Shown here: piece after piece, positions 1-64,000 of the stretch | How positions within the stretch are numbered: position 1 is the stretch's first letter | How the letters are laid out: every line of letters begins with the position of its first letter | NCBI RefSeq assembly: GCF_016595675.1 | Contig: NZ_JAENJH010000002.1 | Coordinates: 496,001-560,000, forward strand | Direction of reading: 5' to 3' | DNA from: Prauserella cavernicola | GTDB taxonomy: Bacteria; Actinomycetota; Actinomycetes; Mycobacteriales; Pseudonocardiaceae | DNA: 64,000 nucleotides | Notes under the pieces: generated by a model | What the model was told of the DNA's origin: nothing | Database searches by the model: none | What the model saw: only the letters and a program-made list of their open reading frames with translations | Position numbers and translations under genes: made by a program

Positions 1-1255
1 AGACGTTGACGGCCTGGTTGACCAGTGCGGTGCGGTCGGCGAGGAACAGGACCCGCTTGACCCAGTTGGCCTTGGTCAGCTGCTCGACGAGGGCGACGAC
101 GGTGCGGGTCTTGCCGGAACCGGTCGCCATCACGAGCAACGCTTGCCGTTGCTTGGCCTCGAACGTCGCGCCGACGGCCTTGATCGCGCGTTCCTGGTAC
201 GGCCGTCCCGCGATGGCACGGTTGATCGGTGCAGCGGCGAGAGACTTGCGCGTCTGTCGGCGTTGGATGAGCAGTTCGAGTTCGTCGCGCGTGTAGAAGC
301 CTTGAATCTCGCGGGGCGGGTATCCGGCGGCGTCGTCCCAGATCCAGTGTTCGTAGCCGTTGGTGTAGAAGATGACCGGACGCCGGCCGAACTGGTTTTC
401 CACGCAGTCGGCGTAGAGCTTGGCCTGGTTGCGGCCGACCTCGGGGCTCCGATTCGTGCGCTTTGCCTCGATAACTGCAAGCGGTAGGCCGTCGGCTCCC
501 CACAGCACGTAGTCGACATACCCGCGACCATTGTTTGGCGGCATTCCGGTGACGTGGTATTCCCGGTCGCGGTCGTCGTCGAGCGCCCAGCCGGCCTCGT
601 GGAGCACGAGGTCGATGAACGCGCGGGTGTCGGACTCGTTGTAGTTGCGATCGTCGGTGGCGGTGTTGGCGGCCTGCGCGGCTTTGATCTGTCGCTGGAG
701 GTCGGCGATCTCCGCTTCGTACTTGGCGAGGAGTTCTTCCTTGTCGGCGAGTTCCTTGGCGCGTGCGGCGTCCTGCGCGGCGAACTGCTCCTCGAGCCGT
801 TTGATCTCCTCATGTGACAGCGGCGCCGCCGTGGCCGCGACCTTCGGGTCGAACCTGGCCTCGACGGGGACGGCTTGCGGGTGGGGCGAGTGGTGGAACG
901 CCGCCCAGATGAGTACGTGGTGCAGTTCCCGCAGCACGGCGTCCGCGATCTCCTGGCGGACGGCCCGGGTTTCGTGGACAGCGGCGTTCCCGGCCTTCCG
1001 GATGAGGTCGAGCTTCTTGGCGATCGCCGGCCCTGTGACCGCCTTGAATGCCGCGTCATGCAGATGCCCGTTCAGATCGTTCCGATACGGCGCTTTGAGG
1101 CCGAGCACGTCGAACAGGTGCGTGACCAGCCGCTCGATCGTCCGGCGACTGTAGAAGCATGCGGAACGCGGGTCGGTGGAGACGTACGACTCCGCCTTGG
1201 TGCAATCGTCGTGGACAACCGGCAACGCGACACCGACGAAATCGAAGTTCCCCAT
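1..1255 (-). CDS. hsdR: Type I restriction enzyme R subunit (HsdR), N-terminal part, cut by window edge
   Basis: Motor and nuclease subunit of a type I restriction-modification complex: it translocates DNA with ATP and cuts it when the target is unmethylated. About 418 residues are visible and the frame is still open at base 1. I read a helical N-terminus, a charged coiled coil (about 145-195), a PD-(D/E)xK nuclease core with the Asp at about 248 (VDYVLW) and the pair EAK at 263-265, then the Walker A motif ATGSGKT at about 377-383 and the following LFLADR helicase motif. The remaining helicase motifs lie outside the window. The ATG follows the hsdS stop by three bases, so the gene is the last of the hsdM-hsdS-hsdR operon. 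No frameshift is seen in the visible part. Confidence 0.93.
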   Translation of the reverse strand, partial: MGNFDFVGVALPVVHDDCTKAESYVSTDPRSACFYSRRTIERLVTHLFDVLGLKAPYRNDLNGHLHDAAFKAVTGPAIAKKLDLIRKAGNAAVHETRAVRQEIADAVLRELHHVLIWAAFHHSPHPQAVPVEARFDPKVAATAAPLSHEEIKRLEEQFAAQDAARAKELADKEELLAKYEAEIADLQRQIKAAQAANTATDDRNYNESDTRAFIDLVLHEAGWALDDDRDREYHVTGMPPNNGRGYVDYVLWGADGLPLAVIEAKRTNRSPEVGRNQAKLYADCVENQFGRRPVIFYTNGYEHWIWDDAAGYPPREIQGFYTRDELELLIQRRQTRKSLAAAPINRAIAGRPYQERAIKAVGATFEAKQRQALLVMATGSGKTRTVVALVEQLTKANWVKRVLFLADRTALVNQAVNV

Positions 1256-1258
1256 ACC

Positions 1259-2446
1259 CTAGAGCTCCCCCCGGAACGCTCTCGCCTGCAATGACGCGAA
1301 GAGTCCATTGTCCGCATCCAACGCCCGCTGCACAACCGCCCGCTGAGCGTTGATCTGCTTGACACGAGCAGCGAATTCACGTTGCAAATCAAGTGGTGGC
1401 AGCTCGATTGGTAACTTCGAAAGGCGAGCCTTGGAGATATTGGGCATGCTCGCTGCGGAACCACTCGCAAGATCACGAACCATGTGGCGCTTCCGCGGGT
1501 TCATCATGAGAGCCTGAAAATACCATGGATTGACACGGGACCTGTCAAGGTGGAGACGAAAGATGAGATCAGGCAGCAATAAACGAGGCCGCGTCTCATC
1601 GGCAATCGCTACTGCACCGACCAGGTCTCGGGTATTTTTACGGGTCATTAGCACATCTCCGGAAGTTACCTCATTGGCTGCCATTGACCCTATTTCATCC
1701 AGGTATGCCTTGTTCTCTTCTTGTCGGAAAACTCCGTAGGTTACGGCTCCGAGCTTGAGAACTCCCCACTCGCCATTCTCGGCTGCGCGTGTTTCACATT
1801 TGGGGCTAGCTCCGCTATCTATATGTCGGACTATTTCATTGAAAAAAGCGGTATCCCATCGTTCGCCGCCAACGACACCAAACATGTCGTGGAAGATGGA
1901 TTGAGTGAGGACGTCGAGGTGACCGAGGACCTGGCGACGCTTGACGCGGACGGCGTCAGCCTGATCGAGAATCCCAGCAATCCGTCGTTGCTCGCTTGGA
2001 GCCGGCAGGGGAATCCTGATGTTCTCCAACACGCGTGACTCGAGCTTCTTTGTTCCATGAGCTGCGGTGCCGACTTGCTTAAGGATGGCCTCGTGCTGTG
2101 CGCGCAGGACGGCGGACAGATAGCTCGGGTCAATGTCTTCCCGGGGCAGTAAAGCTTTAAGATCTTGATTGATCGCTGCATCAACATCAAGGGTGGCGAC
2201 GGGGACTGTATGAGCCAAGATCATACCTCGCACGACCAGGACTACAGTTCCCGCCGGAATCTTACGCAAGGACGTTTCCCTGAAGACCTCGTCAGTAACA
2301 TGATTATCTGATTCAGCGAGTCGTAGGGATTTCATGTGCTTTGCGCTAAACCAAGGAACATCGCCATCCCAGAACTTGGACTCCCTCTTCGAAGGCGTAC
2401 CGCCGCTGTAGAAATCAACTACTTCACCGAGTGCGACTGTCCTCAT
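1259..2446 (-). CDS. hsdS: Type I restriction-modification specificity subunit (HsdS)
   Basis: DNA-recognition subunit that gives the HsdM/HsdR complex its bipartite target. The 395 residues show the usual two-fold plan: a target-recognition domain (about 1-145), a conserved spacer helix beginning PLPAPSEQRRIAGIL (about 146-185), a second recognition domain, and a C-terminal helix beginning PPLDLQREF. The ATG overlaps the hsdM stop by four bases (ATGA), and the stop precedes hsdR by three bases, so the three are translationally coupled. Base composition over both recognition domains is visibly more AT-rich than the neighbouring genes, which is usual for exchanged recognition domains. The target sequence cannot be read from the protein. 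Confidence 0.92.
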   Translation of the reverse strand: MRTVALGEVVDFYSGGTPSKRESKFWDGDVPWFSAKHMKSLRLAESDNHVTDEVFRETSLRKIPAGTVVLVVRGMILAHTVPVATLDVDAAINQDLKALLPREDIDPSYLSAVLRAQHEAILKQVGTAAHGTKKLESRVLENIRIPLPAPSEQRRIAGILDQADAVRVKRRQVLGHLDVLTQSIFHDMFGVVGGERWDTAFFNEIVRHIDSGASPKCETRAAENGEWGVLKLGAVTYGVFRQEENKAYLDEIGSMAANEVTSGDVLMTRKNTRDLVGAVAIADETRPRLLLPDLIFRLHLDRSRVNPWYFQALMMNPRKRHMVRDLASGSAASMPNISKARLSKLPIELPPLDLQREFAARVKQINAQRAVVQRALDADNGLFASLQARAFRGEL

Positions 2447-3924
2447 GACAGCATCGCCTTCAGCTCCGCCATCTCCTTGGCGATCTCGTCGTTAAGCTGC
2501 TCGACGTCAGCGACGATCTCTAACGGTGCGCGGTGCTCCACTTCCTCGTGGATGACCTCCTTGTAGCGGTTGATCGAGAGGTCGTAGCCCTGAGCGGCGA
2601 TCTCGTCCTTGGGCACGGTGAAGGACTGCTCCATGCGCGCGCGGTCCCGTTCGGTGGTGGTGCGCGCCTTCCAGCGTTCCAGCACGTCGGGCAGGTCGTT
2701 GGCCTCGGTCGGCTGACGCTTGTCGTCCAGCGAGAGCCCATCGGCCTGCACGTCGTAGAACCAGACGTGGTCCGTACCGCCGTCGTTGGTCTTGGTGAAG
2801 CAGAGGATCGCGGTCGACACACCAGCGTACGGCTTGAACACACCGGAGGGCAGCTTCACGACGGCGTCGAGCTTCTGGTCCTCGACGAGTGTCTTGCGCA
2901 GGTCCTTGTGCGCCTTCGACGAACCGAACAACACGCCGTCCGGCACGATCACCGCGGCCCTGCCGCCCGGCTTGAGCAGCTTCAGGAACAGCGCGAGGAA
3001 CAGCAGCTCCGTCTTCTTGGTTTTGACGACTCGCTGCAGGTCCTTGGACGTGGTCTCGTAATCCAGCGATCCCGCGAACGGCGGATTCGCGAGGATCAAG
3101 GAGTACTTCGCGCTGTCCTCGCTCGCGCCCTCGGAGAGAGAGTCCCGATAACGGATGTCGGGCGACTCGATGCCGTGTTGGAGCATGTTCATGCTGCCGA
3201 TGCGGAGCATGGTGGAGTCGAAGTCGTAACCGTGGAACATTTTACGGTGGAACTGTGTGCGCTGCGCCTCGTCGTACAGCGCTTTGCCGTGCTTGTCGCG
3301 GATGTGCTCGGCAGCGGCCACCAGAAAGCCGGCCGTGCCGCACGCCGGGTCGCAGATCTCGTCGCCGGGCTTCGGCTCCATCATCTCGACGATCGTCTTG
3401 ATGATGTGGCGTGGTGTGCGGAACTGACCGTTCGTCCCCGCGCTGGCGATCTTGGAGAGCAGGTACTCGTAGAGGTCGCCGTTGGTGTCGCGGTCCGCCA
3501 TGTCGATGCGGTCGAGCATTTCGACGACCTTCGTCAGCAACGTCGGCGTCGGAATGGTGAACCGAGCGTCTTTCATGTGGCCGGAGTAGGTGGAGCGCTC
3601 CCCATCCGAGTTCTCGCCAAGTCCCCGCAGGAACGGGAAGGCCTCCTCGGAGACCACCTTGAACATGGCGTCCGGCGCGTACTCCTTGAAACGCTTCCAG
3701 CGTAGGTGCCCCTGCTCGCGCAGGAAGGTCGGGTTCTCGATCAGCTCGCCCGTGGTCCGCGCCTTATACTCGTGCAGGGTCTGCACCTCGTCGAGCCGCC
3801 TCAGGAACAGCAGGTAAGTGATTTGTTCGATCACCTCGAGCGGGTTGGAGATCCCTCCGGACCAGAACGTGTCCCATACCCGGTCGATCTTGCTCTTCAG
3901 CTCACCCGTAATCACAGCAGGCAA
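2443..3924 (-). CDS. hsdM: Type I restriction-modification N6-adenine methyltransferase (HsdM)
   Basis: Modification subunit that transfers methyl groups from S-adenosylmethionine to adenine N6 in the target. The 493 residues hold the helical HsdM N-domain (about 5-140, with LLFLRRLDE), the conserved GQFRTPRHI (167-175), SAM-binding motif I DPACGTAGF (192-200) and catalytic motif IV NPPF (280-283). All key residues are present and the length is normal for the family. It is the first gene of the hsd operon; the 163 bases between it and msrA are the only place upstream for its promoter. Confidence 0.95.
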   Translation of the reverse strand: MPAVITGELKSKIDRVWDTFWSGGISNPLEVIEQITYLLFLRRLDEVQTLHEYKARTTGELIENPTFLREQGHLRWKRFKEYAPDAMFKVVSEEAFPFLRGLGENSDGERSTYSGHMKDARFTIPTPTLLTKVVEMLDRIDMADRDTNGDLYEYLLSKIASAGTNGQFRTPRHIIKTIVEMMEPKPGDEICDPACGTAGFLVAAAEHIRDKHGKALYDEAQRTQFHRKMFHGYDFDSTMLRIGSMNMLQHGIESPDIRYRDSLSEGASEDSAKYSLILANPPFAGSLDYETTSKDLQRVVKTKKTELLFLALFLKLLKPGGRAAVIVPDGVLFGSSKAHKDLRKTLVEDQKLDAVVKLPSGVFKPYAGVSTAILCFTKTNDGGTDHVWFYDVQADGLSLDDKRQPTEANDLPDVLERWKARTTTERDRARMEQSFTVPKDEIAAQGYDLSINRYKEVIHEEVEHRAPLEIVADVEQLNDEIAKEMAELKAMLS

Positions 3925-4087
3925 CTCTAGTGACCCCTCCGTCAGACATCGGCGGGTAGGAGTCGCCTCGCGTGCAGCGGGCGTTACACCTGGCAGCGCG
4001 GAGCGACCGGCCTCGTTCTATTCATCAACACCGCGGCACCTGCGGCATCAAGACACCGTCGTGATGTAGCGCTCCGTTGCCCACCGG

Positions 4088-4753
4088 CTACTCACTGACG
4101 CCCAACCCCACTGGGCAGCTCACGCCCGTGCCACCCAAGCCGCAGTAGCCGTTCGGGTTTTTATTGTCCGAAAGGTACTGCTGGTGGTAGTCCTCCGCGT
4201 AGTAGAACTCCCGCAGCGGCGCCAGCTCGGTGGTGATCTCCCCGTGGCCCGCCGCGCTCAGCGCCGACTGGAACGTCGCCCGCGACGCCTCGGCCTCCTC
4301 GCGCTGGGTGTCGTCCACGTAGTAGATCGCCGAGCGGTACTGGGTGCCGACGTCGTTGCCCTGCCGCATGCCCTGCGTGGGGTCGTGCCCCTCCCAGAAC
4401 ACCTTCAGCAGCTGCTCGTACGAGACCTGCTTCGGGTCGTAGACCACAAGCACGGCCTCGGTGTGCCCCGTGAGGCCGGAACACACTTCCTCGTAGGTCG
4501 GGTTGGGCGTGTGCCCACCCGCGTAGCCCACCGCCGTCGAGTAAACACCGGATGTCATCCAGAACAACCGTTCCGCGCCCCAGAAGCAGCCGAGCCCGAA
4601 CACGGCCGTTCTCGAGCCCTCGGGGAACGGGGGCTTGATACGGCGGTCTGGGTAGACGGCGTGCAGGTCAGGGGTGGTGAGCGGCTGGTCACGCCCGGGA
4701 ATGGCTTCCTCGGCGGACACGAGCTTCGATTTGTCTCGACCGAACCACGACAT
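4088..4753 (-). CDS. msrA: Peptide methionine-S-sulfoxide reductase
   Basis: Reduces methionine-S-sulfoxide in oxidised proteins and free methionine. The 221-residue protein has the catalytic GCFWG motif with Cys56, and C-terminal cysteines in YCGLGGTG and SCPVGLG that act as recycling thiols in this family. It carries the N-terminal extension of about 45 residues found in the longer bacterial MsrA form. AGGA stands 8 bases before the ATG. It is transcribed alone; the start is divergent from the membrane protein at 4840, with 86 bases between them. Confidence 0.95.
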
Positions 4754-4839
4754 GAGTCAATCCTAGGTGACGGGATGTCCTTCCAAGGGGTGACGCAATA
4801 CTGTGCATGCGCACGGTCGTGTTCGTCAGGGGGTTGTTG

Positions 4840-5916
4840 ATGACTTGGCAGGATGAGTTGCGACGTCTCGACGCCGAGCTCGCCTCCGGCTCGATCTCCC
4901 ACGAGCTGCATCGACGCCGCCGGGAGGACATCCTGGCCGAGGTGTCGGGCAGTCCCGTGGTGTCGCCGTTCGCCTCGGGGCGCGATGAAGCGAGTGGAGC
5001 TCCCCAGTGGGAGGCGGCCAACCCCGCGGCCGACGCGGCGTTGCCTCCCGGGCAGCAACCCACCGCACCGGCGCCCGTTCCTCAGCAACAACCGCAACAG
5101 CAGCCGCCGCCTCCGCAGCCCCAGCAGCAGCCGGCACCCGCACCGGAGCCACCCAAGGTGACTCCGGCCTCCCTGCTGGCGAACAAACGGCCCACCTCGG
5201 CACCGAGCCCTGCCGACACCGAGCTGACAATGCCGATCAGCAGGTACGAGGCCCGGGCCGAGTACCCGCCGGTGCCCCCGCCCTCGCCGCAGCGCGACGG
5301 CTCGCGGCGCACGTGGCTGCTCATCGCGGCGGGGGTGTTCGTCGCGCTCGTCGCCGTGATCGGCGGCGCGTGGTGGTTCGGCGGCATCGGGGGCGACAAC
5401 GGCACCGACGCCGCGCAGGACAACCCGCCGGCGGCCTCCCAGGACGCCCCTCCGGCCGACGTCAAGCTCGAGGACAAACTCCCCGTGCTGCCCGGCCAGC
5501 AGAACGGGGACAACTCCACCATGTCGGTGAACAAGGGCGCCGAGCTCGGCCTGTACCCCGAGTCGTCGGCCGACATCTTCACCGAGGCCGGCGCGAAGGA
5601 GATCGTCTACCGCGCCTCGACCGACGGCGACACCGCGTACTTCATGCTGGTGCTCCCGATGGACTCGCCGGACGGCGCGAACACCGTGGTGGACCGGATG
5701 AGTGAGCTGATGCTCGGCGCGGGCTTCTCCGAGCAGCAGCAGGCCACCATGACCGGTGAGCTTGGCGAGCGCACCCTCAACGGTACCTGGTACGCCTCGG
5801 GCGACGTCGCGGTGAACCTGTGGGTCTCGCAGCCGACCGCGAGCGTCTCGGACGAGCTCAGCGGACTCGCCGAGGAGGCGGTCGCCGAGGTGCGTGGGGC
5901 CTTGCCACAGGCCTGA
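4840..5916 (+). CDS. Single-pass membrane protein with SHOCT-like N-terminus and P/Q-rich linker
   Basis: Function unknown. The 358 residues run: a short SHOCT-like helical module (MTWQDELRRLDAELASGSIS...), a Pro/Gln/Ala-rich linker (about 55-150), one membrane helix (WLLIAAGVFVALVAVIGG) and an exported-looking C-domain of about 150 residues. The same plan and almost the same first 15 residues recur in the gene at 13363, so the two are paralogues flanking the glycan locus. I chose the ATG aligned to the paralogue, with AGGGGG seven bases upstream, over an in-frame ATG 33 bases earlier. The last 59 bases overlap the convergent acyltransferase gene. A role as an envelope sensor or scaffold is only a guess from topology. 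Confidence 0.75.
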   Translation: MTWQDELRRLDAELASGSISHELHRRRREDILAEVSGSPVVSPFASGRDEASGAPQWEAANPAADAALPPGQQPTAPAPVPQQQPQQQPPPPQPQQQPAPAPEPPKVTPASLLANKRPTSAPSPADTELTMPISRYEARAEYPPVPPPSPQRDGSRRTWLLIAAGVFVALVAVIGGAWWFGGIGGDNGTDAAQDNPPAASQDAPPADVKLEDKLPVLPGQQNGDNSTMSVNKGAELGLYPESSADIFTEAGAKEIVYRASTDGDTAYFMLVLPMDSPDGANTVVDRMSELMLGAGFSEQQQATMTGELGERTLNGTWYASGDVAVNLWVSQPTASVSDELSGLAEEAVAEVRGALPQA

Positions 5917-7117
5917 ACCTGACCGTGTCGGCCTCGGCAAGGTTCTGTGGCCGGGGCGGACGGGGCGGCCGCGGCGTGGGCCTCGGTGGCCGTGGTGGGG
6001 GCGGTGGCGGCGGATCGGGCTCGGGTTTCTCCCGCTTGGGCGCCACCAGGTACTTGCGCAACCTGCGCTGGGTCGGCGCCTCGACCAGGCACCACGACAG
6101 CACACCGAACAGGTAGGCGGCCGGCACCGCGAACGCCATCAGCACCCACTGGTTGTTCACCCCGGCGGCGATGATGATCTGTTGCAGCGGGAACGCCCAG
6201 ATGTAGAGCCCGTAGCTGCCGAAGTAGAGCCTGCCGTCGGCCTGGAACCACGTCGGCCAGTGGTGGGCGATCACGATCGCGCCGTAGCTCGCCGAGATCG
6301 CGAGCAGGTAGCGGTCCAGCGGCGTCCAGTGCGCGGCGATCCACCCGGCGAACAACACGATCGCGACGGGCCCGTTGCGGGGGATCCGATCTCGGAAGGT
6401 GTGCAGCACCATGCCGATGGCGAAGGGCACCATGAACGAGATCGTGGAGCCGATCGGGATCTCGATGAGCGAGCCGACGTTGCCCTGGAAACCGAACGTG
6501 GCCTCGAACATCCCGTCCAGCACCAGCAGCGTGGCGAGCACCGGCAGCACGACGTAGCGGGTGACGCCGAACACGACCAGCAGCCCGATCACGAGGACGA
6601 GCACGTAGCCCATCAGCTCCATCGGCAACGTCCACAGTGAGCCGTTGACCGACCACGGGTACGGGTTGTCGGCGAAGACGCCGGGCAGCACGTGCTGCAG
6701 CAGGAACAGCAGCGACGTACCCACGAGGTAGCGCCACGTCTGCTGGTCCGAGAAGTAGTCACCTGCCGAGAGGTTGGTGAACAGGGGCCCGATCACCAGC
6801 GTCGTAATGAACACCACGGCGATCAGCGGTGGCAGGATCCGCAGCAGCCGCCTGCCGCTGAACCGCCACCACGAGGGGTCGCGCTCCCAGCTGTCGCTGA
6901 TCTGCCAGCCGCTCATCGCGAAGAAGCCCATGAGAGCGACGTAGCCGGGCGAGGCGTGCCAGCTCGCGGGGAAGATCGTGAGGCGTTCGGGGTGGATGAG
7001 CGGCGAGCTGTGGTCGATCACCACCGTGATGGCGCCGAACAGCCGCAGCCACGCGAACCCGATATTCGGGTCGGCGTACTCCTTGAGCCTGCGCCGCTTG
7101 CCCCTGGTGCGAGCCAC
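5858..7117 (-). CDS. Membrane acyltransferase, acyltransferase-3 (OafA/YrhL-like) family
   Basis: Integral membrane O-acyltransferase that would move an acyl group, typically acetyl, onto an extracellular sugar. The 419 residues carry about ten hydrophobic segments starting with WLRLFGAITVVIDHSSPL, whose histidine fits the family's active-site position, and the family-typical SGW and MELMGY segments. The tail is strongly proline/arginine-rich (seven prolines in a row). The GTG start has GGGGGG five bases upstream and lies 17 bases after the stop of the preceding glycosyltransferase gene; a longer open frame upstream is only the antisense shadow of that gene. Substrate is unknown; context suggests the glycan built by its neighbours. 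Confidence 0.88.
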   Translation of the reverse strand: MARTRGKRRRLKEYADPNIGFAWLRLFGAITVVIDHSSPLIHPERLTIFPASWHASPGYVALMGFFAMSGWQISDSWERDPSWWRFSGRRLLRILPPLIAVVFITTLVIGPLFTNLSAGDYFSDQQTWRYLVGTSLLFLLQHVLPGVFADNPYPWSVNGSLWTLPMELMGYVLVLVIGLLVVFGVTRYVVLPVLATLLVLDGMFEATFGFQGNVGSLIEIPIGSTISFMVPFAIGMVLHTFRDRIPRNGPVAIVLFAGWIAAHWTPLDRYLLAISASYGAIVIAHHWPTWFQADGRLYFGSYGLYIWAFPLQQIIIAAGVNNQWVLMAFAVPAAYLFGVLSWCLVEAPTQRRLRKYLVAPKREKPEPDPPPPPPPRPPRPTPRPPRPPRPQNLAEADTVRFRPVARPHAPRRPPPRRVR

Positions 7118-7134
7118 TCGTCCCCCCGGTGCCG

Positions 7135-10100
7135 TCAGTCGGCTCGCGCCCGATCCCGCAGCAAGCTCGCCAGTGTCTGCTTGGCGACGCCCGGCCCGAA
7201 CCGCCGGTTCACCGCCTCCTTGCCGGCCTCCGAGATCCGGAGCCACAGCGCGTCGTCGGCGAGCAACGTGCCGACGCGCTCCGCGAGCTGCGCGGCGGTC
7301 TCCCCGAGCAGCACCTCCTCGCCGTCGGCCAGGAACATGCCCTCGGTGGCCAGCGTGGTGCCCGCGACGGGAACGCCACGGGCGAGCGCCTCGCCGACCT
7401 TGCCCTTCACGCCGGCGCCGAAGCGCAGCGGCGCCACGACGACGCGGGCCTGCTCGTACTGGGCCGCCAGGTCCTCGACCCAGCCGTGCACCACGACGCC
7501 GTCGCTGGCCAGCGCCTCGACCTCGGGAGGAGGATTGCTGCCCACGATGTGCGCCTCGGCACCGAGATGCCGCTCGCGCACGAGCGGCATGATCTCCTCG
7601 GCGAGCCAGGCGGCGGCGTCGCGGTTGGGGACGTGGTCGAAGCTGCCGACGAAGAGCACGCCGGAGCGGCCCTCTGGCACCGAGCGCGCGACGTCGGCCT
7701 CGTGCACGTTGGACAGCACCTGGACCTCGGCGTCCGGGGTGAGCTCCGCGAGCAGCTTCCGCTCGACCTCGGACACGGTGAACGTGACGTCGCAGGCCCG
7801 CACCAGCCCGAGCTCGAGTTCGCGCAGCGCCTCGGCCCTGCGGGTGAGCGACTCGCTCTCGGCGCTCTCGCCGAGCGAGCCCGCCAGCTCGGCCTGTCGC
7901 TGCAATCGCAGGAAGTGCAGGTCCACCGTGTCGTAGGCGACCAGGCAGCGGGGAGCATGCTGCCGGATCGGCTCCAGCAGCTGCCAGGCCACCTGCGGCC
8001 GCGACAGCAGCGCCAGGCTCAGTGACTCGCCCGCGTCGCGCAGGAACTCCTGCTGCTGGCCGTGGTCGGCGATCACCGTGATGCCCGCCCGGTGCAGCGG
8101 CGCCATGTACTCCTCGGGAATGGCCCCGTTCATCGGGAAGAACACCACGCGCTCGCCGAGCTCCACGAGCAGGTCGAGCAGCCGGGCCATGCGCACCGAG
8201 CCCGAGTCCTCCAGGGTGCGCGGCACCTGGTGGTCGGCGACCAGCACGAGGCCTCCGTGGTGGCCGTGGGCGCCACGGGCCCGGCCGAGCCACACGTTGC
8301 GCGGGCTCGCCTCCGGCAGGTGCTCGGCCAGCGCGGTCGCCCACTTCTCGGCGAACACGACGCGGTTGAGCTCCTGGTGCCGCTTGATGCCCGAGCCGAC
8401 GTCGGTGCCGTTGGAGACGCCCTCGTGGTGCACGATCACCGACTCGGGCTGCACGACCGTGCGGTACCCGGCGTCCCTGACTGCGAAAGCCAGGTCGGTG
8501 TCCTCGTAGTAGGCGGGCGCGTAGCGGGTGTCGAAGCCGCCGATGCGCTCGAAGAGGTCGCGGCGCACCAGCAGCGCGGCACCGGAGCAGTAGTCGACGT
8601 CGCGCATCGTGCGGTGGCGCGGGTCGTCGGGGTTGCCGCCCCTGCCGTAGTTCCAGCCAGAGCCGTCACGCCAGACGATGCCGCCGGACTCCTGCAGCCT
8701 GCCGTCGGGGTACACGAGCCGCGAGCCGGCGAGGCCGACGAGCGCGTCGTCGTCGAAGGTCTGCACCAGCTTGTCGAGCCAGCCGGGGCGCGCCTCGGTG
8801 TCGTTGTTGAGGAACATGATCAGCTCGCCGCGGGCGTGCTCGGCGCCGAGGTTGGAGGCGCCGATGAAGCCGAGGTTGCGGGGTGCGCGGACGAGCCGGA
8901 CGCCCGCGCACTGGGCGACGCGGTCGGCGGTGTCGTCGGGCGAGGCGTCGTCGACGACGATCACCTCGAGCGGCGTGATCGGCAGGTGGACCTCGATCGA
9001 CTCGAGGCACCGGCGCGTGTACTCCCAGTTGCCGTAGATGGGGACGACCACCGAGACGACGGGCTGGTCGCTGGTGGTGACCGCGACGGGGCCGGGGACC
9101 GAGGGGCCTGCCTCGATGATGCCGGGCTGCCTGCCCAGCGCCTTCTCGTAGGCGTCGCGGCGGCGGGTGCCGCGCGGGGCCAACCGTTCGATGCCGGAGC
9201 GGTAGCGGCCGAGCAGCTTCTGGGCGAGCTCGGAGTGGTCGGCGGCGAGCTTCGCGTTGTCGCCCGCGAGCTGGTTGATGGTCCCGCGCAGGCTGTTGTT
9301 GTTGTCCGAGAGCCAGCTCAGCCTTGCGGCGTCGCGCGTGGCCTTGCGGCGCAGCTGGTCGCCCTCGCCCACGGCCTTGCGGTAGGACTCCTCGGCGCGC
9401 CGGACGCGCTCGAGCGCCGCGTCGCGTTCGGAGGCCAGCGAGCGCGCCCTCGCCTCCGCGTCGTCGGCGGCGACGGTGCTCGCGCGCAGCTCGGACTCGA
9501 CCGTGCGGACGGACTCGGTGAGGGCGCGCACCGACTCGGAGAGCGAGGCGATCTCGCCCGCCCTGGCCTCCTGCACCAGCGTCAGCTTCGGGTCGACGAG
9601 CACCGAGGTGTCCGGTACCTCGACCGGCTCGGCGGAGGCGATACCGACGAAGTAGGTGTGCGGGGCGCCCCGGTCGACGGCCCAGTCCTCGCTCGAGCTC
9701 CTGCTCAGTGTGTGGGTCTCGCTGCCGCCGCCCTCGGCGCCGTCGTGGATCAGCGAGCCGACGGCCACGTTCTGGCGCAGCAGCCGCACGTGCTCGAACC
9801 GGCCGCCGAGCAGCTCGCGGAACGCGCCCTCGTGCAGCTCGCGCACGTGGTACGGGTTCTCGTTGCCGTGGTCATGGGTGTAGACGTCGACGTCGGGCGT
9901 GCTGCACAGGAAGATCCCGCCGGGGGCGAGCCTGCGCGCGACCAGCTCCATCAGCTGGTCCTGCTCCTCGACGTGCTCGACGGCCTCGAAGCAGGTGATG
10001 ACGTCGAAGGGCTCCTCGCCCGCGCAGGCGTCCGGGTCGATGATCGACGCGACCTCGAAGCGCGCGTTGCCGAGCGGGTAGCGCTGCCTGGCGTGCTCGA

Positions 10101-10332
10101 CGGTGACCGGGTCGATGTCGATGCCGACGACCTGCGCGGCCTTCGCGGCCAGCAGCGCGCTGCCGAAGCCCTCACCGCTTGCGAGGTCGAGCACGCGCTT
10201 GCCCTCGGTGAACCGCAGCGCGAACGCGTAGCGGTGGTAGTGCTCGTAGATCACCTGGAGATCGTCGGCCCACGGAACACAACGCTCCCCGGTCCACTCG
10301 ATGAGACGCTCCCCGCGTGGTCCGGTACCCAT
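7135..10332 (-). CDS. Trifunctional methyltransferase - GT2 - GT4-like glycosyltransferase
   Basis: A 1065-residue fusion of three enzymes of surface-glycan assembly. Residues 1-230 are a class I SAM methyltransferase (motif I VLDLASGEGFG at 47-57). Residues 250-375 are a charged, coiled-coil-like linker. Residues 424-680 are a GT-A family 2 glycosyltransferase (VVSVVVPIYGNWEYT, VVDDASPDDT, NNDTEARPG, YYEDTDLAFAVRDAGY). The last about 370 residues form a GT-B, family 4-like domain (VLFVGSFDHVPNRD, FGAGVKGKVGEALARGVPV). No catalytic segment is obviously missing. It sits between a second methyltransferase gene (43 bases upstream) and the acyltransferase, in one transcription unit. It is probably cytoplasmic or membrane-associated. 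The sugar donors and acceptor are not predictable from sequence. Confidence 0.9.
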   Translation of the reverse strand: MGTGPRGERLIEWTGERCVPWADDLQVIYEHYHRYAFALRFTEGKRVLDLASGEGFGSALLAAKAAQVVGIDIDPVTVEHARQRYPLGNARFEVASIIDPDACAGEEPFDVITCFEAVEHVEEQDQLMELVARRLAPGGIFLCSTPDVDVYTHDHGNENPYHVRELHEGAFRELLGGRFEHVRLLRQNVAVGSLIHDGAEGGGSETHTLSRSSSEDWAVDRGAPHTYFVGIASAEPVEVPDTSVLVDPKLTLVQEARAGEIASLSESVRALTESVRTVESELRASTVAADDAEARARSLASERDAALERVRRAEESYRKAVGEGDQLRRKATRDAARLSWLSDNNNSLRGTINQLAGDNAKLAADHSELAQKLLGRYRSGIERLAPRGTRRRDAYEKALGRQPGIIEAGPSVPGPVAVTTSDQPVVSVVVPIYGNWEYTRRCLESIEVHLPITPLEVIVVDDASPDDTADRVAQCAGVRLVRAPRNLGFIGASNLGAEHARGELIMFLNNDTEARPGWLDKLVQTFDDDALVGLAGSRLVYPDGRLQESGGIVWRDGSGWNYGRGGNPDDPRHRTMRDVDYCSGAALLVRRDLFERIGGFDTRYAPAYYEDTDLAFAVRDAGYRTVVQPESVIVHHEGVSNGTDVGSGIKRHQELNRVVFAEKWATALAEHLPEASPRNVWLGRARGAHGHHGGLVLVADHQVPRTLEDSGSVRMARLLDLLVELGERVVFFPMNGAIPEEYMAPLHRAGITVIADHGQQQEFLRDAGESLSLALLSRPQVAWQLLEPIRQHAPRCLVAYDTVDLHFLRLQRQAELAGSLGESAESESLTRRAEALRELELGLVRACDVTFTVSEVERKLLAELTPDAEVQVLSNVHEADVARSVPEGRSGVLFVGSFDHVPNRDAAAWLAEEIMPLVRERHLGAEAHIVGSNPPPEVEALASDGVVVHGWVEDLAAQYEQARVVVAPLRFGAGVKGKVGEALARGVPVAGTTLATEGMFLADGEEVLLGETAAQLAERVGTLLADDALWLRISEAGKEAVNRRFGPGVAKQTLASLLRDRARAD

Positions 10333-10375
10333 GCGGGGGAGATTAGCGGTTCACGAACTGTGTGGGCCTAGTGGT

Positions 10376-11797
10376 TCAGTTTTCCCGCAAGGAAATACCG
10401 ACGAGAACATAGGCGAGGCTGCGGCGGTCGTCGCCCAGTCCCGTGTGGTGCGGGTTCACCCACCAGTCGGCGTGCAGGGCCAGCTCGACGGTGCGGTGGG
10501 CGGGCACGCGCACGGGCAGGCAACGCTCGGTGAGCTCGGGCCCGACGTCGATGGTGCCGACGGGCGCGCCGTCGAGCCGGACGGTGACCGTGCCGGTGCG
10601 CGGCATCCACTCGGGCACGTAGGTGCGCACCTCGATCTCCGCGACGTCGGCCGTGGTCAGCACGGGCAGCGTGACCGTGCGCCGCGCCCACGCGTCGTGG
10701 AAGACACCGTTCATCCGGCCCACCGCGACGCCCGCTCCGCGCACCAGGCCGCCGGGGTCGCTACCGCGCGGGTCGAACGACACCCGGCCGGCGGGGTCGA
10801 GGACCTCGGTGTTGCGCACCGAGCGCGCCGGGGTGCGGTTGCCGTGCACGCGCAGCGGCTGCGGCGTGGGGTGGAACAGCGCCGTGAGCCGCGTCGGCGT
10901 GACGGTGCCCAGGTCGATCAGGGTGTCGTCGAGCACGCCGAGCTGGTCGATGAGCGCCAGGTGCTCCGGATCGGTCAGGTCGAAGTTGTGCCCGTAGATC
11001 CGGTCGATGAACGGGTCGATCACGTTGCCCAGCGCCAGGAAGAAGCTCGGGTGCAGGTAGCGCAGCAGCACGGGCAGCACGTCCTCGGCCCTGATGCCCT
11101 CGAAGCCGTCGGCGGCGCAGTCGACGTCGTCGTACACCTCGTCGACGGCTCCGGTGATCGCGTTGCGCCGCAGCTCGGCCGGCAACGTGGCCCAGATCCG
11201 CTCCACGACCTCCAGCGCCTCTGGCCAGCGCCGGTGCCCGTTGCGGCCGATCATGTCGTGCACCACGAACACGCCGTCGCGGGTGAGGCTGGCGCGCACC
11301 TGGCCGTAGAGGTGCTCGAGGTCGAGCACGTGGTGCAGCACCTGGTAGCCGACCACGACGTCGTGCTCGGTGTCGGCGACCCAGGTGTTGAAGTCGGCGA
11401 CGACGGGTTCCACGCGGTCGGCGAGGCCGAGTGAGCTCGCGGCGGCAGCGGCGCGCTCCTGCATGTCGGTGTTGATCTCCAGCAGGCGCACGCGCACGTT
11501 GTGCACGCCCTGGTCGGCGAGCGTGCGCAGCCAGCCGAGCTCCTGGTCGCCGTTGCCGCTGCCGAGCGAGAGCACCACGGCGTCGCGCTGCAGGCGGGTG
11601 GCCCTGGCCGCGATCTCGCCGGTGATGAGCTCGTCGATGCTCGTCACACCCAGCGCGTTGAGCTTCGGCAGCATGTGCCGCGCCGACCAGCGGTGCGCCG
11701 CTTCGGGCAGGCTCCCGTGCAGGTCGAGCTGGTCGGCGAAGTTCTCCCGCTCCGCTGCCAGACGCTCTTCGTAGTCGAGCCCCTGCCCGCCGTTCAT
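10376..11797 (-). CDS. SAM-dependent methyltransferase of the glycan locus
   Basis: The 473-residue protein has a helical N-terminus, a class I methyltransferase fold (motif I VVLSLGSGNGDQELG at about 74-88, acidic loop RLLEINTDM, motif post-I VVGYQVLHHVLDLEHLYG), and a C-terminal beta-rich domain of about 120 residues (from about 350) that is not part of the methyltransferase core and may bind carbohydrate. GGAGG stands 8 bases before the ATG. It is the first gene of the minus-strand glycan unit and is divergent from the AlgJ-like gene, with 69 bases between the starts. A sugar O-methyltransferase role is inferred from neighbours. Confidence 0.83.
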   Translation of the reverse strand: MNGGQGLDYEERLAAERENFADQLDLHGSLPEAAHRWSARHMLPKLNALGVTSIDELITGEIAARATRLQRDAVVLSLGSGNGDQELGWLRTLADQGVHNVRVRLLEINTDMQERAAAAASSLGLADRVEPVVADFNTWVADTEHDVVVGYQVLHHVLDLEHLYGQVRASLTRDGVFVVHDMIGRNGHRRWPEALEVVERIWATLPAELRRNAITGAVDEVYDDVDCAADGFEGIRAEDVLPVLLRYLHPSFFLALGNVIDPFIDRIYGHNFDLTDPEHLALIDQLGVLDDTLIDLGTVTPTRLTALFHPTPQPLRVHGNRTPARSVRNTEVLDPAGRVSFDPRGSDPGGLVRGAGVAVGRMNGVFHDAWARRTVTLPVLTTADVAEIEVRTYVPEWMPRTGTVTVRLDGAPVGTIDVGPELTERCLPVRVPAHRTVELALHADWWVNPHHTGLGDDRRSLAYVLVGISLREN

Positions 11798-11866
11798 CGC
11801 GCGTGCCTCCAGTGATTCACCCGAACCGGCCCCCCGGTCGCCGGCCCGGCGGTTACGATACGGCGC

Positions 11867-13174
11867 GTGTCAGCAGGCTCCGGACCGCACCCGCCGGCAG
11901 GTGGGAGCCTCCCACCGACTCCGGAATCGTGGCTGCCGAACGAGCACAACCTCTACCGGCCCCGGCACAGCCCCAAACAGCGCACCGCGCTGACCTGCGC
12001 GGTCATCTTCTTTCTCGCTCCCGCGCTCGCGTTCGTGGTGGGCGTGCGGCCGGCGCCGTTCGAGAACAGGGCGCTGACGGAGTTCCCGAGCATCACCGAC
12101 GGCTGGGGCTTCTTCACGGGCCTCGCGTCGTGGGCCACCGACCACCTGCCGTTGCGCGAGGCCGGCGTCGAAGCGGCGGGCGGCATCAGCACCGGCGTCT
12201 TCGGCGACCCGCCCGACGTCGGCGGCGGCGCGCGCGACACGGTGGGCGTGCAGCCGGGCGACGGACCGCCGCAGGAGGAGGTGCCCACCGAGCTGTATCC
12301 CGACGTGATCTCGGGCTCCGACGGCTGGCTCTACCTCGGCGAGGACGTCAAGGCCAGGTGCAACCCGGTCAAGGACGTGAACGGAACCGTGGCGGCGCTG
12401 AACAAGCTGCGCGAGGCCGTCGAGTCGTCCGGGCGGAAGTTCGAGCTGGTGGTGGCGCCGGACAAGACCACGATCATGCCGCAGCACCTGCCCGCGAGCT
12501 ACGTCGGCAAGGAGTGCGCGGAGCAGCGGGCGGCCGAGTTCTGGAACCGGGTGCCCGACGAGGCGGACGCCATCGACCTGCGGCCCGCGCTGGCCGACGC
12601 CGAGAAGAGCACCGGCGAGCCGCTGTACGACGCGATCGACAGCCACTGGAACTTCGCGGGCGGGCTCACCATGACCTACGAGCTGGCCGAGCGCATCGCG
12701 CCGGGCAGCACGTCGACGTGGGCGGTCGAGCCCGACGGCAAGCAGGCCTGGCCCGCCGACCTGCCCCGGCTGCTGGGCAGATCGGCGGAGCGGCAGCTCA
12801 CGCGCTACACGCTCGCGCCCGACGGCGGCGAGGACCGCACCCGCTACATCGCCAGCGACTTCCGCACGCAGCTCGAGGTGGAGCAGAGCGGCGACCCGGT
12901 CGAGGGCACGATCGAGGACAAGGTCGGCCTGATCGCCGACTCCTACACCCAGTTCGCCACGCCGTTCCTGACGGCGGCGTGCCGCGACGTCTCGGTGGTG
13001 CACGCCGACACGGTGGCCGAGGGCTCGATCGACCAGATCGTGGAGCTGCTCGCCGACCGGGACGTGATCGCCGTCGAGTTCGTCGAACGGATCGTCACCG
13101 GCGGGGCGAGCGCGCTGCTGCGGGACGACGCCATCGACCGGCTCGCCGCCGCGCTCGCGGCCAACCCGAGATAA
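11867..13174 (+). CDS. AlgJ/AlgX-like SGNH-type O-acetyltransferase, membrane-anchored
   Basis: Probably the extracytoplasmic half of an O-acetylation system. The 435 residues have a short cytoplasmic head, one membrane helix (about 41-60), the family motifs ENRAL and SDGWLYLG (151-158), the catalytic-type DSHWN (258-262) and a later DSYTQ with Ser359 as candidate nucleophile. These match the AlgJ/AlgX catalytic Asp-His and Ser positions. In alginate systems such enzymes receive acetyl groups from a membrane acyltransferase; here the acyltransferase-3 gene at 5858 is the candidate partner. Start is a GTG with no clear ribosome site. Divergent from the methyltransferase gene. Confidence 0.82.
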   Translation: MSAGSGPHPPAGGSLPPTPESWLPNEHNLYRPRHSPKQRTALTCAVIFFLAPALAFVVGVRPAPFENRALTEFPSITDGWGFFTGLASWATDHLPLREAGVEAAGGISTGVFGDPPDVGGGARDTVGVQPGDGPPQEEVPTELYPDVISGSDGWLYLGEDVKARCNPVKDVNGTVAALNKLREAVESSGRKFELVVAPDKTTIMPQHLPASYVGKECAEQRAAEFWNRVPDEADAIDLRPALADAEKSTGEPLYDAIDSHWNFAGGLTMTYELAERIAPGSTSTWAVEPDGKQAWPADLPRLLGRSAERQLTRYTLAPDGGEDRTRYIASDFRTQLEVEQSGDPVEGTIEDKVGLIADSYTQFATPFLTAACRDVSVVHADTVAEGSIDQIVELLADRDVIAVEFVERIVTGGASALLRDDAIDRLAAALAANPR

Positions 13175-13307
13175 CAACCAGGTGACAGCACTGTTCGGGG
13201 TTCGGTCACCGGCAGTACTCGAAGGGGCGACACAGTAGGTTACGGGTGGGCTCGCTCAAGGCGGCCCCTGACACGAGGTGCACAATGTCCTCGGTTTTCC
13301 GTCCTCG

Positions 13308-13332
13308 ATGCTCGCCGAGCTGAAGCGAGCAT
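13308..13332. promoter_or_regulatory. 8-bp perfect hairpin in the leader of the Q-rich membrane protein gene
   Basis: Arms ATGCTCGC and GCGAGCAT around a 9-base loop, 31 bases before the GTG at 13363 and within the 188-base spacer after the AlgJ-like gene. No T-run follows, so it is either a weak terminator or part of the mRNA leader. A second, weaker arm pair, GGTGAC/GTCACC, lies just after the AlgJ-like stop. Confidence 0.35.
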
Positions 13333-13362
13333 GCACAGAACTGTCCCGAAGGGGGGCCGGGG

Positions 13363-14658
13363 GTGACCTGGCAGGAAGAGCTTCGCAAGCTGGACGAGAG
13401 TCTCGCGTCCGGCAGCCTGTCCGCGGACGAGTACAGAGCCCGCAGGGACCAGATCCTGTCGTCGGCCGTGACCTCCTCGGAACAGCAGCCGCAAGAGGGC
13501 CAGACCAACGCGGACTCGACGCAGATCATCGAGCCGGTCTCGCCCTCACAGGGCACCCCGCAGCAGCAGCCGTCACAGCCACAGCAGCACCCGCAGCAGC
13601 AGGCGTCGCAGCCGCAGCAGCACCCACAGCAGCAGCCGTCGCAGGCTGAGTCCACGCAGGTCGTGCAGCCCGCCGACACCGGCGCCGAGCGCACGCAGGT
13701 GGTGCAGAACTGGCAGTCGCAGCAGCCCCACGCGCAGTCCTCGCCGCCACAGGGCTTCCAGCAGCCCCAGCAGCAGTACCCCTCCTCCCCTCCCGGCGGC
13801 TTCGCGGGTCCGCAGCAGCAACAACAGCAGCAGTACCAGCAGCAACAGCAGCCGTGGAACGCGCCGCAGGAGGACGCGAGCCCGCCGTGGGGCGGCAGCG
13901 ACTTCCCGCCGATCGCGCCGCAGGGCAGCTCGGAATGGGGCGTCAGCCAGGGCCCCGAGTCGTTCGAGTCCGAGTCCAAGCCCGGTTCCGGCCGCAAGGT
14001 GCTGTTCTCGGTCGCCGGTGTGGTGCTGGTCGTCGGCATCGCCTTCGCGGTGTGGGCGCTGTTCATCAACGGCGGTGACGACCAGCAGGCGCAGCAGGAC
14101 ACCGGCAATTCGCAGTCCCAGCAGCCGCAGCCGACCAGCACGCCGCTGCCGAAGCCGCCGGAGCCCAAGGCCGAGCCCGCCGACAACGCGGCGGCGATCG
14201 TCGACCCGCCCGGTGAGAAGCGCAACGGCGGCGGCTCGTTCAACCTCGAGCAGCTGAAGCAGAACCAGATGCTGCCGGAGCCGATGGTGCAGGCACTCGA
14301 CGACGCGGGCATGGGCGACGGGCTGCTCAAGACCACGCGCGACGGCGAAGCCGTGATCGGCCTCTACTCGATCGAGGTCTCCAACGAGGACGCTGCCATC
14401 GCCGCCGCCGAGGAGTACGGCGTCATCCAGCAGGAGGGCGGCATCCCCGCGGTGCGGGACCTGTCCCTGCAGGGCGTGCAGGTCTACGGGGCGGGCAACG
14501 CCGACTCCGACAGCGTGTTCCGCGCGGTGTACGTCCTCTACGACCGCGTCGTGATCATCGACGTCACCGGCCCCAACCGCGACGAGCTGGAGTCGACGTT
14601 CTCCAGCCTGCTCGACGAGCAGCTCGACCAGGCCCCGCCGAGCCACACCGGCTCGTAG
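13363..14658 (+). CDS. Single-pass membrane protein with SHOCT-like N-terminus and poly-Gln linker
   Basis: Paralogue of the gene at 4840; function unknown. The 431 residues run: SHOCT-like helix pair (MTWQEELRKLDESLASGSLS), a Gln-dominated linker (about 45-205) with runs of up to six glutamines, one membrane helix (VLFSVAGVVLVVGIAFAVWALFI), a second Q/P-rich stretch, and a folded-looking C-domain of about 150 residues. The GTG lies two bases after a very G-rich tract that can serve as ribosome site, and the N-terminus aligns with the paralogue. The long low-complexity linker could span the peptidoglycan or mediate self-association; neither is shown. Confidence 0.75.
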   Translation: MTWQEELRKLDESLASGSLSADEYRARRDQILSSAVTSSEQQPQEGQTNADSTQIIEPVSPSQGTPQQQPSQPQQHPQQQASQPQQHPQQQPSQAESTQVVQPADTGAERTQVVQNWQSQQPHAQSSPPQGFQQPQQQYPSSPPGGFAGPQQQQQQQYQQQQQPWNAPQEDASPPWGGSDFPPIAPQGSSEWGVSQGPESFESESKPGSGRKVLFSVAGVVLVVGIAFAVWALFINGGDDQQAQQDTGNSQSQQPQPTSTPLPKPPEPKAEPADNAAAIVDPPGEKRNGGGSFNLEQLKQNQMLPEPMVQALDDAGMGDGLLKTTRDGEAVIGLYSIEVSNEDAAIAAAEEYGVIQQEGGIPAVRDLSLQGVQVYGAGNADSDSVFRAVYVLYDRVVIIDVTGPNRDELESTFSSLLDEQLDQAPPSHTGS

Positions 14659-14757
14659 TCCTACCACCGAACGGGTGAGGTTGGCCGTGTTGGCCAACCT
14701 CATCCCACGGTCACACGCCCTCCGAGCGGAGCATCTGCCCCGATGACAGGAGGCGTG

Positions 14758-14853
14758 ATGTGGCTTCAGATCTCGCTCGTGGCCGTGCTCGCGGCCGTCT
14801 TCCTGGTCAGGGTGACCAGGGAGGTCGTTCGATACCGCCGCTCGACGCGCTGA
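14758..14853 (+). CDS. 31-residue single-pass membrane microprotein
   Basis: A short frame with a near-perfect ribosome site: AGGAGG four bases before the ATG. The product starts MWLQISLVAVLAAVFLV and is one hydrophobic helix followed by an Arg-rich tail (RVTREVVRYRRSTR), so it is a plausible N-out/C-in membrane peptide. It follows the Q-rich membrane protein by 99 bases on the same strand and ends one base before the 3' end of the response-regulator gene on the other strand. Function is unknown. The strong ribosome site, the clean hydrophobic/basic layout and the lack of any overlapping gene support it as real; no homologue is recalled. Confidence 0.55.
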   Translation: MWLQISLVAVLAAVFLVRVTREVVRYRRSTR

Positions 14854-14854
14854 C

Positions 14855-15520
14855 CTACGCGCCGGGCTTCACCAGCCCCGACTCGTAGGCCAGCACCACC
14901 AGCTGCGCGCGGTCCCTCGCGGCGAGCTTGGTCATGATGCGGCTGACGTGAGTGCGAGCGGTGGCCGTGGAGATGAACAGCTCCGCCGCGATCTCGTCGT
15001 TGGTCAGCCCGCCCGCCACCAGCGCGAGCACCTCCCGTTCGCGGTCGGTGATCTCGCGGATGGCCTCCGGGTCGATCCTGCGGTTCTCCGGCCTGCCGAC
15101 GAACTCCGAGATGAGCCTGCGCGTGACGGTTGGCGCGAGCAGCGCCTCCCCCGCGGCGACGACGCGCAGCGCGCGCAGCAGCTCCACCGGATCGGTGTCC
15201 TTGAGCAGGAACCCGCTCGCGCCGCCGCGCAGCGCGTCGTAGACGTAGGAGTCCACGTCGAACGTGGTCAGCACCAGCACCTTCACGTCCGCCAGCTCGG
15301 CGTCCTCCGCGATGCGCCTGGTGGCCTCCAGCCCGTCGACGCCGGGCATCCGCACGTCCATCACCACCACGTCGGGCCGGTGCTCGCGCGCGAGAGCGAC
15401 GGCCTGCTCGCCGTCGGCCGCCTCGCCGCACACCTCGAACCCGTCCTCGGTGTCGAGCAGCACGCGGAACCCGGCGCGCACGAGCGCCTGGTCGTCGGCG
15501 AGCACCACCCTGATCGTCAT
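14855..15520 (-). CDS. NarL/LuxR-family response regulator
   Basis: DNA-binding output protein of a two-component system. The 221 residues have a receiver domain with phospho-acceptor Asp55 (VVVMDVRMPG), an acidic pair DD at 9-10, the conserved Thr/Lys region (LTTFD, LLKDTD), and a C-terminal LuxR-type helix-turn-helix (LTNDEIAAELFISTATARTH). It overlaps the histidine kinase gene by four bases (ATGA), so the pair is translationally coupled. Targets are unknown; the genes upstream in the same run (membrane protein, molybdopterin oxidoreductase) are the natural candidates. Confidence 0.93.
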   Translation of the reverse strand: MTIRVVLADDQALVRAGFRVLLDTEDGFEVCGEAADGEQAVALAREHRPDVVVMDVRMPGVDGLEATRRIAEDAELADVKVLVLTTFDVDSYVYDALRGGASGFLLKDTDPVELLRALRVVAAGEALLAPTVTRRLISEFVGRPENRRIDPEAIREITDREREVLALVAGGLTNDEIAAELFISTATARTHVSRIMTKLAARDRAQLVVLAYESGLVKPGA

Positions 15521-16626
15521 GGCGTCCCCTCGATCGGTATCTCGGCCCTGACCTCGAACCCGTCCTCCACCGGGCCCGCGTCGGCGGTGCCGCCGAGCGC
15601 CTCGGCTCGCTCGCGCATGCCGCGCAGCCCGTTGCCCTCCTTCGGGGCGACGGCGCCCGTGCCGTCGTCGCGCACGGCGAGCCGGAGGCTGCCGTTGCCG
15701 CGTTCGAGCCGCACCTCGACGAGCCTGGCCTGCTCGGCGTGCCGGACGACGTTGGTGATCGACTCCTGCAGGATCCGGTAGGCGGCGGCGTCGACGGGCG
15801 CGGGCAGTTCACCGGCCTCGCCGCGCAGGCGCACCACGAGCCCTGCCGTGCGGGCGTGGTCGAGCAGCTCGGTCAGCCGCGCCAGGCTCGGCGCGGGCGC
15901 CCGGTTCTCGCCGGAGCGCAGGACGGCGAGCGTGGCGCGCAGATCGGTGAGTGCGGAGGCGCTGGCCTCCTTGATGTTGTGCAGCGCTTCCTTGGCCTGC
16001 TCCGGCTTGCGGTCGGCGACGTGGGCGGCGACCCCGGCCTGCACGTTGATCATGGCGAGGCTGTGGGCGACGACGTCGTGCACCTCGCGGGCGATCCGCA
16101 GCCGCTCCTGCTCGGCCAGCCGCTCGCGGTGCTCGCTCTCCTGCCTCCTCGAGGCGGCGAGCGCGGCGGCCCGGTTGCGCACGGCGGTGCCGATGCCGAC
16201 GACCGCGGCGATCCCGGCGACGAGCCCGGCTGCCCTGACGTCGGGCAGCCAGCCGAGCCCCGCGCTCACGAACAGCACGTAGCCCGCGACGGCCAGCACG
16301 GCGCCTGCGAGCGAGGCGACCAGCGGACCTCGCACGAGGGCGACCGTGTAGAGCGCCAGTGCGGGCAGCAGGATCGCGGGCCCGCCGGGGTAGCCGGACC
16401 AGTAGTAGGCCAGTGTGCACGCGATCGACACCGCGAACACGGACACGGGGAATCGCTTGCGGGCCAGCAGCGGCAGCCCTGCGAGCACCAACAGGCCGTA
16501 GCCCAGCACGTCGAGGTGCTGGGCCTGCGGCTGGCGGGTCGCGGCGACCGTGGTGATGCCCAGCACCGCGACGGCGAGGGCCAACGGCCCGTACACGTCG
16601 GTCAACAGCTGCCTGGGCGAACGCAC
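15517..16626 (-). CDS. Sensor histidine kinase, HisKA_3 family
   Basis: Membrane sensor that phosphorylates the overlapping response regulator. The 369 residues start with about five membrane helices (about 12-145) and no large extracellular domain, so sensing is probably within or near the membrane. A linker helix leads to the HisKA_3 box REVHDVVAHS with phospho-acceptor His183, and the C-terminus is an ATPase domain (RDDGTGAV, GNGLRGMRERAEALGG). The GTG start lies 9 bases after the stop of the membrane-protein gene at 16636, suggesting one transcript. Confidence 0.93.
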   Translation of the reverse strand: MRSPRQLLTDVYGPLALAVAVLGITTVAATRQPQAQHLDVLGYGLLVLAGLPLLARKRFPVSVFAVSIACTLAYYWSGYPGGPAILLPALALYTVALVRGPLVASLAGAVLAVAGYVLFVSAGLGWLPDVRAAGLVAGIAAVVGIGTAVRNRAAALAASRRQESEHRERLAEQERLRIAREVHDVVAHSLAMINVQAGVAAHVADRKPEQAKEALHNIKEASASALTDLRATLAVLRSGENRAPAPSLARLTELLDHARTAGLVVRLRGEAGELPAPVDAAAYRILQESITNVVRHAEQARLVEVRLERGNGSLRLAVRDDGTGAVAPKEGNGLRGMRERAEALGGTADAGPVEDGFEVRAEIPIEGTP

Positions 16627-16635
16627 GGCTCGAAG

Positions 16636-17514
16636 CTACCCCCGCGCGAGCGCTTCGCGCGTCGGCTCGAAAGCGCGTTCCGGTGCTACGTCCCGTGCGG
16701 TAGCGAGCAGTCCGAGCGCGAGCAGCACGCCGCCCAGCGCCTGCACCGACGCGAGCACCAGATGCAGGGCAGAGGGGTCGGCCTCCATCGCGACCGCGGT
16801 GAACACCGTCCAGAAGCCCGCCGCGAACATCACCGCCGAGCCGGTCCAGGCCAGCACGAAACGCGCACGGAGCCGCCGCCCGGCCAGCGTGAGCACCGCG
16901 GCCGCCCCGGCGAGAATCAGCACCCCTTCAACGCCGTCGAGGAACCGCGTCGCGACGGAGGCATCCGTGTCGAACACCCACCAGGCCCTGCTCGCCCCGC
17001 TGACCACGGCCACGACGGCTCCGACACCGGAGAGCACCCCGAGCGGGCCGCGCGCCGCGACGCCGGTGAAGACGTGGGGCCAGCGGGTTCGCGCGTACAA
17101 CACGAACGCCGCCAGCAGCGTGACGCCCTGCCAGGCGAAGCTCGCGTAGACCATCGGATGAACCCAGGACTCCAGCTCCGTGCTGTCGCCAGGGTCGACC
17201 GCCAGCTGGAACCCGATCACCGGACTCGACAGCGCGATCGGAGCGAGGAGCCCGGTGCCGACCCAGATGGGGAACAGCACCAGCCAGGCCGGAATGCGCT
17301 GGCCCCAGTTGTAGGTGAACGCCAGCACCACCGCGATCGCGACCAGGTCCAGGAACGCTGTGAAAGCGTTGCCGACGCGCACGACCGGTTCGGAGAGGAA
17401 CGTCGGATCGGCGGCGCCGAGCGTGCCGCCCGCCGTCCAGATGAGCTTGAGCAACAGGTAAGGGGCTACGCCGGCGATCGCGACGTAGCAGAGGACGATC
17501 CGTGCTTTTGTCAT
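16636..17514 (-). CDS. Polytopic membrane protein upstream of a two-component system
   Basis: Not recognised. The 292 residues contain about eight hydrophobic helices with short loops, including aromatic-rich turns (FTYNWGQRIPAW, SRAWWVFD) and no motif of a known transporter or enzyme. It lies 41 bases after the molybdopterin oxidoreductase stop and 9 bases before the histidine kinase, all on one strand, so it could be an accessory sensor for the kinase or a partner of the oxidoreductase. No clear ribosome site precedes the ATG. Confidence 0.72.
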   Translation of the reverse strand: MTKARIVLCYVAIAGVAPYLLLKLIWTAGGTLGAADPTFLSEPVVRVGNAFTAFLDLVAIAVVLAFTYNWGQRIPAWLVLFPIWVGTGLLAPIALSSPVIGFQLAVDPGDSTELESWVHPMVYASFAWQGVTLLAAFVLYARTRWPHVFTGVAARGPLGVLSGVGAVVAVVSGASRAWWVFDTDASVATRFLDGVEGVLILAGAAAVLTLAGRRLRARFVLAWTGSAVMFAAGFWTVFTAVAMEADPSALHLVLASVQALGGVLLALGLLATARDVAPERAFEPTREALARG

Positions 17515-17555
17515 GCACGTCAGCGTCGTCGGCTTCGGCGCCTCGCGGTTCCCGC

Positions 17556-19676
17556 TCAGGAGCGGCTGAACTCCCTCTCAGGGGTGAGTTCCACCGCGAC
17601 GCCCGAGAACGCCGCCGTGCCGGTGAGGGCGTCGACGAAGCCCTCGTCGGTCACGTCGTTGGCGCTGACCCCGGCGTGCCTGCTCGCGACGCCGAGCCGC
17701 ACGCCGTCGCGGTGGTGTCCCCAGCCGTGGGGCAGGCTCACGACCCCGGGCATGATCGCGTCGGTGACCTCGACCGGCACCTCGATCTCGCCGCTGGCCG
17801 ACGTCAGGCGCGCGGACTCGCCGTCCGCGATCCCGCGTGCGCGCGCGTCGTCCGGATGCACCAGCAGGGTGCAGCGGGGTTTGCCCTTCACCAGCCGCTC
17901 GCTGTTGTGCAGCCACGAGTTGTTGCTGCGCAGCTGTCGCCTGCCGATCAACACCAGTGCGGCCCGGTCGCGCTTCAGTACGCGACGCAGCCGGGGCACG
18001 TCGTTGAGGTAGGCCCTCGGCGCGAGGTTCACCGTGCGGCCGCGCGTGGCGAGCCTGCCCGGCAGTCTTCGTTCCAGCGGCCCGAGGTCCACCCCGTGCG
18101 GTTCGCGCCGCAAGGTTCGCAGCGTCAGTCCCTTGTGGAGCTTGCGCAACCCGTGCGGCCCAGCCAGCAGACCGAGCTCCAGCACCGCCTCCGGACCGAG
18201 GCCGCCGAGCAGCCGGGCGGGCGCACCGCCGCCCAACACGCGCGTGGCGAGCTCCAGCACGATCTCCCAGTCGTGCCGCTGATCGGGACCCCGCCGGAAC
18301 ACCGGAGGCGAGTACTTCGCCACGTTGCGCACCGAGTAGTTCGCCAGCGCCAGCTCGTAGTGCGACCGTTCCAAGTGGACGGTCGGCGGCAGGATCACGT
18401 CGGCGTGGCGCGTGGTCTCGTTCAGGTACGGGTCGATCGACACCATGAAGTCCAGCCCGTCGAGCGCGCGCTCCAGTCTGGCGCCGTTCGGCGTGGACAG
18501 CACGGGGTTGCCAGCCGAGGTGATGAGCCCTCTGATCCGGCCGCCGCCGGGGGTGTCGATCTCCTCGGCGAGCGCGGCGACCGGCAGCTCGCCGCCGAAC
18601 TCGGGCAGCCCGCGCACGCGGCTGCGGTAGGTGTCGAAGCTGCCGCCGTGGCCCGTGAGCCCGGAGAGCGGGATGGCGTCGACGGCCGGGGTGGTGAACA
18701 TGGCGCCGCCAGGCTCGTCGAGGTGCCCGGTGAGCGCGTTGAGCACCACCACGAGCCACGCCGCGAGCCCGCCGAACTCCTGTGTGCAGATCCCGACCCT
18801 GCCGTACACGACGGCCCTCGGCGTCGCCGCCAGTTCCCTGGCCAGCGCGCGGACCGGCTCGGCGGGCACCCCGGTGACGGCTTCGGTGCGCTCGGGCGCG
18901 AAGCCCTTGGCCACCTCGCGCAACAGGTCCAGCCCGACCAGGTGCGGCGTAAGCCGTCCCGTGCACACGAGGTTCTCGGCGAAGAGCACCTCCATCAGCG
19001 AGAGCAGCAGCAGCGCGTCGGTGCCGGGGCGGATGAACAGGTGCTCGTCGGCGATGCCTGCCGTCTCGGTGCGGCGGGGGTCGATCACCACGACCTTGCG
19101 CACCGACTTGAGGCGCGCCTTGACGTTGGGCGCGGTCATGATGCTGCCGTTGGAGACGGCCGGGTTGCCGCCGAGGCACACGAACAGGTCGGTGCGGTCA
19201 AGGTCGGGCACGGGCATCAGCAGCTGGTGCCCGAACATCTCCAGCGCGGCGAGCATGTGCGGCAGCTGGTCCACCGACGTCGCCGAGAACAGGTTGCGGG
19301 TGCCGAGCGCGCGGAAGAACGGCTGGCCGTAGGTGATCAGGCCGAGGTTGTGGGCACTCGGATTGCCCTGGTAGACGGCGAGCGCGTCTTTGCCGTGCTG
19401 CTCGCGGACGTCGCGCAGCCCTGCCGCGACCAGCTCGAACGCGGCCGGCCAGCTGGTCTCCACCCACTCGTCACCGAACCGCACCAGCGGTGTGCGCAGC
19501 CGGTCGGGGTCGTGGTGGACGTCGGCGAGTGCGGTTGCCTTCGGGCAGACGTAGCCCTGGGAGAGCGGATCGGCCTTGTCGCCCCTGATGGAGGTGACCC
19601 GATCGTCCTCGACCGTGACCGTGATTCCACAGGTGGCTTCACAGAGTGTGCAGCTGTGGTGATGGGTCGTGGCCAT
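17556..19676 (-). CDS. Molybdopterin-dependent oxidoreductase with N-terminal [4Fe-4S] site
   Basis: Large catalytic subunit of the DMSO-reductase superfamily. The 706 residues open with a [4Fe-4S] motif, Cys9, Cys12, Cys16 and Cys44 (SCTLCEATCG ... YVCPK), then the Mo-bis-MGD-binding core (NPSAHN, CLGGNPAVSN, VVVIDPRRTETA) and the C-terminal molydopterin dinucleotide-binding domain (LPHGWGHHRDGV). No Tat signal is present, so the enzyme is probably cytoplasmic. No separate electron-transfer subunit is adjacent. Homologues of this layout are annotated as formate dehydrogenase- or nitrate reductase-like; I cannot name the substrate. The start is 73 bases from the divergent sigma factor gene. 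Confidence 0.88.
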   Translation of the reverse strand: MATTHHHSCTLCEATCGITVTVEDDRVTSIRGDKADPLSQGYVCPKATALADVHHDPDRLRTPLVRFGDEWVETSWPAAFELVAAGLRDVREQHGKDALAVYQGNPSAHNLGLITYGQPFFRALGTRNLFSATSVDQLPHMLAALEMFGHQLLMPVPDLDRTDLFVCLGGNPAVSNGSIMTAPNVKARLKSVRKVVVIDPRRTETAGIADEHLFIRPGTDALLLLSLMEVLFAENLVCTGRLTPHLVGLDLLREVAKGFAPERTEAVTGVPAEPVRALARELAATPRAVVYGRVGICTQEFGGLAAWLVVVLNALTGHLDEPGGAMFTTPAVDAIPLSGLTGHGGSFDTYRSRVRGLPEFGGELPVAALAEEIDTPGGGRIRGLITSAGNPVLSTPNGARLERALDGLDFMVSIDPYLNETTRHADVILPPTVHLERSHYELALANYSVRNVAKYSPPVFRRGPDQRHDWEIVLELATRVLGGGAPARLLGGLGPEAVLELGLLAGPHGLRKLHKGLTLRTLRREPHGVDLGPLERRLPGRLATRGRTVNLAPRAYLNDVPRLRRVLKRDRAALVLIGRRQLRSNNSWLHNSERLVKGKPRCTLLVHPDDARARGIADGESARLTSASGEIEVPVEVTDAIMPGVVSLPHGWGHHRDGVRLGVASRHAGVSANDVTDEGFVDALTGTAAFSGVAVELTPEREFSRS

Positions 19677-19749
19677 TTCGCCACGCTAGCGGGCGGAAAA
19701 GTCGGCCGAAAGCCGTCGGAGGGGTGCCTCGCCGAACGACGATGGAGGT

Positions 19750-20274
19750 GTGACGGAACCACGGGTACGGCCTGATCCGGCGTTCGCGCTGCTCAGCATG
19801 TACGAGGACGTGCTGCCGGAGGTGTACGGCTACCTGCTGTCCCGTTGCGGAGACCGGACGTTGGCCGAGGAGCTGACGTCCGAGACGTTCCTGGGTGCGG
19901 TGAGCACGTGTCGCAGGCAGGGCGCGCCGCCGGTGACGGTGGCGTGGCTGATCGGGATCGCGCGGCACAAGCTCGCCGACCACTGGCGGCGGCGCGAGCG
20001 CGAGCACCGCAAGCTGCGGCTCGTGCACGACGCGGGCGACGAGTGCGTCGACCCGTGGGACGCCGAGCTCGACGCGCTGCGGGCACGGCAGGTGCTCGCG
20101 CAGCTGCGGCCGCAGTACCGGGCCGCGCTCACGCTGCGGCACGTCGACGGGCTGAGCGTGCCCGAGGTCGCCGAGTACCTGGACCGCACGGTGCAGGCCA
20201 CGGAGGCGCTGCTGGTGAGGGCCCGCACCGCGTTCAGACGCCACTACGAGGGGAAGGAGGGTAGCGATGACTGA
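19750..20274 (+). CDS. RNA polymerase ECF-type sigma factor
   Basis: Alternative sigma factor. The 174 residues hold region 2 (about 18-85: LPEVYGYLLSRCGDRTLAEEL, then WLIGIARHKLADHWRRRER) and region 4 (about 115-170: LRPQYRAALTLRHVDGLSVPEVAEYL, ending in an Arg-rich recognition helix). No anti-sigma gene with a membrane helix follows; instead the stop overlaps by eight bases a tandem-VOC gene. The GTG used here has GGAGG only one base away, so either the message starts near the GTG or the true start is the ATG 48 bases downstream; the first option keeps an N-terminus that looks normal. Confidence 0.87.
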   Translation: MTEPRVRPDPAFALLSMYEDVLPEVYGYLLSRCGDRTLAEELTSETFLGAVSTCRRQGAPPVTVAWLIGIARHKLADHWRRREREHRKLRLVHDAGDECVDPWDAELDALRARQVLAQLRPQYRAALTLRHVDGLSVPEVAEYLDRTVQATEALLVRARTAFRRHYEGKEGSDD

Positions 20275-21154
20275 CGCGTTCGATGCCCTCTTCCGCCCCG
20301 CCGAGCCCATCGAACCGGACCCCGGATTCGCCGCCGAACTGCGTGAGGCGCTGCGGGCCGCGGTCCTCGAACCGGAAAGGGACCACGACATGACCACGGC
20401 ACAGGCACCCGCACGCGCCGAGACCCACGCACTGACCCCGTACCTCGCGGTGACCGACGCACGCGCCGCGCTGGACTTCTACGTCGACGTGCTCGGCGCG
20501 CAGCGACGCGGCGAGCCGATCGTGATGCCCGACGGCAGGGTGGGCCACGCCGAGGTGGCCGTCGGCGACTCGGTGCTGATGCTCGCCGAGGAGTTCCCCG
20601 AGATCGGCCACACCGCGGCGAGCGCTGGCGGAGCGTCGATCAGGGCGGAGGTGGCCGACGTCGCCGCCGCGGTCGCGCGCGCCGTCGAACTGGGCGCCGA
20701 GCAGGTCGGCGAGGTCGAGGACCGAGGGCACGGACTGAGCGGCAGGATCCGCGACCCCTTCGGCCAGCGCTGGATGCTCGCCCAGGCGCCGAAGCCGTCG
20801 TCGGCGGGCGCGCCGGCACCACGGCACGGCGAGGCCGCGTACTTCACGTTCACGGTGCCCGACGACGAGCAGGCGATGGCTTTCTACGGCGCGGTGCTCG
20901 GCTGGCAGTTCGGCCGCGGAAACATCGAGCGGGCCTGGCGGCTCGAGGGCAGCGGGCTTCCCGACGCGGGAGTCTGGGGCGGCCAGGCCTACCCGGGCTG
21001 GAAGCTGATGTACGCGGTCGATGACCTCGACGCGGCGGTGCAACGCGTGCGCGCCGCGGGCGGCGAGGTGCGCGAGGTGGGGCGGCAGCCCTACGGGCGC
21101 ACCGCGGACTGTATTGACGACCAGGCCGTGGAGTTCTGGCTCTGGCAGGCCTGA
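20267..21154 (+). CDS. Tandem VOC (glyoxalase-fold) protein coupled to the ECF sigma factor
   Basis: The 295 residues have a 40-residue N-terminal module (MTDAFDALFRPAEPIEPDPG...) followed by two VOC domains, about 45-165 (TPYLAVTDARAALDFYVDVLG) and about 185-295 (YFTFTVPDDEQAMAFYGAVLG). An ideal AGGAGG six bases before the ATG lies inside the sigma gene, so the two are co-translated. VOC proteins include glyoxalases, dioxygenases and drug-binding resistance proteins; metal-ligand residues are not clear enough to choose. The N-terminal module is outside the VOC fold and could contact the sigma factor, which would make this a ligand-binding regulator of it. That idea is inference from coupling only. 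Confidence 0.85.
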   Translation: MTDAFDALFRPAEPIEPDPGFAAELREALRAAVLEPERDHDMTTAQAPARAETHALTPYLAVTDARAALDFYVDVLGAQRRGEPIVMPDGRVGHAEVAVGDSVLMLAEEFPEIGHTAASAGGASIRAEVADVAAAVARAVELGAEQVGEVEDRGHGLSGRIRDPFGQRWMLAQAPKPSSAGAPAPRHGEAAYFTFTVPDDEQAMAFYGAVLGWQFGRGNIERAWRLEGSGLPDAGVWGGQAYPGWKLMYAVDDLDAAVQRVRAAGGEVREVGRQPYGRTADCIDDQAVEFWLWQA

Positions 21155-21163
21155 GCCGCTCGC

Positions 21164-22939
21164 TCAGCGGCCCACCGCGTAGCCCTGCATGCCGCGGGCG
21201 TTGGCCGCGGCATGCAGCAGGCCGCTCGCGCGGTCGCGCGAGACGGCCGAGAGCCTGCCCAGCGCCCACGGACCCGCGTCCACCACGTCGTGCCCCCGCT
21301 CGCGCAGTTGCTCCAGCGCGGCGGCGCCGATCCGCGACTCCACGACGAGCTCCTTCGGTGTCCACGCCCTCGGGTAGAAGGAGCTGGGAAACGCCGTGGT
21401 GTGCCAGGCTGGCGAGTCGATCGACTCCTGCAGGTTCAGCTCGCCGAGGGTGTGGGCGAGCCAGAAGCACAGCTGCCACTGGTCCTGCTGGTCGCCGCCG
21501 GGGGTGCCGAACGCGATGGTCGGCTCGCCGCCGCGCAGCGCCATCGACGGCGAGAGCGTGATCCTCGGACGCCTGCCGGGGGCCAGCGTGTTCGGCAGGC
21601 CGTCCTCGAGCCAGAACATCTGCGCCCGCGAGTCGAGGCAGAAGCCGAGCTCCGGGATGGTCGGCGAGGACTGCAGCCAGCCGCCGGACGGCGTCGCCGA
21701 CACCATGTTGCCGTCGGCGTCCACGACGTCGATGTGCACGGTGTCGCCCCGGACCTGGCCCTGCGGGCCCACGGTCGGCTCGCCGATCGCGCCGACGCCT
21801 GCCTGGGCGCCGCGGGTCCTGGCGATGACCTCCGGCAGTCTCGGGTCGAGTCCACCCGGCCGCAGTTCGTCGCTCGCCTCGTCGCCGATGAGCTTGCGCC
21901 GTTCGTCGGCGTACTCGCGGGAGAGCAGCCAGTCGAGCGGGACGTCGCCGCTGTCGCCGTAGTAGGCCTCGCGGTCGGCGAACGCGAGCTTGGCCGCCTC
22001 CGTGGCGAGGTGGATCGTCCGCGCCGTCGGCACACCGTCCACATACGACAGCTCGTCGCGCAGTCCCTCCAGCAGCCGCAGCTGCTGCGCCAGCACCGGG
22101 CCCTGCGTCCAGGCGCCGCACTTGACCAGGCTCCACTCGCCGAAGTCGGTCACCACGGCGTCCTCGTAGGTGGCCTCCCACCCGGCGAGGTCGTCGGCGG
22201 TGAGCAGGCCCGCGTGGTCGCGGCCCGAGTCGTCGCGGAACGCGGTGCGGCTAAAGGCCTCCACGGTCTCGGCGACGAACCCGTGCGACCACGCGCGCCG
22301 CGCGGCGTCGATCTGCGCCTCCCGGCCCTGCACCGTCTCGGCCTCGGCGAGCAGCCGCTGCCACGTGCGCGCGAGCGTCTGGTTGCGGTGCAGCGAACCG
22401 GGAGCGGGTGCCTCGCCGTTGGGCAGCCACAGCTGGGCCGACGAGGGCCAGTGGTGGGCGAAGAGTTCGGCGACGGCCACCACGGTGTCGGTGATGCGGC
22501 CGACCACCGGCACGCCGTTCCAGGCATAGGAGATGGCGTGCCCCAGCACGTCGCGCAGCGTCTTGGTGCCGTGGTCGCGCAGCATCAACAGCCACGCGTC
22601 CCACGCGCCGGGGACGGTGGCCGCGAGCAGCCCACTGCCGGGGATCAGCTCCAGACCGAGGTCGGTGAAGTGCCGCGGCGTCGCCGCCGAGGGCGAGACG
22701 CCCTGACCGCACAGCACCTTCGGCGTGCGGTCGCTCGCCGTCGCGAAGATCGCGGGCACCTGCCCGCCCGGCCCGTTCAGGTGCGGTTCGGCGACCTGCA
22801 GGACGAACCCCGCCGCCACCGCCGCGTCGAAGGCGTTGCCGCCGTCCTCCAGCACGGCCATGCCCGCCGCTGAGGCCAGCCAATGGGTGGAGGCGACCAT
22901 GCCGCGGGTACCTGCGAGCTCGGGTCTGGTGGTGAACAC
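21164..22939 (-). CDS. Gamma-glutamyltransferase family protein
   Basis: Ntn-hydrolase that cleaves gamma-glutamyl bonds (glutathione-like or gamma-glutamyl peptides). The 591 residues match the family over their length: N-terminal GGNAFDAAVAA, the self-cleavage site RGDTVHIDVVD with Thr400 as the new N-terminal nucleophile, then SATPSGGWLQSS, RPRITLSPSM and FGTPGGDQQ. No signal peptide is visible, so this belongs to the cytoplasmic or non-classically exported actinobacterial group. It lies 32 bases after ugd on the same strand and may share its transcript. Convergent with the VOC gene. Confidence 0.92.
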   Translation of the reverse strand: MFTTRPELAGTRGMVASTHWLASAAGMAVLEDGGNAFDAAVAAGFVLQVAEPHLNGPGGQVPAIFATASDRTPKVLCGQGVSPSAATPRHFTDLGLELIPGSGLLAATVPGAWDAWLLMLRDHGTKTLRDVLGHAISYAWNGVPVVGRITDTVVAVAELFAHHWPSSAQLWLPNGEAPAPGSLHRNQTLARTWQRLLAEAETVQGREAQIDAARRAWSHGFVAETVEAFSRTAFRDDSGRDHAGLLTADDLAGWEATYEDAVVTDFGEWSLVKCGAWTQGPVLAQQLRLLEGLRDELSYVDGVPTARTIHLATEAAKLAFADREAYYGDSGDVPLDWLLSREYADERRKLIGDEASDELRPGGLDPRLPEVIARTRGAQAGVGAIGEPTVGPQGQVRGDTVHIDVVDADGNMVSATPSGGWLQSSPTIPELGFCLDSRAQMFWLEDGLPNTLAPGRRPRITLSPSMALRGGEPTIAFGTPGGDQQDQWQLCFWLAHTLGELNLQESIDSPAWHTTAFPSSFYPRAWTPKELVVESRIGAAALEQLRERGHDVVDAGPWALGRLSAVSRDRASGLLHAAANARGMQGYAVGR

Positions 22940-22971
22940 GACCCGACCCTAAGGGCGAACGGTTGGTTCGC

Positions 22972-24279
22972 TCAACTAACGGAAGTGGCCCGCACGGTGG
23001 CCCTCGGCCGCCCGATTCCCTGCCAGCTCAGCCCCGCGTTGAGCACCGTTCGCGGTTCCAGCAGGTTACGGCTGTCCACCACAGCGTCACCGTGCATCAG
23101 CTCCGCCATGTAGGTCCAGTCCAGCCGGGTGAACTCCGGCCACTCGGTGAGCACCACCACAGCGTCTGCGCCCTTCGCGACCTGATAGGCGTTGTCGACC
23201 ACCAGCATCCCAGGCAGTTCGCCACCCACCGCGGGATCGAAGGCCGTCACCTCGGCGCCGTGCGCGCACAGCACCGACGCGATCGACAGCGCGGGCGAGT
23301 CGCGCAGGTCGTTGGTGCCCGCTTTGAACGCCAGCCCCAGCAGTCCGATCCTGGCCCCCGCGAGGCTGCCGCCCACCGCGCCCGCGATCTTGGCGATCAC
23401 CCGGTCCCGCTGCGCGATGTTCTGCTCCACCGCCGCGCTGAGCAGGTCGAAGTCGAACCGCACCGACTCGGCGATGTTGAGCAGCGCACTGGTGTCCTTG
23501 GGCAGACACGAGCCGCCCCAGCCGGGCCCCGGCTTGAGGAACGACCGGCCGATGCGGCGGTCGTAGCCCATGCCGCGCGTCACGGGTTCGATGTCGGCGC
23601 CGAGCCGCTCGCACAGCTCGGCGATGGAGTTGACGAACGAGAGCTTCATCGCGAGGAAGCAGTTGGCCGCGTACTTGACCAGCTCGGCGCTGGCGGCGTC
23701 GGTGACGACGGCCGGGGCGTGCAGGCCCTCGTAGAGGTTGGCGACCCAGTCGGCGGCGCCAGGTGTGTCGGAGCCGACGACGATGCGGTCGGGGCCGAGG
23801 AAGTCCGAGACGGCGGTGCCCTCCCGGAGGAACTCGGGGTTGGAGACCACGGCGAGGTCCGGGCGGCCGGTGAGTTCCTGGATCCGGCGCGCGGTGCCCA
23901 CGGGAACGGTCGACTTGGTGATCAGCGCGCACCCGCTCGGCAGCACATCGGCGATCTCGCCGACCACCTGCTCCACCGCCCGCAGATCCGCCGCGCCACC
24001 CGCCCCCATCGGCGTCGGCACGCACAGGAACACCCCGTCGGCGTCGCGCACCGCCTCTCTCGCCCCCACGACGAAGGACAGGCCGCCACTCGTGAGGCCG
24101 CGGGCGACGAGCTCCGCGAGCCCCGGCTCCATGATGTCCACCCGGCCGGCGGCGAGCCGGGCGACTTTCGACTCGTCGACGTCCACGCAGGTCACCCGGT
24201 GACCCAGGCTGGCAAGACACGCACCCGTGGTGAGCCCGACGTAACCGGTCCCCACCACCACGATTCGAGCTGCGCTCAT
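22972..24279 (-). CDS. ugd: UDP-glucose 6-dehydrogenase
   Basis: Oxidises UDP-glucose twice to UDP-glucuronate for cell-envelope polysaccharides. The 435 residues show the N-terminal NAD fold (VVVGTGYVGL), CVPTPMG, STVPVGTA, NPEFLREG, the catalytic Cys258 in GWGGSCLPKD, and the C-terminal UDP-binding domain (LGLAFKAGTNDLRDSP). All catalytic residues are present. Its product could feed the glycan locus at 5-13 kb, but there is no direct link in the gene order. Divergent from the SDR gene, with 143 bases between the starts. Confidence 0.95.
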   Translation of the reverse strand: MSAARIVVVGTGYVGLTTGACLASLGHRVTCVDVDESKVARLAAGRVDIMEPGLAELVARGLTSGGLSFVVGAREAVRDADGVFLCVPTPMGAGGAADLRAVEQVVGEIADVLPSGCALITKSTVPVGTARRIQELTGRPDLAVVSNPEFLREGTAVSDFLGPDRIVVGSDTPGAADWVANLYEGLHAPAVVTDAASAELVKYAANCFLAMKLSFVNSIAELCERLGADIEPVTRGMGYDRRIGRSFLKPGPGWGGSCLPKDTSALLNIAESVRFDFDLLSAAVEQNIAQRDRVIAKIAGAVGGSLAGARIGLLGLAFKAGTNDLRDSPALSIASVLCAHGAEVTAFDPAVGGELPGMLVVDNAYQVAKGADAVVVLTEWPEFTRLDWTYMAELMHGDAVVDSRNLLEPRTVLNAGLSWQGIGRPRATVRATSVS

Positions 24280-24422
24280 ATACCGACGGTCACACCCGCA
24301 GTTGACCTGCGAGCGAACGCGGAGGGAACCAGCAAGCAGCCATTGGCGAACGAATGAACCCGGCCACGGGGCGCGAACGAGCGTTAACCTGATGCGGATT
24401 CACCGTGTCAGAAAGGACGACC

Positions 24423-25181
24423 ATGCAGATCAACGACACCGCGGCCCTCGTGACGGGTGGCGCGTCCGGGTTGGGCGGCGCCACCGCGAAGGCGCTCGCC
24501 GGCCAAGGCGCTCACGTCTTCGCGCTCGACCTCGCCGCGTCGATCGAGAAGGCAGACCAGGTCGAGGGCATCACCTACGTCGAGGCCGACGTGACCGACC
24601 CCGAGCAGGTCAGGGCCGCGGTCGACACGGCGGCGGGCTCCGGCGTGCCGCTGCGCACCGTCGTGAACTGCGCGGGCATCGGCCCCTCCGCGCGGATCCT
24701 GTCCAAGAAGGGCCCGCACGACCTGAACCTCTTCCGCAAGGTCGTCGAGGTGAACCTGATCGGCACCTTCAACGTGGTCACGGTGGCGAGCGAGGCAATC
24801 GCCAAGACCGAGCCGCTGGCCGACGACCAGCGCGGCGTCGTGATCAACACGGCGTCGGTGGCCGCCTACGACGGCCAGATCGGCCAGATCGCGTACTCGG
24901 CGTCCAAGGGCGGCGTGGTGGGCATGACCCTGCCGGCGGCACGAGACCTGGCCTCCCACGGCATCCGCGTGATGACCATCGCCCCCGGCATCATCGACAC
25001 CCCCATGCTCGCCACCGTGAGCGACGAGTTCCGCGCGGGACTCGCCGCGGGCGTGCCGTTCCCGAAGCGGCTCGGCCGCCCCGACGAGTACGCCCAGCTG
25101 GCGCTCGACATCGTGCGGCACGACTACCTCAACGGCGAGGTCATCCGCCTCGACGGCTCGCTGCGGATGGCGCCGCGCTAG
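24423..25181 (+). CDS. SDR dehydrogenase, 3-hydroxyacyl-CoA dehydrogenase type II-like
   Basis: NAD(P)-dependent short-chain dehydrogenase. The 252 residues have the glycine motif TGGASGLGG (11-19), NCAG, and the catalytic set Ser145, Tyr158 and Lys162. Features such as the long loop before FRKVVEVNLIGTFNV and the end GEVIRLDGSLRMAPR resemble 17-beta-HSD10/3-hydroxy-2-methylbutyryl-CoA dehydrogenases, so beta-oxidation or isoleucine breakdown is likely. AGGA lies five bases before the chosen ATG; a GTG-led extension 18 bases longer has no such site. The stop overlaps the stop of the convergent nuclease-like gene by four bases (CTAG). Confidence 0.88.
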   Translation: MQINDTAALVTGGASGLGGATAKALAGQGAHVFALDLAASIEKADQVEGITYVEADVTDPEQVRAAVDTAAGSGVPLRTVVNCAGIGPSARILSKKGPHDLNLFRKVVEVNLIGTFNVVTVASEAIAKTEPLADDQRGVVINTASVAAYDGQIGQIAYSASKGGVVGMTLPAARDLASHGIRVMTIAPGIIDTPMLATVSDEFRAGLAAGVPFPKRLGRPDEYAQLALDIVRHDYLNGEVIRLDGSLRMAPR

Positions 25182-26815
25182 AGGTCGCCCATGAACGGGA
25201 CCTCGCGCATCACCGGGCCGCTCATCCACTCCCTGAGCGTGTGGGTGGCCAGCACGTCGTCCTCGTTGTAGCGCAGCAACCGTTCGCGCTGAACGGGATC
25301 GGGCGCGTCGCCGTCCATCCCCACCGCGTCGCGGTACCAGCGCATCGACGCCTCACCGCCGGCTTCCGGGTCACGCCACCGGAAGCCGGCGACGGGCGCG
25401 ACGACCTTCAGCCCCTTGCCGTGCGAGCACAGGAACTGGTCGGACACGCTGCGGAAGAGATCGACCCACTGCTCGGAGTCCACAAAGGAGCGGACCTCGG
25501 CCTTGGTGGGAATGCCGTCCATCCCGGCGAAGCGTTCCACCGAGCCGAACAGCCAGCGGTTCTCGGCGAGCGCGTTGTAGCAGTAGGCACGGAACGTCAG
25601 GCCCGCCGCCTCCGTGCGGGCCCGCACGTCGGACAGCCACGTCCAGAACTCCGCGAACGAGCGCGCCTCGTCCACAGTGGGCAGCGGCTCCCACGACACG
25701 AAAGCCCGGTACCCCTGCGGCACCCCGAGGTCGGCTCCGCTGAGCAGGCAGCCCCACATGTACGCACCGGAGTCGCCGAAGCTCTCCATGTCGATGTCGA
25801 CCTCGACGTCGCCGCGCGGCACGGTCACCTCGGTCACCCTGCGCACCACCGTCAGGTCGGCGAGCCACGCCCGCGCGAGCGCCACGGCGTCCTCGAACGT
25901 CGTTCCGGTCCACTGGATCGGCGACTCTTCGTCGACGTGCAGCGCCGCGAGCTTGTCCACGGTGCCGATGCCCGCTCTGCGCAACTCCATCGCGTCCTCG
26001 CCGCGCACGACGAGGCTGACGTCCCTGATGCGGGTCAGATCCGCCTCGCACACCGGCCACCACGGACAGCGCCGGCACTCCAGCACGCGCGACGGCTCGG
26101 CCAGCGCCTCGAGCCGCCCGGCAGCGGCACGGGCGACGGCCAGCCGGTCGGCGAAGCGCTCGTCGTACTCGGTCAGCGTGGAACGCCCGCCAGGCCACGT
26201 CGCGGCCGCGAGGTCATGCCACACCACCACGTCGGCGTCGAGCCCGATGACGCCGCCGAGTGCCCTGCCGCGCTCGGCGTGGCCGATCGCCTCGAGCAAC
26301 CTGCGCAGGTGGGCCAGCCGAAGCTGGTCGCGCGGATGCGAACGGAGCTTGCGGGCGGGATCGGATCGCGCGTGCGACGGGTCGACATCGGTCATCGCCG
26401 TGGTGCGCGCGCCCTCGCCGGGATCGGTGATGCGGTGGCGCACCACCAGCACCGGCACGTAGCCCTCGCCGGTGCGCACGAGCAGCTCGACACCGCCACG
26501 CCTGCCACCCTCGGTGTCGGCGGGCAGCAGGGCGCCCCAGATGAACGGGACACCGTCCTCCAGCGCCGTGCGCGTGAGCCCCACCCGATCGGATGGAGCC
26601 AGCTCGGCCGGCACCACGGTCCACGCCGAGTCCGAGGCCTCGCGCAGGCGCTGACCGATGTCGGCCCGGTGCGTCCTCGCGTCGGCGATCCGCTGCTCAG
26701 CAGCCGGATCCGGAGGGGCCTGCGGCGCCTCGCGCATGGTCGGATCGTTGTCGAGATGCACGCGCCGACGGCAGCGGGTCACCACTCCCGCGTCCAGTAG
26801 CACCTCGTTTGCCAT
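25178..26815 (-). CDS. TM0106-family RecB/Cas4-like protein with RNase H-like C-domain
   Basis: Predicted nucleic-acid enzyme. The 545 residues have a RecB/Cas4-type N-half bounded by cysteines in the arrangement of a [4Fe-4S] clamp (Cys15, then CRRCPWWPVC at about 240), and a C-half RNase H-like domain starting VDIDMESFGDSGAYMWG. In the N-half the place where Cas4/RecB nucleases have the acidic residue and E-x-K reads GGVELLVRTGEGYVPVLVVRH, so the expected lysine motif is not visible and this domain may bind rather than cut. The ATG is only 11 bases from the divergent start at 26827, leaving no room for a ribosome site. Biological role is unknown. Confidence 0.8.
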   Translation of the reverse strand: MANEVLLDAGVVTRCRRRVHLDNDPTMREAPQAPPDPAAEQRIADARTHRADIGQRLREASDSAWTVVPAELAPSDRVGLTRTALEDGVPFIWGALLPADTEGGRRGGVELLVRTGEGYVPVLVVRHRITDPGEGARTTAMTDVDPSHARSDPARKLRSHPRDQLRLAHLRRLLEAIGHAERGRALGGVIGLDADVVVWHDLAAATWPGGRSTLTEYDERFADRLAVARAAAGRLEALAEPSRVLECRRCPWWPVCEADLTRIRDVSLVVRGEDAMELRRAGIGTVDKLAALHVDEESPIQWTGTTFEDAVALARAWLADLTVVRRVTEVTVPRGDVEVDIDMESFGDSGAYMWGCLLSGADLGVPQGYRAFVSWEPLPTVDEARSFAEFWTWLSDVRARTEAAGLTFRAYCYNALAENRWLFGSVERFAGMDGIPTKAEVRSFVDSEQWVDLFRSVSDQFLCSHGKGLKVVAPVAGFRWRDPEAGGEASMRWYRDAVGMDGDAPDPVQRERLLRYNEDDVLATHTLREWMSGPVMREVPFMGDL

Positions 26816-26826
26816 ACGCTCACTGT

Positions 26827-27321
26827 ATGAGAGGGCACCGACACTCCCGAGACAAGGCCGACGAGGCCGCCGGAAACGTCGAGCACGAGTCCGCGCTCAC
26901 GCCGAAAAAGGCGCGCAACGCCGTCAAAGTGGCCAAGGTGATCATCCCCGCCGCGGTCCCGGTGCTGGCCCCGATCGCCGTGCGCGCAGCGGGCGCGGCC
27001 CGCGACGCCTACGACCGCTACCAGGCGCACCGCATGGGCGTGAGCGTCGACCAGCTCAGTGAGTTCACGGGCAAGGGCGGCGCGTCACTCGCGCGCATCG
27101 CGGGCGCAGCGGAGGGCCTCACCCAGCTGCGCCGCTCACCGAAGGTCACCGACGAGGACCTGACGTTCGTCGAGCGCAGCCAGGGCACCCTGGAACAGCT
27201 CGCGGCGTCGGTGCGCGCGGCCGAGCACATGCCCTCCGCGCGTCGCAAGGCGGCTCATCGAGCCGTGGCGGCGGAGCTGGAACACATCGAGTCCCAGCTC
27301 CTGCACCGCCTCGGCATCTAG
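26827..27321 (+). CDS. Small conserved actinobacterial protein (possibly DUF6474)
   Basis: The 164-residue product has a basic N-terminus (HRHSRDKADEA), a hydrophobic, Ala/Pro/Val-rich segment (KVAKVIIPAAVPVLAPIAVRAAG, about 38-60) and a mostly helical C-half ending with a Leu-rich helix. I recall a family of this look as DUF6474, but I am not certain. The hydrophobic stretch contains prolines and may be a membrane-associated helix. Its ATG is 11 bases from the divergent start of the nuclease-like gene, with no ribosome site between, so translation is probably leaderless. It ends four bases from the convergent dioxygenase gene. Confidence 0.65.
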   Translation: MRGHRHSRDKADEAAGNVEHESALTPKKARNAVKVAKVIIPAAVPVLAPIAVRAAGAARDAYDRYQAHRMGVSVDQLSEFTGKGGASLARIAGAAEGLTQLRRSPKVTDEDLTFVERSQGTLEQLAASVRAAEHMPSARRKAAHRAVAAELEHIESQLLHRLGI

Positions 27322-27325
27322 CGCA

Positions 27326-28261
27326 CTAGAACGGGCGGTCGCCCGCGATGGCGACGCGCTCCGCGACCCTCGGGTGCGGGGTGTAGTCGTTCACCGCGTA
27401 GTGCTGCGTCGCGCGGTTGTCCCAGAACGCCACGGCGTTCTGGGTCCAGCGGAAGCGCACCTGGTACTCCGGCACGTGCGCCTGCGTGAACAGGTAGTGC
27501 AGCAGCTCGTCGCTCTCGGTCCGGTCGAGCCCCACGATGTGCGTGGTGAACGCCTGGTTCACGAACAGCGTCCGCCTGCCGGTCTCCGGGTGCTTGCGCA
27601 CCACTGGGTGCTCCATCGGCGGGAACTGCTCCTGCCAGCTCGCCAGCAGGGCCGGGTCGGAGAAGCGGTCGAAGCCGGGCAGGTAGTCGTGCACCGCGGT
27701 CAGCCCGTCGATTCGGGCCTTCACGTCGGCGGACAGGTTGTCGTATGCGGCGGCCATGTCGGCCCACATCGTGTCGCCGCCGACCGGCGGCACCGTGACC
27801 AGGCGCAGCACCGAACCCAGCGCCGGGTTCGGACGGAACGTCACGTCGGTGTGCCAGATGTTCTCGAAGCCCGGCATCGCGGCGCTGCGCTCGAACCTCG
27901 TCACCTCGTCGGTGTCACCGGCGGGGATGAACGGGTTGGTCTCCAGCTCGCCCCAGTTGCGCGCGAACGCTCGCTGCTGCTGCGGCGTGATGTCCTGGTC
28001 GCGGAAGAACACGACCTTCCACTCCAGCAGCGCGCGGTTCAGCTCGGCGCGCAGTTCCGGCGTGAGGGGCTCGGAGAGGTCCACGCCCTCGATCTCGGCG
28101 CCGATGACGCGCCCCAGCGGGCGCACGTCGAACAGCTCGTAGGGCGTGGAGGACTCCACCCCGTCGGGAAGCCGGTTCAGTACCCGGGGGCCTTCGAGAA
28201 TTCCACCGGCGGGCACCCGTGCTTCGCGCAGGATCGACCGATCAGACAATTCCAGAGTCAT
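27326..28261 (-). CDS. TauD/TfdA-family 2-oxoglutarate-dependent dioxygenase
   Basis: Non-haem Fe(II) enzyme that hydroxylates its substrate with O2 and 2-oxoglutarate. The 311 residues hold the metal triad: His137 and Asp139 (WHTDVTFRPNP) and distal His287 (WDNRATQHYAVNDY), followed by the 2-oxoglutarate-binding Arg near 298. The family includes taurine, alkylsulfate, aryloxyacid and trimethyl-amine (carnitine-type) oxygenases. It is downstream of the betaine-type uptake operon on the same strand after 152 bases, so a quaternary-amine or sulfonate substrate is plausible but unproven. The 5' leader is unusually AT-rich (TTAGTTTTAGACAG on the coding strand). Confidence 0.9.
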   Translation of the reverse strand: MTLELSDRSILREARVPAGGILEGPRVLNRLPDGVESSTPYELFDVRPLGRVIGAEIEGVDLSEPLTPELRAELNRALLEWKVVFFRDQDITPQQQRAFARNWGELETNPFIPAGDTDEVTRFERSAAMPGFENIWHTDVTFRPNPALGSVLRLVTVPPVGGDTMWADMAAAYDNLSADVKARIDGLTAVHDYLPGFDRFSDPALLASWQEQFPPMEHPVVRKHPETGRRTLFVNQAFTTHIVGLDRTESDELLHYLFTQAHVPEYQVRFRWTQNAVAFWDNRATQHYAVNDYTPHPRVAERVAIAGDRPF

Positions 28262-28413
28262 GGCGAACTAATTCCTTACTGTCTAAAACTAAATGGGATC
28301 CGGTAAGTGCCTCAACACGGCGGTGAGCCGAGGCGGCCGCGCCGCAGGAGCAAGGCAGAGATACCGGAGCGATCCCAGACAGCAGACATGTTCGCCATGA
28401 TTCCAGAAAAAGC

Positions 28414-29376
28414 TCAGCTGATGAAGCCCTTCTCGATCATCCAGTCGCGGGCCACCTGAGCGGGGTCCCGTCCGTCCACATCGACTTCCTTGTTCAACTC
28501 GATGATTTCGTCGTTGTTGAGGGCCTCGGTGATCGGCGCCATCACATCGGCGATCTGCGGGTGCTGCTCGAGGAAGTCCTCACGCATGGTCACCGACGCG
28601 TTGTACTGCGGGAAGAACCGCTTGTCGTCCTCGAGCACCCGCAGGTTCAGACCCGCGATGCGCCCGTCGGTGGTGAAGACCTCACCGAAGTTGCAGGTGC
28701 CGCTCGCCACGGCACTGTAGATCGCACCGGTGCCGAACGTCTTGGTGTTGGCCACGTCGAAGCCGTATGCCTTCTGCACACCCGGCATGCCGTCGGGCCT
28801 GCTCGCGAACTCCGTCTCCACGCAGAAGACACCCTGCTGCGGGTTCTCCTTCAGGAAGTTCGTCATGTCCGTGGTGGTCTTCAGGTTGTTCTTCTCAGCG
28901 AAGGCCTCGGTGGTCGCGAACGCGTAGGTGTTGTTGACCTGCGAGTACGGCAGCCACACGATGCCGTTCTGCTCGAGGTCGGCCTTGCGCACCGCCTCGT
29001 ACTGCTCGTCCTCCTGCGCCAACGGCTTGTCGTAGCCGAGGTAGGACAGCCAGCCCGTACCGGTGTACTCCCACTGCAGGTCGATCTGACCGTCGATCAA
29101 CGCGTAGCGCGAGCTGTTGGAGCCGTTGATGTTGGTCAGGTCGATGGCGTTGGCGCCTGCCGCCTCCAGGGCGAGCTCGGCGATGTAGCCCAGGACGATC
29201 TGCTCGGTGAAGTCCTTGGAGCCGACCGTGACGTCGACGCCCTCGAGTTCGGGCACCGGCTTGATCGAGCCCGGCTGCACCTCGAACGGCAGCGCGGCGT
29301 TGACGGTGAGCCCGCACGCCGACGTGGTGGCCATCAACAGCGCGGCACCGAGGACCGCGCGCATCTTGCGCCTCAT
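28414..29376 (-). CDS. Betaine/choline-type ABC transporter substrate-binding lipoprotein
   Basis: Extracytoplasmic receptor of an OpuC/ProU-type importer. The 320 residues begin with a lipoprotein signal whose lipobox is TSACG (Cys about 21), then the OpuAC fold (VGSKDFTEQIVLGYI, LQWEYTGTGWL, RVLEDDKRFFPQY). SKDFTEQ and EYTGTGW are typical of quaternary-ammonium binders such as OpuCC. It is the last gene of the five-gene uptake operon, overlapping the permease gene by four bases. Confidence 0.93.
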   Translation of the reverse strand: MRRKMRAVLGAALLMATTSACGLTVNAALPFEVQPGSIKPVPELEGVDVTVGSKDFTEQIVLGYIAELALEAAGANAIDLTNINGSNSSRYALIDGQIDLQWEYTGTGWLSYLGYDKPLAQEDEQYEAVRKADLEQNGIVWLPYSQVNNTYAFATTEAFAEKNNLKTTTDMTNFLKENPQQGVFCVETEFASRPDGMPGVQKAYGFDVANTKTFGTGAIYSAVASGTCNFGEVFTTDGRIAGLNLRVLEDDKRFFPQYNASVTMREDFLEQHPQIADVMAPITEALNNDEIIELNKEVDVDGRDPAQVARDWMIEKGFIS

Positions 29377-30152
29377 GACAGTCCCTTCGGTCCGAGGTAC
29401 TCCTCCAGCAGCGCGCCGATCCAGTCGATCAGCAGCGCGAGCCCGACGGCCAGCACCGCGCCGACCACGAGCACCGAGACGCGGTTGAGCTTGTAGCCGG
29501 TGTCGACGAGCTCACCGAGCCCCCCGCCGTTGACGAAGAACGCCAGCGTCGCCGTACCCACGGCCAGCACCAGCGACGTGCGCAGACCCGCGAGGATCAG
29601 CGGAACCGCCAGCGGCGCCTCGATGCGGAACAGCACGCCTCGCGACGACATGCCGATACCCCGGCCCGCGTCGACCAGCGCCGGATCGACCGACTGGATG
29701 CCCACGATCGTGTTCCGCAGCACCGGGAGCAGCGAGTAGAAGGCGATCGGCAGCGCGGCCGCCCACAGCCCGTCCCACTCCGTCCACAGGAAGAACAGCA
29801 CCAGCACACCCAGCGCGGGTGCCGCCTGGCCGATGTTGGCGATGCCGATGAAGATCGGCGCGACCGGCTTGGCCCACGAGCGCGTGAGCACCATGCCCAG
29901 CGGGACGCCGATGCCGACCACGATCGCCGCGACGACGACCGTGATCAGCACGTGCTCCCACGTCTTGGCGAGCAGCACGCTCGCCTGGATGGACTCGGCC
30001 TCGATGCTGTCGTTGCTGCGGGTGAACGCCCACAGCAGCACCAGCCCGACGATCACCAGTACCGCGACCGGCTGGGCGAGCAGCCGAACCCGGTCCGCGC
30101 GACGCGAGCCTGACTCCGTCGAGAAGCCCTGGACCTTCGTCGTACTGCTCAC
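29373..30152 (-). CDS. ABC transporter permease, OpuC/ProW type (first of two)
   Basis: Membrane channel subunit of the betaine-type importer. The 259 residues have an N-terminal cytoplasmic segment, about six membrane helices and the EAA loop (DAGRGIGMSSRGVLFRIEAPLAVPLILAGLRT, about 155-185) that contacts the ATPase. It overlaps the ATPase gene and the binding-protein gene by four bases each. The other permease is at 31302, the usual two-permease layout of OpuC/OpuB systems. Confidence 0.92.
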   Translation of the reverse strand: MSSTTKVQGFSTESGSRRADRVRLLAQPVAVLVIVGLVLLWAFTRSNDSIEAESIQASVLLAKTWEHVLITVVVAAIVVGIGVPLGMVLTRSWAKPVAPIFIGIANIGQAAPALGVLVLFFLWTEWDGLWAAALPIAFYSLLPVLRNTIVGIQSVDPALVDAGRGIGMSSRGVLFRIEAPLAVPLILAGLRTSLVLAVGTATLAFFVNGGGLGELVDTGYKLNRVSVLVVGAVLAVGLALLIDWIGALLEEYLGPKGLS

Positions 30153-31309
30153 GAGGCTGCGCTCCCCGCGTCGTGCTCGTCGCGCAGCTGCTGGATCGTG
30201 TTGGTCACCGTCTCGATGTCGATGGTGCCGACGTACTCGCCGCGCGAACCCGTCACCACGGCGTTGCCGCCCTCGGACAGGATCGCCTCCAGCGCGTCCT
30301 GCAGCGTGGACTGCGTGCTCACGTTGTCGCCGACCGGCCGGCCGACCGTGGCGAGCGAGCTCGCGGTCGACAGGTCACGCACGTGCACCCAGCGCTGCGG
30401 GCGACGCCGCGCGTCCAGCACGAGCGCGTAGGTCTTGCCCTGCTCGCTCATCTGCTTGCGCAGTTCCGCGGGCGAGCTGTCCGGGGCGACGACCGTGAGC
30501 GCGTTGTCGTGGTAGTTGACATCGCGCACCCGCAGCAGCGTGAGCTGCTTGAGGGAGGCACCCGCACCCACGAATCCGGCCACCATGTCGTTGGCCGGGT
30601 TGGCGAGGATCGCCTCCGGGGTGTCGAACTGCTGGATCGTCGACTGGTCACCCAGCACGGCGATCTTGTCGCCGAGCTTCACGGCCTCGTCGAAGTCGTG
30701 GGTGACGAAGACGATCGTCTTGCGCAGCTCCAGCTGCAGGCGGAGCAGCTCGTCCTGCAGGTTGCCTCGCGTGATGGGGTCGACCGCACCGAACGGCTCG
30801 TCCATCAGCAGCACCGGCGGGTCGGCGGCGAGTGCCCTCGCCACGCCGACGCGCTGCTGCTGGCCACCGGAGAGCTGCCGGGGGAAGCGGTCGCGGTAGA
30901 CGCTCGGGTCGAGGCCGACGAGGTCCATCATCTCGTCGACCCTGTCGCCGATCTTCTTCTTCTCCCAGTCGAGCAGCCCCGGCACCACCGCGATGTTCTG
31001 CGCCACGGTGAAGTGCGGGAACAGGCCCGCCTGCTGGATCGCGTACCCGACCTTGCGGCGGAGGGCGTCGGCGTTGAGCTTGAGCGTGTCCTCACCGCCG
31101 ATCGTGATCGTGCCCGAAGTGGGCTCGATCAGGCGGTTGATCATCCGCATGGTCGTGGTCTTGCCACATCCCGAGGGGCCGACGAAGATCACGATCTTGC
31201 CGGCCGGGATCGTCATGTTGAAGTCCTTCACCGCCGGCTCCCCGGTTCCCGGGTAGCGCTTGGTGACGTTCTCCAGCTGAATCTCTGCGCCACTGACGGT
31301 CTCAGCCAC
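30149..31309 (-). CDS. ABC transporter ATPase with CBS domains, OpuCA/ProV type
   Basis: Energises the betaine-type importer. The 386 residues have Walker A GPSGCGKTT, the signature LSGGQQQR, Walker B VLLMDEPFGAVD and the switch His in VTHDFDEA, then a C-terminal pair of CBS modules (about 255-375). In OpuA-type systems the CBS pair senses ionic strength and gates transport, so this importer is likely osmotically controlled at the protein level. It overlaps the downstream permease by four and the upstream permease by eight bases. Confidence 0.95.
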   Translation of the reverse strand: MAETVSGAEIQLENVTKRYPGTGEPAVKDFNMTIPAGKIVIFVGPSGCGKTTTMRMINRLIEPTSGTITIGGEDTLKLNADALRRKVGYAIQQAGLFPHFTVAQNIAVVPGLLDWEKKKIGDRVDEMMDLVGLDPSVYRDRFPRQLSGGQQQRVGVARALAADPPVLLMDEPFGAVDPITRGNLQDELLRLQLELRKTIVFVTHDFDEAVKLGDKIAVLGDQSTIQQFDTPEAILANPANDMVAGFVGAGASLKQLTLLRVRDVNYHDNALTVVAPDSSPAELRKQMSEQGKTYALVLDARRRPQRWVHVRDLSTASSLATVGRPVGDNVSTQSTLQDALEAILSEGGNAVVTGSRGEYVGTIDIETVTNTIQQLRDEHDAGSAAS

Positions 31310-31949
31310 GGATACCCCTCGAGATGGTGAAGCGAGCGATCAGGAAATACACGCCCTCAAGAAGCAGGGCGAGGATGACGACACCGAGCGTGCCGGCGAG
31401 CGCCTGGTTGGTCGCGTTGGCGCTGCCGGCACGCGTCAGGCCCGAGAAGACCTCGCTGCCCAGGCCGGGACCCTTGGCGTAGGCCGCGATCACCGCGATG
31501 CCCATGAGCATCTGGGTGGAAACGCGCATCCCAGCAAGGATCGCCGGCCAGGCGAGTCGTAGCTCGACCCTCGTCAGCACGGAGACCCGGTTCATCCCGA
31601 TGCCCTTGGCGGCGTCGGAGATGGCCGGATCCACGCCGGCGAGGCCGACGATCGTGTTGCGCGTGATCGGCAACAGTGCGTAGAGCACCAGCGCGATCAC
31701 GGTGGGCACGGCACCCAGTCCGAAGACGGGGATGAGCAGGCCCAGCAACGCGAACGACGGAATGGTGAGGATCGTGCTGGCCAGAGCCGTCGCCACGGCG
31801 GAGCCGATCGGGCTGCGGTACACCGCAACGCCGATCAGCACGCCGATGACGGCGGCGATGAGCGTGGACTGCACGACCTCGCTGACGTGCAGCCACGCTT
31901 GCAGGGACAGCCGATCCCACCGATCGGCTACGTAGTCGAGGAGATTCAC
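31302..31949 (-). CDS. ABC transporter permease, OpuC/ProZ type (second of two)
   Basis: Second channel subunit of the importer: 215 residues, about five to six membrane helices and the EAA loop (DAAKGIGMNRVSVLTRVELRLAWPAILAGMR). It overlaps the BCCT gene by four bases upstream and the ATPase gene by eight bases downstream, so all five transport genes are one coupled unit. Confidence 0.92.
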   Translation of the reverse strand: MNLLDYVADRWDRLSLQAWLHVSEVVQSTLIAAVIGVLIGVAVYRSPIGSAVATALASTILTIPSFALLGLLIPVFGLGAVPTVIALVLYALLPITRNTIVGLAGVDPAISDAAKGIGMNRVSVLTRVELRLAWPAILAGMRVSTQMLMGIAVIAAYAKGPGLGSEVFSGLTRAGSANATNQALAGTLGVVILALLLEGVYFLIARFTISRGIRG

Positions 31950-33694
31950 GGCCTGCGGCTCCGGAACGGACGTCGACGGAGCTTCGGCTGCTCAGCAGCC
32001 CGCTCCTCGTGCATCTCTTCGAGCGATCGCATCATCTCGTCCTCCCTGATCACGAGGGGGTCGTGCCGCAGATCGCGGAACAGCGCGACACACAACGCCA
32101 CCATCACGAACACGAATGGCACCGCCACCAGGATCGTCAGGTTTTGCAGACCTGTGAGTCCGCTGTCCCCTCCGACCAGGAGCATCACGGCTGCCACCGC
32201 ACCGGTGAGCACACCCCAGAAGATGACCACGCCCTTCTTGGGCTCCACGGAGCCTCGTTGCGAGAGCGTGCCCATCACGACAGACGCGGCGTCCGCGCCC
32301 GACACGAAGAAGATCGACACCAGGAGCATCACGAGCACGGCGATCGGAATGAACCACGGCAGGTGCTGCAGCAGTTCGAACGTCGCCGCTTCCTCGCCAC
32401 CCGCACCGGCGATGTCCACACCGTTGCGTTGCTGGTCGATGGCGGCGCCACCGAAGATCGCGAACCAGACCAGGCTGACCACACTCGGCACCGCGATGAC
32501 GCCGATGATGAACTGCCGGATCGAGCGGCCACGCGAGATGCGGGCGATGAACATGCCGACGAAGGGCGTCCAGGAGATCCACCAGGCCCAGTAGAAGACG
32601 GTCCAGCCGCCCAACCAGGTCTGCATCTCCTCGCCACCGGTCACACCACTGCGGCCCGACATCTCCGCGAGCTCGCGGAAGTAGTCGCCGATGGCATTGG
32701 GCACGAGGTTGAGGATCAGCACCGTCGGGCCGACGACCAGCACGAACAGCGCGAGCACCGCCGCGAGCACCATGTTGATGTTGGACAGCCACTGGATGCC
32801 CTTGGCGACACCGGAGACGGCCGAGGCGATGAACGCCACGGTCAGCAGCGCGATGATGCCGACCAGCAGGCCGGTGCCCGGGTTGTCGATCCAGTCGACA
32901 GCGGCCATGCCACCGCCGACCTGCAGCGCACCGAGACCCAGCGATGCGGCGGAGCCGAACAGCGTCGCGAAGATGGCCATGACGTCGATGGCCTTGCCCA
33001 GCGGGCCCTCACTGCGCGACTTGCCGATGAGCGGAGCGAACACCGCACTGATCAGCTGCGAACGGCCGCGGCGGAAGGTGCTGTAGGCGATGGCCAGACC
33101 GACGACCGCGTAGATCGCCCACGGGTGGACGGTCCAGTGGAACAGCGTCGTGGCCATAGCGGTGTGCACGGCCTCGTCGGAGAGCGGCGCGGCGCTACCG
33201 GGAGGCGGGCTCGCGAGGTGCGAGACCGGCTCGTAGACACCGAAGAACATCAGGCCGATGCCCATACCGGCGCTGAACATCATGGCGATCCACGATGACG
33301 TCCGGAACTCGGGCTTCTCGTCGTCCTTGCCCAGCCGGATCCGGCCGTAACGGCTGATCGCGATACAGACCGCGAAGATCACGAAACCGCTGGCGGTGAG
33401 CACGAAGGCCCAGCCGCCGTAAGGGATGACCGCCTCGTTCAGCAACGTGCTCGACACGTCGGCGAGGCTGGTCGGTGAAAGAACTCCCCAGATCACGATA
33501 ACGAGTGCCAGAGCCGCGGCGATACCGAAGACGAGGCGGTCTGTGCTCGCCGGCTTGTCAGCGGCGACGACGGGAGGCACGTGCTCGTCGGGATCCGGCG
33601 TTGCGGCGGCGGCGCCGGTTTCCTCCGGCGCGTCTGCCGGATCTTCCACCGCCGTTCCAGCTGTCACCCTGTCTTCTTCAGAGTCTTCAGACAT
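31946..33694 (-). CDS. BCCT-family betaine/carnitine/choline transporter
   Basis: Sodium- or proton-coupled uptake of quaternary amines. The 582 residues have a hydrophilic acidic N-tail (about 1-50), about twelve membrane helices and the family signatures GMGIGLMFFGVYEPVSHL and WTVFYWAWWISWTPFVGMFIARISRGR (tryptophan box of the substrate site), with a charged C-tail that may act in osmosensing as in BetP. I chose the ATG two codons inside a possible GTG, because GGAGG then has a normal nine-base spacing instead of three. That GGAGG lies in a hairpin (see the leader entry), which would limit translation. First gene of the five-gene osmolyte uptake operon. Confidence 0.93.
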   Translation of the reverse strand: MSEDSEEDRVTAGTAVEDPADAPEETGAAAATPDPDEHVPPVVAADKPASTDRLVFGIAAALALVIVIWGVLSPTSLADVSSTLLNEAVIPYGGWAFVLTASGFVIFAVCIAISRYGRIRLGKDDEKPEFRTSSWIAMMFSAGMGIGLMFFGVYEPVSHLASPPPGSAAPLSDEAVHTAMATTLFHWTVHPWAIYAVVGLAIAYSTFRRGRSQLISAVFAPLIGKSRSEGPLGKAIDVMAIFATLFGSAASLGLGALQVGGGMAAVDWIDNPGTGLLVGIIALLTVAFIASAVSGVAKGIQWLSNINMVLAAVLALFVLVVGPTVLILNLVPNAIGDYFRELAEMSGRSGVTGGEEMQTWLGGWTVFYWAWWISWTPFVGMFIARISRGRSIRQFIIGVIAVPSVVSLVWFAIFGGAAIDQQRNGVDIAGAGGEEAATFELLQHLPWFIPIAVLVMLLVSIFFVSGADAASVVMGTLSQRGSVEPKKGVVIFWGVLTGAVAAVMLLVGGDSGLTGLQNLTILVAVPFVFVMVALCVALFRDLRHDPLVIREDEMMRSLEEMHEERAAEQPKLRRRPFRSRRP

Positions 33695-33729
33695 ATGCAC
33701 GCACCTCCGTTGGAGGCGCGGCCTCCTTT
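33695..33729 (-). promoter_or_regulatory. Leader of the BCCT gene with two mutually exclusive hairpins over the ribosome site
   Basis: Read on the minus strand: element 1 GGAGGC (33726-33721), then CGC, element 2 GCCTCC (33717-33712), then AAC, element 3 GGAGG (33708-33704), which is the ribosome site for the ATG at 33694. Element 2 can pair with element 1 (six pairs, three-base loop) or with element 3; the second hairpin extends through 33720/33700 to nine pairs including one G-U and hides the ribosome site. This is the layout of a translational on/off switch. No ligand-binding aptamer is recognised. Sequence complementarity is certain; the regulatory role is inferred. Confidence 0.5.
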
Positions 33730-33736
33730 CGTACCC

Positions 33737-33756
33737 GTTAACCCGACCGGGTTAAC
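33737..33756. promoter_or_regulatory. Perfect 9-2-9 palindrome upstream of the osmolyte uptake operon
   Basis: Arms GTTAACCCG and CGGGTTAAC around AC, 43 bases before the BCCT start codon, in a spot where an operator would overlap the promoter. The size suits a homodimeric TetR-, GntR- or MarR-type repressor. A second, shorter inverted repeat (GGCAA-ACG-TTGCC, 33769-33781) lies just upstream. No dedicated regulator gene is adjacent, so the binding protein is unknown. Confidence 0.55.
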
Positions 33757-33948
33757 ACCCTAGGCCCTGGCAAACGTTGCCCAGTCACTGCCGGTGCACC
33801 CCCGGGGCCTTCGATGTGGACATACCGTTGCCTATCCAGCAGAAATCAGCAACAAGAGATGCACGAAACGTTGCGAAGTTTCGACAATCGCAATACAGCG
33901 CCCGGGGAGTGCGACAGCCCGCCGGTCAGCTTCCCATACCCTGTGCGA

Positions 33949-34473
33949 GTGAGCAGCTCATCGCCATCTCGCGCAGCGTTACCGACCGCGCGCGGCGTTC
34001 TGCTCGCCACCTCATCGGCGGCATTGGCGATCAGTGCGCACGGCAGCGCCGACGGTGAATTCCCGCACCTCACGACCACAATTCTGCTGACAGCGGTGAT
34101 CGGCTGGGCGGCCACGGCTGCCGCAGATCGCACGCGTGGCGTGGCCGGGGTCCTGCTCGTGCTCGGCAGTGCGCAACTGGCGATGCACCTGGTGCTCACC
34201 GAGCTCTCCGACCACGCGGCAGGCGGCATGGGCATGACGCTCGCGCACGTCGTGGCCACCGTGGTCACCGCACTGCTGCTCGCTCACGCGGAGTCGATGC
34301 TGCTGGCCGCGGTGGCGACGCTGTACCTGTTTTTGCCGCTGGTGTGGTCCGCGCCTCCGGTGCCTTCGGCCACACCTGGTCGCACGGTGGTGCGTCCCGC
34401 GGGCGGGGTCGCGTTCGCGGAGGTGCTCCTGCGCCGGGTTCACGGCAGGCGCGGGCCGCCCGTTCTGTCCTGA
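33949..34473 (+). CDS. Small polytopic membrane protein at the head of a copper-type module
   Basis: Not a named family that I recognise. About 174 residues with five hydrophobic segments, and loops that carry His and Met (SAHGSADGEFPH, LSDHAAGGMGMTLAH), which would suit metal binding. It precedes ycnI by 53 bases on the same strand. Two in-frame GTG codons (33943 and 33949) are possible starts and neither has a ribosome site; CATACC 10-15 bases upstream could be a -10 element of a leaderless message. The role in copper handling is inferred only from the YcnI-CopC-CopD neighbours. Confidence 0.65.
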   Translation: MSSSSPSRAALPTARGVLLATSSAALAISAHGSADGEFPHLTTTILLTAVIGWAATAAADRTRGVAGVLLVLGSAQLAMHLVLTELSDHAAGGMGMTLAHVVATVVTALLLAHAESMLLAAVATLYLFLPLVWSAPPVPSATPGRTVVRPAGGVAFAEVLLRRVHGRRGPPVLS

Positions 34474-34526
34474 ACAGCCGATTCGAAGTCCTCGAAGGAC
34501 CACTTCATTCAGGAGAGAACACCCCA

Positions 34527-35231
34527 ATGTCGACACATCAATTCTTCCGGCGCGCCCTCGTGCTCTCGGCGACGCTCGGCGCCACCGGTCTCATGACGGC
34601 AGGCGTCGCGTCCGCGCACGTCACCGCCGACGTCTACGGCAGCCAGCCGGAGAAGGGCGGCTACGGCTCCGTCGTGCTCCGCGTGCCCAACGAAGAGGAG
34701 CAGGCAGGCACAGTCAAGGTCGAGGTCACCATCCCGGCCGACTACGCGATCAGCTCCGCGCGCACCAAACCCGTGCCCGGCTGGACCGCCGAGGTCACCA
34801 AGCAGGACGTGGTCAGCAAGATCACCTGGACCGCGGAGCGCGGCAGCGAGATCCCGGCAGGAACCACCTCCTACCAGGAGTTCTCGTTCACGGCGGGACC
34901 GCTGCCCGAGGACGTGGACACGCTCGTGCTGGCCACCGCGCAGACCTACTCGGACGGCACGGTCTCGAACTGGAACGAGGAGCCACAGGGCGGCGAGGAG
35001 CCGGACAGCCCGGCTCCCACGGTCGAACTGGCCGAGTCCTCCGGCGGCGGACACGGGCACGGCGCCGAGCACGCGTCGGCCGAGTCCGCCGAGGCCGAGG
35101 ACACGGCGGCGGCGTCCTCCAGCGACGACACCGCCCGGTGGCTCGGCGGAGCCGGACTCGCCGTCGGCGCGCTCGGCCTCGGCGTCGGCGCGGGCGCCAT
35201 CATCGTCGCTCGCAAGAGGACGCGGTCGTGA
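34527..35231 (+). CDS. YcnI-family (DUF1775) copper-type exported protein
   Basis: The 234 residues have a Sec signal peptide ending ASA, so the mature protein starts His-Val-Thr; an N-terminal histidine is the copper ligand in YcnI/DUF1775 proteins. The DUF1775 domain follows (VVLRVPNEEEQAGTVKVEV, to about 150), then a His/Glu/Ala-rich linker (GGGHGHGAEHAS) that could bind metal, one C-terminal membrane helix and a basic tail. AGGAG is ten bases before the ATG. The stop overlaps the CopC gene start by four bases (GTGA). Confidence 0.9.
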   Translation: MSTHQFFRRALVLSATLGATGLMTAGVASAHVTADVYGSQPEKGGYGSVVLRVPNEEEQAGTVKVEVTIPADYAISSARTKPVPGWTAEVTKQDVVSKITWTAERGSEIPAGTTSYQEFSFTAGPLPEDVDTLVLATAQTYSDGTVSNWNEEPQGGEEPDSPAPTVELAESSGGGHGHGAEHASAESAEAEDTAAASSSDDTARWLGGAGLAVGALGLGVGAGAIIVARKRTRS

Positions 35232-35797
35232 GGCGCGCGCTGGTCGTCGCGGGCGTCGCCCTGCTGGCGCTGCTCGGCGCGGCCGGGCCCGCGTCCGCGC
35301 ACAACACGCTCATCTCGTCCGACCCCGCCGAAGGGGCCAGCCTCGACTCGGCGCCGAGCACCATCACGCTGACGTTCGACCAGGACGTGCAGCAAGCCCA
35401 GGTCAACGAGGTGGCGGTCACCGGACCCGACGGCAGGCAGTACGGCGAGGGCACGGTCGAGGTCAACCGCAACGTGGTGACCTCGCAGGTCCAGCCGCTC
35501 GGTCCCGCCGGCGAGTACGTGATCGGCTTCCGGGTCCTCTCCGCCGACGGACACCCGGTGTCGGAGGAGATCCGGTTCACGCTCACCGCGGCAGGTCAGG
35601 GCACGGGAGCGCCGTCCTCGCCCGAGGCGGGCGCGTCCTCGGGGCAGGACACGCCCGCGCAGCAGGCGAACCAGGGCCAGGACGGTGACTCGTCGTCCGG
35701 CGTGCCGGTGTGGGTGTGGATCGTCGCCGCGGTGGTGCTGCTGCTCGCCGGTGTGACGGTCGCGCTGCGCATGGGTTCGTCCTCGGAGGACAAGTAG
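35228..35797 (+). CDS. CopC-domain copper-binding protein
   Basis: The 189 residues have a signal peptide ending ASA followed by HNTLISSDPAEGA, the standard start of the CopC beta-barrel with His as the first copper ligand; the later SADGHPVSEE segment is also typical. A Gly/Ser/Gln linker leads to a C-terminal membrane helix (VWVWIVAAVVLLLAGVTVAL), so the protein is tethered outside the membrane. Placed between YcnI and the CopD-type membrane protein. Expected to pass Cu to CopD or store it. Confidence 0.92.
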   Translation: MRRALVVAGVALLALLGAAGPASAHNTLISSDPAEGASLDSAPSTITLTFDQDVQQAQVNEVAVTGPDGRQYGEGTVEVNRNVVTSQVQPLGPAGEYVIGFRVLSADGHPVSEEIRFTLTAAGQGTGAPSSPEAGASSGQDTPAQQANQGQDGDSSSGVPVWVWIVAAVVLLLAGVTVALRMGSSSEDK

Positions 35798-35799
35798 TC

Positions 35800-36822
35800 A
35801 TGACCAGAGCCGAGACCACCTCGCCGCCCAGGGTGGGCGTGCTGATCAGCGTGCTCGCCGCCGCGCTCGCCGGTGTCGGAATCGGCATCGCGCTGACGGC
35901 GACCGCTCCGGTCAGCGGTGTCACCCAGGTCAGCGGGGTGGTCTCGGTCGGCATCCCGATCGTGCGGGTGCTGCTCGACATCGCCGCGGTGACGGCCATC
36001 GGCCTCGCACTGCTGTCGGTGCTGGTCGGCTACGACCGGCCCAAGCTCACCGATCCGGTGCTGCGCAAGGCCAGGCCCGCCGCGGTGATCGCCGCGCTGG
36101 TCTGGGCGGTGACCTCGCTGATCACGCTCGTGCTCCAGACCGCCGAGTACAACCCCGGCAAGGGTGCGGTCGGCCTGGGCGACATCGCGGACTACGTGGT
36201 GGCGGTCGGCGCGGGCAAGGCCCTGCTCATCGTCGCCGTGCTCGCGCTGGGCCTGACGGCCCTGAACATGCTCACACTGCGGCACGGCGAGAAGGTTCCC
36301 GCCGAGGTCAGGGTGGGGCTCGGCCTGTTCGCGCTGCTGCCGTTGCCGGTCACGGGGCACGCGTCGAACTGGTCGTTCCACGACTACACGATGATCTCGA
36401 TGGAGCTGCACGTGATGAGCGCCGTCGCCTGGACCGGCGGCCTCGGTGCCATGGCGACGCTGCTGATCGGCAACCGAACGCTGCTCGCCTACGCGCTGCC
36501 CCGCTTCTCCAAGCTCGCGACGCTGTGCCTGGCGATCTCGGCGGCGACCGGCCTGTTCAACGGGATCGTCGAGGCCAACCTCAACCCGACGATGGACCTC
36601 TGGACGGCGCTGTTCACCACGCCGTACGGCCAGCTCGTGCTGCTCAAGCTCGCCTGCACGGTGGCGATCGCGGGTCTCGGCGCCTACACCCGCTGGCGGC
36701 TGCTGCCCAGGATCATGCGGCACCAGCGCACCGCGCTGGCGACGTGGGCGACGCTGGAGCTGACCGTCATGGGACTCGCCTTTGGCTTCGCGGTGGTGCT
36801 CACGCGCGCGCCCGTCGCCTGA
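35800..36822 (+). CDS. CopD-domain membrane protein
   Basis: Membrane component of CopC/CopD copper import. The 340 residues contain about nine membrane helices; the CopD part (about 175-335) includes GHASNWSFHDYTMISMELHVMSAVAWTGGLGAM with the conserved histidines and tryptophan. It follows CopC by two bases and ends the YcnI-CopC-CopD unit. In many actinobacteria this trio supplies copper to respiratory or secreted enzymes. Confidence 0.9.
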   Translation: MTRAETTSPPRVGVLISVLAAALAGVGIGIALTATAPVSGVTQVSGVVSVGIPIVRVLLDIAAVTAIGLALLSVLVGYDRPKLTDPVLRKARPAAVIAALVWAVTSLITLVLQTAEYNPGKGAVGLGDIADYVVAVGAGKALLIVAVLALGLTALNMLTLRHGEKVPAEVRVGLGLFALLPLPVTGHASNWSFHDYTMISMELHVMSAVAWTGGLGAMATLLIGNRTLLAYALPRFSKLATLCLAISAATGLFNGIVEANLNPTMDLWTALFTTPYGQLVLLKLACTVAIAGLGAYTRWRLLPRIMRHQRTALATWATLELTVMGLAFGFAVVLTRAPVA

Positions 36823-36953
36823 CACGGGCGCCCGACGCGGACGGCATCACCCGTTGGGCCGAACAGCTCAATTCTCTCGTTTTCCGGTATCCACGCCGCC
36901 ACGCTGCGCCATGATCACCCCGGCCACGCCAGTGCGCTTTCGGAGGAGACCGC

Positions 36954-39038
36954 GTGACGACCGAGCCGCACCTGCCGCTGCAGCGAGGCAGCTCCAGCAC
37001 CACGAGCACCCCGCGCGGCGGCGAGTCGGACGTTCCTCGTCAGCTCAAGACGCCCCCGGCGAGGTTCACCAACCGCGAGCAGGAGCTGGCGAGCCTGCAG
37101 GCCCGGCTCGACACCTCCACCGGCAGGCCGCTCGTGCAGGTGATCAGCGGGCCTGGCGGCATCGGCAAGACCGCGCTCGCGCTGCGCTGGCTCGGCGGGA
37201 TCGCCGAGCGCTACCCCGGGGGCGCGTTGCAGGCGAGTCTCGGCGCGTTCGACCCGACCGGCCCCGTTCCGGTCGGCGAGGTGCTGGGCCAGTTCCTGCG
37301 CGCACTCGGCGTTCCGGGGAGCCGCGTGCCGGTCGACGTCGACGAGCAGGGCGGGCTGTTCCGCACGCTCACCGCCGCTGCGCCGATGCTCGTGCTGCTC
37401 GACAACGCGGACTCGGAAGCCCAGGTGCGGCCGCTGATCCCGGCCGCGGCCGACAGCCTTGTGGTGGTCACCAGCAGGCGTCCGCTGGGCGGGCTCGCCG
37501 TCGACGAGGGCGCGCGGCTACTGACGCTCGAGCCCCTCACGGCCGAGCATTCCATGACCCTTTTGCGGGACACTCTCGGCGCTGATCGCGTGGATACTGA
37601 ACGGGCACACGCCACAACGATCGTCCGTCTCACCGCGGGCCTGCCGATCGCCTTGTGCTCGGTGGCGGGCCGTCTCGCGGCGAAGCCGAAGGCGACGCTG
37701 GAGCGGACGGCCTCCGACCTGAGCGTCGGCAGACGGCGGCTCGCGGTGCTGTCGGCAGGGAAAGAGGGGGATTCCGTGCAGGCGTCGTTCGACCTCGCCT
37801 ACCAGGCACTACCACCGGAGGCAGCGAGGACCTACCGGCTGCTCGGACAACACCCGGGGGCTGAGTTCGGCGTCGGCGTCGCGGCGGCAGCCGTGAACGG
37901 TCCCGCCGCCACCACGCGACGGCTGCTCGACGAACTCGTCGAGGTCAACATGCTCACCGAGCCCGAGGACGGCCGGTACGCGTTCCACGACCTGCACCGG
38001 CTGCACGCCGTGGAGAAGGCCGAGGAGCACGAGACCGGCGACGACCGCAGAGACGCCCAGCTGCGAATCCTCGAGTGGTACCTGCGCGGCGCGCGTTCCA
38101 CGGCCCACCTCGTGACGCTCGACCAGGAGCCGATCCCCTACGAGTACGTGCACCGCCGTCCCGACGGCTCCTCGCTGCCCAGCGAGGACGAGGCGCTGGA
38201 CTGGCTGGAGCGCGAGCGCACCAACCTCTTCGCCGCCATGCAGGCCGCCGCGCAGATCGGCATGCCTGCACTCGGCTGGCAGCTAGGCGACGCGATGTGG
38301 CCGCTGTTCCTGCTGCGCAAGCACTACCGCGACTTCCTGACCGTGAGCCAGCTCGGCGTGGACTGCGCGAAGCGGTGGGGCAACCGCGCCGCCGAGGTGA
38401 TCATGCGCAACCGCTGCGGCGCCGCCTGCCGCGGCGCGGGCCGGTTCGACGAGGCCGTGGAGCACTACACCGCCGCGCTGCGGGCACTGCCGGCCGACGG
38501 CGACCAGGTGGCTGCCATCCGGTCGGTCGAGGGACTCGGCCTGGTGGCGCTGGCGCAGGGCAGGCTCGACGACGCACTGCGCGAGTTCGACGACGACCTG
38601 CACAGGTCGCAGCAGTTGGAACGCGCCCACGACATCGCGCTCGCACAGGTCAACCTCGGCGTGACGCTCACCAGGTTGGGCCGGGCGGGCGAGGCGATCG
38701 AGAAACTCGAGCAGGCGCTCGGGCTGCTGACCGGGCAGCACGACTCCTACAACGTGGCCCGCGCGCGCATCGACCTCGCCAGGGCACTCGCGCTGGAGGG
38801 CAGGACCGCGGAGGCGACCGAGCACGTCACCGAGGCTCGCGAGGCGATGCGGCAGAGCGGTTCGGCGTTCGAGGAAGCCAGGGCGATGCAGGTGCTCGCC
38901 GAGGTGGCCGAGTCGGCGGGCAGGGCCGACGAGGCGAAGGAACGCTACGAAGCGGTGCTGCCGATCTTCACCGAGCTCGGCAGACCCGAGGCCAGCGAGG
39001 TCCGCGAACGGCTTCGCCAGGTGCAAAACCCCAGCTAG
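36954..39038 (+). CDS. STAND NTPase (NB-ARC type) with TPR repeats
   Basis: A 694-residue signal-transduction ATPase like the C-terminal two-thirds of AfsR/SARP regulators. After a short basic head it has Walker A GPGGIGKTA (66-74), Walker B MLVLLD (145-150), the sensor TSRR (173-176), a winged-helix/effector-hub region to about 400, and TPR-like repeats (about 480-690). There is no DNA-binding domain or recognisable toxin or protease effector, so it must act through a partner. GGAGGAG stands seven bases before the GTG. It is a single gene between the copper module and a convergent phosphotransferase gene. Confidence 0.88.
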   Translation: MTTEPHLPLQRGSSSTTSTPRGGESDVPRQLKTPPARFTNREQELASLQARLDTSTGRPLVQVISGPGGIGKTALALRWLGGIAERYPGGALQASLGAFDPTGPVPVGEVLGQFLRALGVPGSRVPVDVDEQGGLFRTLTAAAPMLVLLDNADSEAQVRPLIPAAADSLVVVTSRRPLGGLAVDEGARLLTLEPLTAEHSMTLLRDTLGADRVDTERAHATTIVRLTAGLPIALCSVAGRLAAKPKATLERTASDLSVGRRRLAVLSAGKEGDSVQASFDLAYQALPPEAARTYRLLGQHPGAEFGVGVAAAAVNGPAATTRRLLDELVEVNMLTEPEDGRYAFHDLHRLHAVEKAEEHETGDDRRDAQLRILEWYLRGARSTAHLVTLDQEPIPYEYVHRRPDGSSLPSEDEALDWLERERTNLFAAMQAAAQIGMPALGWQLGDAMWPLFLLRKHYRDFLTVSQLGVDCAKRWGNRAAEVIMRNRCGAACRGAGRFDEAVEHYTAALRALPADGDQVAAIRSVEGLGLVALAQGRLDDALREFDDDLHRSQQLERAHDIALAQVNLGVTLTRLGRAGEAIEKLEQALGLLTGQHDSYNVARARIDLARALALEGRTAEATEHVTEAREAMRQSGSAFEEARAMQVLAEVAESAGRADEAKERYEAVLPIFTELGRPEASEVRERLRQVQNPS

Positions 39039-39093
39039 TGACGCTAAGTGGCTGCAAATTGCACCTTCAGAGTGGCGCTTGATGCGTCCGGGG

Positions 39094-39130
39094 TGATCGG
39101 TCGGGGCGAAATTACTACCCCGAGCGATCG
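39094..39130. terminator. Stem-loop between convergent genes (likely bidirectional terminator)
   Basis: A 13-base stem with two mismatches (left TGATCGGTCGGGG, right CCCCGAGCGATCG) around an 11-base loop, located in the 155 bases between the stop codons of the STAND NTPase gene and the phosphotransferase gene. No long T-run on either side. A short palindrome TGCAAATTGCA lies at 39052-39062. Confidence 0.5.
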
Positions 39131-39193
39131 CCGAAATCGCAAACGACGAACGGTCAGTTCCTGTCGTTGAACGAATGCGAAAACGACGCTGTG

Positions 39194-40081
39194 TCACCGA
39201 TAGCGGAGCCACCGCGTGTGCTGGTGGCCCGCGCGGAGGTCCTCCAGCCGCCGGTGAAGTTCACGGCGCACGGACGGATGGCTGCGCATGATGGGCAGCA
39301 CGCTGGTGGTCAGCTTGAGTTCCCTGGCCGCACGCAGCGCACCGAAGCCGTCCCAGGTCGTGACGTCGAAGCCGTAGGTACTGGCCAGCGCCTCGTACCA
39401 CGCCGAGGGGTCCCCGAAGCGCTGTCGGCCAACGGCGAGGGGCACCAGGTCCCATTCCGGCGGGCCCGCGCAGGCCGAGTCGAAGTCGCACAGGACCGGT
39501 CCGTCCGCGCCGACGATGACGTTGCCGGGGTGGGCGTCACCGTGCACGAGTGCCGTCGGCAACGCGAACGTCAGCCCGGCGAGGCTGCTCTCCACCTCGC
39601 GGCAGCGTTCCAGCAGGAAGCGGCGGTCGGTGGGGGCGAGCTCCTCGGCGTCGGCCACTCTCGCGCGCACGGCGGCGAGCGGTTCCCAGTGGCCGACGCC
39701 GTCCGGCGCAGGCAGTGCGTGCACTTGGCGCAACAGGGTGGCCAGTTCCGCCGAGGTGGCCCGTCTGCCGGTGCTGGGCACCTTCTCCCACACCGTCACC
39801 ACGTGCTCGCCGACGTGCAGCGGCTGCTCGACACCCGGAACGAGCCGGATGGCGGGCACCGCGTGGTCCGCGAAGTGCCGGGCCACGGCCACCACCTTGC
39901 TCGCCCGGTGCCGCAGCGCGCGGGACCCGACGATCCGGATCACGACGGGATCTGCGGCCAGGGAGTACACGGCGTTGTTGGTGAACCGCAACAGCGTCGC
40001 GTCCCGGTGGTCCAGACCGAGCCGGGCGCACGCCCGCTCCAGGACCTGATCCAGCTTCTCCCTGGTGAACCGCCCGTTCAC
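39194..40081 (-). CDS. APH-family phosphotransferase
   Basis: Kinase-fold protein of the aminoglycoside-phosphotransferase/choline-kinase superfamily. The 295 residues carry the catalytic loop LVHGDAHPGNVIV with Asp182 and the metal-binding DFD (199-201, CDFDSACAGPPEWDL). The substrate cannot be told from sequence; most chromosomal members phosphorylate small metabolites rather than antibiotics. The GTG lies 17 bases after the stop of the XRE-TPR regulator gene, so they are probably co-transcribed. No good ribosome site is visible. Confidence 0.85.
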   Translation of the reverse strand: MNGRFTREKLDQVLERACARLGLDHRDATLLRFTNNAVYSLAADPVVIRIVGSRALRHRASKVVAVARHFADHAVPAIRLVPGVEQPLHVGEHVVTVWEKVPSTGRRATSAELATLLRQVHALPAPDGVGHWEPLAAVRARVADAEELAPTDRRFLLERCREVESSLAGLTFALPTALVHGDAHPGNVIVGADGPVLCDFDSACAGPPEWDLVPLAVGRQRFGDPSAWYEALASTYGFDVTTWDGFGALRAARELKLTTSVLPIMRSHPSVRRELHRRLEDLRAGHQHTRWLRYR

Positions 40082-40098
40082 GGGTCGTGCGGCGGCCG

Positions 40099-41466
40099 CT
40101 ACGCGAAGAACGTGGTGATCCGTTCCACGAGATCGCGCGCGTCGGCGTTGTTGCTGCGCCGCACCGCTTCCTCCTTCAGCGGGCGCATGCGCTGCTCGAT
40201 CCGGGCGGACTTGAGGCCCTCGGCGGCGTCGAGCGCCTTGCCGCCGATCTTCGCGCCGTGGTCGATGTCGCCGTCGATCATGTGGTTGGTGGCCAGCATG
40301 CTCAGGTTGAAGGTGCGGCTGCGCGCCATGTCGTCGCCGTAGGTCTCGATCGCCCTGGACAGCGCCGGAATCGCGTACTTCGTGTGCGAGGCGTCGGCCT
40401 GGTGCGCGAGTGCCGTGTGGACCGTGCCGACCATGGCGTGGACGTCGGTCTCGTTGAAGAACCGCACCCACGACTCGGCGTTGGCCAGGTCGGCGCGCGC
40501 GAACTCGTCGCGGGTCCGGCCCAGCAGCTTGATGGCCTGTTCGGCGTTGCCCATCATCGCGTAGGCCCACGCCTCGTTGGCGCAGAGCACCGCCACCGCG
40601 AGCTCCGAACCGGACTCCTGCGCCGCGATCTGTCCCAGCTGGAACAGCTTCAGCGCGTCGTTCGGCGCCTCCTGGTGCAGGTAGACGCGTCCCATGCGGT
40701 ACAGGATGTTGGCCACCAGCGGGTGGTTCTCACCCTGCTTCGCCAGGTCGAGCGCGTTGGCGAAGTGCCCCCGCGCGGAGTCGATGAGTCCGATGTCGAA
40801 CGAGGTCCACCCGGCCAGACTGTGCAGGTCGGCGAGTGCGACGTAGAGCCGGGACTTGACCAGTTCCGCACCGCTGGCCTGGAGCATCTGCTGCCCCCAG
40901 GAGAGCTGTGCGACGACGGCATCCCGGCAGAATCCGCCGCCGTACTGGTAATCGAGCGAGCGGAGCGCTCTGGTTGCCGCTTCCACCTGCCGGACATCGG
41001 TCATGCCGATCCGGCCGGGTGCCGGTGTCCTTGCGGGACTCGCGGCCCAGGCGTCGGAAGCCGGTCCGAAGACCGCGGCTCCCATCGTGACCTGGGCAGC
41101 GTGCGCGAGGAACTTCCGCCGTTTCACGGACTCGTCCTCCTCAGCCTGCTGCTCGTCGGGCGACCCGACGACCTGAATCTCCGTGGCCTCGTCGTAGGCG
41201 AGACCCATGTACCCACGGGGGATGCCCAGACCTGTGGAGATCCTGGAAAGCACGTCGTAGGCCATCACCTGACGTCCCTTGAGGATCTCCGAGACCTCGG
41301 ACTGCGACTGGCCGGTCATGGCAGCGATCTGTCGCTGTGAGACGCCGTGTTTGCGCAGCTGGCGGTAGACCTCGCTGATGTTGCGGGCCGCGAGGGCATC
41401 CCGCATCTCCGGTTCTTCCCAGAGATCCGGGTTGATCCGGCCCTGCTTGGCGTCACCTGTGTCCAC
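40099..41466 (-). CDS. XRE-family regulator with TPR-like C-terminal domain (NsdA-like)
   Basis: The 455 residues have an N-terminal XRE helix-turn-helix (about 40-95; recognition region GVSQRQIAAMTGQSQSEVSEIL), a linker with a Tat-like patch in mid-protein (KRRKFLAHAAQVTMGAAVFGP, about 125) and TPR-like helical repeats to the end. The layout resembles NsdA-type regulators of antibiotic production and sporulation in actinomycetes. I chose the GTG with GGAGG seven bases upstream over an ATG 48 bases earlier. Two small genes are divergent across 295 bases; the phosphotransferase follows. Direct target genes are unknown. Confidence 0.83.
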   Translation of the reverse strand: MDTGDAKQGRINPDLWEEPEMRDALAARNISEVYRQLRKHGVSQRQIAAMTGQSQSEVSEILKGRQVMAYDVLSRISTGLGIPRGYMGLAYDEATEIQVVGSPDEQQAEEDESVKRRKFLAHAAQVTMGAAVFGPASDAWAASPARTPAPGRIGMTDVRQVEAATRALRSLDYQYGGGFCRDAVVAQLSWGQQMLQASGAELVKSRLYVALADLHSLAGWTSFDIGLIDSARGHFANALDLAKQGENHPLVANILYRMGRVYLHQEAPNDALKLFQLGQIAAQESGSELAVAVLCANEAWAYAMMGNAEQAIKLLGRTRDEFARADLANAESWVRFFNETDVHAMVGTVHTALAHQADASHTKYAIPALSRAIETYGDDMARSRTFNLSMLATNHMIDGDIDHGAKIGGKALDAAEGLKSARIEQRMRPLKEEAVRRSNNADARDLVERITTFFA

Positions 41467-41761
41467 GAGCGGCCCTCCACAGTCCTGTCGGGCGTTGGTT
41501 AGCAGCGTAAGCACCCCTATTGAACCCTGCGAAACGCTGTTTACGCCCCCTGATCGGCCGGGGTGAAGTTCCTCGACCGCTTAACGTGGAACCGAGGCCG
41601 GTCGCCGCTATGACGCCTGCCAAGGCTTCTTTCGGCGTTCTTTTCGTCGCAATGTAGTTCGCAGATCTCCGTGGCCAGGTGAACACCCACCGCAATCACG
41701 GAGAGCGATCAGCACAAGGACAGGCTCGAAGCGCCAGACGCCGGGAAGAGCGGAGAGGGAC

Positions 41762-42097
41762 GTGGAGTTCGTGCACTCGATCACAGCAGGACGTGCTGCG
41801 ACCGGTACGACGTCCGCGCACCGTGCTCCCGTCGGCGAGAAGGCGCGTCAGCCCCTGTCGTCAGCGCCGACGGCAGACCCCCGCGCCACCGGCGCCCGCA
41901 GGCACGAAGGCGGGCAGGTCGTGTGGCGCGTGCAGTGCGGCGACCTGATCAGTCGCGAGCGTTGCCTGACGGTGTTCGTAGACGACGACGAAGTGGTGCT
42001 CGTGGGGCCGCCCGGAGAATCGGCGCGGCTCACGGCAGGCCAGCTCGGCCAGCTGCGAGCAGCGCTCAACGAAGCCGCCAAACTGGCGGAAAGGTAA
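41762..42097 (+). CDS. Small conserved protein next to the XRE-TPR regulator
   Basis: Not recognised by function. The 111-residue product has a variable N-half and a more conserved-looking C-half starting GQVVWRVQCGDLISRERCLTV, with a beta-strand pattern ending in a helix (LTAGQLGQLRAALNEAAKLAE). The C-half recalls the small DUF397-like partners of XRE regulators in actinomycetes, but it lacks their usual core and I would not assign it. Purine-rich GGAGAGGGA stands just before the GTG. Thirteen bases separate it from the next small gene. Confidence 0.6.
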   Translation: MEFVHSITAGRAATGTTSAHRAPVGEKARQPLSSAPTADPRATGARRHEGGQVVWRVQCGDLISRERCLTVFVDDDEVVLVGPPGESARLTAGQLGQLRAALNEAAKLAER

Positions 42098-42110
42098 CGG
42101 TGAGTTCCAG

Positions 42111-42560
42111 GTGGATCAGATCCTCGGGCAGGTTCTCCGCAATGCTGTGTGGGAACGCCTCGACATGCTCTCCGACCTGGCGAGCCGCGCGGACGCGCCT
42201 TCACTGGTGTCCGTGGCGCGGTCCGAGCTGCCCCGGCTGACCGAGGGCTGGCGCGCCATGTTGCGTGCCCACGAGCCGGACGAGCGCGGTGACTGCCCCA
42301 CGTGCTCCACGCGGTGGCACAAGTGCAAGGCTCCGTGCACCGTGTGGCAGGTCGCTCACGAGCACCTGGTCGCGGGCGGTCTCGCACCCCAGCAGGACAC
42401 GCGGCGAAGGGGGCGCAGGCATGCGACCTCCGCCGCCCAGCAGTCTCACGCGGTCCCCACGCCGGCTGAAACCCAGCCGGTCCCGCAGCAGGGCAAGCAC
42501 GCCCTGGTCCCCACGCCGGTGTCAGCCCGGCACGCCATCACCGGGACCCCCGCCCGGTAG
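42111..42560 (+). CDS. Small Cys-cluster protein next to the XRE-TPR regulator
   Basis: The 149 residues have a helical N-half and the cluster Cys62, Cys65, Cys72, Cys76 (CPTCSTRWHKCKAPC), spaced like a zinc-binding knuckle, then a disordered, Pro/Gln/Ala-rich tail. No DNA-binding or enzyme family is recognised. It is on the same strand as, and 13 bases after, the small gene at 41762, so the two form a unit divergent from the XRE-TPR gene. A GC-rich hairpin follows the stop. Confidence 0.6.
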   Translation: MDQILGQVLRNAVWERLDMLSDLASRADAPSLVSVARSELPRLTEGWRAMLRAHEPDERGDCPTCSTRWHKCKAPCTVWQVAHEHLVAGGLAPQQDTRRRGRRHATSAAQQSHAVPTPAETQPVPQQGKHALVPTPVSARHAITGTPAR

Positions 42561-42570
42561 GCGCCGAGAC

Positions 42571-42586
42571 GGCGAGGTGACTCGCC
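42571..42586. terminator. Short GC hairpin after the Cys-cluster gene
   Basis: Perfect six-base arms GGCGAG and CTCGCC with a GTGA loop, 11 bases after the stop codon at 42560. An overlapping alternative hairpin (CGCCG-AGA-CGGCG, 42562-42574) uses the same bases. No T-run. Confidence 0.4.
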
Positions 42587-42786
42587 AAATTCCGGCGGCC
42601 GGTTTGTCCGTACCCCCGAGCGCGATGAACCGGTCGCCGGTCACAACATTCGGCGATTAATCGAAAAAACCCCGGCCAACCTATGGCGGAAGAGCAAATC
42701 CGCAGTTAGCGTGGCCAGCGAGTGATCGCCGCACAACTTCACAACGAGACGCTGTGAAACCCCGCCCACAGTGCGGCCCCGATACC

Positions 42787-42839
42787 CCGCGGGCCGGTGC
42801 CGTTGCACTCCCCCTCCCCCGACCGGCACCGGTCCGCGG
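42787..42839. repeat. 16-bp inverted repeat with C-rich loop upstream of the TetR gene
   Basis: Left arm CCGCGGGCCGGTGCCG and right arm CGGCACCGGTCCGCGG pair over 16 positions with a single G-U, around a 21-base loop rich in C. It ends 81 bases before the TetR start codon. It is far longer than needed for a terminator and sits alone in a non-coding spacer. Confidence 0.6.
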
Positions 42840-42920
42840 TTCCCAACACGACGTGCTCACCCGACCGTGGAAGCAGGTCAGCACGCTACAGTCGCTGCCC
42901 TGCACAGCGAGGAGCACGAC

Positions 42921-43559
42921 GTGTCCGAGAACCAGGCAGTGACGCCGAACGAATCGACGCCCCTGCGTCGGCAGCCCGTCCAGCAACGCAGCGCCCAACG
43001 CGTCGAGCGAATGCTGGACGCGAGCGCCGAGTTACTCCAGGAGGTCGGGTACGAGGCGCTCACCACCACCCTGATCGCCAAACGTGCAGGCGTCGCGGTG
43101 GGCTCGCTGTACCAGTTCTTCCCCGACAAGCGCGCGGTCGTGCAGGCCCTGACGCAGCGCAATCTCGACCGGTTCGTCGCCGCCGTCAGCGAGCAGCTCG
43201 GCAACGACCCCCACCAGCACTGGTGGGACGTGGTCGACCAGCTGCTCGACATCTACCTGCAGATGCACCGCGAGGTGCCGGGCTTCTCCAAGGTCCACTT
43301 CGGCGATGTCGTGGACGTGCGACTGCTCGACGAGCAGCGCACCAACAACCGCGTGATCACCGATTCGCTGGCCAACCTCGTCGCCGGGCACGTGGATCTG
43401 GACCCCGAGCGGCTGACTCTCCCGATCGCCATCGCGGTGGAGGCTGCGGACGGTCTGCTGAACTTCGCGTTCCGAAACGATCCCCAGGGTGACCCCGAGG
43501 TGCTTGCGGAGACGAAAGACCTGATCAAGGGCTATCTCGCCAGTCGATTCGGCGAATGA
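42921..43559 (+). CDS. TetR-family transcriptional regulator
   Basis: One-component repressor of 212 residues. The N-terminal helix-turn-helix spans about 20-65 (SAQRVERMLDASAELL, TTTLIAKRAGVAVGSLYQFF, then PDKRAVVQALTQRN), and the rest is an all-helical ligand and dimer domain. GGAG lies six bases before the GTG. Neighbours are not clearly its targets: a Cys-cluster gene upstream on the same strand and a convergent deaminase/aldolase gene downstream. Autoregulation via the palindrome in the upstream spacer is possible. Confidence 0.92.
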   Translation: MSENQAVTPNESTPLRRQPVQQRSAQRVERMLDASAELLQEVGYEALTTTLIAKRAGVAVGSLYQFFPDKRAVVQALTQRNLDRFVAAVSEQLGNDPHQHWWDVVDQLLDIYLQMHREVPGFSKVHFGDVVDVRLLDEQRTNNRVITDSLANLVAGHVDLDPERLTLPIAIAVEAADGLLNFAFRNDPQGDPEVLAETKDLIKGYLASRFGE

Positions 43560-43564
43560 ATCCC

Positions 43565-43603
43565 CAAGTTGTCCACAAGTTCTCACACGCTGTGGACAAC
43601 TTG
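43565..43603. repeat. 13-bp perfect inverted repeat carrying two consensus DnaA boxes
   Basis: Arms CAAGTTGTCCACA and TGTGGACAACTTG pair perfectly around a 13-base loop in the 50-base gap between two convergent genes. Each arm contains TTGTCCACA, the consensus DnaA box of high-GC actinomycetes (43569-43577 plus strand, 43591-43599 minus strand). It can act as a bidirectional terminator; the double match to the DnaA box may be meaningful or a by-product. Confidence 0.65.
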
Positions 43604-43609
43604 TGCGGC

Positions 43610-44806
43610 TCAGCCGAAGGAGACGCCCTCGCCGCGGTAGGTCGGCACGGTGCGCTCCACCCGGTCACCCACCACGAGGTGGTACTCGGTGAACCGCTCG
43701 GCGAGCTCGCCCGCCTTGGCGTGCCGGAACCACACGCGGTCGCCGAGCCGCAGCTCGCGCGCGGCCGCGCCTGCGACCGGCGTCTGCACCTCGCCCGCAC
43801 CCTCCACGCCGAGCAACCGCAGGCCCGCGGGCAGGTAGGGCGAGGGCAGCCGCGACGGCGCCGCCGGGCCGGATGCCACGTAGCCGCCGGAGAACAGCGT
43901 CGCGATGCGGCGCGCGGGCCTGCGCACCACGGGCAACGCGAACAGCGCGGCGGGCTGCGGCGAGAACCGCGAGTACTGCGAGAAGAGCGTCGGGCCGAGC
44001 AGTCCGGAACCCGCGGCGGCCTCGGTGACGGCGGATTCGGCGCTGGTCGTCTCGAGACTGCCCGTACCGCCGCCGTTGACGAACTCGAGGTCGGCCACCT
44101 CACGCACCGCGGCCACCGCCTTGGCCCGCCTGCCCGCCAGCTCGGCTGCCGAGTGCCGCTGCATCCAGCGGACGACTCCGCCGCGCAGTCCCCGCGCGCC
44201 GTCGGGGACACCGGCGATCTGCCCCTCGTAGGCCATCATGCCGACCAGGCGAAACCCCGTTCGCTTACCGATCTTCTCCGCCAGATCGGCGGCCTGGCGC
44301 GGGGTGAACACCGGCGAGCGGCGGGTGCCGACGTGCACGCCGGGCAGCGGCCGCCAGGACGCGTCGAGCTCGAGGCTCACCCTGATCTCCGGGTGGTGCT
44401 CGCCGAGCGCGGCATCGACGACGTCGAGGTGCTCGGTGGAGTCGATCATGATCGTGATGGCGGCGCGGGCTGCGTCGTTCCGCGCGAGTTCGCGCAGCGC
44501 GGCGTGGTCGACCGTCGGGTAGGCCACCACCAGGTCGTCACTGGTTCCCTGCCCGTGCAGCCAGAGCGCCTCGGGCAGCGAGTAGGCCAGCACTCCGGCG
44601 AAGCCGGGCAGCGCGAGCGTGCGCTCCAGCAGCTCCCGGCAGCGGATCGACTTGCTGGCCACACGCACCGGCATTCCGGAGGCTCGCCGCACGAGATCAG
44701 CGGCGTTGGCGTCGAACGCCTCCAGGTCCACGATCGCCAGCGGCGGGTCGAGGTCCTTCGTCGCGAGGTCGTACGACGTGGCATTTCCCGTGGTCACAGC
44801 GCGCAC
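43610..44806 (-). CDS. PLP-dependent amino acid deaminase/aldolase (alanine racemase-type N-domain)
   Basis: Fold type III PLP enzyme of the D-serine dehydratase/D-threonine aldolase group. The 398 residues have the alanine racemase-like barrel with the PLP lysine at Lys52 (VRVASKSIRCREL), and a C-terminal beta-domain (LGDRVWFRHAKAGELAERF) with the metal-binding-type residues of DSD1-like enzymes. It is divergent, 74 bases apart, from a sugar-lactone oxidase gene, an arrangement I recall as recurrent in actinomycetes. Substrate (a D-amino acid or beta-hydroxy amino acid) is not certain. Confidence 0.87.
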   Translation of the reverse strand: MRAVTTGNATSYDLATKDLDPPLAIVDLEAFDANAADLVRRASGMPVRVASKSIRCRELLERTLALPGFAGVLAYSLPEALWLHGQGTSDDLVVAYPTVDHAALRELARNDAARAAITIMIDSTEHLDVVDAALGEHHPEIRVSLELDASWRPLPGVHVGTRRSPVFTPRQAADLAEKIGKRTGFRLVGMMAYEGQIAGVPDGARGLRGGVVRWMQRHSAAELAGRRAKAVAAVREVADLEFVNGGGTGSLETTSAESAVTEAAAGSGLLGPTLFSQYSRFSPQPAALFALPVVRRPARRIATLFSGGYVASGPAAPSRLPSPYLPAGLRLLGVEGAGEVQTPVAGAAARELRLGDRVWFRHAKAGELAERFTEYHLVVGDRVERTVPTYRGEGVSFG

Positions 44807-44880
44807 GTTACGCCAGGATCGGTTGTAACGCGAATCGCATTCACTTATTGTGGCGACAGTCGAGCACAGAGGAGTGAGCT

Positions 44881-46194
44881 TTGGCGACGTGGACGAACTG
44901 GGCCTCGATCGAGCGGGCCGACCCGGAACGCATCCACCGGCCGCGCGACGTCGCCGGCATCGCCAGTGCCGTCACCGGCGCCGCAACGAGGGGCGCGCGG
45001 CTGCGCCCGCTCGGCAGCGGCCACTCCTTCACCGGCATCGCCGCGACGAACTCCGAGGTGATCGACCTCAGCGGCTGGACCGGCATCGTCTCGGCCGACT
45101 ACGAGACCGGCCTGGTCACGGTGCGCTCGGGAACCACGCTGCGCGCACTCAACGCCGCACTCGACGCGCTCGGGCTCGCCATGACCAACCTCGGCGACAT
45201 CGACGCACAGACAATCGCCGGCGCGATCTCCACGGGAACACACGGCACCGGCGCCCGCTTCGGAGGACTCGCCACGCAGGTCGCCGAGCTGCAACTCGTG
45301 CTGGCCGACGGCTCAGTGGTGTCGTGCTCGCCGACCCGCAGGCCCGATCTGTTCGCGGCCGCGCGCGTCGGACTGGGCGCGCTGGGCGTGCTCACCACCG
45401 TCACCCTGCGCTGCGAACCGGCGTTCGCGCTGAGTGCCCAGGAAGGTCCCGAGCCGCTCGAGCACGTGCTCGACGGCTTCGACGAGTTCGCCGACACCAA
45501 CGACCACTTCGAGTTCTACTGGTTTCCCTACGGCCGCAACGCCTTGGTCAAGCGCAACAACCGGCTGCCGATCGGCACCACACCGATGCCGCTGTCCCGG
45601 GCGCGGCGCTTCCTGGACTACACGGTCATGGAGAACGCGGCCTTCGGCGCACTGTGCCGCGCGGGCCGCCGGGTGCCCAGACTCGTGCCCCCGCTGGGCA
45701 GGCTGGCCTCGGCCTCGCTCTCGGTGCGGGAGTACAGCGACATCTCGCACCGCGTGTTCGTCACCCAGCGCTCGGTGCGCTTCGTCGAGTCGGAGTTCGC
45801 GGTGCCGAGGCCCGCACTGCACCACGTGCTGAGCGAACTCCGCGCGCTGGCACCGAAACTGGCCGATCCCATTGCCTTTCCGGTCGAGGTGCGGGTCGGG
45901 GCCGCCGACGACATCTGGCTGTCCACCGCGTACGGGCGCGACTGCGCCTACGTCGCGATCCATCAGTACGTCGGCCTGCCCTATCGCGAGTACTTCCGAG
46001 CGTTCGGCCGGATCGCGGCCGAGGCGGGCGGACGCCCGCACTGGGGAAAACTGCACGACCTCGAGGCCGAAGACCTGCGGCAACGCTACCCGCGCTTCGA
46101 CGACTTCCTGGCCGTGCGCAAGGAAGTCGACCCTGCCGGGGTGTTCACCAACGACTACCTCGACCGCGTGCTCGGTCCGGTCGGCGTGTCCTGA
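44881..46194 (+). CDS. FAD-linked D-arabinono-1,4-lactone oxidase family protein
   Basis: VAO-type flavoprotein oxidising sugar lactones or alditols. The 437 residues have the FAD-binding PCMH domain with RPLGSGHSF (42-50; His48 is the usual covalent flavin site), NLGDIDAQTIAGAISTGTHGTG, and the C-terminal ALO domain ending with the family signature HWGKLHDLEAEDLRQRYPRF. TTG is the start: GGAG lies six bases upstream and no other in-frame start fits. Convergent with a small gene ten bases downstream. Confidence 0.92.
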   Translation: MATWTNWASIERADPERIHRPRDVAGIASAVTGAATRGARLRPLGSGHSFTGIAATNSEVIDLSGWTGIVSADYETGLVTVRSGTTLRALNAALDALGLAMTNLGDIDAQTIAGAISTGTHGTGARFGGLATQVAELQLVLADGSVVSCSPTRRPDLFAAARVGLGALGVLTTVTLRCEPAFALSAQEGPEPLEHVLDGFDEFADTNDHFEFYWFPYGRNALVKRNNRLPIGTTPMPLSRARRFLDYTVMENAAFGALCRAGRRVPRLVPPLGRLASASLSVREYSDISHRVFVTQRSVRFVESEFAVPRPALHHVLSELRALAPKLADPIAFPVEVRVGAADDIWLSTAYGRDCAYVAIHQYVGLPYREYFRAFGRIAAEAGGRPHWGKLHDLEAEDLRQRYPRFDDFLAVRKEVDPAGVFTNDYLDRVLGPVGVS

Positions 46195-46204
46195 CCGGTC
46201 CACA

Positions 46205-46510
46205 TCAGACCGGCAGTCGAGCGTCCTCCAAGCCTGGGGCGAGCACCTCGGCCGCACTGTCGACGAACTCGGCCAAGATCCGTGCCGCCGCAACCACTGC
46301 GTCGAAGAGGAAGTCCGGCCGGTCCAGGTCGCCGACCGCCTCGACCAGTGCCACCGCGAGATCCGAGACCGCGGTGGCCGTGGCGGCGGAATCCACAGTG
46401 GATTGGGCACGCAGTTCGTCCAGCACGCCCTTCACAGCGTCGTCCATGCCGATCTTCGTGGCCACGGCGAGCACGGACCGCTCGGCGTCCTCGGGCCACG
46501 AGCTCGCCAT
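46205..46510 (-). CDS. Small helical protein, third gene of a YbaB-like triplet
   Basis: The 101-residue product is predicted mostly helical and acidic (MASSWPEDAERSVLAVATK, ALVEAVGDLDRPDFL, ILAEFVDSAAEVL) with no known motif. Its ATG overlaps the stop of the preceding YbaB-like gene by one base (TGATG), so it is translated with it. The size and context recall small partners found beside WXG100/YbaB genes in actinomycetes, but there is no WXG motif. Function unknown. Confidence 0.6.
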   Translation of the reverse strand: MASSWPEDAERSVLAVATKIGMDDAVKGVLDELRAQSTVDSAATATAVSDLAVALVEAVGDLDRPDFLFDAVVAAARILAEFVDSAAEVLAPGLEDARLPV

Positions 46511-46791
46511 CACGCGTCCTTCCGCATCGCGTCGCGGCCCAGCAGAATCTCGCGCAGCTGCCCGGCTTTGGTCTCCGCACGGTGAATCGCCGCCACGACC
46601 AGCTCGGCGACACGATCCTCCGGCAGGTCCGGCAACAGCCGCTGTTCGAGCTGGATCGCGCGCAGGGAACCGGAAATACCCACCTGCACCGTGCCGAGGC
46701 CGTCGTCGATCTTCTCGCCGATGATCTTCTCGTCGGCCTCGGCCCTGCGACTGCGCGCCTCGGCCAGCCGCTCCTCGTTCACCGCTGCCAT
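46510..46791 (-). CDS. Short YbaB/EbfC-like protein, second of triplet
   Basis: The 93 residues have the YbaB-like pattern of an N-terminal helix, a short beta-hairpin (GTVQVGISGSLRAIQL) and a C-terminal helix (VAELVVAAIHRAETKAGQL). YbaB/EbfC proteins are nucleoid-associated DNA-binding dimers; actinomycetes carry divergent copies near secretion genes. The start lies 13 bases inside the upstream gene. It lacks the Gly/Met-rich end of canonical YbaB, so direct DNA binding is uncertain. Confidence 0.65.
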   Translation of the reverse strand: MAAVNEERLAEARSRRAEADEKIIGEKIDDGLGTVQVGISGSLRAIQLEQRLLPDLPEDRVAELVVAAIHRAETKAGQLREILLGRDAMRKDA

Positions 46792-47210
46792 GGTGAGTCA
46801 CCGTCCTCGTCCTGCGGCGGCTCGACGTGGGATCCACCGTGCTGCTCGACGTCGCCGAGCAGTGCGTCGTACTCGGACGCGCCCACGAGCGCATCGGCCC
46901 GCTTACCGCCGATCACCGACGCGAGCCGGTCGCGGCTGTCGAGCGTCGCGCCCCGGCGAGCGGTGTTCACCGCCGTGACCAGCAACGAGCCGAGGTCGTC
47001 CGTGACGGACTCACCCATGTGCAGGGTCCCCTCGGCGATGGTGAGCCCCACCAACGCCCCGGTGCCGTCGACGGTCGCCGTGACCAGCCGGTCCGGACTG
47101 GTGTAGCTGAACCGCTCGGCCGCGAGCTCGTCTCTCGCGTCGCCGGTCCGGCGCACGAGCGCCCCGAGCTGGGTCCGGGCGCGTTCCACCCCGGAAGTGC
47201 TGCGTTCCAT
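46779..47210 (-). CDS. YbaB/EbfC-family protein, first of triplet
   Basis: The 143-residue product has a helical N-terminus (ERARTQLGALVRRTGDARDEL), the family's beta-strand segment (SPDRLVTATVDGTGALVGLTI) and the amphipathic helix after it (DLGSLLVTAVNTARRG), then a variable, acidic tail. GAGG lies six bases before the ATG. It heads a three-gene overlapping unit. Role may be nucleoid association or a chaperone-like role for secreted partners; the sequence does not decide. Confidence 0.72.
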   Translation of the reverse strand: MERSTSGVERARTQLGALVRRTGDARDELAAERFSYTSPDRLVTATVDGTGALVGLTIAEGTLHMGESVTDDLGSLLVTAVNTARRGATLDSRDRLASVIGGKRADALVGASEYDALLGDVEQHGGSHVEPPQDEDGDSPWQR

Positions 47211-47266
47211 TGCTGCCTCTCTGCCGGTTGGCCGAACCTACCGGGACGCAGCGACAAAAACGGACG

Positions 47267-47920
47267 TCAGATCCGGCTGAGTGCTTCGTCGATCGGGGTG
47301 TTGCCCTCGGTCATCTCCAGCACTCGGCGCACACCGATGTCGTCGGAGAGCATCCCGGCGACGACCGCGGCGACGTCGTCGCGGGTCACGTCGGCCCTCG
47401 GAACGGACTCCGCGAGGTGCACCTGGCCGGTGCCGGGGTCGTCGGTGAGACGGCCGGGACGCAGGATCGTCCAGTCCAGGTCGCGCCCGCGCAGGTCCTC
47501 CTCGGCCGCGGCCTTGGCCCGCAGATAGGCGGCGAACACCTCGCCGACCGCGGCCTCGTCGATGGGGCCGGCGGCGCCCATCGAACTGATCTGGACGAAC
47601 CGCCGTACCCCGGCGCGCTCGGCGGCGTCGGCGAACAACACGGCGGCTCCGCGATCGACGGTCTCCTTGCGACCGGTGCCGCTGCCGGGGCCCGCGCCTG
47701 CCGCGAAGACGGCGGCGTCGGCGCCCTCGAGCACCGCGGCGACCTCGTCGAGCGTCGCGCTCTCGAGGTCCAGCACAGCGGGCTCGGCGCTCACGTCGCG
47801 CAGGTCGGCGGCGTGGTCGACGTTGCGGATGATCCCCACCGCGGAGTCACCGTTCGCCGCCAGCAGCTTCTCCAGCCGCAGGGCGATCTTTCCGTGGCCA
47901 CCGGCAATTACGACTCGCAT
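47267..47920 (-). CDS. NAD(P)-binding NmrA/SDR-like oxidoreductase
   Basis: Atypical short-chain dehydrogenase of 217 residues. It starts with the nucleotide-binding fold (MRVVIAGGHGKIALRLEKLL), keeps AAVFAAGAGPGSG and the strand RFVQISSMGAAGP, and ends DIGVRRVLEMTEGNTPI. The catalytic Tyr-x-x-x-Lys of classic SDRs is replaced by a short YLRAKAAAEEDLR stretch, so an enzymatic role is possible (Y...K present). Often annotated NAD-dependent epimerase or quinone-reductase-like. Monocistronic or with the gene 19 bases upstream. Confidence 0.83.
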   Translation of the reverse strand: MRVVIAGGHGKIALRLEKLLAANGDSAVGIIRNVDHAADLRDVSAEPAVLDLESATLDEVAAVLEGADAAVFAAGAGPGSGTGRKETVDRGAAVLFADAAERAGVRRFVQISSMGAAGPIDEAAVGEVFAAYLRAKAAAEEDLRGRDLDWTILRPGRLTDDPGTGQVHLAESVPRADVTRDDVAAVVAGMLSDDIGVRRVLEMTEGNTPIDEALSRI

Positions 47921-47939
47921 GGGTTCAAGCCTAGTGAGG

Positions 47940-48575
47940 TCAGCGCGCCTCGGCAGGGCTCTCCATCGCCAGCAGCTGCTCGTAGACCATCTCCTGCACC
48001 CAGCGGATCACCGAGTCCTCGCCGAGCATCATGCGCTCGGTGCGGCCGGAGAGGTCGAGACCGGTGGTCGCGTTCTCGTCGGCGGTGACCACGGCCAGGC
48101 CGTACGCGCGGGCGCGGGGCAGGCAGTTGTCCACGTAGTCGTGGCTCATCGTGGCCGCCGCGGGCAGCACGATCGCCGCGTCGCCGTAGCGCGCGAACGG
48201 AACGGTCGCGGCGAGACCGGTGCGCCAGTGCCTGGCGACGGCCAGCACACCGACGATCTCCACGGCGGCGGGTGGCGCCCCGCCCGCCAGCTCGGGCCAC
48301 GTCCACGTCGACACGCTCGCCTTGTCGGTCACCGGGCCGATGCCCATGGCGATCCGCTCGGCGTGCGCCTCGGACCGGAGCCTGGCGACCACGTAGACCC
48401 TGCGGCCGAACATCGTCATCCGGGGAAGGAGCACGCCGTCCCAACCGAGCTGGGCAGCCGCCTCGGCGGCCAGCTCGTCGCTGCTCGCCGGCAGCTCGAT
48501 GGGCGCGACGATGCGACTGGACCTGGTCCCGGTCGAACCGCTCGTCACCGCGGTGTGTCCAGGTGTAACCGCCAC
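47940..48575 (-). CDS. Conserved hypothetical protein
   Basis: Unrecognised. The 211 residues look like one soluble alpha/beta domain (GWDGVLLPRMTMFGRRVYVVARL, VEIVGVLAVARHWRTGLAATVPFARYGDAAIVL, ARAYGLAVVTADENATTGLDL) with no membrane helix or catalytic signature. GGGAGG lies eight bases before the GTG. It precedes the NAD(P)-binding gene by 19 bases, suggesting co-transcription. Its strand pattern and Rossmann-like spacing make a cytoplasmic enzyme or binding protein plausible. Confidence 0.6.
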   Translation of the reverse strand: MAVTPGHTAVTSGSTGTRSSRIVAPIELPASSDELAAEAAAQLGWDGVLLPRMTMFGRRVYVVARLRSEAHAERIAMGIGPVTDKASVSTWTWPELAGGAPPAAVEIVGVLAVARHWRTGLAATVPFARYGDAAIVLPAAATMSHDYVDNCLPRARAYGLAVVTADENATTGLDLSGRTERMMLGEDSVIRWVQEMVYEQLLAMESPAEAR

Positions 48576-48914
48576 GAAGTCCGCCTCCCTCTAGCTGTTC
48601 CTGCGACTGACGCGTCCTCTGGTGCTCCCTCAGGAAGCGCCACAACTTAGGTAACAGCGGAAACAACTCGAAGTCTGCACGTAGGACGCGTAGCTGCGAT
48701 CGGCGGCGCTGAACGGTCGGTGATCGGTCGGTGGGCGGTAATCGGAGTTCGGTCCGGCAGTGCCGCCGGATGGGTGACGTGCGGCCGAACGGTGATTCCC
48801 AGAGTGGAGCGGTTCACCTGAGCGGCCCATTCACCGAGGTGACGTGTACCGCAGCGGCTCCGTGGTAGCCCAGGTTAGGGTCGCCGGGACCCGACCCCCA
48901 GTGCTGGAGGCCCG
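48576..48914. promoter_or_regulatory. 339-base divergent spacer
   Basis: No gene is supported. It separates the start of the hypothetical gene on the minus strand from the lyase gene on the plus strand and must hold both promoters. Visible structure: a direct repeat of CGGTCGGTG at 48714-48722 and 48725-48733 (11-base period) and a hairpin TCCGGC-N6-GCCGGA (48753-48770). These could be regulator sites. GGAGG stands five bases before the lyase ATG. Confidence 0.45.
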
Positions 48915-49985
48915 ATGCGTTCGCCGAAGGACTTCTTCGCACCGCTCGCCATCGGTGCGCCGGACCCGGTCAGGCAGATTCCCGCACTGCCTTCCAGGAT
49001 GATCCACTTCTTCGATCCGAGCAACGAGAAGATGGCGGCTAAGGCTCCCGAGCTGGCCGCGAAGGTCGACGTGCTGCTCGGCAACCTCGAGGACGCGGTG
49101 AAGGCCGACCGCAAGGAGGCCGCCCGCGCGGGCCTCGTGCGCGTGGCCAGGGACAACGACTTCGGAACCACCCAGCTCTGGACGCGTGTCAACAGCCTCG
49201 ACTCGCCCTGGGTGCTCGACGACCTCGTCACCCTCGTCACCGAGATCGGCGACAAGCTCGACGTGATCATGGTGCCGAAGGTCGAGGGCGCACACGACAT
49301 CCACTACGTCGACCGGCTGCTGGCCCAGTTGGAGGCGCGAGCGGGGCTCACGAAGCCGCTGCTGGTGCACGCGATCCTGGAGACCGCGAGCGGCGTCGCG
49401 AACGTCGAGGAGATCGCGGGCGCGAGCCCCCGGATGCAGGGCATCTCGCTGGGGCCGGCCGACCTCGCCGCGAGCAGGCGCATGAAGACCACCCGCGTCG
49501 GCGGCGGTCACCCCGGCTACCTCGTGCGCACCGATCCCATCGGCGGCGAGCTCACCGAGGGCCGAACGACCTACCAACAGGACCTGTGGCACTACACGGT
49601 CGCGCGCATGGTCGACGCCTGCGTGCTGCACGGGATCCTGCCCTACTACGGACCGTTCGGGGACATCCGCGACGTCGTGGCCTGCGAGGACCAGTTCCGC
49701 AACGCGTTCCTGCTCGGCTGTGTGGGCGCGTGGAGCCTGCACCCGGTGCAGATCGACATCGCCAGGAAGGTGTTCTCCCCCGCGCCCGGAGACGTGGCGT
49801 GGGCGCGCAAGGTGATCGCCGCGATGGGCGATGGCACGGGCGCGGTACTGATCGACGGAAAGATGCAGGACGACGCGTCGGTGAAGCAGTGCAGGGTGGT
49901 CGCCGAACTGGCGGACGCGCTGGCGGCGAGCGATCCTGAACTCGCTGAGGCCTACGACGCGGCAACCAAGGAGGCACTCGCGTGA
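48915..49985 (+). CDS. HpcH/HpaI-family lyase, malyl-CoA lyase-like (first of pair)
   Basis: Mg-dependent aldol-type lyase of 356 residues. It has the CitE/Mcl barrel features [16 protein letters not shown] (metal/CoA region), [33 protein letters not shown] and [15 protein letters not shown]. The longer form with the [15 protein letters not shown] start resembles L-malyl-CoA/beta-methylmalyl-CoA lyases of the Mcl1 group. The next gene, a shorter homologue, overlaps it by four bases; such pairs can combine a lyase with a malyl-CoA thioesterase. Likely in glyoxylate/propionyl-CoA or methylated dicarboxylate metabolism. Confidence 0.87.
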
Positions 49986-50842
49986 AACCGCGGCGTTCCG
50001 TTCTCTACCTGCCCGGCGCCAACGAGCGCGCACTGGAGAAGGCGAAGACCCTTGCGGCCGATGCGCTCATCCTCGACCTGGAGGACGCCGTCGCCCCCGA
50101 CGCGAAGGAGGACGCCCGCGAACGCGCGTGCGCCGCGGCGGCGTCGGGCGACTACGGCTCGCGCGAGGTGACCATCCGCGTCAACGGACTGGACACCGAA
50201 TGGCACGACGCCGACCTGCGCGCCGCCTCGCAGGCAGGTCCCGCAGCCGTCGTGGTGCCGAAGGTGAACTCGGCCCGCGACGTGCACAACATCGAGCGCG
50301 CGCTCGAACTCGGCGGGGCGCCGGAACACACGCGGATCTGGGCGATGGTCGAGACCCCGGTCGCGATGCTGCACGCCGAGGAGATCGCCGCCGCGAGCGA
50401 GCGGCTCACCGTGCTCGTCATGGGCACCAACGACCTCACCAAGGAGCTGCACGCCGAGTTCGTGCCCGGCAGAGCTCCGCTGCTCGGCGGGCTGTCGCTG
50501 TGCCTGCTCGCCGCGAGGGCCACGGGCAAGGTGATCCTCGACGGCGTCTACAACGACGTGCGCGACCTCGAGGGCTTCGAGGTGGAATGCCTGCAGGGCA
50601 GGCGGTTCGGCTTCGACGGCAAGACGCTCGTCCACCCAGGCCAGATCGAGCCGTGCAACAAGGTGTTCGCGCCGTCGGCGGCCGAGATCGAGCAGGCGCG
50701 CAAGATCATCGCCGCGTTCGACGAGGCGAGGCGCGAAGGCAAGGGCGTCGTGGTGGTGGACGGCCGGATGATCGAGAACCTGCACGTCGAGGACGCGAAG
50801 CGAGTGCTCGGCCTCGCGGAGGCCATCGGCGCACTCGGCTGA
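49982..50842 (+). CDS. HpcH/HpaI-family CoA ester lyase or thioesterase (second of pair)
   Basis: CitE-like protein of 286 residues: [69 protein letters not shown], and a C-terminal lid helix region. The active-site Asp/Glu positions of the CitE fold are present. In organisms with a malyl-CoA lyase pair the short member can be the (S)-malyl-CoA thioesterase. The start GTG overlaps the stop of the partner. MFS transporter gene follows after 24 bases and may move the related acid. Confidence 0.87.
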
Positions 50843-50866
50843 AATTCCGTTGCCCCAGGGGCTCTT

Positions 50867-52096
50867 GTGCGCTCTCGTGAGCACGTGCCGAGCCGACAAC
50901 GAGCCCCGCTGGGGGCCGACTTCGGAAAGCTGTGGGCGGCCAACGCGTTCACCAACGTCGCCGACGGCATCACGCTGGCCGCGGGCCCACTGCTGATCTC
51001 GTCGCTGACGGACGACCCGGCGCTCGTCGCGGGTTCGGTGTTCGTGCAGCAGCTGCCGTGGCTGCTGTTCTCGCTCGTCAGTGGCGCCTACGTGGACCGG
51101 CTCGACCGGCGCAGGCTGCTCGTGGTGGTGAACCTGCTGCGTGGGCTGGTCGGTACCGGCCTCGCGCTCGCCGTGTTCTCGGGCACCGTGACCGTCGCCG
51201 CGGTCTACGTGGCGTTTTTCCTCTTCGGCACCGCCGAGACGCTCGCCGACAACGCCTCCTCCGCCATGCTGCCCGCGATCGTGCCCGACGAGGCACTGCC
51301 GAGGGCCAACTCGCGGCTCATCGCGCTGCAGGTCGTGGCGAACCAGTTCGTGGCGCCGCCGGTGGGCGCCGCGCTGTTCGTGTTCGCCGCCGCTGCTCCG
51401 TTCGGAGTCAACGCGGTGGTGTTCGCGCTCGCCGCTCCGCTGCTGGGCGTTCTCACGCGGCAGGCGCCGGTGACCGAGCAGCGACGTCCGCTGTGGACCG
51501 AGATCGGCGAGGGGCTGCGGTGGTTGTGGGCACATCGCGTGGTGCGGATGCTCGCGGTGTCGATCTCGCTGATGAACCTCACGATGCTGGCGGCGTTCGC
51601 GATCCTGGTGCTCTACGCGCGTGAGCGGCTGGGGCTCGGCGGCATCGGCTACGGGCTGCTGCTCACCGCGATGGCGGCGGGCGGGCTGCTCGGCACCGTC
51701 GTGGCGGGAAGGCTGCGCGTGTGGTTCGCCGATTCGACGCTGCTGCGGACGGGCCTGGTCGTGGAGACGCTGACCCACGTGGTCCTGGCGGTGGCGAGTA
51801 CTCCGTGGGTGGCGGTGGTGACGCTCGTCGCTTTCGGACTGCACGGGTCCGTGTGGGGCGTGGTGTCGCAGACGTGGCGCCAGCGGGCGGTTCCCGACCG
51901 GCTGCGCGGGCGCGTCAACAGTGTGTACCTGCTGTTCAGCATCGGCGGCGCCGCGCTGGGGAGTCTGGTGAGCGGACCACTGGCAGCCGGCTTCGGCATC
52001 ACGGCCCCGTTCTGGTGCTCGGCGGTGGCGATGGCGATGCTCACGGTGGTGGCGTGGCGTGCCTTCGCCCGCCACCTACTGACCCGCCCAACCTGA
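50867..52096 (+). CDS. MFS transporter
   Basis: Twelve-helix secondary carrier of 409 residues in the enterobactin-exporter/Tet-like MFS group. It shows an N-terminal ADFGKLWAANAFTNVADG, the loop 2-3 motif YVDRLDRRRLLVVVNLLRG, NVRALIA-type loop ANSRLIALQVVANQFVAPPVG and the C-half RQRAVPDRLRGRVNSVY. Substrate is unknown; it follows the lyase pair by 24 bases on the same strand. AGGGG is six bases before the GTG. Directly after its stop the 21-bp repeat array begins. Confidence 0.88.
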   Translation: MRSREHVPSRQRAPLGADFGKLWAANAFTNVADGITLAAGPLLISSLTDDPALVAGSVFVQQLPWLLFSLVSGAYVDRLDRRRLLVVVNLLRGLVGTGLALAVFSGTVTVAAVYVAFFLFGTAETLADNASSAMLPAIVPDEALPRANSRLIALQVVANQFVAPPVGAALFVFAAAAPFGVNAVVFALAAPLLGVLTRQAPVTEQRRPLWTEIGEGLRWLWAHRVVRMLAVSISLMNLTMLAAFAILVLYARERLGLGGIGYGLLLTAMAAGGLLGTVVAGRLRVWFADSTLLRTGLVVETLTHVVLAVASTPWVAVVTLVAFGLHGSVWGVVSQTWRQRAVPDRLRGRVNSVYLLFSIGGAALGSLVSGPLAAGFGITAPFWCSAVAMAMLTVVAWRAFARHLLTRPT

Positions 52097-52305
52097 CCCG
52101 CGAGTCCCCCACCCAGGCGCGCGAGTCCCCCGCCCACGCACGCGAGTCCCCCGCTCAGGCTTGCGTGTCCCCCGCTCGGGCGCGCGAGTCCCCCGCTCAG
52201 GCTTGCGAGTCCCCCGCCCACGCACGCGAGTTCCCCGCTCCGGCACGCGAGTCCCCCACTCCCGCGCGCGAGTCTCCTGCCCGGGCACGCGAGTCCCCAC
52301 TGCGG
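52096..52305 (+). repeat. Ten tandem units of a 21-bp repeat, forward orientation
   Basis: Ten adjoining units of exactly 21 bases, each with the core GCGAGTCCCC in almost invariant position and two to five variable bases at the unit ends; typical unit GCGCGCGAGTCCCCC plus six bases. It begins on the last base of the MFS stop codon. Because 21 is a multiple of three, the array stays open in all frames and produces spurious heptapeptide repeats (ARESPAQ). It has no CRISPR-like spacers. Confidence 0.85.
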
Positions 52306-52402
52306 CGACCTGCGCCGGGTTACGGGTCGCCCACTCCAGCCCCCGAATCTCCCTTCCAGGCGCCGCGGGCCCCCTTCCGGCCGCAGGCAGGCCGACGCGC
52401 CC

Positions 52403-52507
52403 GGGCAACTCGCGTGCCCCAACGGGCAACTCGCGTGCCGTGGCGGGCAACTCGCGTGCCGTGGCGGGGGACTCGCGCGCTGGAGTGGGGGACTCGCGCG
52501 GAATCGG
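52403..52507 (-). repeat. Five tandem units of the same 21-bp repeat, reverse orientation
   Basis: Five 21-base units with the core as its reverse complement (GGGGACTCGCG or GGGCAACTCGCG). The two units nearest the right end are the closest to the forward array; the three at the left have one substitution pair (CAACTCGCGTG). Together with the forward array, 97 bases away, they make a large inverted repeat that could fold into a long imperfect stem. Confidence 0.8.
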
Positions 52508-52534
52508 GGGGTGGGGTTGGGCGTTGCACACTGC

Positions 52535-53545
52535 GTGGACACCTTGCCCGTACCTGTCTCGGTACTCGACCGGTCCAGCACTCGCACCGGCCAGGACACC
52601 TCGGCCGCGCTGCGCGACACGGTGCGCTTCGCGCGCCAGGCCGAGGAGCTCGGCTACCACCGGTTCTGGGTGTCCGAGCACCACAGCGTGCCGGGCGTCG
52701 CCGGGTCGGCTCCCACGGTGCTCACCGCCGCGATCGCGGCGGCCACCTCGCAGATCCGCGTCGGGACCGGCGGGGTGATGCTGCCCAATCACCAGCCGAT
52801 CGTCGTCGCCGAGCAGTTCGGCACCCTCGAAGCGCTGCATCCCGGCCGGATCGACATGGGACTGGGCCGCTCGGTCGGGTTCACCGGCGCGGTGCGCGGC
52901 GCGCTGGGACACGGCAAGGACGACGCGGACCGCTTCGGCGAGCAGGTGCGGGAGCTGCTCGGCTACTTCACCGGCGACCAGCAGACCCACCCCGGCGTGC
53001 ACGGCTTTCCCGCCGAGGGCCTGCGCGTGCCCGCGTTCGTGCTCGCCACCGGCGCGGGCGCCGACCTGGCGGCCGACCTGGGCCTGGCGCTCGTGATCGC
53101 GCCCGTCGCCGGGATCGACACCGCGACACGGCGCATCGCCGCCTACCGCGAGCGGTTCCGCCCCTCTGAGCTCTGGCCGTGCCCGTACGTGGTGGTGTCC
53201 AGCGCGGTCGCGGTGGCCGACACCGCCGAGCGGGCGCGGGAACTGCTGCTGCCGGAGGCGTGGTCGATGGTCCACTCGCGAACCCGCGGCGTGTTCCCGC
53301 CGTTGAGCTCGCCCGCCGAGCTGCCCACCCCGAGCGGCCGCGAGGCCCACCTGCTCGAACGATCACTGCGCGGACAGATCCACGGCACCGAAGAGCAGGT
53401 CGCCGGCGAGCTCGCCGAACTCGTCGAGCGCACGGGCGCCGACGAGCTGCTGATCACGATGAGCACGTTCGACCGCGACGCGATGCTCGACTCCTACACC
53501 CGCCTCGCCGGCCTAGCCAGGCCACGCGCGCTGCGCGGGGCGTAG
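52535..53545 (+). CDS. LLM-class flavin-dependent oxidoreductase (luciferase-like)
   Basis: Bacterial luciferase-fold monooxygenase or dehydrogenase using FMNH2 or F420. The 336 residues match the MsnO8-type LLM group: LPVPVSVLDRSS start, ARQAEELGYHRFWVSEHHS, RVGTGGVMLPNHQP, EQFGTLEALHPGRIDMGLGRS and TGAGADLAADLGLALVIAP. The GTG that begins just before LPVPVSVLD aligns with family N-termini; an upstream GTG at 52511 would add eight residues that overlap the repeat edge. The last 33 bases overlap the convergent amidase gene. Substrate unknown. Confidence 0.87.
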   Translation: MDTLPVPVSVLDRSSTRTGQDTSAALRDTVRFARQAEELGYHRFWVSEHHSVPGVAGSAPTVLTAAIAAATSQIRVGTGGVMLPNHQPIVVAEQFGTLEALHPGRIDMGLGRSVGFTGAVRGALGHGKDDADRFGEQVRELLGYFTGDQQTHPGVHGFPAEGLRVPAFVLATGAGADLAADLGLALVIAPVAGIDTATRRIAAYRERFRPSELWPCPYVVVSSAVAVADTAERARELLLPEAWSMVHSRTRGVFPPLSSPAELPTPSGREAHLLERSLRGQIHGTEEQVAGELAELVERTGADELLITMSTFDRDAMLDSYTRLAGLARPRALRGA

Positions 53546-54895
53546 CCGCTCGAACGCCGCGGCGGCCCGCAGCACGTGGACGTCGGCGAACCGGCGGCCC
53601 GAGAGCTGGAGTCCGATCGGCTGCCGCTGACTCGTGTAACCGCAGTTCACCGACACCGCGGGCTGGCCGGACATGTTGTACGGCACGGTGAATCCGATGT
53701 GCTCGAACGGCCGCGCCGGGTCGTTGGTCGGCGACGCCCAGTCGTACGGCGGAGCTGAGACCGGGCACGTCGGCGACAGCACGATGTCGTAGGGCTCCGT
53801 CGCCGCCACCGCCGCGACGGTGATCGCGTCGATCTGGGAGAACCCGCGGTAGACGTCCTCACCGGACAGTCCCGCGCCGCCCGCGACCCAGTCCGCGATG
53901 TAGGGCAGGGTCCGTTCGCGCCGCTCGACGGGCAGCGCCTCGGTGTCGACGACGAACCTGGTGCGCCAGAACCGGTCGAGCCCGTCGAGCATCGGCCTGG
54001 TGAGGAACGGGCCGACCTCCTCGACGTTCGCCCCGGCGGCCTCGACCAGCCGCGCCGCCTCAGTGACCGCGGCCAGGACCTCCGGCTCGACGGGCAGCCC
54101 GACTCCCGCGTCCAGCTGTAGTCCCACTCGCAGCCCGGAAAGGTCGAGTGCGAGGTCCCGCCAGGCGAGCTCCTGCGGTGGCAGGCTCAGGTGGTCGCGC
54201 GGGTCGGGCCGCGCGAGCACCTCCATGAACAGCGCCGAGTCGGCCACGGTGCGCGTCATCGGGCCAGCCACCCGGCCGGGATACGGCGGGAACACGGGCA
54301 CCCGCCCGAAACTGGGCTTGAACCCGACGAGCCCGCACCACCCGGCGGGCAGCCGGATCGATCCGCCGATGTCGGTGCCGACGTGCAGCGGCCCGTAGCC
54401 CGCGGCCGCCGCCGCACCGGCCCCTGCGCTGGAGCCGCCCGGGGTGCGTGCGTGGTCCCACGGGTTGCGCGTGGCGGTGTGGAAGCTCGACAGTCCGGAA
54501 GTGAGCATCCCGTAGTCGGGCATGGTGGTCTTGGCGAGCAGGACCCCACCGGACTCACGCACGCGCGCGGCCGCGGGCGCGTCGGCCCCGGCCGGGGCCA
54601 GTTCGGTCGCCGCCGTCCCCAGTGGAACCGGGGTGCCGCGCGTGGCGATGTTCTCCTTGAGCGTCAACGGGATCCCGTCGACGGGCCCTGCCGGTTGCCC
54701 GGCGAGCCAGCGGCGCTCCGACTCCCGGGCCGCCCGCCGTGCCGCGTCGGGGTCGTAGGCGTAGAGCGCGTGCAGGGTGCCCTCGACCGCGTCGATCCGG
54801 GCGAGAACGGCTTCGGTGACCTCGACCGGGGACAGCGTGCCCGCGCGGTATTCGGTGATCAGCTCGGTCGCGGTGAGCGATGTCAGTTCCGCCAT
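53513..54895 (-). CDS. Amidase (amidase-signature family)
   Basis: Hydrolyses C-N amide bonds by a Ser-cisSer-Lys triad. The 460 residues have Lys80 (PLTLKENIATRG), the signature ARTPGGSSAGAG with Ser155, and the nucleophile Ser179 (GTDIGGSIRLPAG), all present. It is the last gene of the seven-gene uptake operon, following the SDR gene by nine bases, so its amide substrate is probably what the ABC importer brings in. No signal peptide; cytoplasmic. Confidence 0.92.
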   Translation of the reverse strand: MAELTSLTATELITEYRAGTLSPVEVTEAVLARIDAVEGTLHALYAYDPDAARRAARESERRWLAGQPAGPVDGIPLTLKENIATRGTPVPLGTAATELAPAGADAPAAARVRESGGVLLAKTTMPDYGMLTSGLSSFHTATRNPWDHARTPGGSSAGAGAAAAAGYGPLHVGTDIGGSIRLPAGWCGLVGFKPSFGRVPVFPPYPGRVAGPMTRTVADSALFMEVLARPDPRDHLSLPPQELAWRDLALDLSGLRVGLQLDAGVGLPVEPEVLAAVTEAARLVEAAGANVEEVGPFLTRPMLDGLDRFWRTRFVVDTEALPVERRERTLPYIADWVAGGAGLSGEDVYRGFSQIDAITVAAVAATEPYDIVLSPTCPVSAPPYDWASPTNDPARPFEHIGFTVPYNMSGQPAVSVNCGYTSQRQPIGLQLSGRRFADVHVLRAAAAFERLRPAQRAWPG

Positions 54896-54904
54896 CGGCC
54901 CTCC

Positions 54905-55678
54905 CTACGATCCGGGCGGCACATAGCGTCCGTCGACGGCCGTCCAGCCGCCGTCGACGAACAGCACCGAGCCGGTCACGTAGCTCGCCGCGTCCGAGGC
55001 GAGGTAGGCCACGGCGCCCGCCAGTTCCTCGGCACCCGCCCATCTGCCGAGCGCGCTCTTGTCGGCGTATGCCTGGTACCAGTCCGGATCTGCCTTGATC
55101 TGCTCGGTCAGCGGGGTCTCGACCACGCCGGGAGCCACGGCGTTCACGCGTACCCCGGCGGGTCCGAACTCGGCGGCCGCGGTGCGGACGAGCTGCACGA
55201 TGCCCGCCTTGGTGGCGGCGTAGGCGCTCTGCCCCGGCTCGACGGTCAGGCTGCGGATCGACGAGAACACCACGATGCTGCCCCTGCCGCGCTCGACCAT
55301 GCCGGCGCCGAACGCACGCAGCACGTCGAACGTCGCGCCGAGGTTGAGCGCGAGCACGCTGTCGAACTCCTCGCGGGTGTAGTCCAGCAGCCGCTTGCGC
55401 ACGTTGGTCGCGGCGGTGAGCACCACGATGTCGGTGTCGCCGAGCTCGCTCGCCGCGCGCTCGACGGCTCCGGGTTCGAGGAGGTCGAGGTGGTAGGCCC
55501 GCGCGTTCTCCCCGGCGAGGGTCGCGGCCTCACCCGCGGCGGCCAGGTCCCGGTCCGCGCACGTCACGCTCGCGCCCTGCCCGGCGAGCGCCCTGGCGGC
55601 CTCCCTGCCGATGCCGCTGCCGCCGCCGAACACCACGGCGGAGCGGCCGTCGAGCCGGAACAGCTTCGAGTAGTCCAT
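54905..55678 (-). CDS. SDR-family oxidoreductase in the peptide/amide operon
   Basis: Classic short-chain dehydrogenase of 257 residues with GGGSGIGRE (18-26), the Ser at about 140 (FSSIRS), Tyr153 and Lys157 (SAYAATKAG), and a standard C-terminal GSVLFVDGGW. Starts directly after the stop of the upstream ABC ATPase gene (TGA then ATG, no gap). Probably oxidises an alcohol released by the amidase or acts on the imported compound itself; no more can be said. Confidence 0.88.
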   Translation of the reverse strand: MDYSKLFRLDGRSAVVFGGGSGIGREAARALAGQGASVTCADRDLAAAGEAATLAGENARAYHLDLLEPGAVERAASELGDTDIVVLTAATNVRKRLLDYTREEFDSVLALNLGATFDVLRAFGAGMVERGRGSIVVFSSIRSLTVEPGQSAYAATKAGIVQLVRTAAAEFGPAGVRVNAVAPGVVETPLTEQIKADPDWYQAYADKSALGRWAGAEELAGAVAYLASDAASYVTGSVLFVDGGWTAVDGRYVPPGS

Positions 55679-56470
55679 TCACTCCTCCTCGAGTCGGCTC
55701 AGCGCCGCCGTCAGGTTCGGCGCCGCCGCGATCAGCTCTCGGGTGTAGGGATGCTGTGGCGCGTCGTAGACCTCGGCCACGGCTCCGAGCTCCACGATCT
55801 CGCCGTGGCGCATCACGGCGACGGTGTCGCACACGCGGCGCACCACGTCGAGGTCGTGGGAGACGAACACGAGCGTGAGCTCGTAGCGCTGTACGAGCTC
55901 GTCGACGAGTTCGAGGATCTGCTTGCGCACCAGCACGTCCAGCGCGCTCACGGCCTCGTCGGCCACCAGCACTCTCGGGCGGGGCGCGAGCGCGCGGGCC
56001 AGTGAGATGCGCTGTCGCTGCCCTCCGGAGAACTGGTGCGGGTACCGCTCGCCGGAGTCGCCGGGAAGGCCGACGGCGTCGAGCAGTTCGCGCACGCGTT
56101 CGTACCGGTCGCGGCTCCTGCCGAGTGGCTCGCTGATGATGTCGCGCACGCGCATCCTCGGGTCCAGCGAGCCCATCGGGTCCTGGAACACGATCTGCAG
56201 CCGGGAGCGCAGGAAGCCGAGCTCGCGTTCGGGCAGGTCGTCCACTCGCCTGCCATCGAAGGAGACGGTGCCCGCCGTGGGCCGGTCGAGCGCGGCGAGC
56301 AGTCTGACCAGAGTGGACTTTCCGGAGCCGGACTCGCCGACGATGCCGAAACGTTCGCCCTTCGCGATGTCGAACGACACCCCGCGCAGGGCGGCGACCT
56401 CGGGCCTACGGCCGGTCAGTGACGTGCGGGGGCGGCGGTAGGTGCGTTCGAGCTCGCTGACGGAGATCAC
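55679..56470 (-). CDS. ABC transporter ATPase, oligopeptide/dipeptide type (OppF-like)
   Basis: Second ATPase of the importer, 263 residues. Walker A GESGSGKSTLV, Walker B RVLVADEAVSALD, signature FSGGQRQRISLARAL and His switch VSHDLDVV are present, and the C-terminus YDAPQHPYTRELI is the usual Opp-type end. The GTG start overlaps the upstream ATPase gene by four bases. Paired with the OppD-like gene, it makes the heterodimeric motor. Confidence 0.92.
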   Translation of the reverse strand: MISVSELERTYRRPRTSLTGRRPEVAALRGVSFDIAKGERFGIVGESGSGKSTLVRLLAALDRPTAGTVSFDGRRVDDLPERELGFLRSRLQIVFQDPMGSLDPRMRVRDIISEPLGRSRDRYERVRELLDAVGLPGDSGERYPHQFSGGQRQRISLARALAPRPRVLVADEAVSALDVLVRKQILELVDELVQRYELTLVFVSHDLDVVRRVCDTVAVMRHGEIVELGAVAEVYDAPQHPYTRELIAAAPNLTAALSRLEEE

Positions 56471-57228
56471 GACGACGCCTCCAGCAACCGGGCCGTGTAC
56501 TCGTGTTCGGGCGCGCTCAGCACGCGGCGCGTGGGACCGGACTCCACGATCCGGCCCTCGTTCATCACCAGCACGCGCTCGCACACCGTGGCCACCACGG
56601 CGAGGTCGTGGGTGATGAACAGCAGCGCACTCTCCCGCTCCCGCACACCGTCGGCCAGTACGTCGAGGATGCGCGCCTGCACGGTGACGTCGAGCGCGGT
56701 GGTGGGTTCGTCGCAGATGAGTAGCGCCGGGTCGTTGGCCAGCGCGATCGCGAGCACCACGCGTTGCCGTTGCCCGCCGGAGAGCTGGTGCGGGTAGGCG
56801 CGCGCGAGCCGCTCGGGCTCGGGCAGGCGGACGCGCTCCAGCAGCTCGACCGCGTCCTTACTGGCGGCGCGGCGGTCGCGCGTGCGGTGCAGCAGCATCG
56901 CCTCGGCAACCTGCTTGCCCACGCGCATCGACGGGTTGAGCGCCGTCATCGGTTCCTGGAACACCATCGTGATGTCCTTGCCGCGCAGCCGGGACAGCTC
57001 GCGCTCGCCGGCGCCGAGCAGCTCGCGGTCGCCGAAGCGCACGGATCCGTACGCGGTGAGCCCTTCCGGCAGCAGCCCCATGACGGCCGATGCCGTGAGC
57101 GACTTGCCGGAGCCGGACGCGCCGATCAGGCCGACCCGCTCGCCGGGCTCGATCGCGAACGACACGTCCTCGACGAGCGGCGATCCGCCCGCCGTGATGC
57201 CAAGGTCCTCCACGGCCAGCAGCGTCAT
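56467..57228 (-). CDS. ABC transporter ATPase, oligopeptide/dipeptide type (OppD-like)
   Basis: First ATPase of the importer, 253 residues: Walker A GASGSGKSLTA, signature LSGGQRQRVVLAIAL, Walker B LLICDEPTTALD and His switch ITHDLAVV. It lacks the long C-terminal extension that binds an iron-sulfur cluster in some OppD. The ATG overlaps the permease stop by four bases. A much longer open frame upstream is the antisense shadow of the permease and binding-protein genes. Confidence 0.9.
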   Translation of the reverse strand: MTLLAVEDLGITAGGSPLVEDVSFAIEPGERVGLIGASGSGKSLTASAVMGLLPEGLTAYGSVRFGDRELLGAGERELSRLRGKDITMVFQEPMTALNPSMRVGKQVAEAMLLHRTRDRRAASKDAVELLERVRLPEPERLARAYPHQLSGGQRQRVVLAIALANDPALLICDEPTTALDVTVQARILDVLADGVRERESALLFITHDLAVVATVCERVLVMNEGRIVESGPTRRVLSAPEHEYTARLLEASS

Positions 57229-58040
57229 CGGCGCACCTCCAGCCTGGGGTCGAACCGGTCGCGCAGGCCGTCGCCGAGCAGGTTGAAGCCGAGCACGGCG
57301 ATGGCGATCGCCGCGCCGGGGATGAGCGCGAGCCTGGGTTCCACGGCCAGCAGCTCCTGCGACTCCTGCAGCATCCGGCCCCACGACGGCGTCGGCGGCG
57401 CCGTGCCGAAGCCGAGGAACGACAGCGCGGCCTCGGCGAGTACGGCGATCGCGAACGACACCGACGACTGCACCACCACGATCCCGGAGATGTTGGGCAG
57501 CACGTGCCGCACGGCGATCCACCACCGCGACCGCCCGCCCGCGCGTGCCGCGAGCACGTACTCGGTGCTGACCACCTGCAGCGTGCCCGCCCTCGCGATG
57601 CGGGCGAACGAGGGAACCGTGGCGATGCCGATGGCGATCATCGCGGTGAGCGTGCTCGCCCCGTAGACGGCGCCGAGCATGATCGCCAGCAGCAGCGCGG
57701 GGAACGCGAGCACCAGGTCGCTCGTGCGCATGATCAACTCGCCCAGCCAGTTCGCGCCCATTCCGGCGAGCACGCCGAGCGGAGTCCCGATCAACGCGGC
57801 GATGCCGACTGCCACCACTCCGACGTAGAGCGTGGTCCTGGCACCGACCATCAACTGGCTCGCGAGGTCGCGGCCGAGCTTGTCGGTGCCGAACACGTAC
57901 TCGCCGCCTGGCCCCAGCAGCCGCACGCTCGCGTCGACGAGCAGCGGGTCGTGCGGCGTCCACGCGAACGACACGAGCGCGACGCCCACCACGAGGCCGA
58001 CCAGCACGATTCCCGCCCACAGGCTGACGTTGCGCCTCAT
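57225..58040 (-). CDS. ABC transporter permease, OppC-like
   Basis: Second permease, 271 residues: about six membrane helices, an N-terminal membrane anchor, the OppC domain (GPGGEYVFGTDKLGRDLASQLMVGARTTLYVG) and the EAA loop (RAGTLQVVSTEYVLAARAGGRSRWWIAVRHVLPNIS). Its ATG follows directly on the OppB-like stop (TAGATG). Typical of peptide, nickel or glutathione importers. Confidence 0.93.
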   Translation of the reverse strand: MRRNVSLWAGIVLVGLVVGVALVSFAWTPHDPLLVDASVRLLGPGGEYVFGTDKLGRDLASQLMVGARTTLYVGVVAVGIAALIGTPLGVLAGMGANWLGELIMRTSDLVLAFPALLLAIMLGAVYGASTLTAMIAIGIATVPSFARIARAGTLQVVSTEYVLAARAGGRSRWWIAVRHVLPNISGIVVVQSSVSFAIAVLAEAALSFLGFGTAPPTPSWGRMLQESQELLAVEPRLALIPGAAIAIAVLGFNLLGDGLRDRFDPRLEVRR

Positions 58041-58985
58041 CTACGACCTCCGCAGCCGTGGATCGAGCACCGTGTAGAGCGCGTCGACGACGAAGTTGAC
58101 GATCAGCACGGCCACCACGAGCACCAGCACGATGCCCTGCACGGTCAGCAGGTCGCGCGCGGCGACGGCGTCGAGCAGCATGCTGCCCAGCCCCGGCAGC
58201 ACGAACACGCGCTCGATCACGACGGCGCCGACGAGCAGGGTCGCGAGCTGCAGGCCCAGCACGGTCAGCACGGGGACGGCGGCGTTGCGCAGCCCGTGCC
58301 GCACGAGCGCGGGGTACGGGCGCAGCCCCTTCGACCGCGCGGTGCGGATGTAGTCCTCGCTCTGGACGTCGAGCACCGCGGTGCGCACGTAGCGCGTGAG
58401 CACGGCGCCCTGCACGAGACCGAGCGACAGCGCGGGCAGGATCAGTCCCCGCAACCATTCGACGGGGTCGCGAACGGGCGGTGTCCAGCCGCCGGAGGGC
58501 AACCAGCCGAGCCGCACGGCGAAGATCTGCACGAGGATGATCCCGGCCAGAAACGCAGGCACCGCCACCCCGAGCTGCGACAGCGCGGACACCGCGGCGC
58601 CGCTCGGCTTGCGGTGGCGTACCGCGGCGATCGTGCCGAGCGGCATCGCGATCAGCAGCGCGACGAGCATGCCGGCGCCCACGAGCCACAGCGTCACGCC
58701 GAGCCGGTCGAGCAGCTGCGGCCCGATCGCCTCCCGCGTCACGTACGACGTGCCGAAGTCGCCGGTGAGCACACCGCCCATCCAGTCGAGGTACTGCGTG
58801 ACGAGCGGCCGGTCGAGTCCGAACTCGGCTCGGGTGCGGGCGAGGAGCTCGGGCGTCGCGTTGAGTCCCAGCGCGACCTGGGCCGGATCGCCTGGCAGCA
58901 CGGCCAGGAACGCGAACACCACCAGGGACGCGACGAAGACGCTCGCCACGAGCACGAGCACCTTGCGACCGAGTGCCAACGCCAT
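58041..58985 (-). CDS. ABC transporter permease, OppB-like
   Basis: First permease, 314 residues: about six membrane helices with the OppB features LPGDPAQVALG, GDFGTSYVTREAIGPQLLDRLGVTLWL and the EAA loop (DVQSEDYIRTARSKGLRPYPALVRHGLRNA). It starts directly before the binding-protein stop. Same operon as the SBP at 58986. Confidence 0.93.
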   Translation of the reverse strand: MALALGRKVLVLVASVFVASLVVFAFLAVLPGDPAQVALGLNATPELLARTRAEFGLDRPLVTQYLDWMGGVLTGDFGTSYVTREAIGPQLLDRLGVTLWLVGAGMLVALLIAMPLGTIAAVRHRKPSGAAVSALSQLGVAVPAFLAGIILVQIFAVRLGWLPSGGWTPPVRDPVEWLRGLILPALSLGLVQGAVLTRYVRTAVLDVQSEDYIRTARSKGLRPYPALVRHGLRNAAVPVLTVLGLQLATLLVGAVVIERVFVLPGLGSMLLDAVAARDLLTVQGIVLVLVVAVLIVNFVVDALYTVLDPRLRRS

Positions 58986-60473
58986 CTACCGGCGCCCCAG
59001 CCCGGTCAGGTCGAAGGACTCGCTCACCTGGTTGCGAACGAGGCCCGTGACCTCCTTCTTCGCCACAATGATGTTGGGGAACAGGAAGAGCCAGTCGGCG
59101 GCGGCGTCGTCGCTGAGCGTCTTCGCCACCTCCCGCATGTCCGCGAGCTGCTGCTCCGGCGTGCCCGTGTCGGCCCGGTCGAGCAGCTCGCGCACGCGCG
59201 GGCTGTCGTAGCCCCAGTAGTACTCGGGATCGCCGAACGTCGTGATGTCGCGCGGTTCCACGTGCTGCACGATCGAGAGGTCGTAGTCGTGGTCGGTGAA
59301 CACCTGTTGCAGCCACACGGCGGGAAAGTCGAGCGGCTCGATGGTCACGTTGACGCCGACGCGGTCGAGGTCCGAGGCCACCACCTGCGCCGCCGAGATC
59401 GCGTAGGGCAGGTTCGCGACCCGCAGCCGCAGGTTCAGGTTCTGTTGTCCCGCCTCGGAGAGCAGCTGCTTCGCGCGCTCGGGATCGTGCGGGTAGGCGC
59501 CGGAGTGGTCCTCGAACCAGGGATCGGTCGGCGGCACCATACTGCCGATCAGGTTTCCCCTGCCGCCCCACGCCGCTGCCAGCAACGCCTCGCGGTCGAC
59601 CGCGTACGTCAGCGCCCGCCGCACCCGCACGTCGTCCAGCGGAGCACGGTTGCCGTTGAACGCCAGCACCACCTCGCCGTTGGTGGTGCCCTGCAGGACG
59701 TCGAATCGGGTGTCCGCCTCGAACTGCGGCACGGAGTCGGGCGCGGTGACGCCCGAGATCACGTCGATACCGTTGCTGAGCAAGGCATTGTTGAGCGCGG
59801 TCGCGTCGCGGTAGTACTTGAGCACCACCGTCGGATAGGCCGGTCGGGCGCCCCAGTACCGGGAATTGGCGGACAGGACGATCGAGTCTCCGCGCCTGCG
59901 GTCGCTGACCTGGTAGGGCCCGGTGCCGATCGGCCGGTTGGCGAGGTCGTCGACACCGCTGGGGTCGAACATGGCGCCGAGGCGCGTGGTCATGGCGAAC
60001 AGCCACGAGTTGCTCGGCTCGCGCAGCACGACCCTGGCGTGCGAGGGGCTCACCACGTCGACCCGGTCAACCACGTCCATTGTGGACTTGAGTGAGATCG
60101 TCCAGTCGGTCTGCACCCGTTCGATCGAGAACTTGACGTCCTCGGCGGTGAACGGGGCACCGTTGCTGAACCGGACGCCGGTGCGCAGCCGGAAGTCGTA
60201 CACCGTGCGGTCGTCGCTCAGGGTCCACGACTCGGCGAGCAGCGGCGCGATCTCGCCGTTCGCGTCGAGCTTCACGAGGCCCTCGTACACGTTGTACAGC
60301 AGGGCCTGCGGGATGGCGGCGCCGTCGGTGGAGGTGAAGTCGAAGTTCTGTGGCTCAGCCGTGAAACCGACGGCGAGCGCGTCCTCGCCACCGACGGTGG
60401 CGGTGGATCCGGCGGAGCAGCCGGAGAGCAGGAGCACGGTCGTCAACGTCGCCGCGATCCACCGTGCTCTCAT
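58986..60473 (-). CDS. ABC transporter substrate-binding lipoprotein, peptide/nickel type (SBP5)
   Basis: Extracellular receptor of the importer. The 495 residues have a signal with lipobox LLLSGCS (Cys about 18) and the SBP family 5 domain: EPQNFDFTSTDGA, DDRTVYDFRLRTGVRFSNGAPFTAEDVKFSIER, FKSTMDVVDRVD-type strands and VRRALTYAVDREAL. I chose the inner ATG, giving MRARW, over a GTG six codons earlier, because it gives a normal signal peptide. It is the first gene of the seven-gene operon; the 122 bases upstream hold its promoter and the terminator of the previous gene. Confidence 0.92.
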   Translation of the reverse strand: MRARWIAATLTTVLLLSGCSAGSTATVGGEDALAVGFTAEPQNFDFTSTDGAAIPQALLYNVYEGLVKLDANGEIAPLLAESWTLSDDRTVYDFRLRTGVRFSNGAPFTAEDVKFSIERVQTDWTISLKSTMDVVDRVDVVSPSHARVVLREPSNSWLFAMTTRLGAMFDPSGVDDLANRPIGTGPYQVSDRRRGDSIVLSANSRYWGARPAYPTVVLKYYRDATALNNALLSNGIDVISGVTAPDSVPQFEADTRFDVLQGTTNGEVVLAFNGNRAPLDDVRVRRALTYAVDREALLAAAWGGRGNLIGSMVPPTDPWFEDHSGAYPHDPERAKQLLSEAGQQNLNLRLRVANLPYAISAAQVVASDLDRVGVNVTIEPLDFPAVWLQQVFTDHDYDLSIVQHVEPRDITTFGDPEYYWGYDSPRVRELLDRADTGTPEQQLADMREVAKTLSDDAAADWLFLFPNIIVAKKEVTGLVRNQVSESFDLTGLGRR

Positions 60474-60525
60474 CCAGAGCAAGGCTTGCACCCGAATCCC
60501 CGGTGGTCAAGCCGGAGAAACACGA

Positions 60526-60567
60526 GGGCCACCTGCGACGCGGGAGAACCGCGCCGTCAGGTGGCCC
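60526..60567 (-). terminator. Strong stem-loop terminator after the thioester surface-protein gene
   Basis: Outer arms GGGCCACCTG and CAGGTGGCCC pair perfectly over ten bases, continue after one bulge and one mismatch into CGCGG/CCGCG, and close on the five-base loop GAGAA. It lies 29 bases after the stop codon of the surface-protein gene and 53 bases before the start of the importer operon, so it insulates the two. Confidence 0.75.
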
Positions 60568-60595
60568 TGGTGTTCGTTACGTCAGATCAGGCAGC

Positions 60596-61795
60596 TCAGG
60601 CGCTGTTGCGGCGACGCTGCAGGAGCAGCGCACCCACACCGGCACCCAGCAGCACCGCACCGATGATGATCGGCGTCATGATCGAGACACCGGTCTCGGC
60701 GAGGTCGCCGGAGTCGGCCTGCGGCGAGACCGGAGCCTCGGTGGTCGGCGGCGCGGCAACCTCGGACGAGGTCGTCGGCGGGGCCTCGGTCGTGGTCTCG
60801 ACCGGCGGCTCGGTGGTCTCCGGAACGCCCTCGGTCCAGCTGACGCCGGCACCGGTCTTGAGCTTCGACTGCTCGGCGTGCGCCACGATCAGCGACTGCG
60901 CGGGCTTCTTGTTGTACTTCTTCGCGACGAAGAGCCTGCCGGTGTCGACCTGGGCGTCGGCCTCGAGCTCGAAGCTCGCGCTGCCCTCGGCCGCGTCGGC
61001 CGGGACGTCGACGAAGAACTCGGTGCCGTTCTCGATCGCCTCGGGCGCGAGCTCCGCACCGTCGGCGTCGACGAGCTTGACGCCCTCGGGCAGGTCACCG
61101 TTCACGGCGGTGATGCCACCGGTGGTGGTGACGGTGAACGGGCCGATCCGCTCGCCGGCCTTGCCCGCGATGGTGTCGGGCGTGACGCCGAGCGTCTGGT
61201 TCGGCTCGTCGCCGATACCGACGTTGGCGTCGCTGGTCAGGTACTCGTACAGCGCGACGACGTCCTTCGCGGCACCCTCGTCGTCGCTCTTCAGCGGCTT
61301 CTCGGTGTCGAGGTCCTTGCCGTCGCTGTAGTGCCAGACAGCGGCCTGAGTGGCGCTGATGGCTTCCTTCTCGTCGAGACCGTTGTCGAACTCGACGCCC
61401 TGCTCGGCAAGAGTGCCCTCGATGTCGGGGAGCTCGAGCGCCGGGTAGCTGTGGTGCAGCACCCAGTTGAGCTTGTCGCGGTTCTCGTGGAAGGGGGACT
61501 CGGGGTTGGGGAACTCGTCCCACGGCTTCTCGGACAGCGACCGGCTCGGGTCGACGCTGACCGCGATCTCGACGCAGTAGGCACGGAGCAGGCTGTCGTC
61601 GTCGACCTTCAGACCGAACAGCGTGGTGCCGAGGTTCTTACCGCCCACGTTGATCGAGTAGCCCTTTGCGTGCGAGCCCTCGTCGAACCGAGCGTTCACG
61701 TCCTCGGCGGACGCGGGCAGTGCGCTCAGCACCACCGCGACCGAAGCACCGACGAGAGCCGCACCTGCCTTGCGCCAGGCAGATCTGCTGTGCAT
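60596..61795 (-). CDS. Thioester-domain (TQXA) cell-wall surface protein with LAETG sorting motif
   Basis: Exported, wall-anchored protein of 399 residues. It has a signal peptide ending ASA (about 28-30), a thioester domain with Cys74 (LRAYCVEI) and Gln150 in ATQAAVW, the residues that form the internal Cys-Gln thioester in TQXA proteins, a beta-rich middle, a Thr/Pro/Glu-rich stalk (about 290-350), and the sortase motif LAETG (365-369) followed by a membrane helix and RRRNSA. LAETG suits class E sortases of actinomycetes. AGGAG is seven bases before the ATG; a longer open frame upstream lacks a signal peptide at its start. No sortase gene is in the window. Confidence 0.9.
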   Translation of the reverse strand: MHSRSAWRKAGAALVGASVAVVLSALPASAEDVNARFDEGSHAKGYSINVGGKNLGTTLFGLKVDDDSLLRAYCVEIAVSVDPSRSLSEKPWDEFPNPESPFHENRDKLNWVLHHSYPALELPDIEGTLAEQGVEFDNGLDEKEAISATQAAVWHYSDGKDLDTEKPLKSDDEGAAKDVVALYEYLTSDANVGIGDEPNQTLGVTPDTIAGKAGERIGPFTVTTTGGITAVNGDLPEGVKLVDADGAELAPEAIENGTEFFVDVPADAAEGSASFELEADAQVDTGRLFVAKKYNKKPAQSLIVAHAEQSKLKTGAGVSWTEGVPETTEPPVETTTEAPPTTSSEVAAPPTTEAPVSPQADSGDLAETGVSIMTPIIIGAVLLGAGVGALLLQRRRNSA

Positions 61796-61951
61796 GGAGT
61801 CTCCTAACCCCGCAGAAAGAGAAGAGTGGGTGCGAGCTTCAGCCCTGTCGTCCCCAGTTCGGGTGAAGATCACACTTTCCAGTGAGGGCGGAGCTTACAC
61901 AGGGCATCAAATCGGCGTGAAAGCGCCACTCGTTCGGGTTTGGTTGCGAGT

Positions 61952-63004
61952 TCAACCGAGAGAATCGAGTGCCTGAGCCAAATCCAGCCACAGGTCCTCG
62001 GGGTCCTCGAGCCCCACGCTGAACCGCAGGGCGGCGGGGGCCACGTGCGCGTCGCCCGCCCTCGCCGCACGACGCTCCAGAGTGGACTCGACGCCACCGA
62101 GACTCGTCGCGTGGCCCACGAGCCGCAGGCGCTCGCACAGCCGGTCCGCGAGGTCTGGACCAGCGAGTTCGAACGAGATCATGGCTCCGGAACCCGGATA
62201 GCGCACGCGCGTGACGGCCGCGTGCGAGCCGAGCCGCTCGGCCAGCAGCGCCGCCGTGCGCGACGCCTCGGCGTAGCGGACACCGAGCGTGCGAAGACCG
62301 CGCAGCGCGAGCCACGCCTCCAGCGAACCGGGCGTCGCACCGCCGCGGGTGCGCGCGTCCCGCAGTCCGCGTGCGAGCTCCTCGTCGGCGGCGACCGTCA
62401 GCCCGAGCAACAGATCTGAGTGACCACCGATGAGCTTCGTGGCGCTGTGCACGGCGATGTCTGCCCCCAGCGCCAGCGGTTGCTGTCCGAGGGGTGTCGC
62501 GAAAGTGTTGTCCACCACCACCTTCGGCCGTTTGGCCGAAGCCTTTGCGGCGGCTGCGATCGCCGCGATGTCGATCAGCTCGAGGCTCGGGTTGGTCGGC
62601 GACTCCAGCCACAGCAGATCCACCTCGGCCGCGGCGGAGACCCACGCGGCGGTGTCGGCGGGCTCGACGCGGCGGATCCGCAGCCTGCCCATCTGCTCGG
62701 CGTGGTCGAACATCGCCCTGGTGCCGACGTAGCTGTCGCCGGGGACCGCCACCTCGACGCCTGCGGGCAACAGGTCGAGCACCGCGGACACGGTCGCGAT
62801 GCCGGACGCGAACGCGGTCGCGTGGCCGCCCTCGAGCTCGCCGATCGCAGCCTCGAGCGCGACCCACGTCGGAGTGCCGTCCTCACGGGAGTAGCCGAGA
62901 CCGAGTGCGCTCGCGGGCACGATCGGCACGTTGGAGGGCTCGCCCTGCCCTTCCGGGCGCCCGGCGACGATGGCGCGGGTCCGAGGGGTCCACTCGACAG
63001 TCAC
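61952..63004 (-). CDS. Cys/Met-metabolism PLP enzyme, cystathionine gamma-lyase type
   Basis: Fold type I PLP enzyme of the trans-sulfuration family, 350 residues. It keeps FASGIATVSAVLDLLPAG, the PLP-stacking region DSYVGTRAMFDHAE, WLESPTNPSLEL, VDNTFATPLGQQPL and the PLP lysine in HSATKLIGGHSD. Slightly shorter than typical MetB/MetC (about 380). Which of lyase, synthase or methionine gamma-lyase it is cannot be told with certainty. The GTG at 63004 has GGGAG ten bases upstream; another GTG nine bases earlier is too close to that site. Confidence 0.88.
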   Translation of the reverse strand: MTVEWTPRTRAIVAGRPEGQGEPSNVPIVPASALGLGYSREDGTPTWVALEAAIGELEGGHATAFASGIATVSAVLDLLPAGVEVAVPGDSYVGTRAMFDHAEQMGRLRIRRVEPADTAAWVSAAAEVDLLWLESPTNPSLELIDIAAIAAAAKASAKRPKVVVDNTFATPLGQQPLALGADIAVHSATKLIGGHSDLLLGLTVAADEELARGLRDARTRGGATPGSLEAWLALRGLRTLGVRYAEASRTAALLAERLGSHAAVTRVRYPGSGAMISFELAGPDLADRLCERLRLVGHATSLGGVESTLERRAARAGDAHVAPAALRFSVGLEDPEDLWLDLAQALDSLG

Positions 63005-63088
63005 GGCAATCACACTCCCAATAACGCTGGTTTCCGGCTCACGAAACCACGCTGGGACGTAAGGAGCTCGCACGACGTAGAGACAAAG

Positions 63089-63118
63089 CGAGGCGCCCTG
63101 CACGAGCAGGGCGCCTCG
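63089..63118 (-). terminator. Intrinsic terminator of tRNA-Leu
   Basis: Perfect 13-bp stem (CGAGGCGCCCTGC / GCAGGGCGCCTCG) with a four-base loop, beginning ten bases after the 3' end of the tRNA on the minus strand, followed on that strand by CTTTGTCTC. It is the cleanest terminator in the window. Confidence 0.85.
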
Positions 63119-63127
63119 GTCTTGAAG

Positions 63128-63210
63128 TGGGCGAGGAGGGAGTTGAACCCTCACGTCCTTTCGGACACACGGACCTGAACCGTGCGCGTCTGCCATTCCG
63201 CCACTCGCCC
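63128..63210 (-). tRNA. tRNA-Leu, anticodon CAG
   Basis: An 83-base cloverleaf on the minus strand: acceptor arms GGGCGAG and CTCGCCC with discriminator A, D-arm region GCGGAATGGCAGACGC, anticodon stem ACGG/CCGT with loop TTCAGGT (anticodon CAG), a long variable arm (GTCCGAAAGGAC region) as in class II tRNAs, and T-loop GGGTTCAACTCCC. CCA is not encoded. Divergent from fhaA, the same arrangement as in mycobacteria. Confidence 0.95.
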
Positions 63211-63337
63211 GAGCAACTGCGACAGCCCGCATAGCGTAGCAGGCGGTTCTGATGGGTTTCACCGGCCCCAGTGTTGAATGCCCAAAACCCAGATACGATC
63301 TATCCGGAGATACACGTGGAAGGAGGAGGTTGTCCCG

Positions 63338-64000
63338 GTGGGTCGCGTACAGCGCTTCGATCGGCGCCTCGAGAGCCTCGTGGGCAATACCTTCGCGCGA
63401 ATGTTCGGTGGCAACGTCGTCACGCAGGAAGTGGCGCTGGACCTGGAGCGTGAGAGTGAGGACAACGTCCGCCAGCTCGCTGGCGGTCGCACGCTCGCTC
63501 CGAACCACTACATCGTGTCCTTGGGTCCCGCTGATCACGACCGGATGGTGGGCGATGAGCAAAAGGTCACGCGCCTGCTCGCGGACGCCGTCGCACAGCA
63601 CCTCGCCGAGCACGGCTGGGACACCTATGGTGACGTCGTAGTCTCGCTAGAGCGCAACGAGGCGCTGCATACTGGACAGTTCAAGACCCGCTCGACCGTC
63701 GATCCCGACGTCAAAGCAAGTGGCGCCGGGGGTCAAGCACGGCCAGCACGAACCAGCGACGCAGGAGACCGACCAATGAGCCAGCCCGGCGGCTACGGCC
63801 AATACGACCAGGGTGACCCGTACGGCCAGCAGGGCCAGTACGGCTACGGACAGGGACAGCCTGGTGGCTACGACCAGGGCTACGGCCAGCCCGGCGGCGG
63901 CTACGACCAGGGTTACGGCCAGCCGGGAGGGTATGACCAGGGTTACGGTCAGCCCGGCGGTTACGACCAGGGCTACGGCCAGCCCGGTGGCGGCTACGAC
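63338..64000 (+). CDS. fhaA: FHA-domain protein FhaA, N-terminal part, cut by window edge
   Basis: Forkhead-associated protein that works with the Ser/Thr kinases and cell-wall machinery. 221 residues are visible. Residues 1-108 are the DUF3662 domain (VGRVQRFERRLESLVGNTFARMF, HLAEHGWDTYGDVVVSLERNE). From about residue 147 a low-complexity region of Gly, Gln, Tyr, Asp and Pro begins, with repeats close to YDQGYGQPGG that run to the window end; the C-terminal FHA domain lies beyond it. The GTG has AGGAGGAGG a few bases upstream, a very strong ribosome site. Expected neighbours further right are fhaB, pstP, rodA, pbpA and pknAB. Confidence 0.93.
   Translation, partial: MGRVQRFDRRLESLVGNTFARMFGGNVVTQEVALDLERESEDNVRQLAGGRTLAPNHYIVSLGPADHDRMVGDEQKVTRLLADAVAQHLAEHGWDTYGDVVVSLERNEALHTGQFKTRSTVDPDVKASGAGGQARPARTSDAGDRPMSQPGGYGQYDQGDPYGQQGQYGYGQGQPGGYDQGYGQPGGGYDQGYGQPGGYDQGYGQPGGYDQGYGQPGGGYD

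Follow-up and report, generated by a model that had tools for sequence, protein, structure and literature searches.

The window, i.e., the whole 64,000-nt stretch of Prauserella cavernicola DNA that was analyzed (assembly GCF_016595675.1, contig NZ_JAENJH010000002.1, positions 496,001 to 560,000), harbors on its minus strand a BCCT family transporter gene together with genes of an ABC transporter, i.e., two permeases, a ProV-like ATPase and an OpuAC substrate-binding protein (Table 1). This gene content is that of the BCCT-ABC osmolyte uptake operon named in a preliminary description of the locus. The divergent neighbors on the plus strand (34344-36822) presumably constitute a YcnI-CopC-CopD copper cluster, as judged from their translations. 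The perfect palindrome found upstream of the BCCT gene, GTTAACCCG-GT-CGGGTTAAC, is the sole copy in the genome, also when up to 2 mismatches are allowed. By eye, one half of the palindrome, CGGGTTA-like, recurs in several genera and is similar to the SigB-like -10 element of genus g16. Next to the palindrome, TAGGGT, TAGGTT or TATGGT is seen by eye at the same position in several genera; with this candidate -10 element, the transcript start would fall upstream of the Shine-Dalgarno (SD) sequence discussed below. A sigma-70 scan found no promoter, and inspection by eye yielded no convincing placement of SigB-type -35/-10 elements in the window's genus.

Table 1. Genes and leader features at the BCCT locus (positions in the window)
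Feature	Position	Strand	Basis or remark
BCCT family transporter gene, ATG 33694	31946..33694	(-)	TIGR00842 530.5 bits (cut-off 407.55); Pfam BCCT 585.4 bits
ABC permease	31302..31949	(-)	
ABC ATPase, ProV-like	30149..31309	(-)	just below its NCBIfam cut-off
ABC permease (second)	29373..30152	(-)	
OpuAC substrate-binding protein	28420..29376, start approximate	(-)	Pfam OpuAC 214.6 bits
BCCT start codon ATG	33694-33692	(-)	
Linker TGCAT, hairpin to start codon	33695..33699	(-)	effective spacing 6 nt together with C33721
Spacer hairpin 3' arm GGAGGTGCG, no conserved SD	33700..33708	(-)	orthologues keep pairing here, not GGAGG
Right element GGAGG	33708-33704	(-)	read from sequence; inside hairpin 3' arm
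Hairpin loop AAC	33709..33711	(-)	folding
Spacer hairpin 5' arm CGCGCCTCC	33712..33720	(-)	folding; compensatory changes in orthologues
Middle element GCCTCC	33717-33712	(-)	read from sequence; inside hairpin 5' arm
Left element GGAGGC	33726-33721	(-)	read from sequence; overlaps AAAGGAGG
Putative true SD AAAGGAGG, equivalent to the left element	33722..33729	(-)	SD kept in orthologue leaders
Perfect 9-2-9 palindrome	33737..33756	(-)	candidate operator or promoter part
TAGGGT, possible -10 element	33757..33762	(-)	by eye

The preliminary description had pointed to three short elements standing in a row before the BCCT start codon, and these are indeed found on the minus strand at 33726-33704. 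Read 5' to 3' on this strand, the leader is AAA-GGAGGC-CGC-GCCTCC-AAC-GGAGG-TGCGTGCAT-ATG, or, over a wider region, GTTAACCCGGTCGGGTTAAC GGGTACG AAAGGAGG C CGCGCCTCC AAC GGAGGTGCG TGCAT ATG. The middle element can, as had been stated, pair with either neighbor; both stems were found upon folding the leader. The best fold holds the middle-right stem, for which the nine pairs described earlier were recovered, i.e., CGCGCCTCC with GGAGGTGCG, with a predicted free energy of -15.0 kcal/mol at 37 °C; the left-middle stem has six pairs and a predicted -10.6 kcal/mol at the same temperature. Only 2 of 200 dinucleotide shuffles of the 40-nt leader fold as well or better (z -2.9), and the corresponding z values for longer stretches are -2.8 (47 nt), -1.8 (66 nt), -2.4 (101 nt) and -1.0 (141 nt). 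A search of Rfam revealed no family at gathering score in the leader and, for 33640-33900, none with an E value of 5 or less, in agreement with the earlier remark that no known riboswitch class is recognized.

The sequence GGCTGGATCACCTCCTTT occurs once in the genome, and we take it to be the 16S 3' tail, in which CCTCCTTT complements AAAGGAGG. From this SD to the ATG the distance is 27 nt along the linear sequence and 6 nt with the hairpin folded. The openness of the SD in the fold ensemble is 0.52, where two extra pairs touch its last base. A small upstream ORF starting at the SD was considered and dropped because inspection by eye gave no ATG or GTG within 4-16 nt in the window. Neither a second copy of the leader nor the exact CGCGCC/GGCGCG pattern, from which the window's own 3' arm differs, was found in the genome, and the plasmid records also lack a match to the leader.

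A family search gave a BCCT match at 1e-100 in 225 of 297 genomes, and 90 BCCT loci of the family were examined, 46 at an identity of at least 74% and 44 more distant. Leaders in which a hairpin separates SD and start codon, here referred to as split sites, were selected by a script whose criteria were the presence of a hairpin and 3-12 nt of effective spacing (counted with the hairpin folded), with start codons inferred; by hand, the script's pick for locus L113 was rejected and the start of L104 was shifted. This order of SD, hairpin and start is found in 38 of the 46 closer loci (37 by script, L125 by eye). The eight without a split site all belong to genus g24, and six of these have GGAGG at 9-10 nt from the ATG. 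The script found the arrangement in 15 of the 44 more distant loci; five g5 loci have the hairpin behind a weaker SD (two of the five are poor), the SD of three g22 loci and of L173 lies 6-8 nt from the start, and the class of L170 is uncertain. The two closest sisters of the window, which read AAAGGAGG-C-CGCGCCTC-CTC-GAGGCGCG-TGCAT-ATG (L003) and AAAGGAGG-C-CGCGCCTC-CAC-GAGGCGCG-TGCGT-ATG (L004), have kept the left SD and the hairpin and have lost the right GGAGG.

Of 78 further loci from outside the family search, 15 score with a loose detector, and convincing cases are found in Actinopolyspora (L080), Saccharopolyspora (L018), Actinomycetospora (L019 and L024), Modestobacter (L020 and L056), Kribbella (L027), Allosalinactinospora (L087) and Pseudonocardia (L010 and L031). 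A perfect-stem scan, in which 11 of 80 loci score, adds Blastococcus L017, and Modestobacter L042 was recognized by eye. L008, L009 and L010 lie on contigs equal in length to those of L121, L125 and L161, and are probably the same places. The largest hairpin among the leaders judged convincing is that of Actinomycetospora chibensis (L019, 2887-2937), which is 33 nt long and lies between SD and ATG, with a stem of 14 pairs, a predicted -27 kcal/mol and an effective spacing of 10. Within Actinopolyspora, L080 has the split site and Actinopolyspora righensis L071 is without it. No convincing split site was found at the Streptomyces and Mycolicibacterium loci; the Streptomyces detector matches L037, L057, L064 and L070 sit at doubtful starts and were not counted. 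Many soil actinobacteria appear to keep a hairpin-bridged SD upstream of this osmolyte-uptake gene, with pairing conserved over sequence.

The 44 distinct spacers collected from 14 genera have a linear SD-start distance of 20-34 nt (sd 3.5) and an effective distance of 4-13 nt (mean 7.3, sd 2.3). The picking rule required a hairpin and 3-12 nt, which in part builds in the narrow effective spacing and the pairing percentage given below; for shuffled spacers passing the same rule, the sd of the effective spacing is 2.9-3.0 compared to the observed 2.3. Genus g15 tends to the upper end, with 9-13 nt in 9 of its 12 distinct spacers. A rightly placed stem of at least 6 pairs is found in 42 of the 44 spacers as compared to 12.3% of shuffled spacers. 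When the 44 rows, which were chosen for having hairpins, a choice that favors this figure, were aligned (alignment A1), the six core pairs were paired in 98.5% of cells; with the partner slid, the value dropped to 21-70%. Covariation in A1 is 0.257 compared to 0.146 after shuffling, and this level was reached by none of 500 shuffles; both-side changes occur at 3 pairs, a count that is unremarkable since 54 of the 500 shuffles reach it.

An alignment of orthologous leaders had been proposed earlier as a means to look for compensating changes, and such changes are found in the stem arms over the 14 genera, with the left SD constant. The stems read, for example, CGCGCT/AGCGCG in genus g44, ACGCGTCCGTC/GACGGGCGTGT in g33, GGCGCC/GGCGCC in g16, CGGCGTCT/GGACGCCG in g25 and CGGCGTCC/GGACGCCG in g13. 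Also in diverged genera, the hairpin directly follows the SD and is itself followed, after a few bases, by the start codon. Mid-stem positions hardly vary among orthologues, in sequence as well as in pairing; the outer and inner pairs, the stem length (5-11 pairs) and the loop vary among genera. Better folding than that of shuffles (p 0.05) is seen for 31 of the 44 spacers, and 13, from GC-rich genomes, do not reach this level. The stem probability is at least 0.5 in 38 of 42 leaders (it is lower in L097, L102, L103 and L133), the start codon is open in the fold ensemble in 37 of 43 leaders, and the openness of the SD is moderate (mean 0.57; at least 0.5 in 31 of 43 leaders).

Among the other genes examined the arrangement is rare. 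The controls comprised 628 predicted genes of three genomes, or 626 after removal of two BCCT genes. The loose detector, which missed one g26 locus and L125, selected 59 of the 90 BCCT loci, five of them weak or doubtful matches (L122, L132, L158, L170 and L172), as compared to 40 of the 626 other genes, of which 30 lie more than 15 codons inside the frame. The perfect-stem rule is passed by 14 of the 626, and 10 of these 14 are again more than 15 codons inside the frame. A covariance model applied to the window's own genome (150 of 32152 first-look candidates scored) gave as its best match the window site at 40.4 bits and E 7.8e-4; one other match at E of at most 5 among the same 150 lies, by eye, seemingly within a coding region. 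In 60 relatives (113 first-look candidates scored per relative), 9 of 11 matches are BCCT leaders, the remaining two being L220 and L224. The model missed G018, G022 and G031, which are split according to the script.

This arrangement is probably a split (also named accommodated) ribosome binding site, where the hairpin would set the spacing between SD and ATG. The SD AAAGGAGG is strong and, as in the orthologues, located well past the usual distance, at which it would be beyond the reach of normal initiation. The gap is occupied by a stable, GC-rich hairpin, which would place SD and ATG at a distance of about 6 nt, i.e., within the 5-11 nt expected for a folded split site, an agreement that is partly built into the picking rule. 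The hairpin would then stay folded and be looped out while the 30S subunit, paired with the SD, reaches the ATG. Since a loss of pairing would bring back the long spacing, the hairpin would be kept by selection. We infer that the left SD is used by ribosomes, for which the hairpin is no obstacle, and that its main role is constitutive spacing rather than sensing. As a counterpoint, the right GGAGG of the window is also at a usable distance, should the stem open.

Sites in which an SD too distant from the start is brought closer by an intervening hairpin are known for phage T4; in PMC3014915, the SD-AUG distance is given as shortened by a hairpin from 22 to 5 nt for gene 38 and from 27 to 11 nt for gene 25, and both are reported to work in this way. 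The gene 25 hairpin is described there as present in close T-even phages and absent from distant ones (PMC3014915). The BCCT leader resembles these sites, but it belongs to a chromosomal actinobacterial osmolyte transporter, has GC-rich stems of 5-11 pairs (14 in L019), extends over many genera with compensatory changes, and is known here from sequence and folding. One bacterial gene family seems to keep across many actinobacterial genera what the T4 account (PMC3014915) describes for a phage. For the split site of E. coli thrS, a long hairpin is reported to be accommodated by the ribosome in its folded state; the hairpins in that case are modeled as upstream standby-site modules (PMC3936740), whereas the BCCT hairpin sits between SD and start. 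Five nucleotides is given as the preferred aligned spacing in PMC3936740. Among the open-access papers covered by the search, no such site was apparent in an actinobacterial or an osmolyte-transport gene. Predictors of start sites or expression whose scores rely on the linear SD distance will get such genes wrong, and the BCCT leader offers a readily testable system.

The preliminary description had interpreted the leader as a two-state switch, in which the middle-right stem hides an SD in the right element (OFF), the left-middle pairing frees it (ON) and salt or temperature moves the balance. The conserved RNA structure at the ribosome site and the either-way pairing, an option that two sister species share with the window, stand; the masking of the ribosome site by the stem does not, because the constant element in orthologues is the left AAGGAGG, and the right GGAGG, which is not conserved, is merely part of the 3' arm of the hairpin. 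The sign of the switch would even be reversed, as left-middle pairing would block the presumed true SD. Two-state logic needs CCTCC in the spacer and is not general, since this sequence is limited to 3 of 43 distinct leaders, all of the window's genus. Folding of 50-58 nt prefixes (from an assumed transcript start at 33760) does give the left-middle stem, which is also the predicted minimum at 4 °C only, but at 37 °C the right stem is better by 4.4 kcal/mol, and in the folding model it is the dominant form between 20 and 65 °C. RNA thermometers and SD-sequestering leaders place a short stem at the ribosome site. The BCCT leader shares this stem, but differs from thermometers, where the SD in use is inside a stem that opens in the growth temperature range, in that the conserved SD is outside the stem, the modeled stem persists at 20 to 65 °C and no Rfam family matches. 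With the presumed true SD outside a hairpin that is dominant over these temperatures, a salt or temperature switch finds little support, and we regard the switch as originally proposed as highly improbable. Unlikely, and compatible with a split site, is a reversed switch confined to the window's genus, where left-middle pairing would hide the true SD (OFF) and the middle-right hairpin would both free the SD and set the spacing (ON), with the balance moved by folding during transcription or by cold. The modeled prefix and 4 °C folds and the presence of GCCTCC in three of the four genomes searched of this genus are consistent with such a switch; however, the fourth genome (L005) lacks GCCTCC, the OFF state is not the predicted minimum at temperatures of at least 20 °C, and the motif may be a chance outcome of stem extension by CTCC/GGAG.

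The near-invariant sequence of the mid-stem, beyond pairing alone, and the genome-unique palindrome just upstream would also fit a hairpin that serves as a regulator's DNA or RNA binding site or as an mRNA stability element, its place between SD and start being incidental. We consider this unlikely, as the outer and inner pairs, the stem length and the loop differ among genera, and in genera that lack the hairpin the SD is normal or the start is predicted to be leaderless. That the hairpin arose by chance in GC-rich DNA next to a misplaced start codon seems extremely improbable: some other genes do pass the loose detector, and more than a tenth of shuffled spacers contain a fitting stem of 6 pairs, but about two-thirds of the BCCT loci score with that detector, the perfect-stem rule leaves few other genes, mostly deep inside the frame, and the stem covaries in A1. 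It is, finally, conceivable though very unlikely that the hairpin spacer acts as an osmotic gauge, folded by the rise in potassium after osmotic shock and loosened by accumulated betaine, such that the product of uptake would lengthen the spacing of its own ribosome site and turn translation down. If so, the leader would be a direct, protein-free feedback sensor that operates via spacing instead of SD masking.

Other genera appear to initiate at the same gene by other means. The pattern GTTT-N16-GGGTA/GGGAA, whose likeness to SigB promoters is based on PMC8346170, precedes the first in-frame start by 10-11 nt in 16 of 16 g21 loci (L130, L131, L134-L139, L141, L143, L146, L150, L156, L160, L165 and L171) and in 3 of 3 g8 loci (L166, L168 and L172). 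Because this element lies so close to the start, the BCCT genes of g21 and g8 are predicted to yield leaderless mRNAs under a stress sigma factor; in 4 of the 16 g21 loci, an SD-like word is within range as well. A similar GTTT-N16-GGGTA is located upstream of an ordinary SD in the three g22 loci, and the five g16 loci combine a SigB-like element 70 nt before the start with a split site.

A FastTree tree was built from 92 of 129 BCCT proteins; 37 proteins (mostly close relatives, many of them from Streptomyces) were omitted by manual choice, after L028, a one-residue frame, had been dropped. With L009, L011 and L042 labeled split by eye and L243 (g5) by its weaker SD, the split label requires 11 changes on the tree as compared to 31.2 for shuffled labels. 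The window's clade has 43 rows and a support of 91, and 33 of its rows are split. We infer that the split site is old in this clade and that several losses or gains followed. Sister genera in which this gene has an ordinary SD, or a start predicted to be leaderless, constitute a natural experiment on the replacement of one initiation mode by another, and the predicted-leaderless genera g21 and g8 adjoin the split-site genus g29 in the tree.
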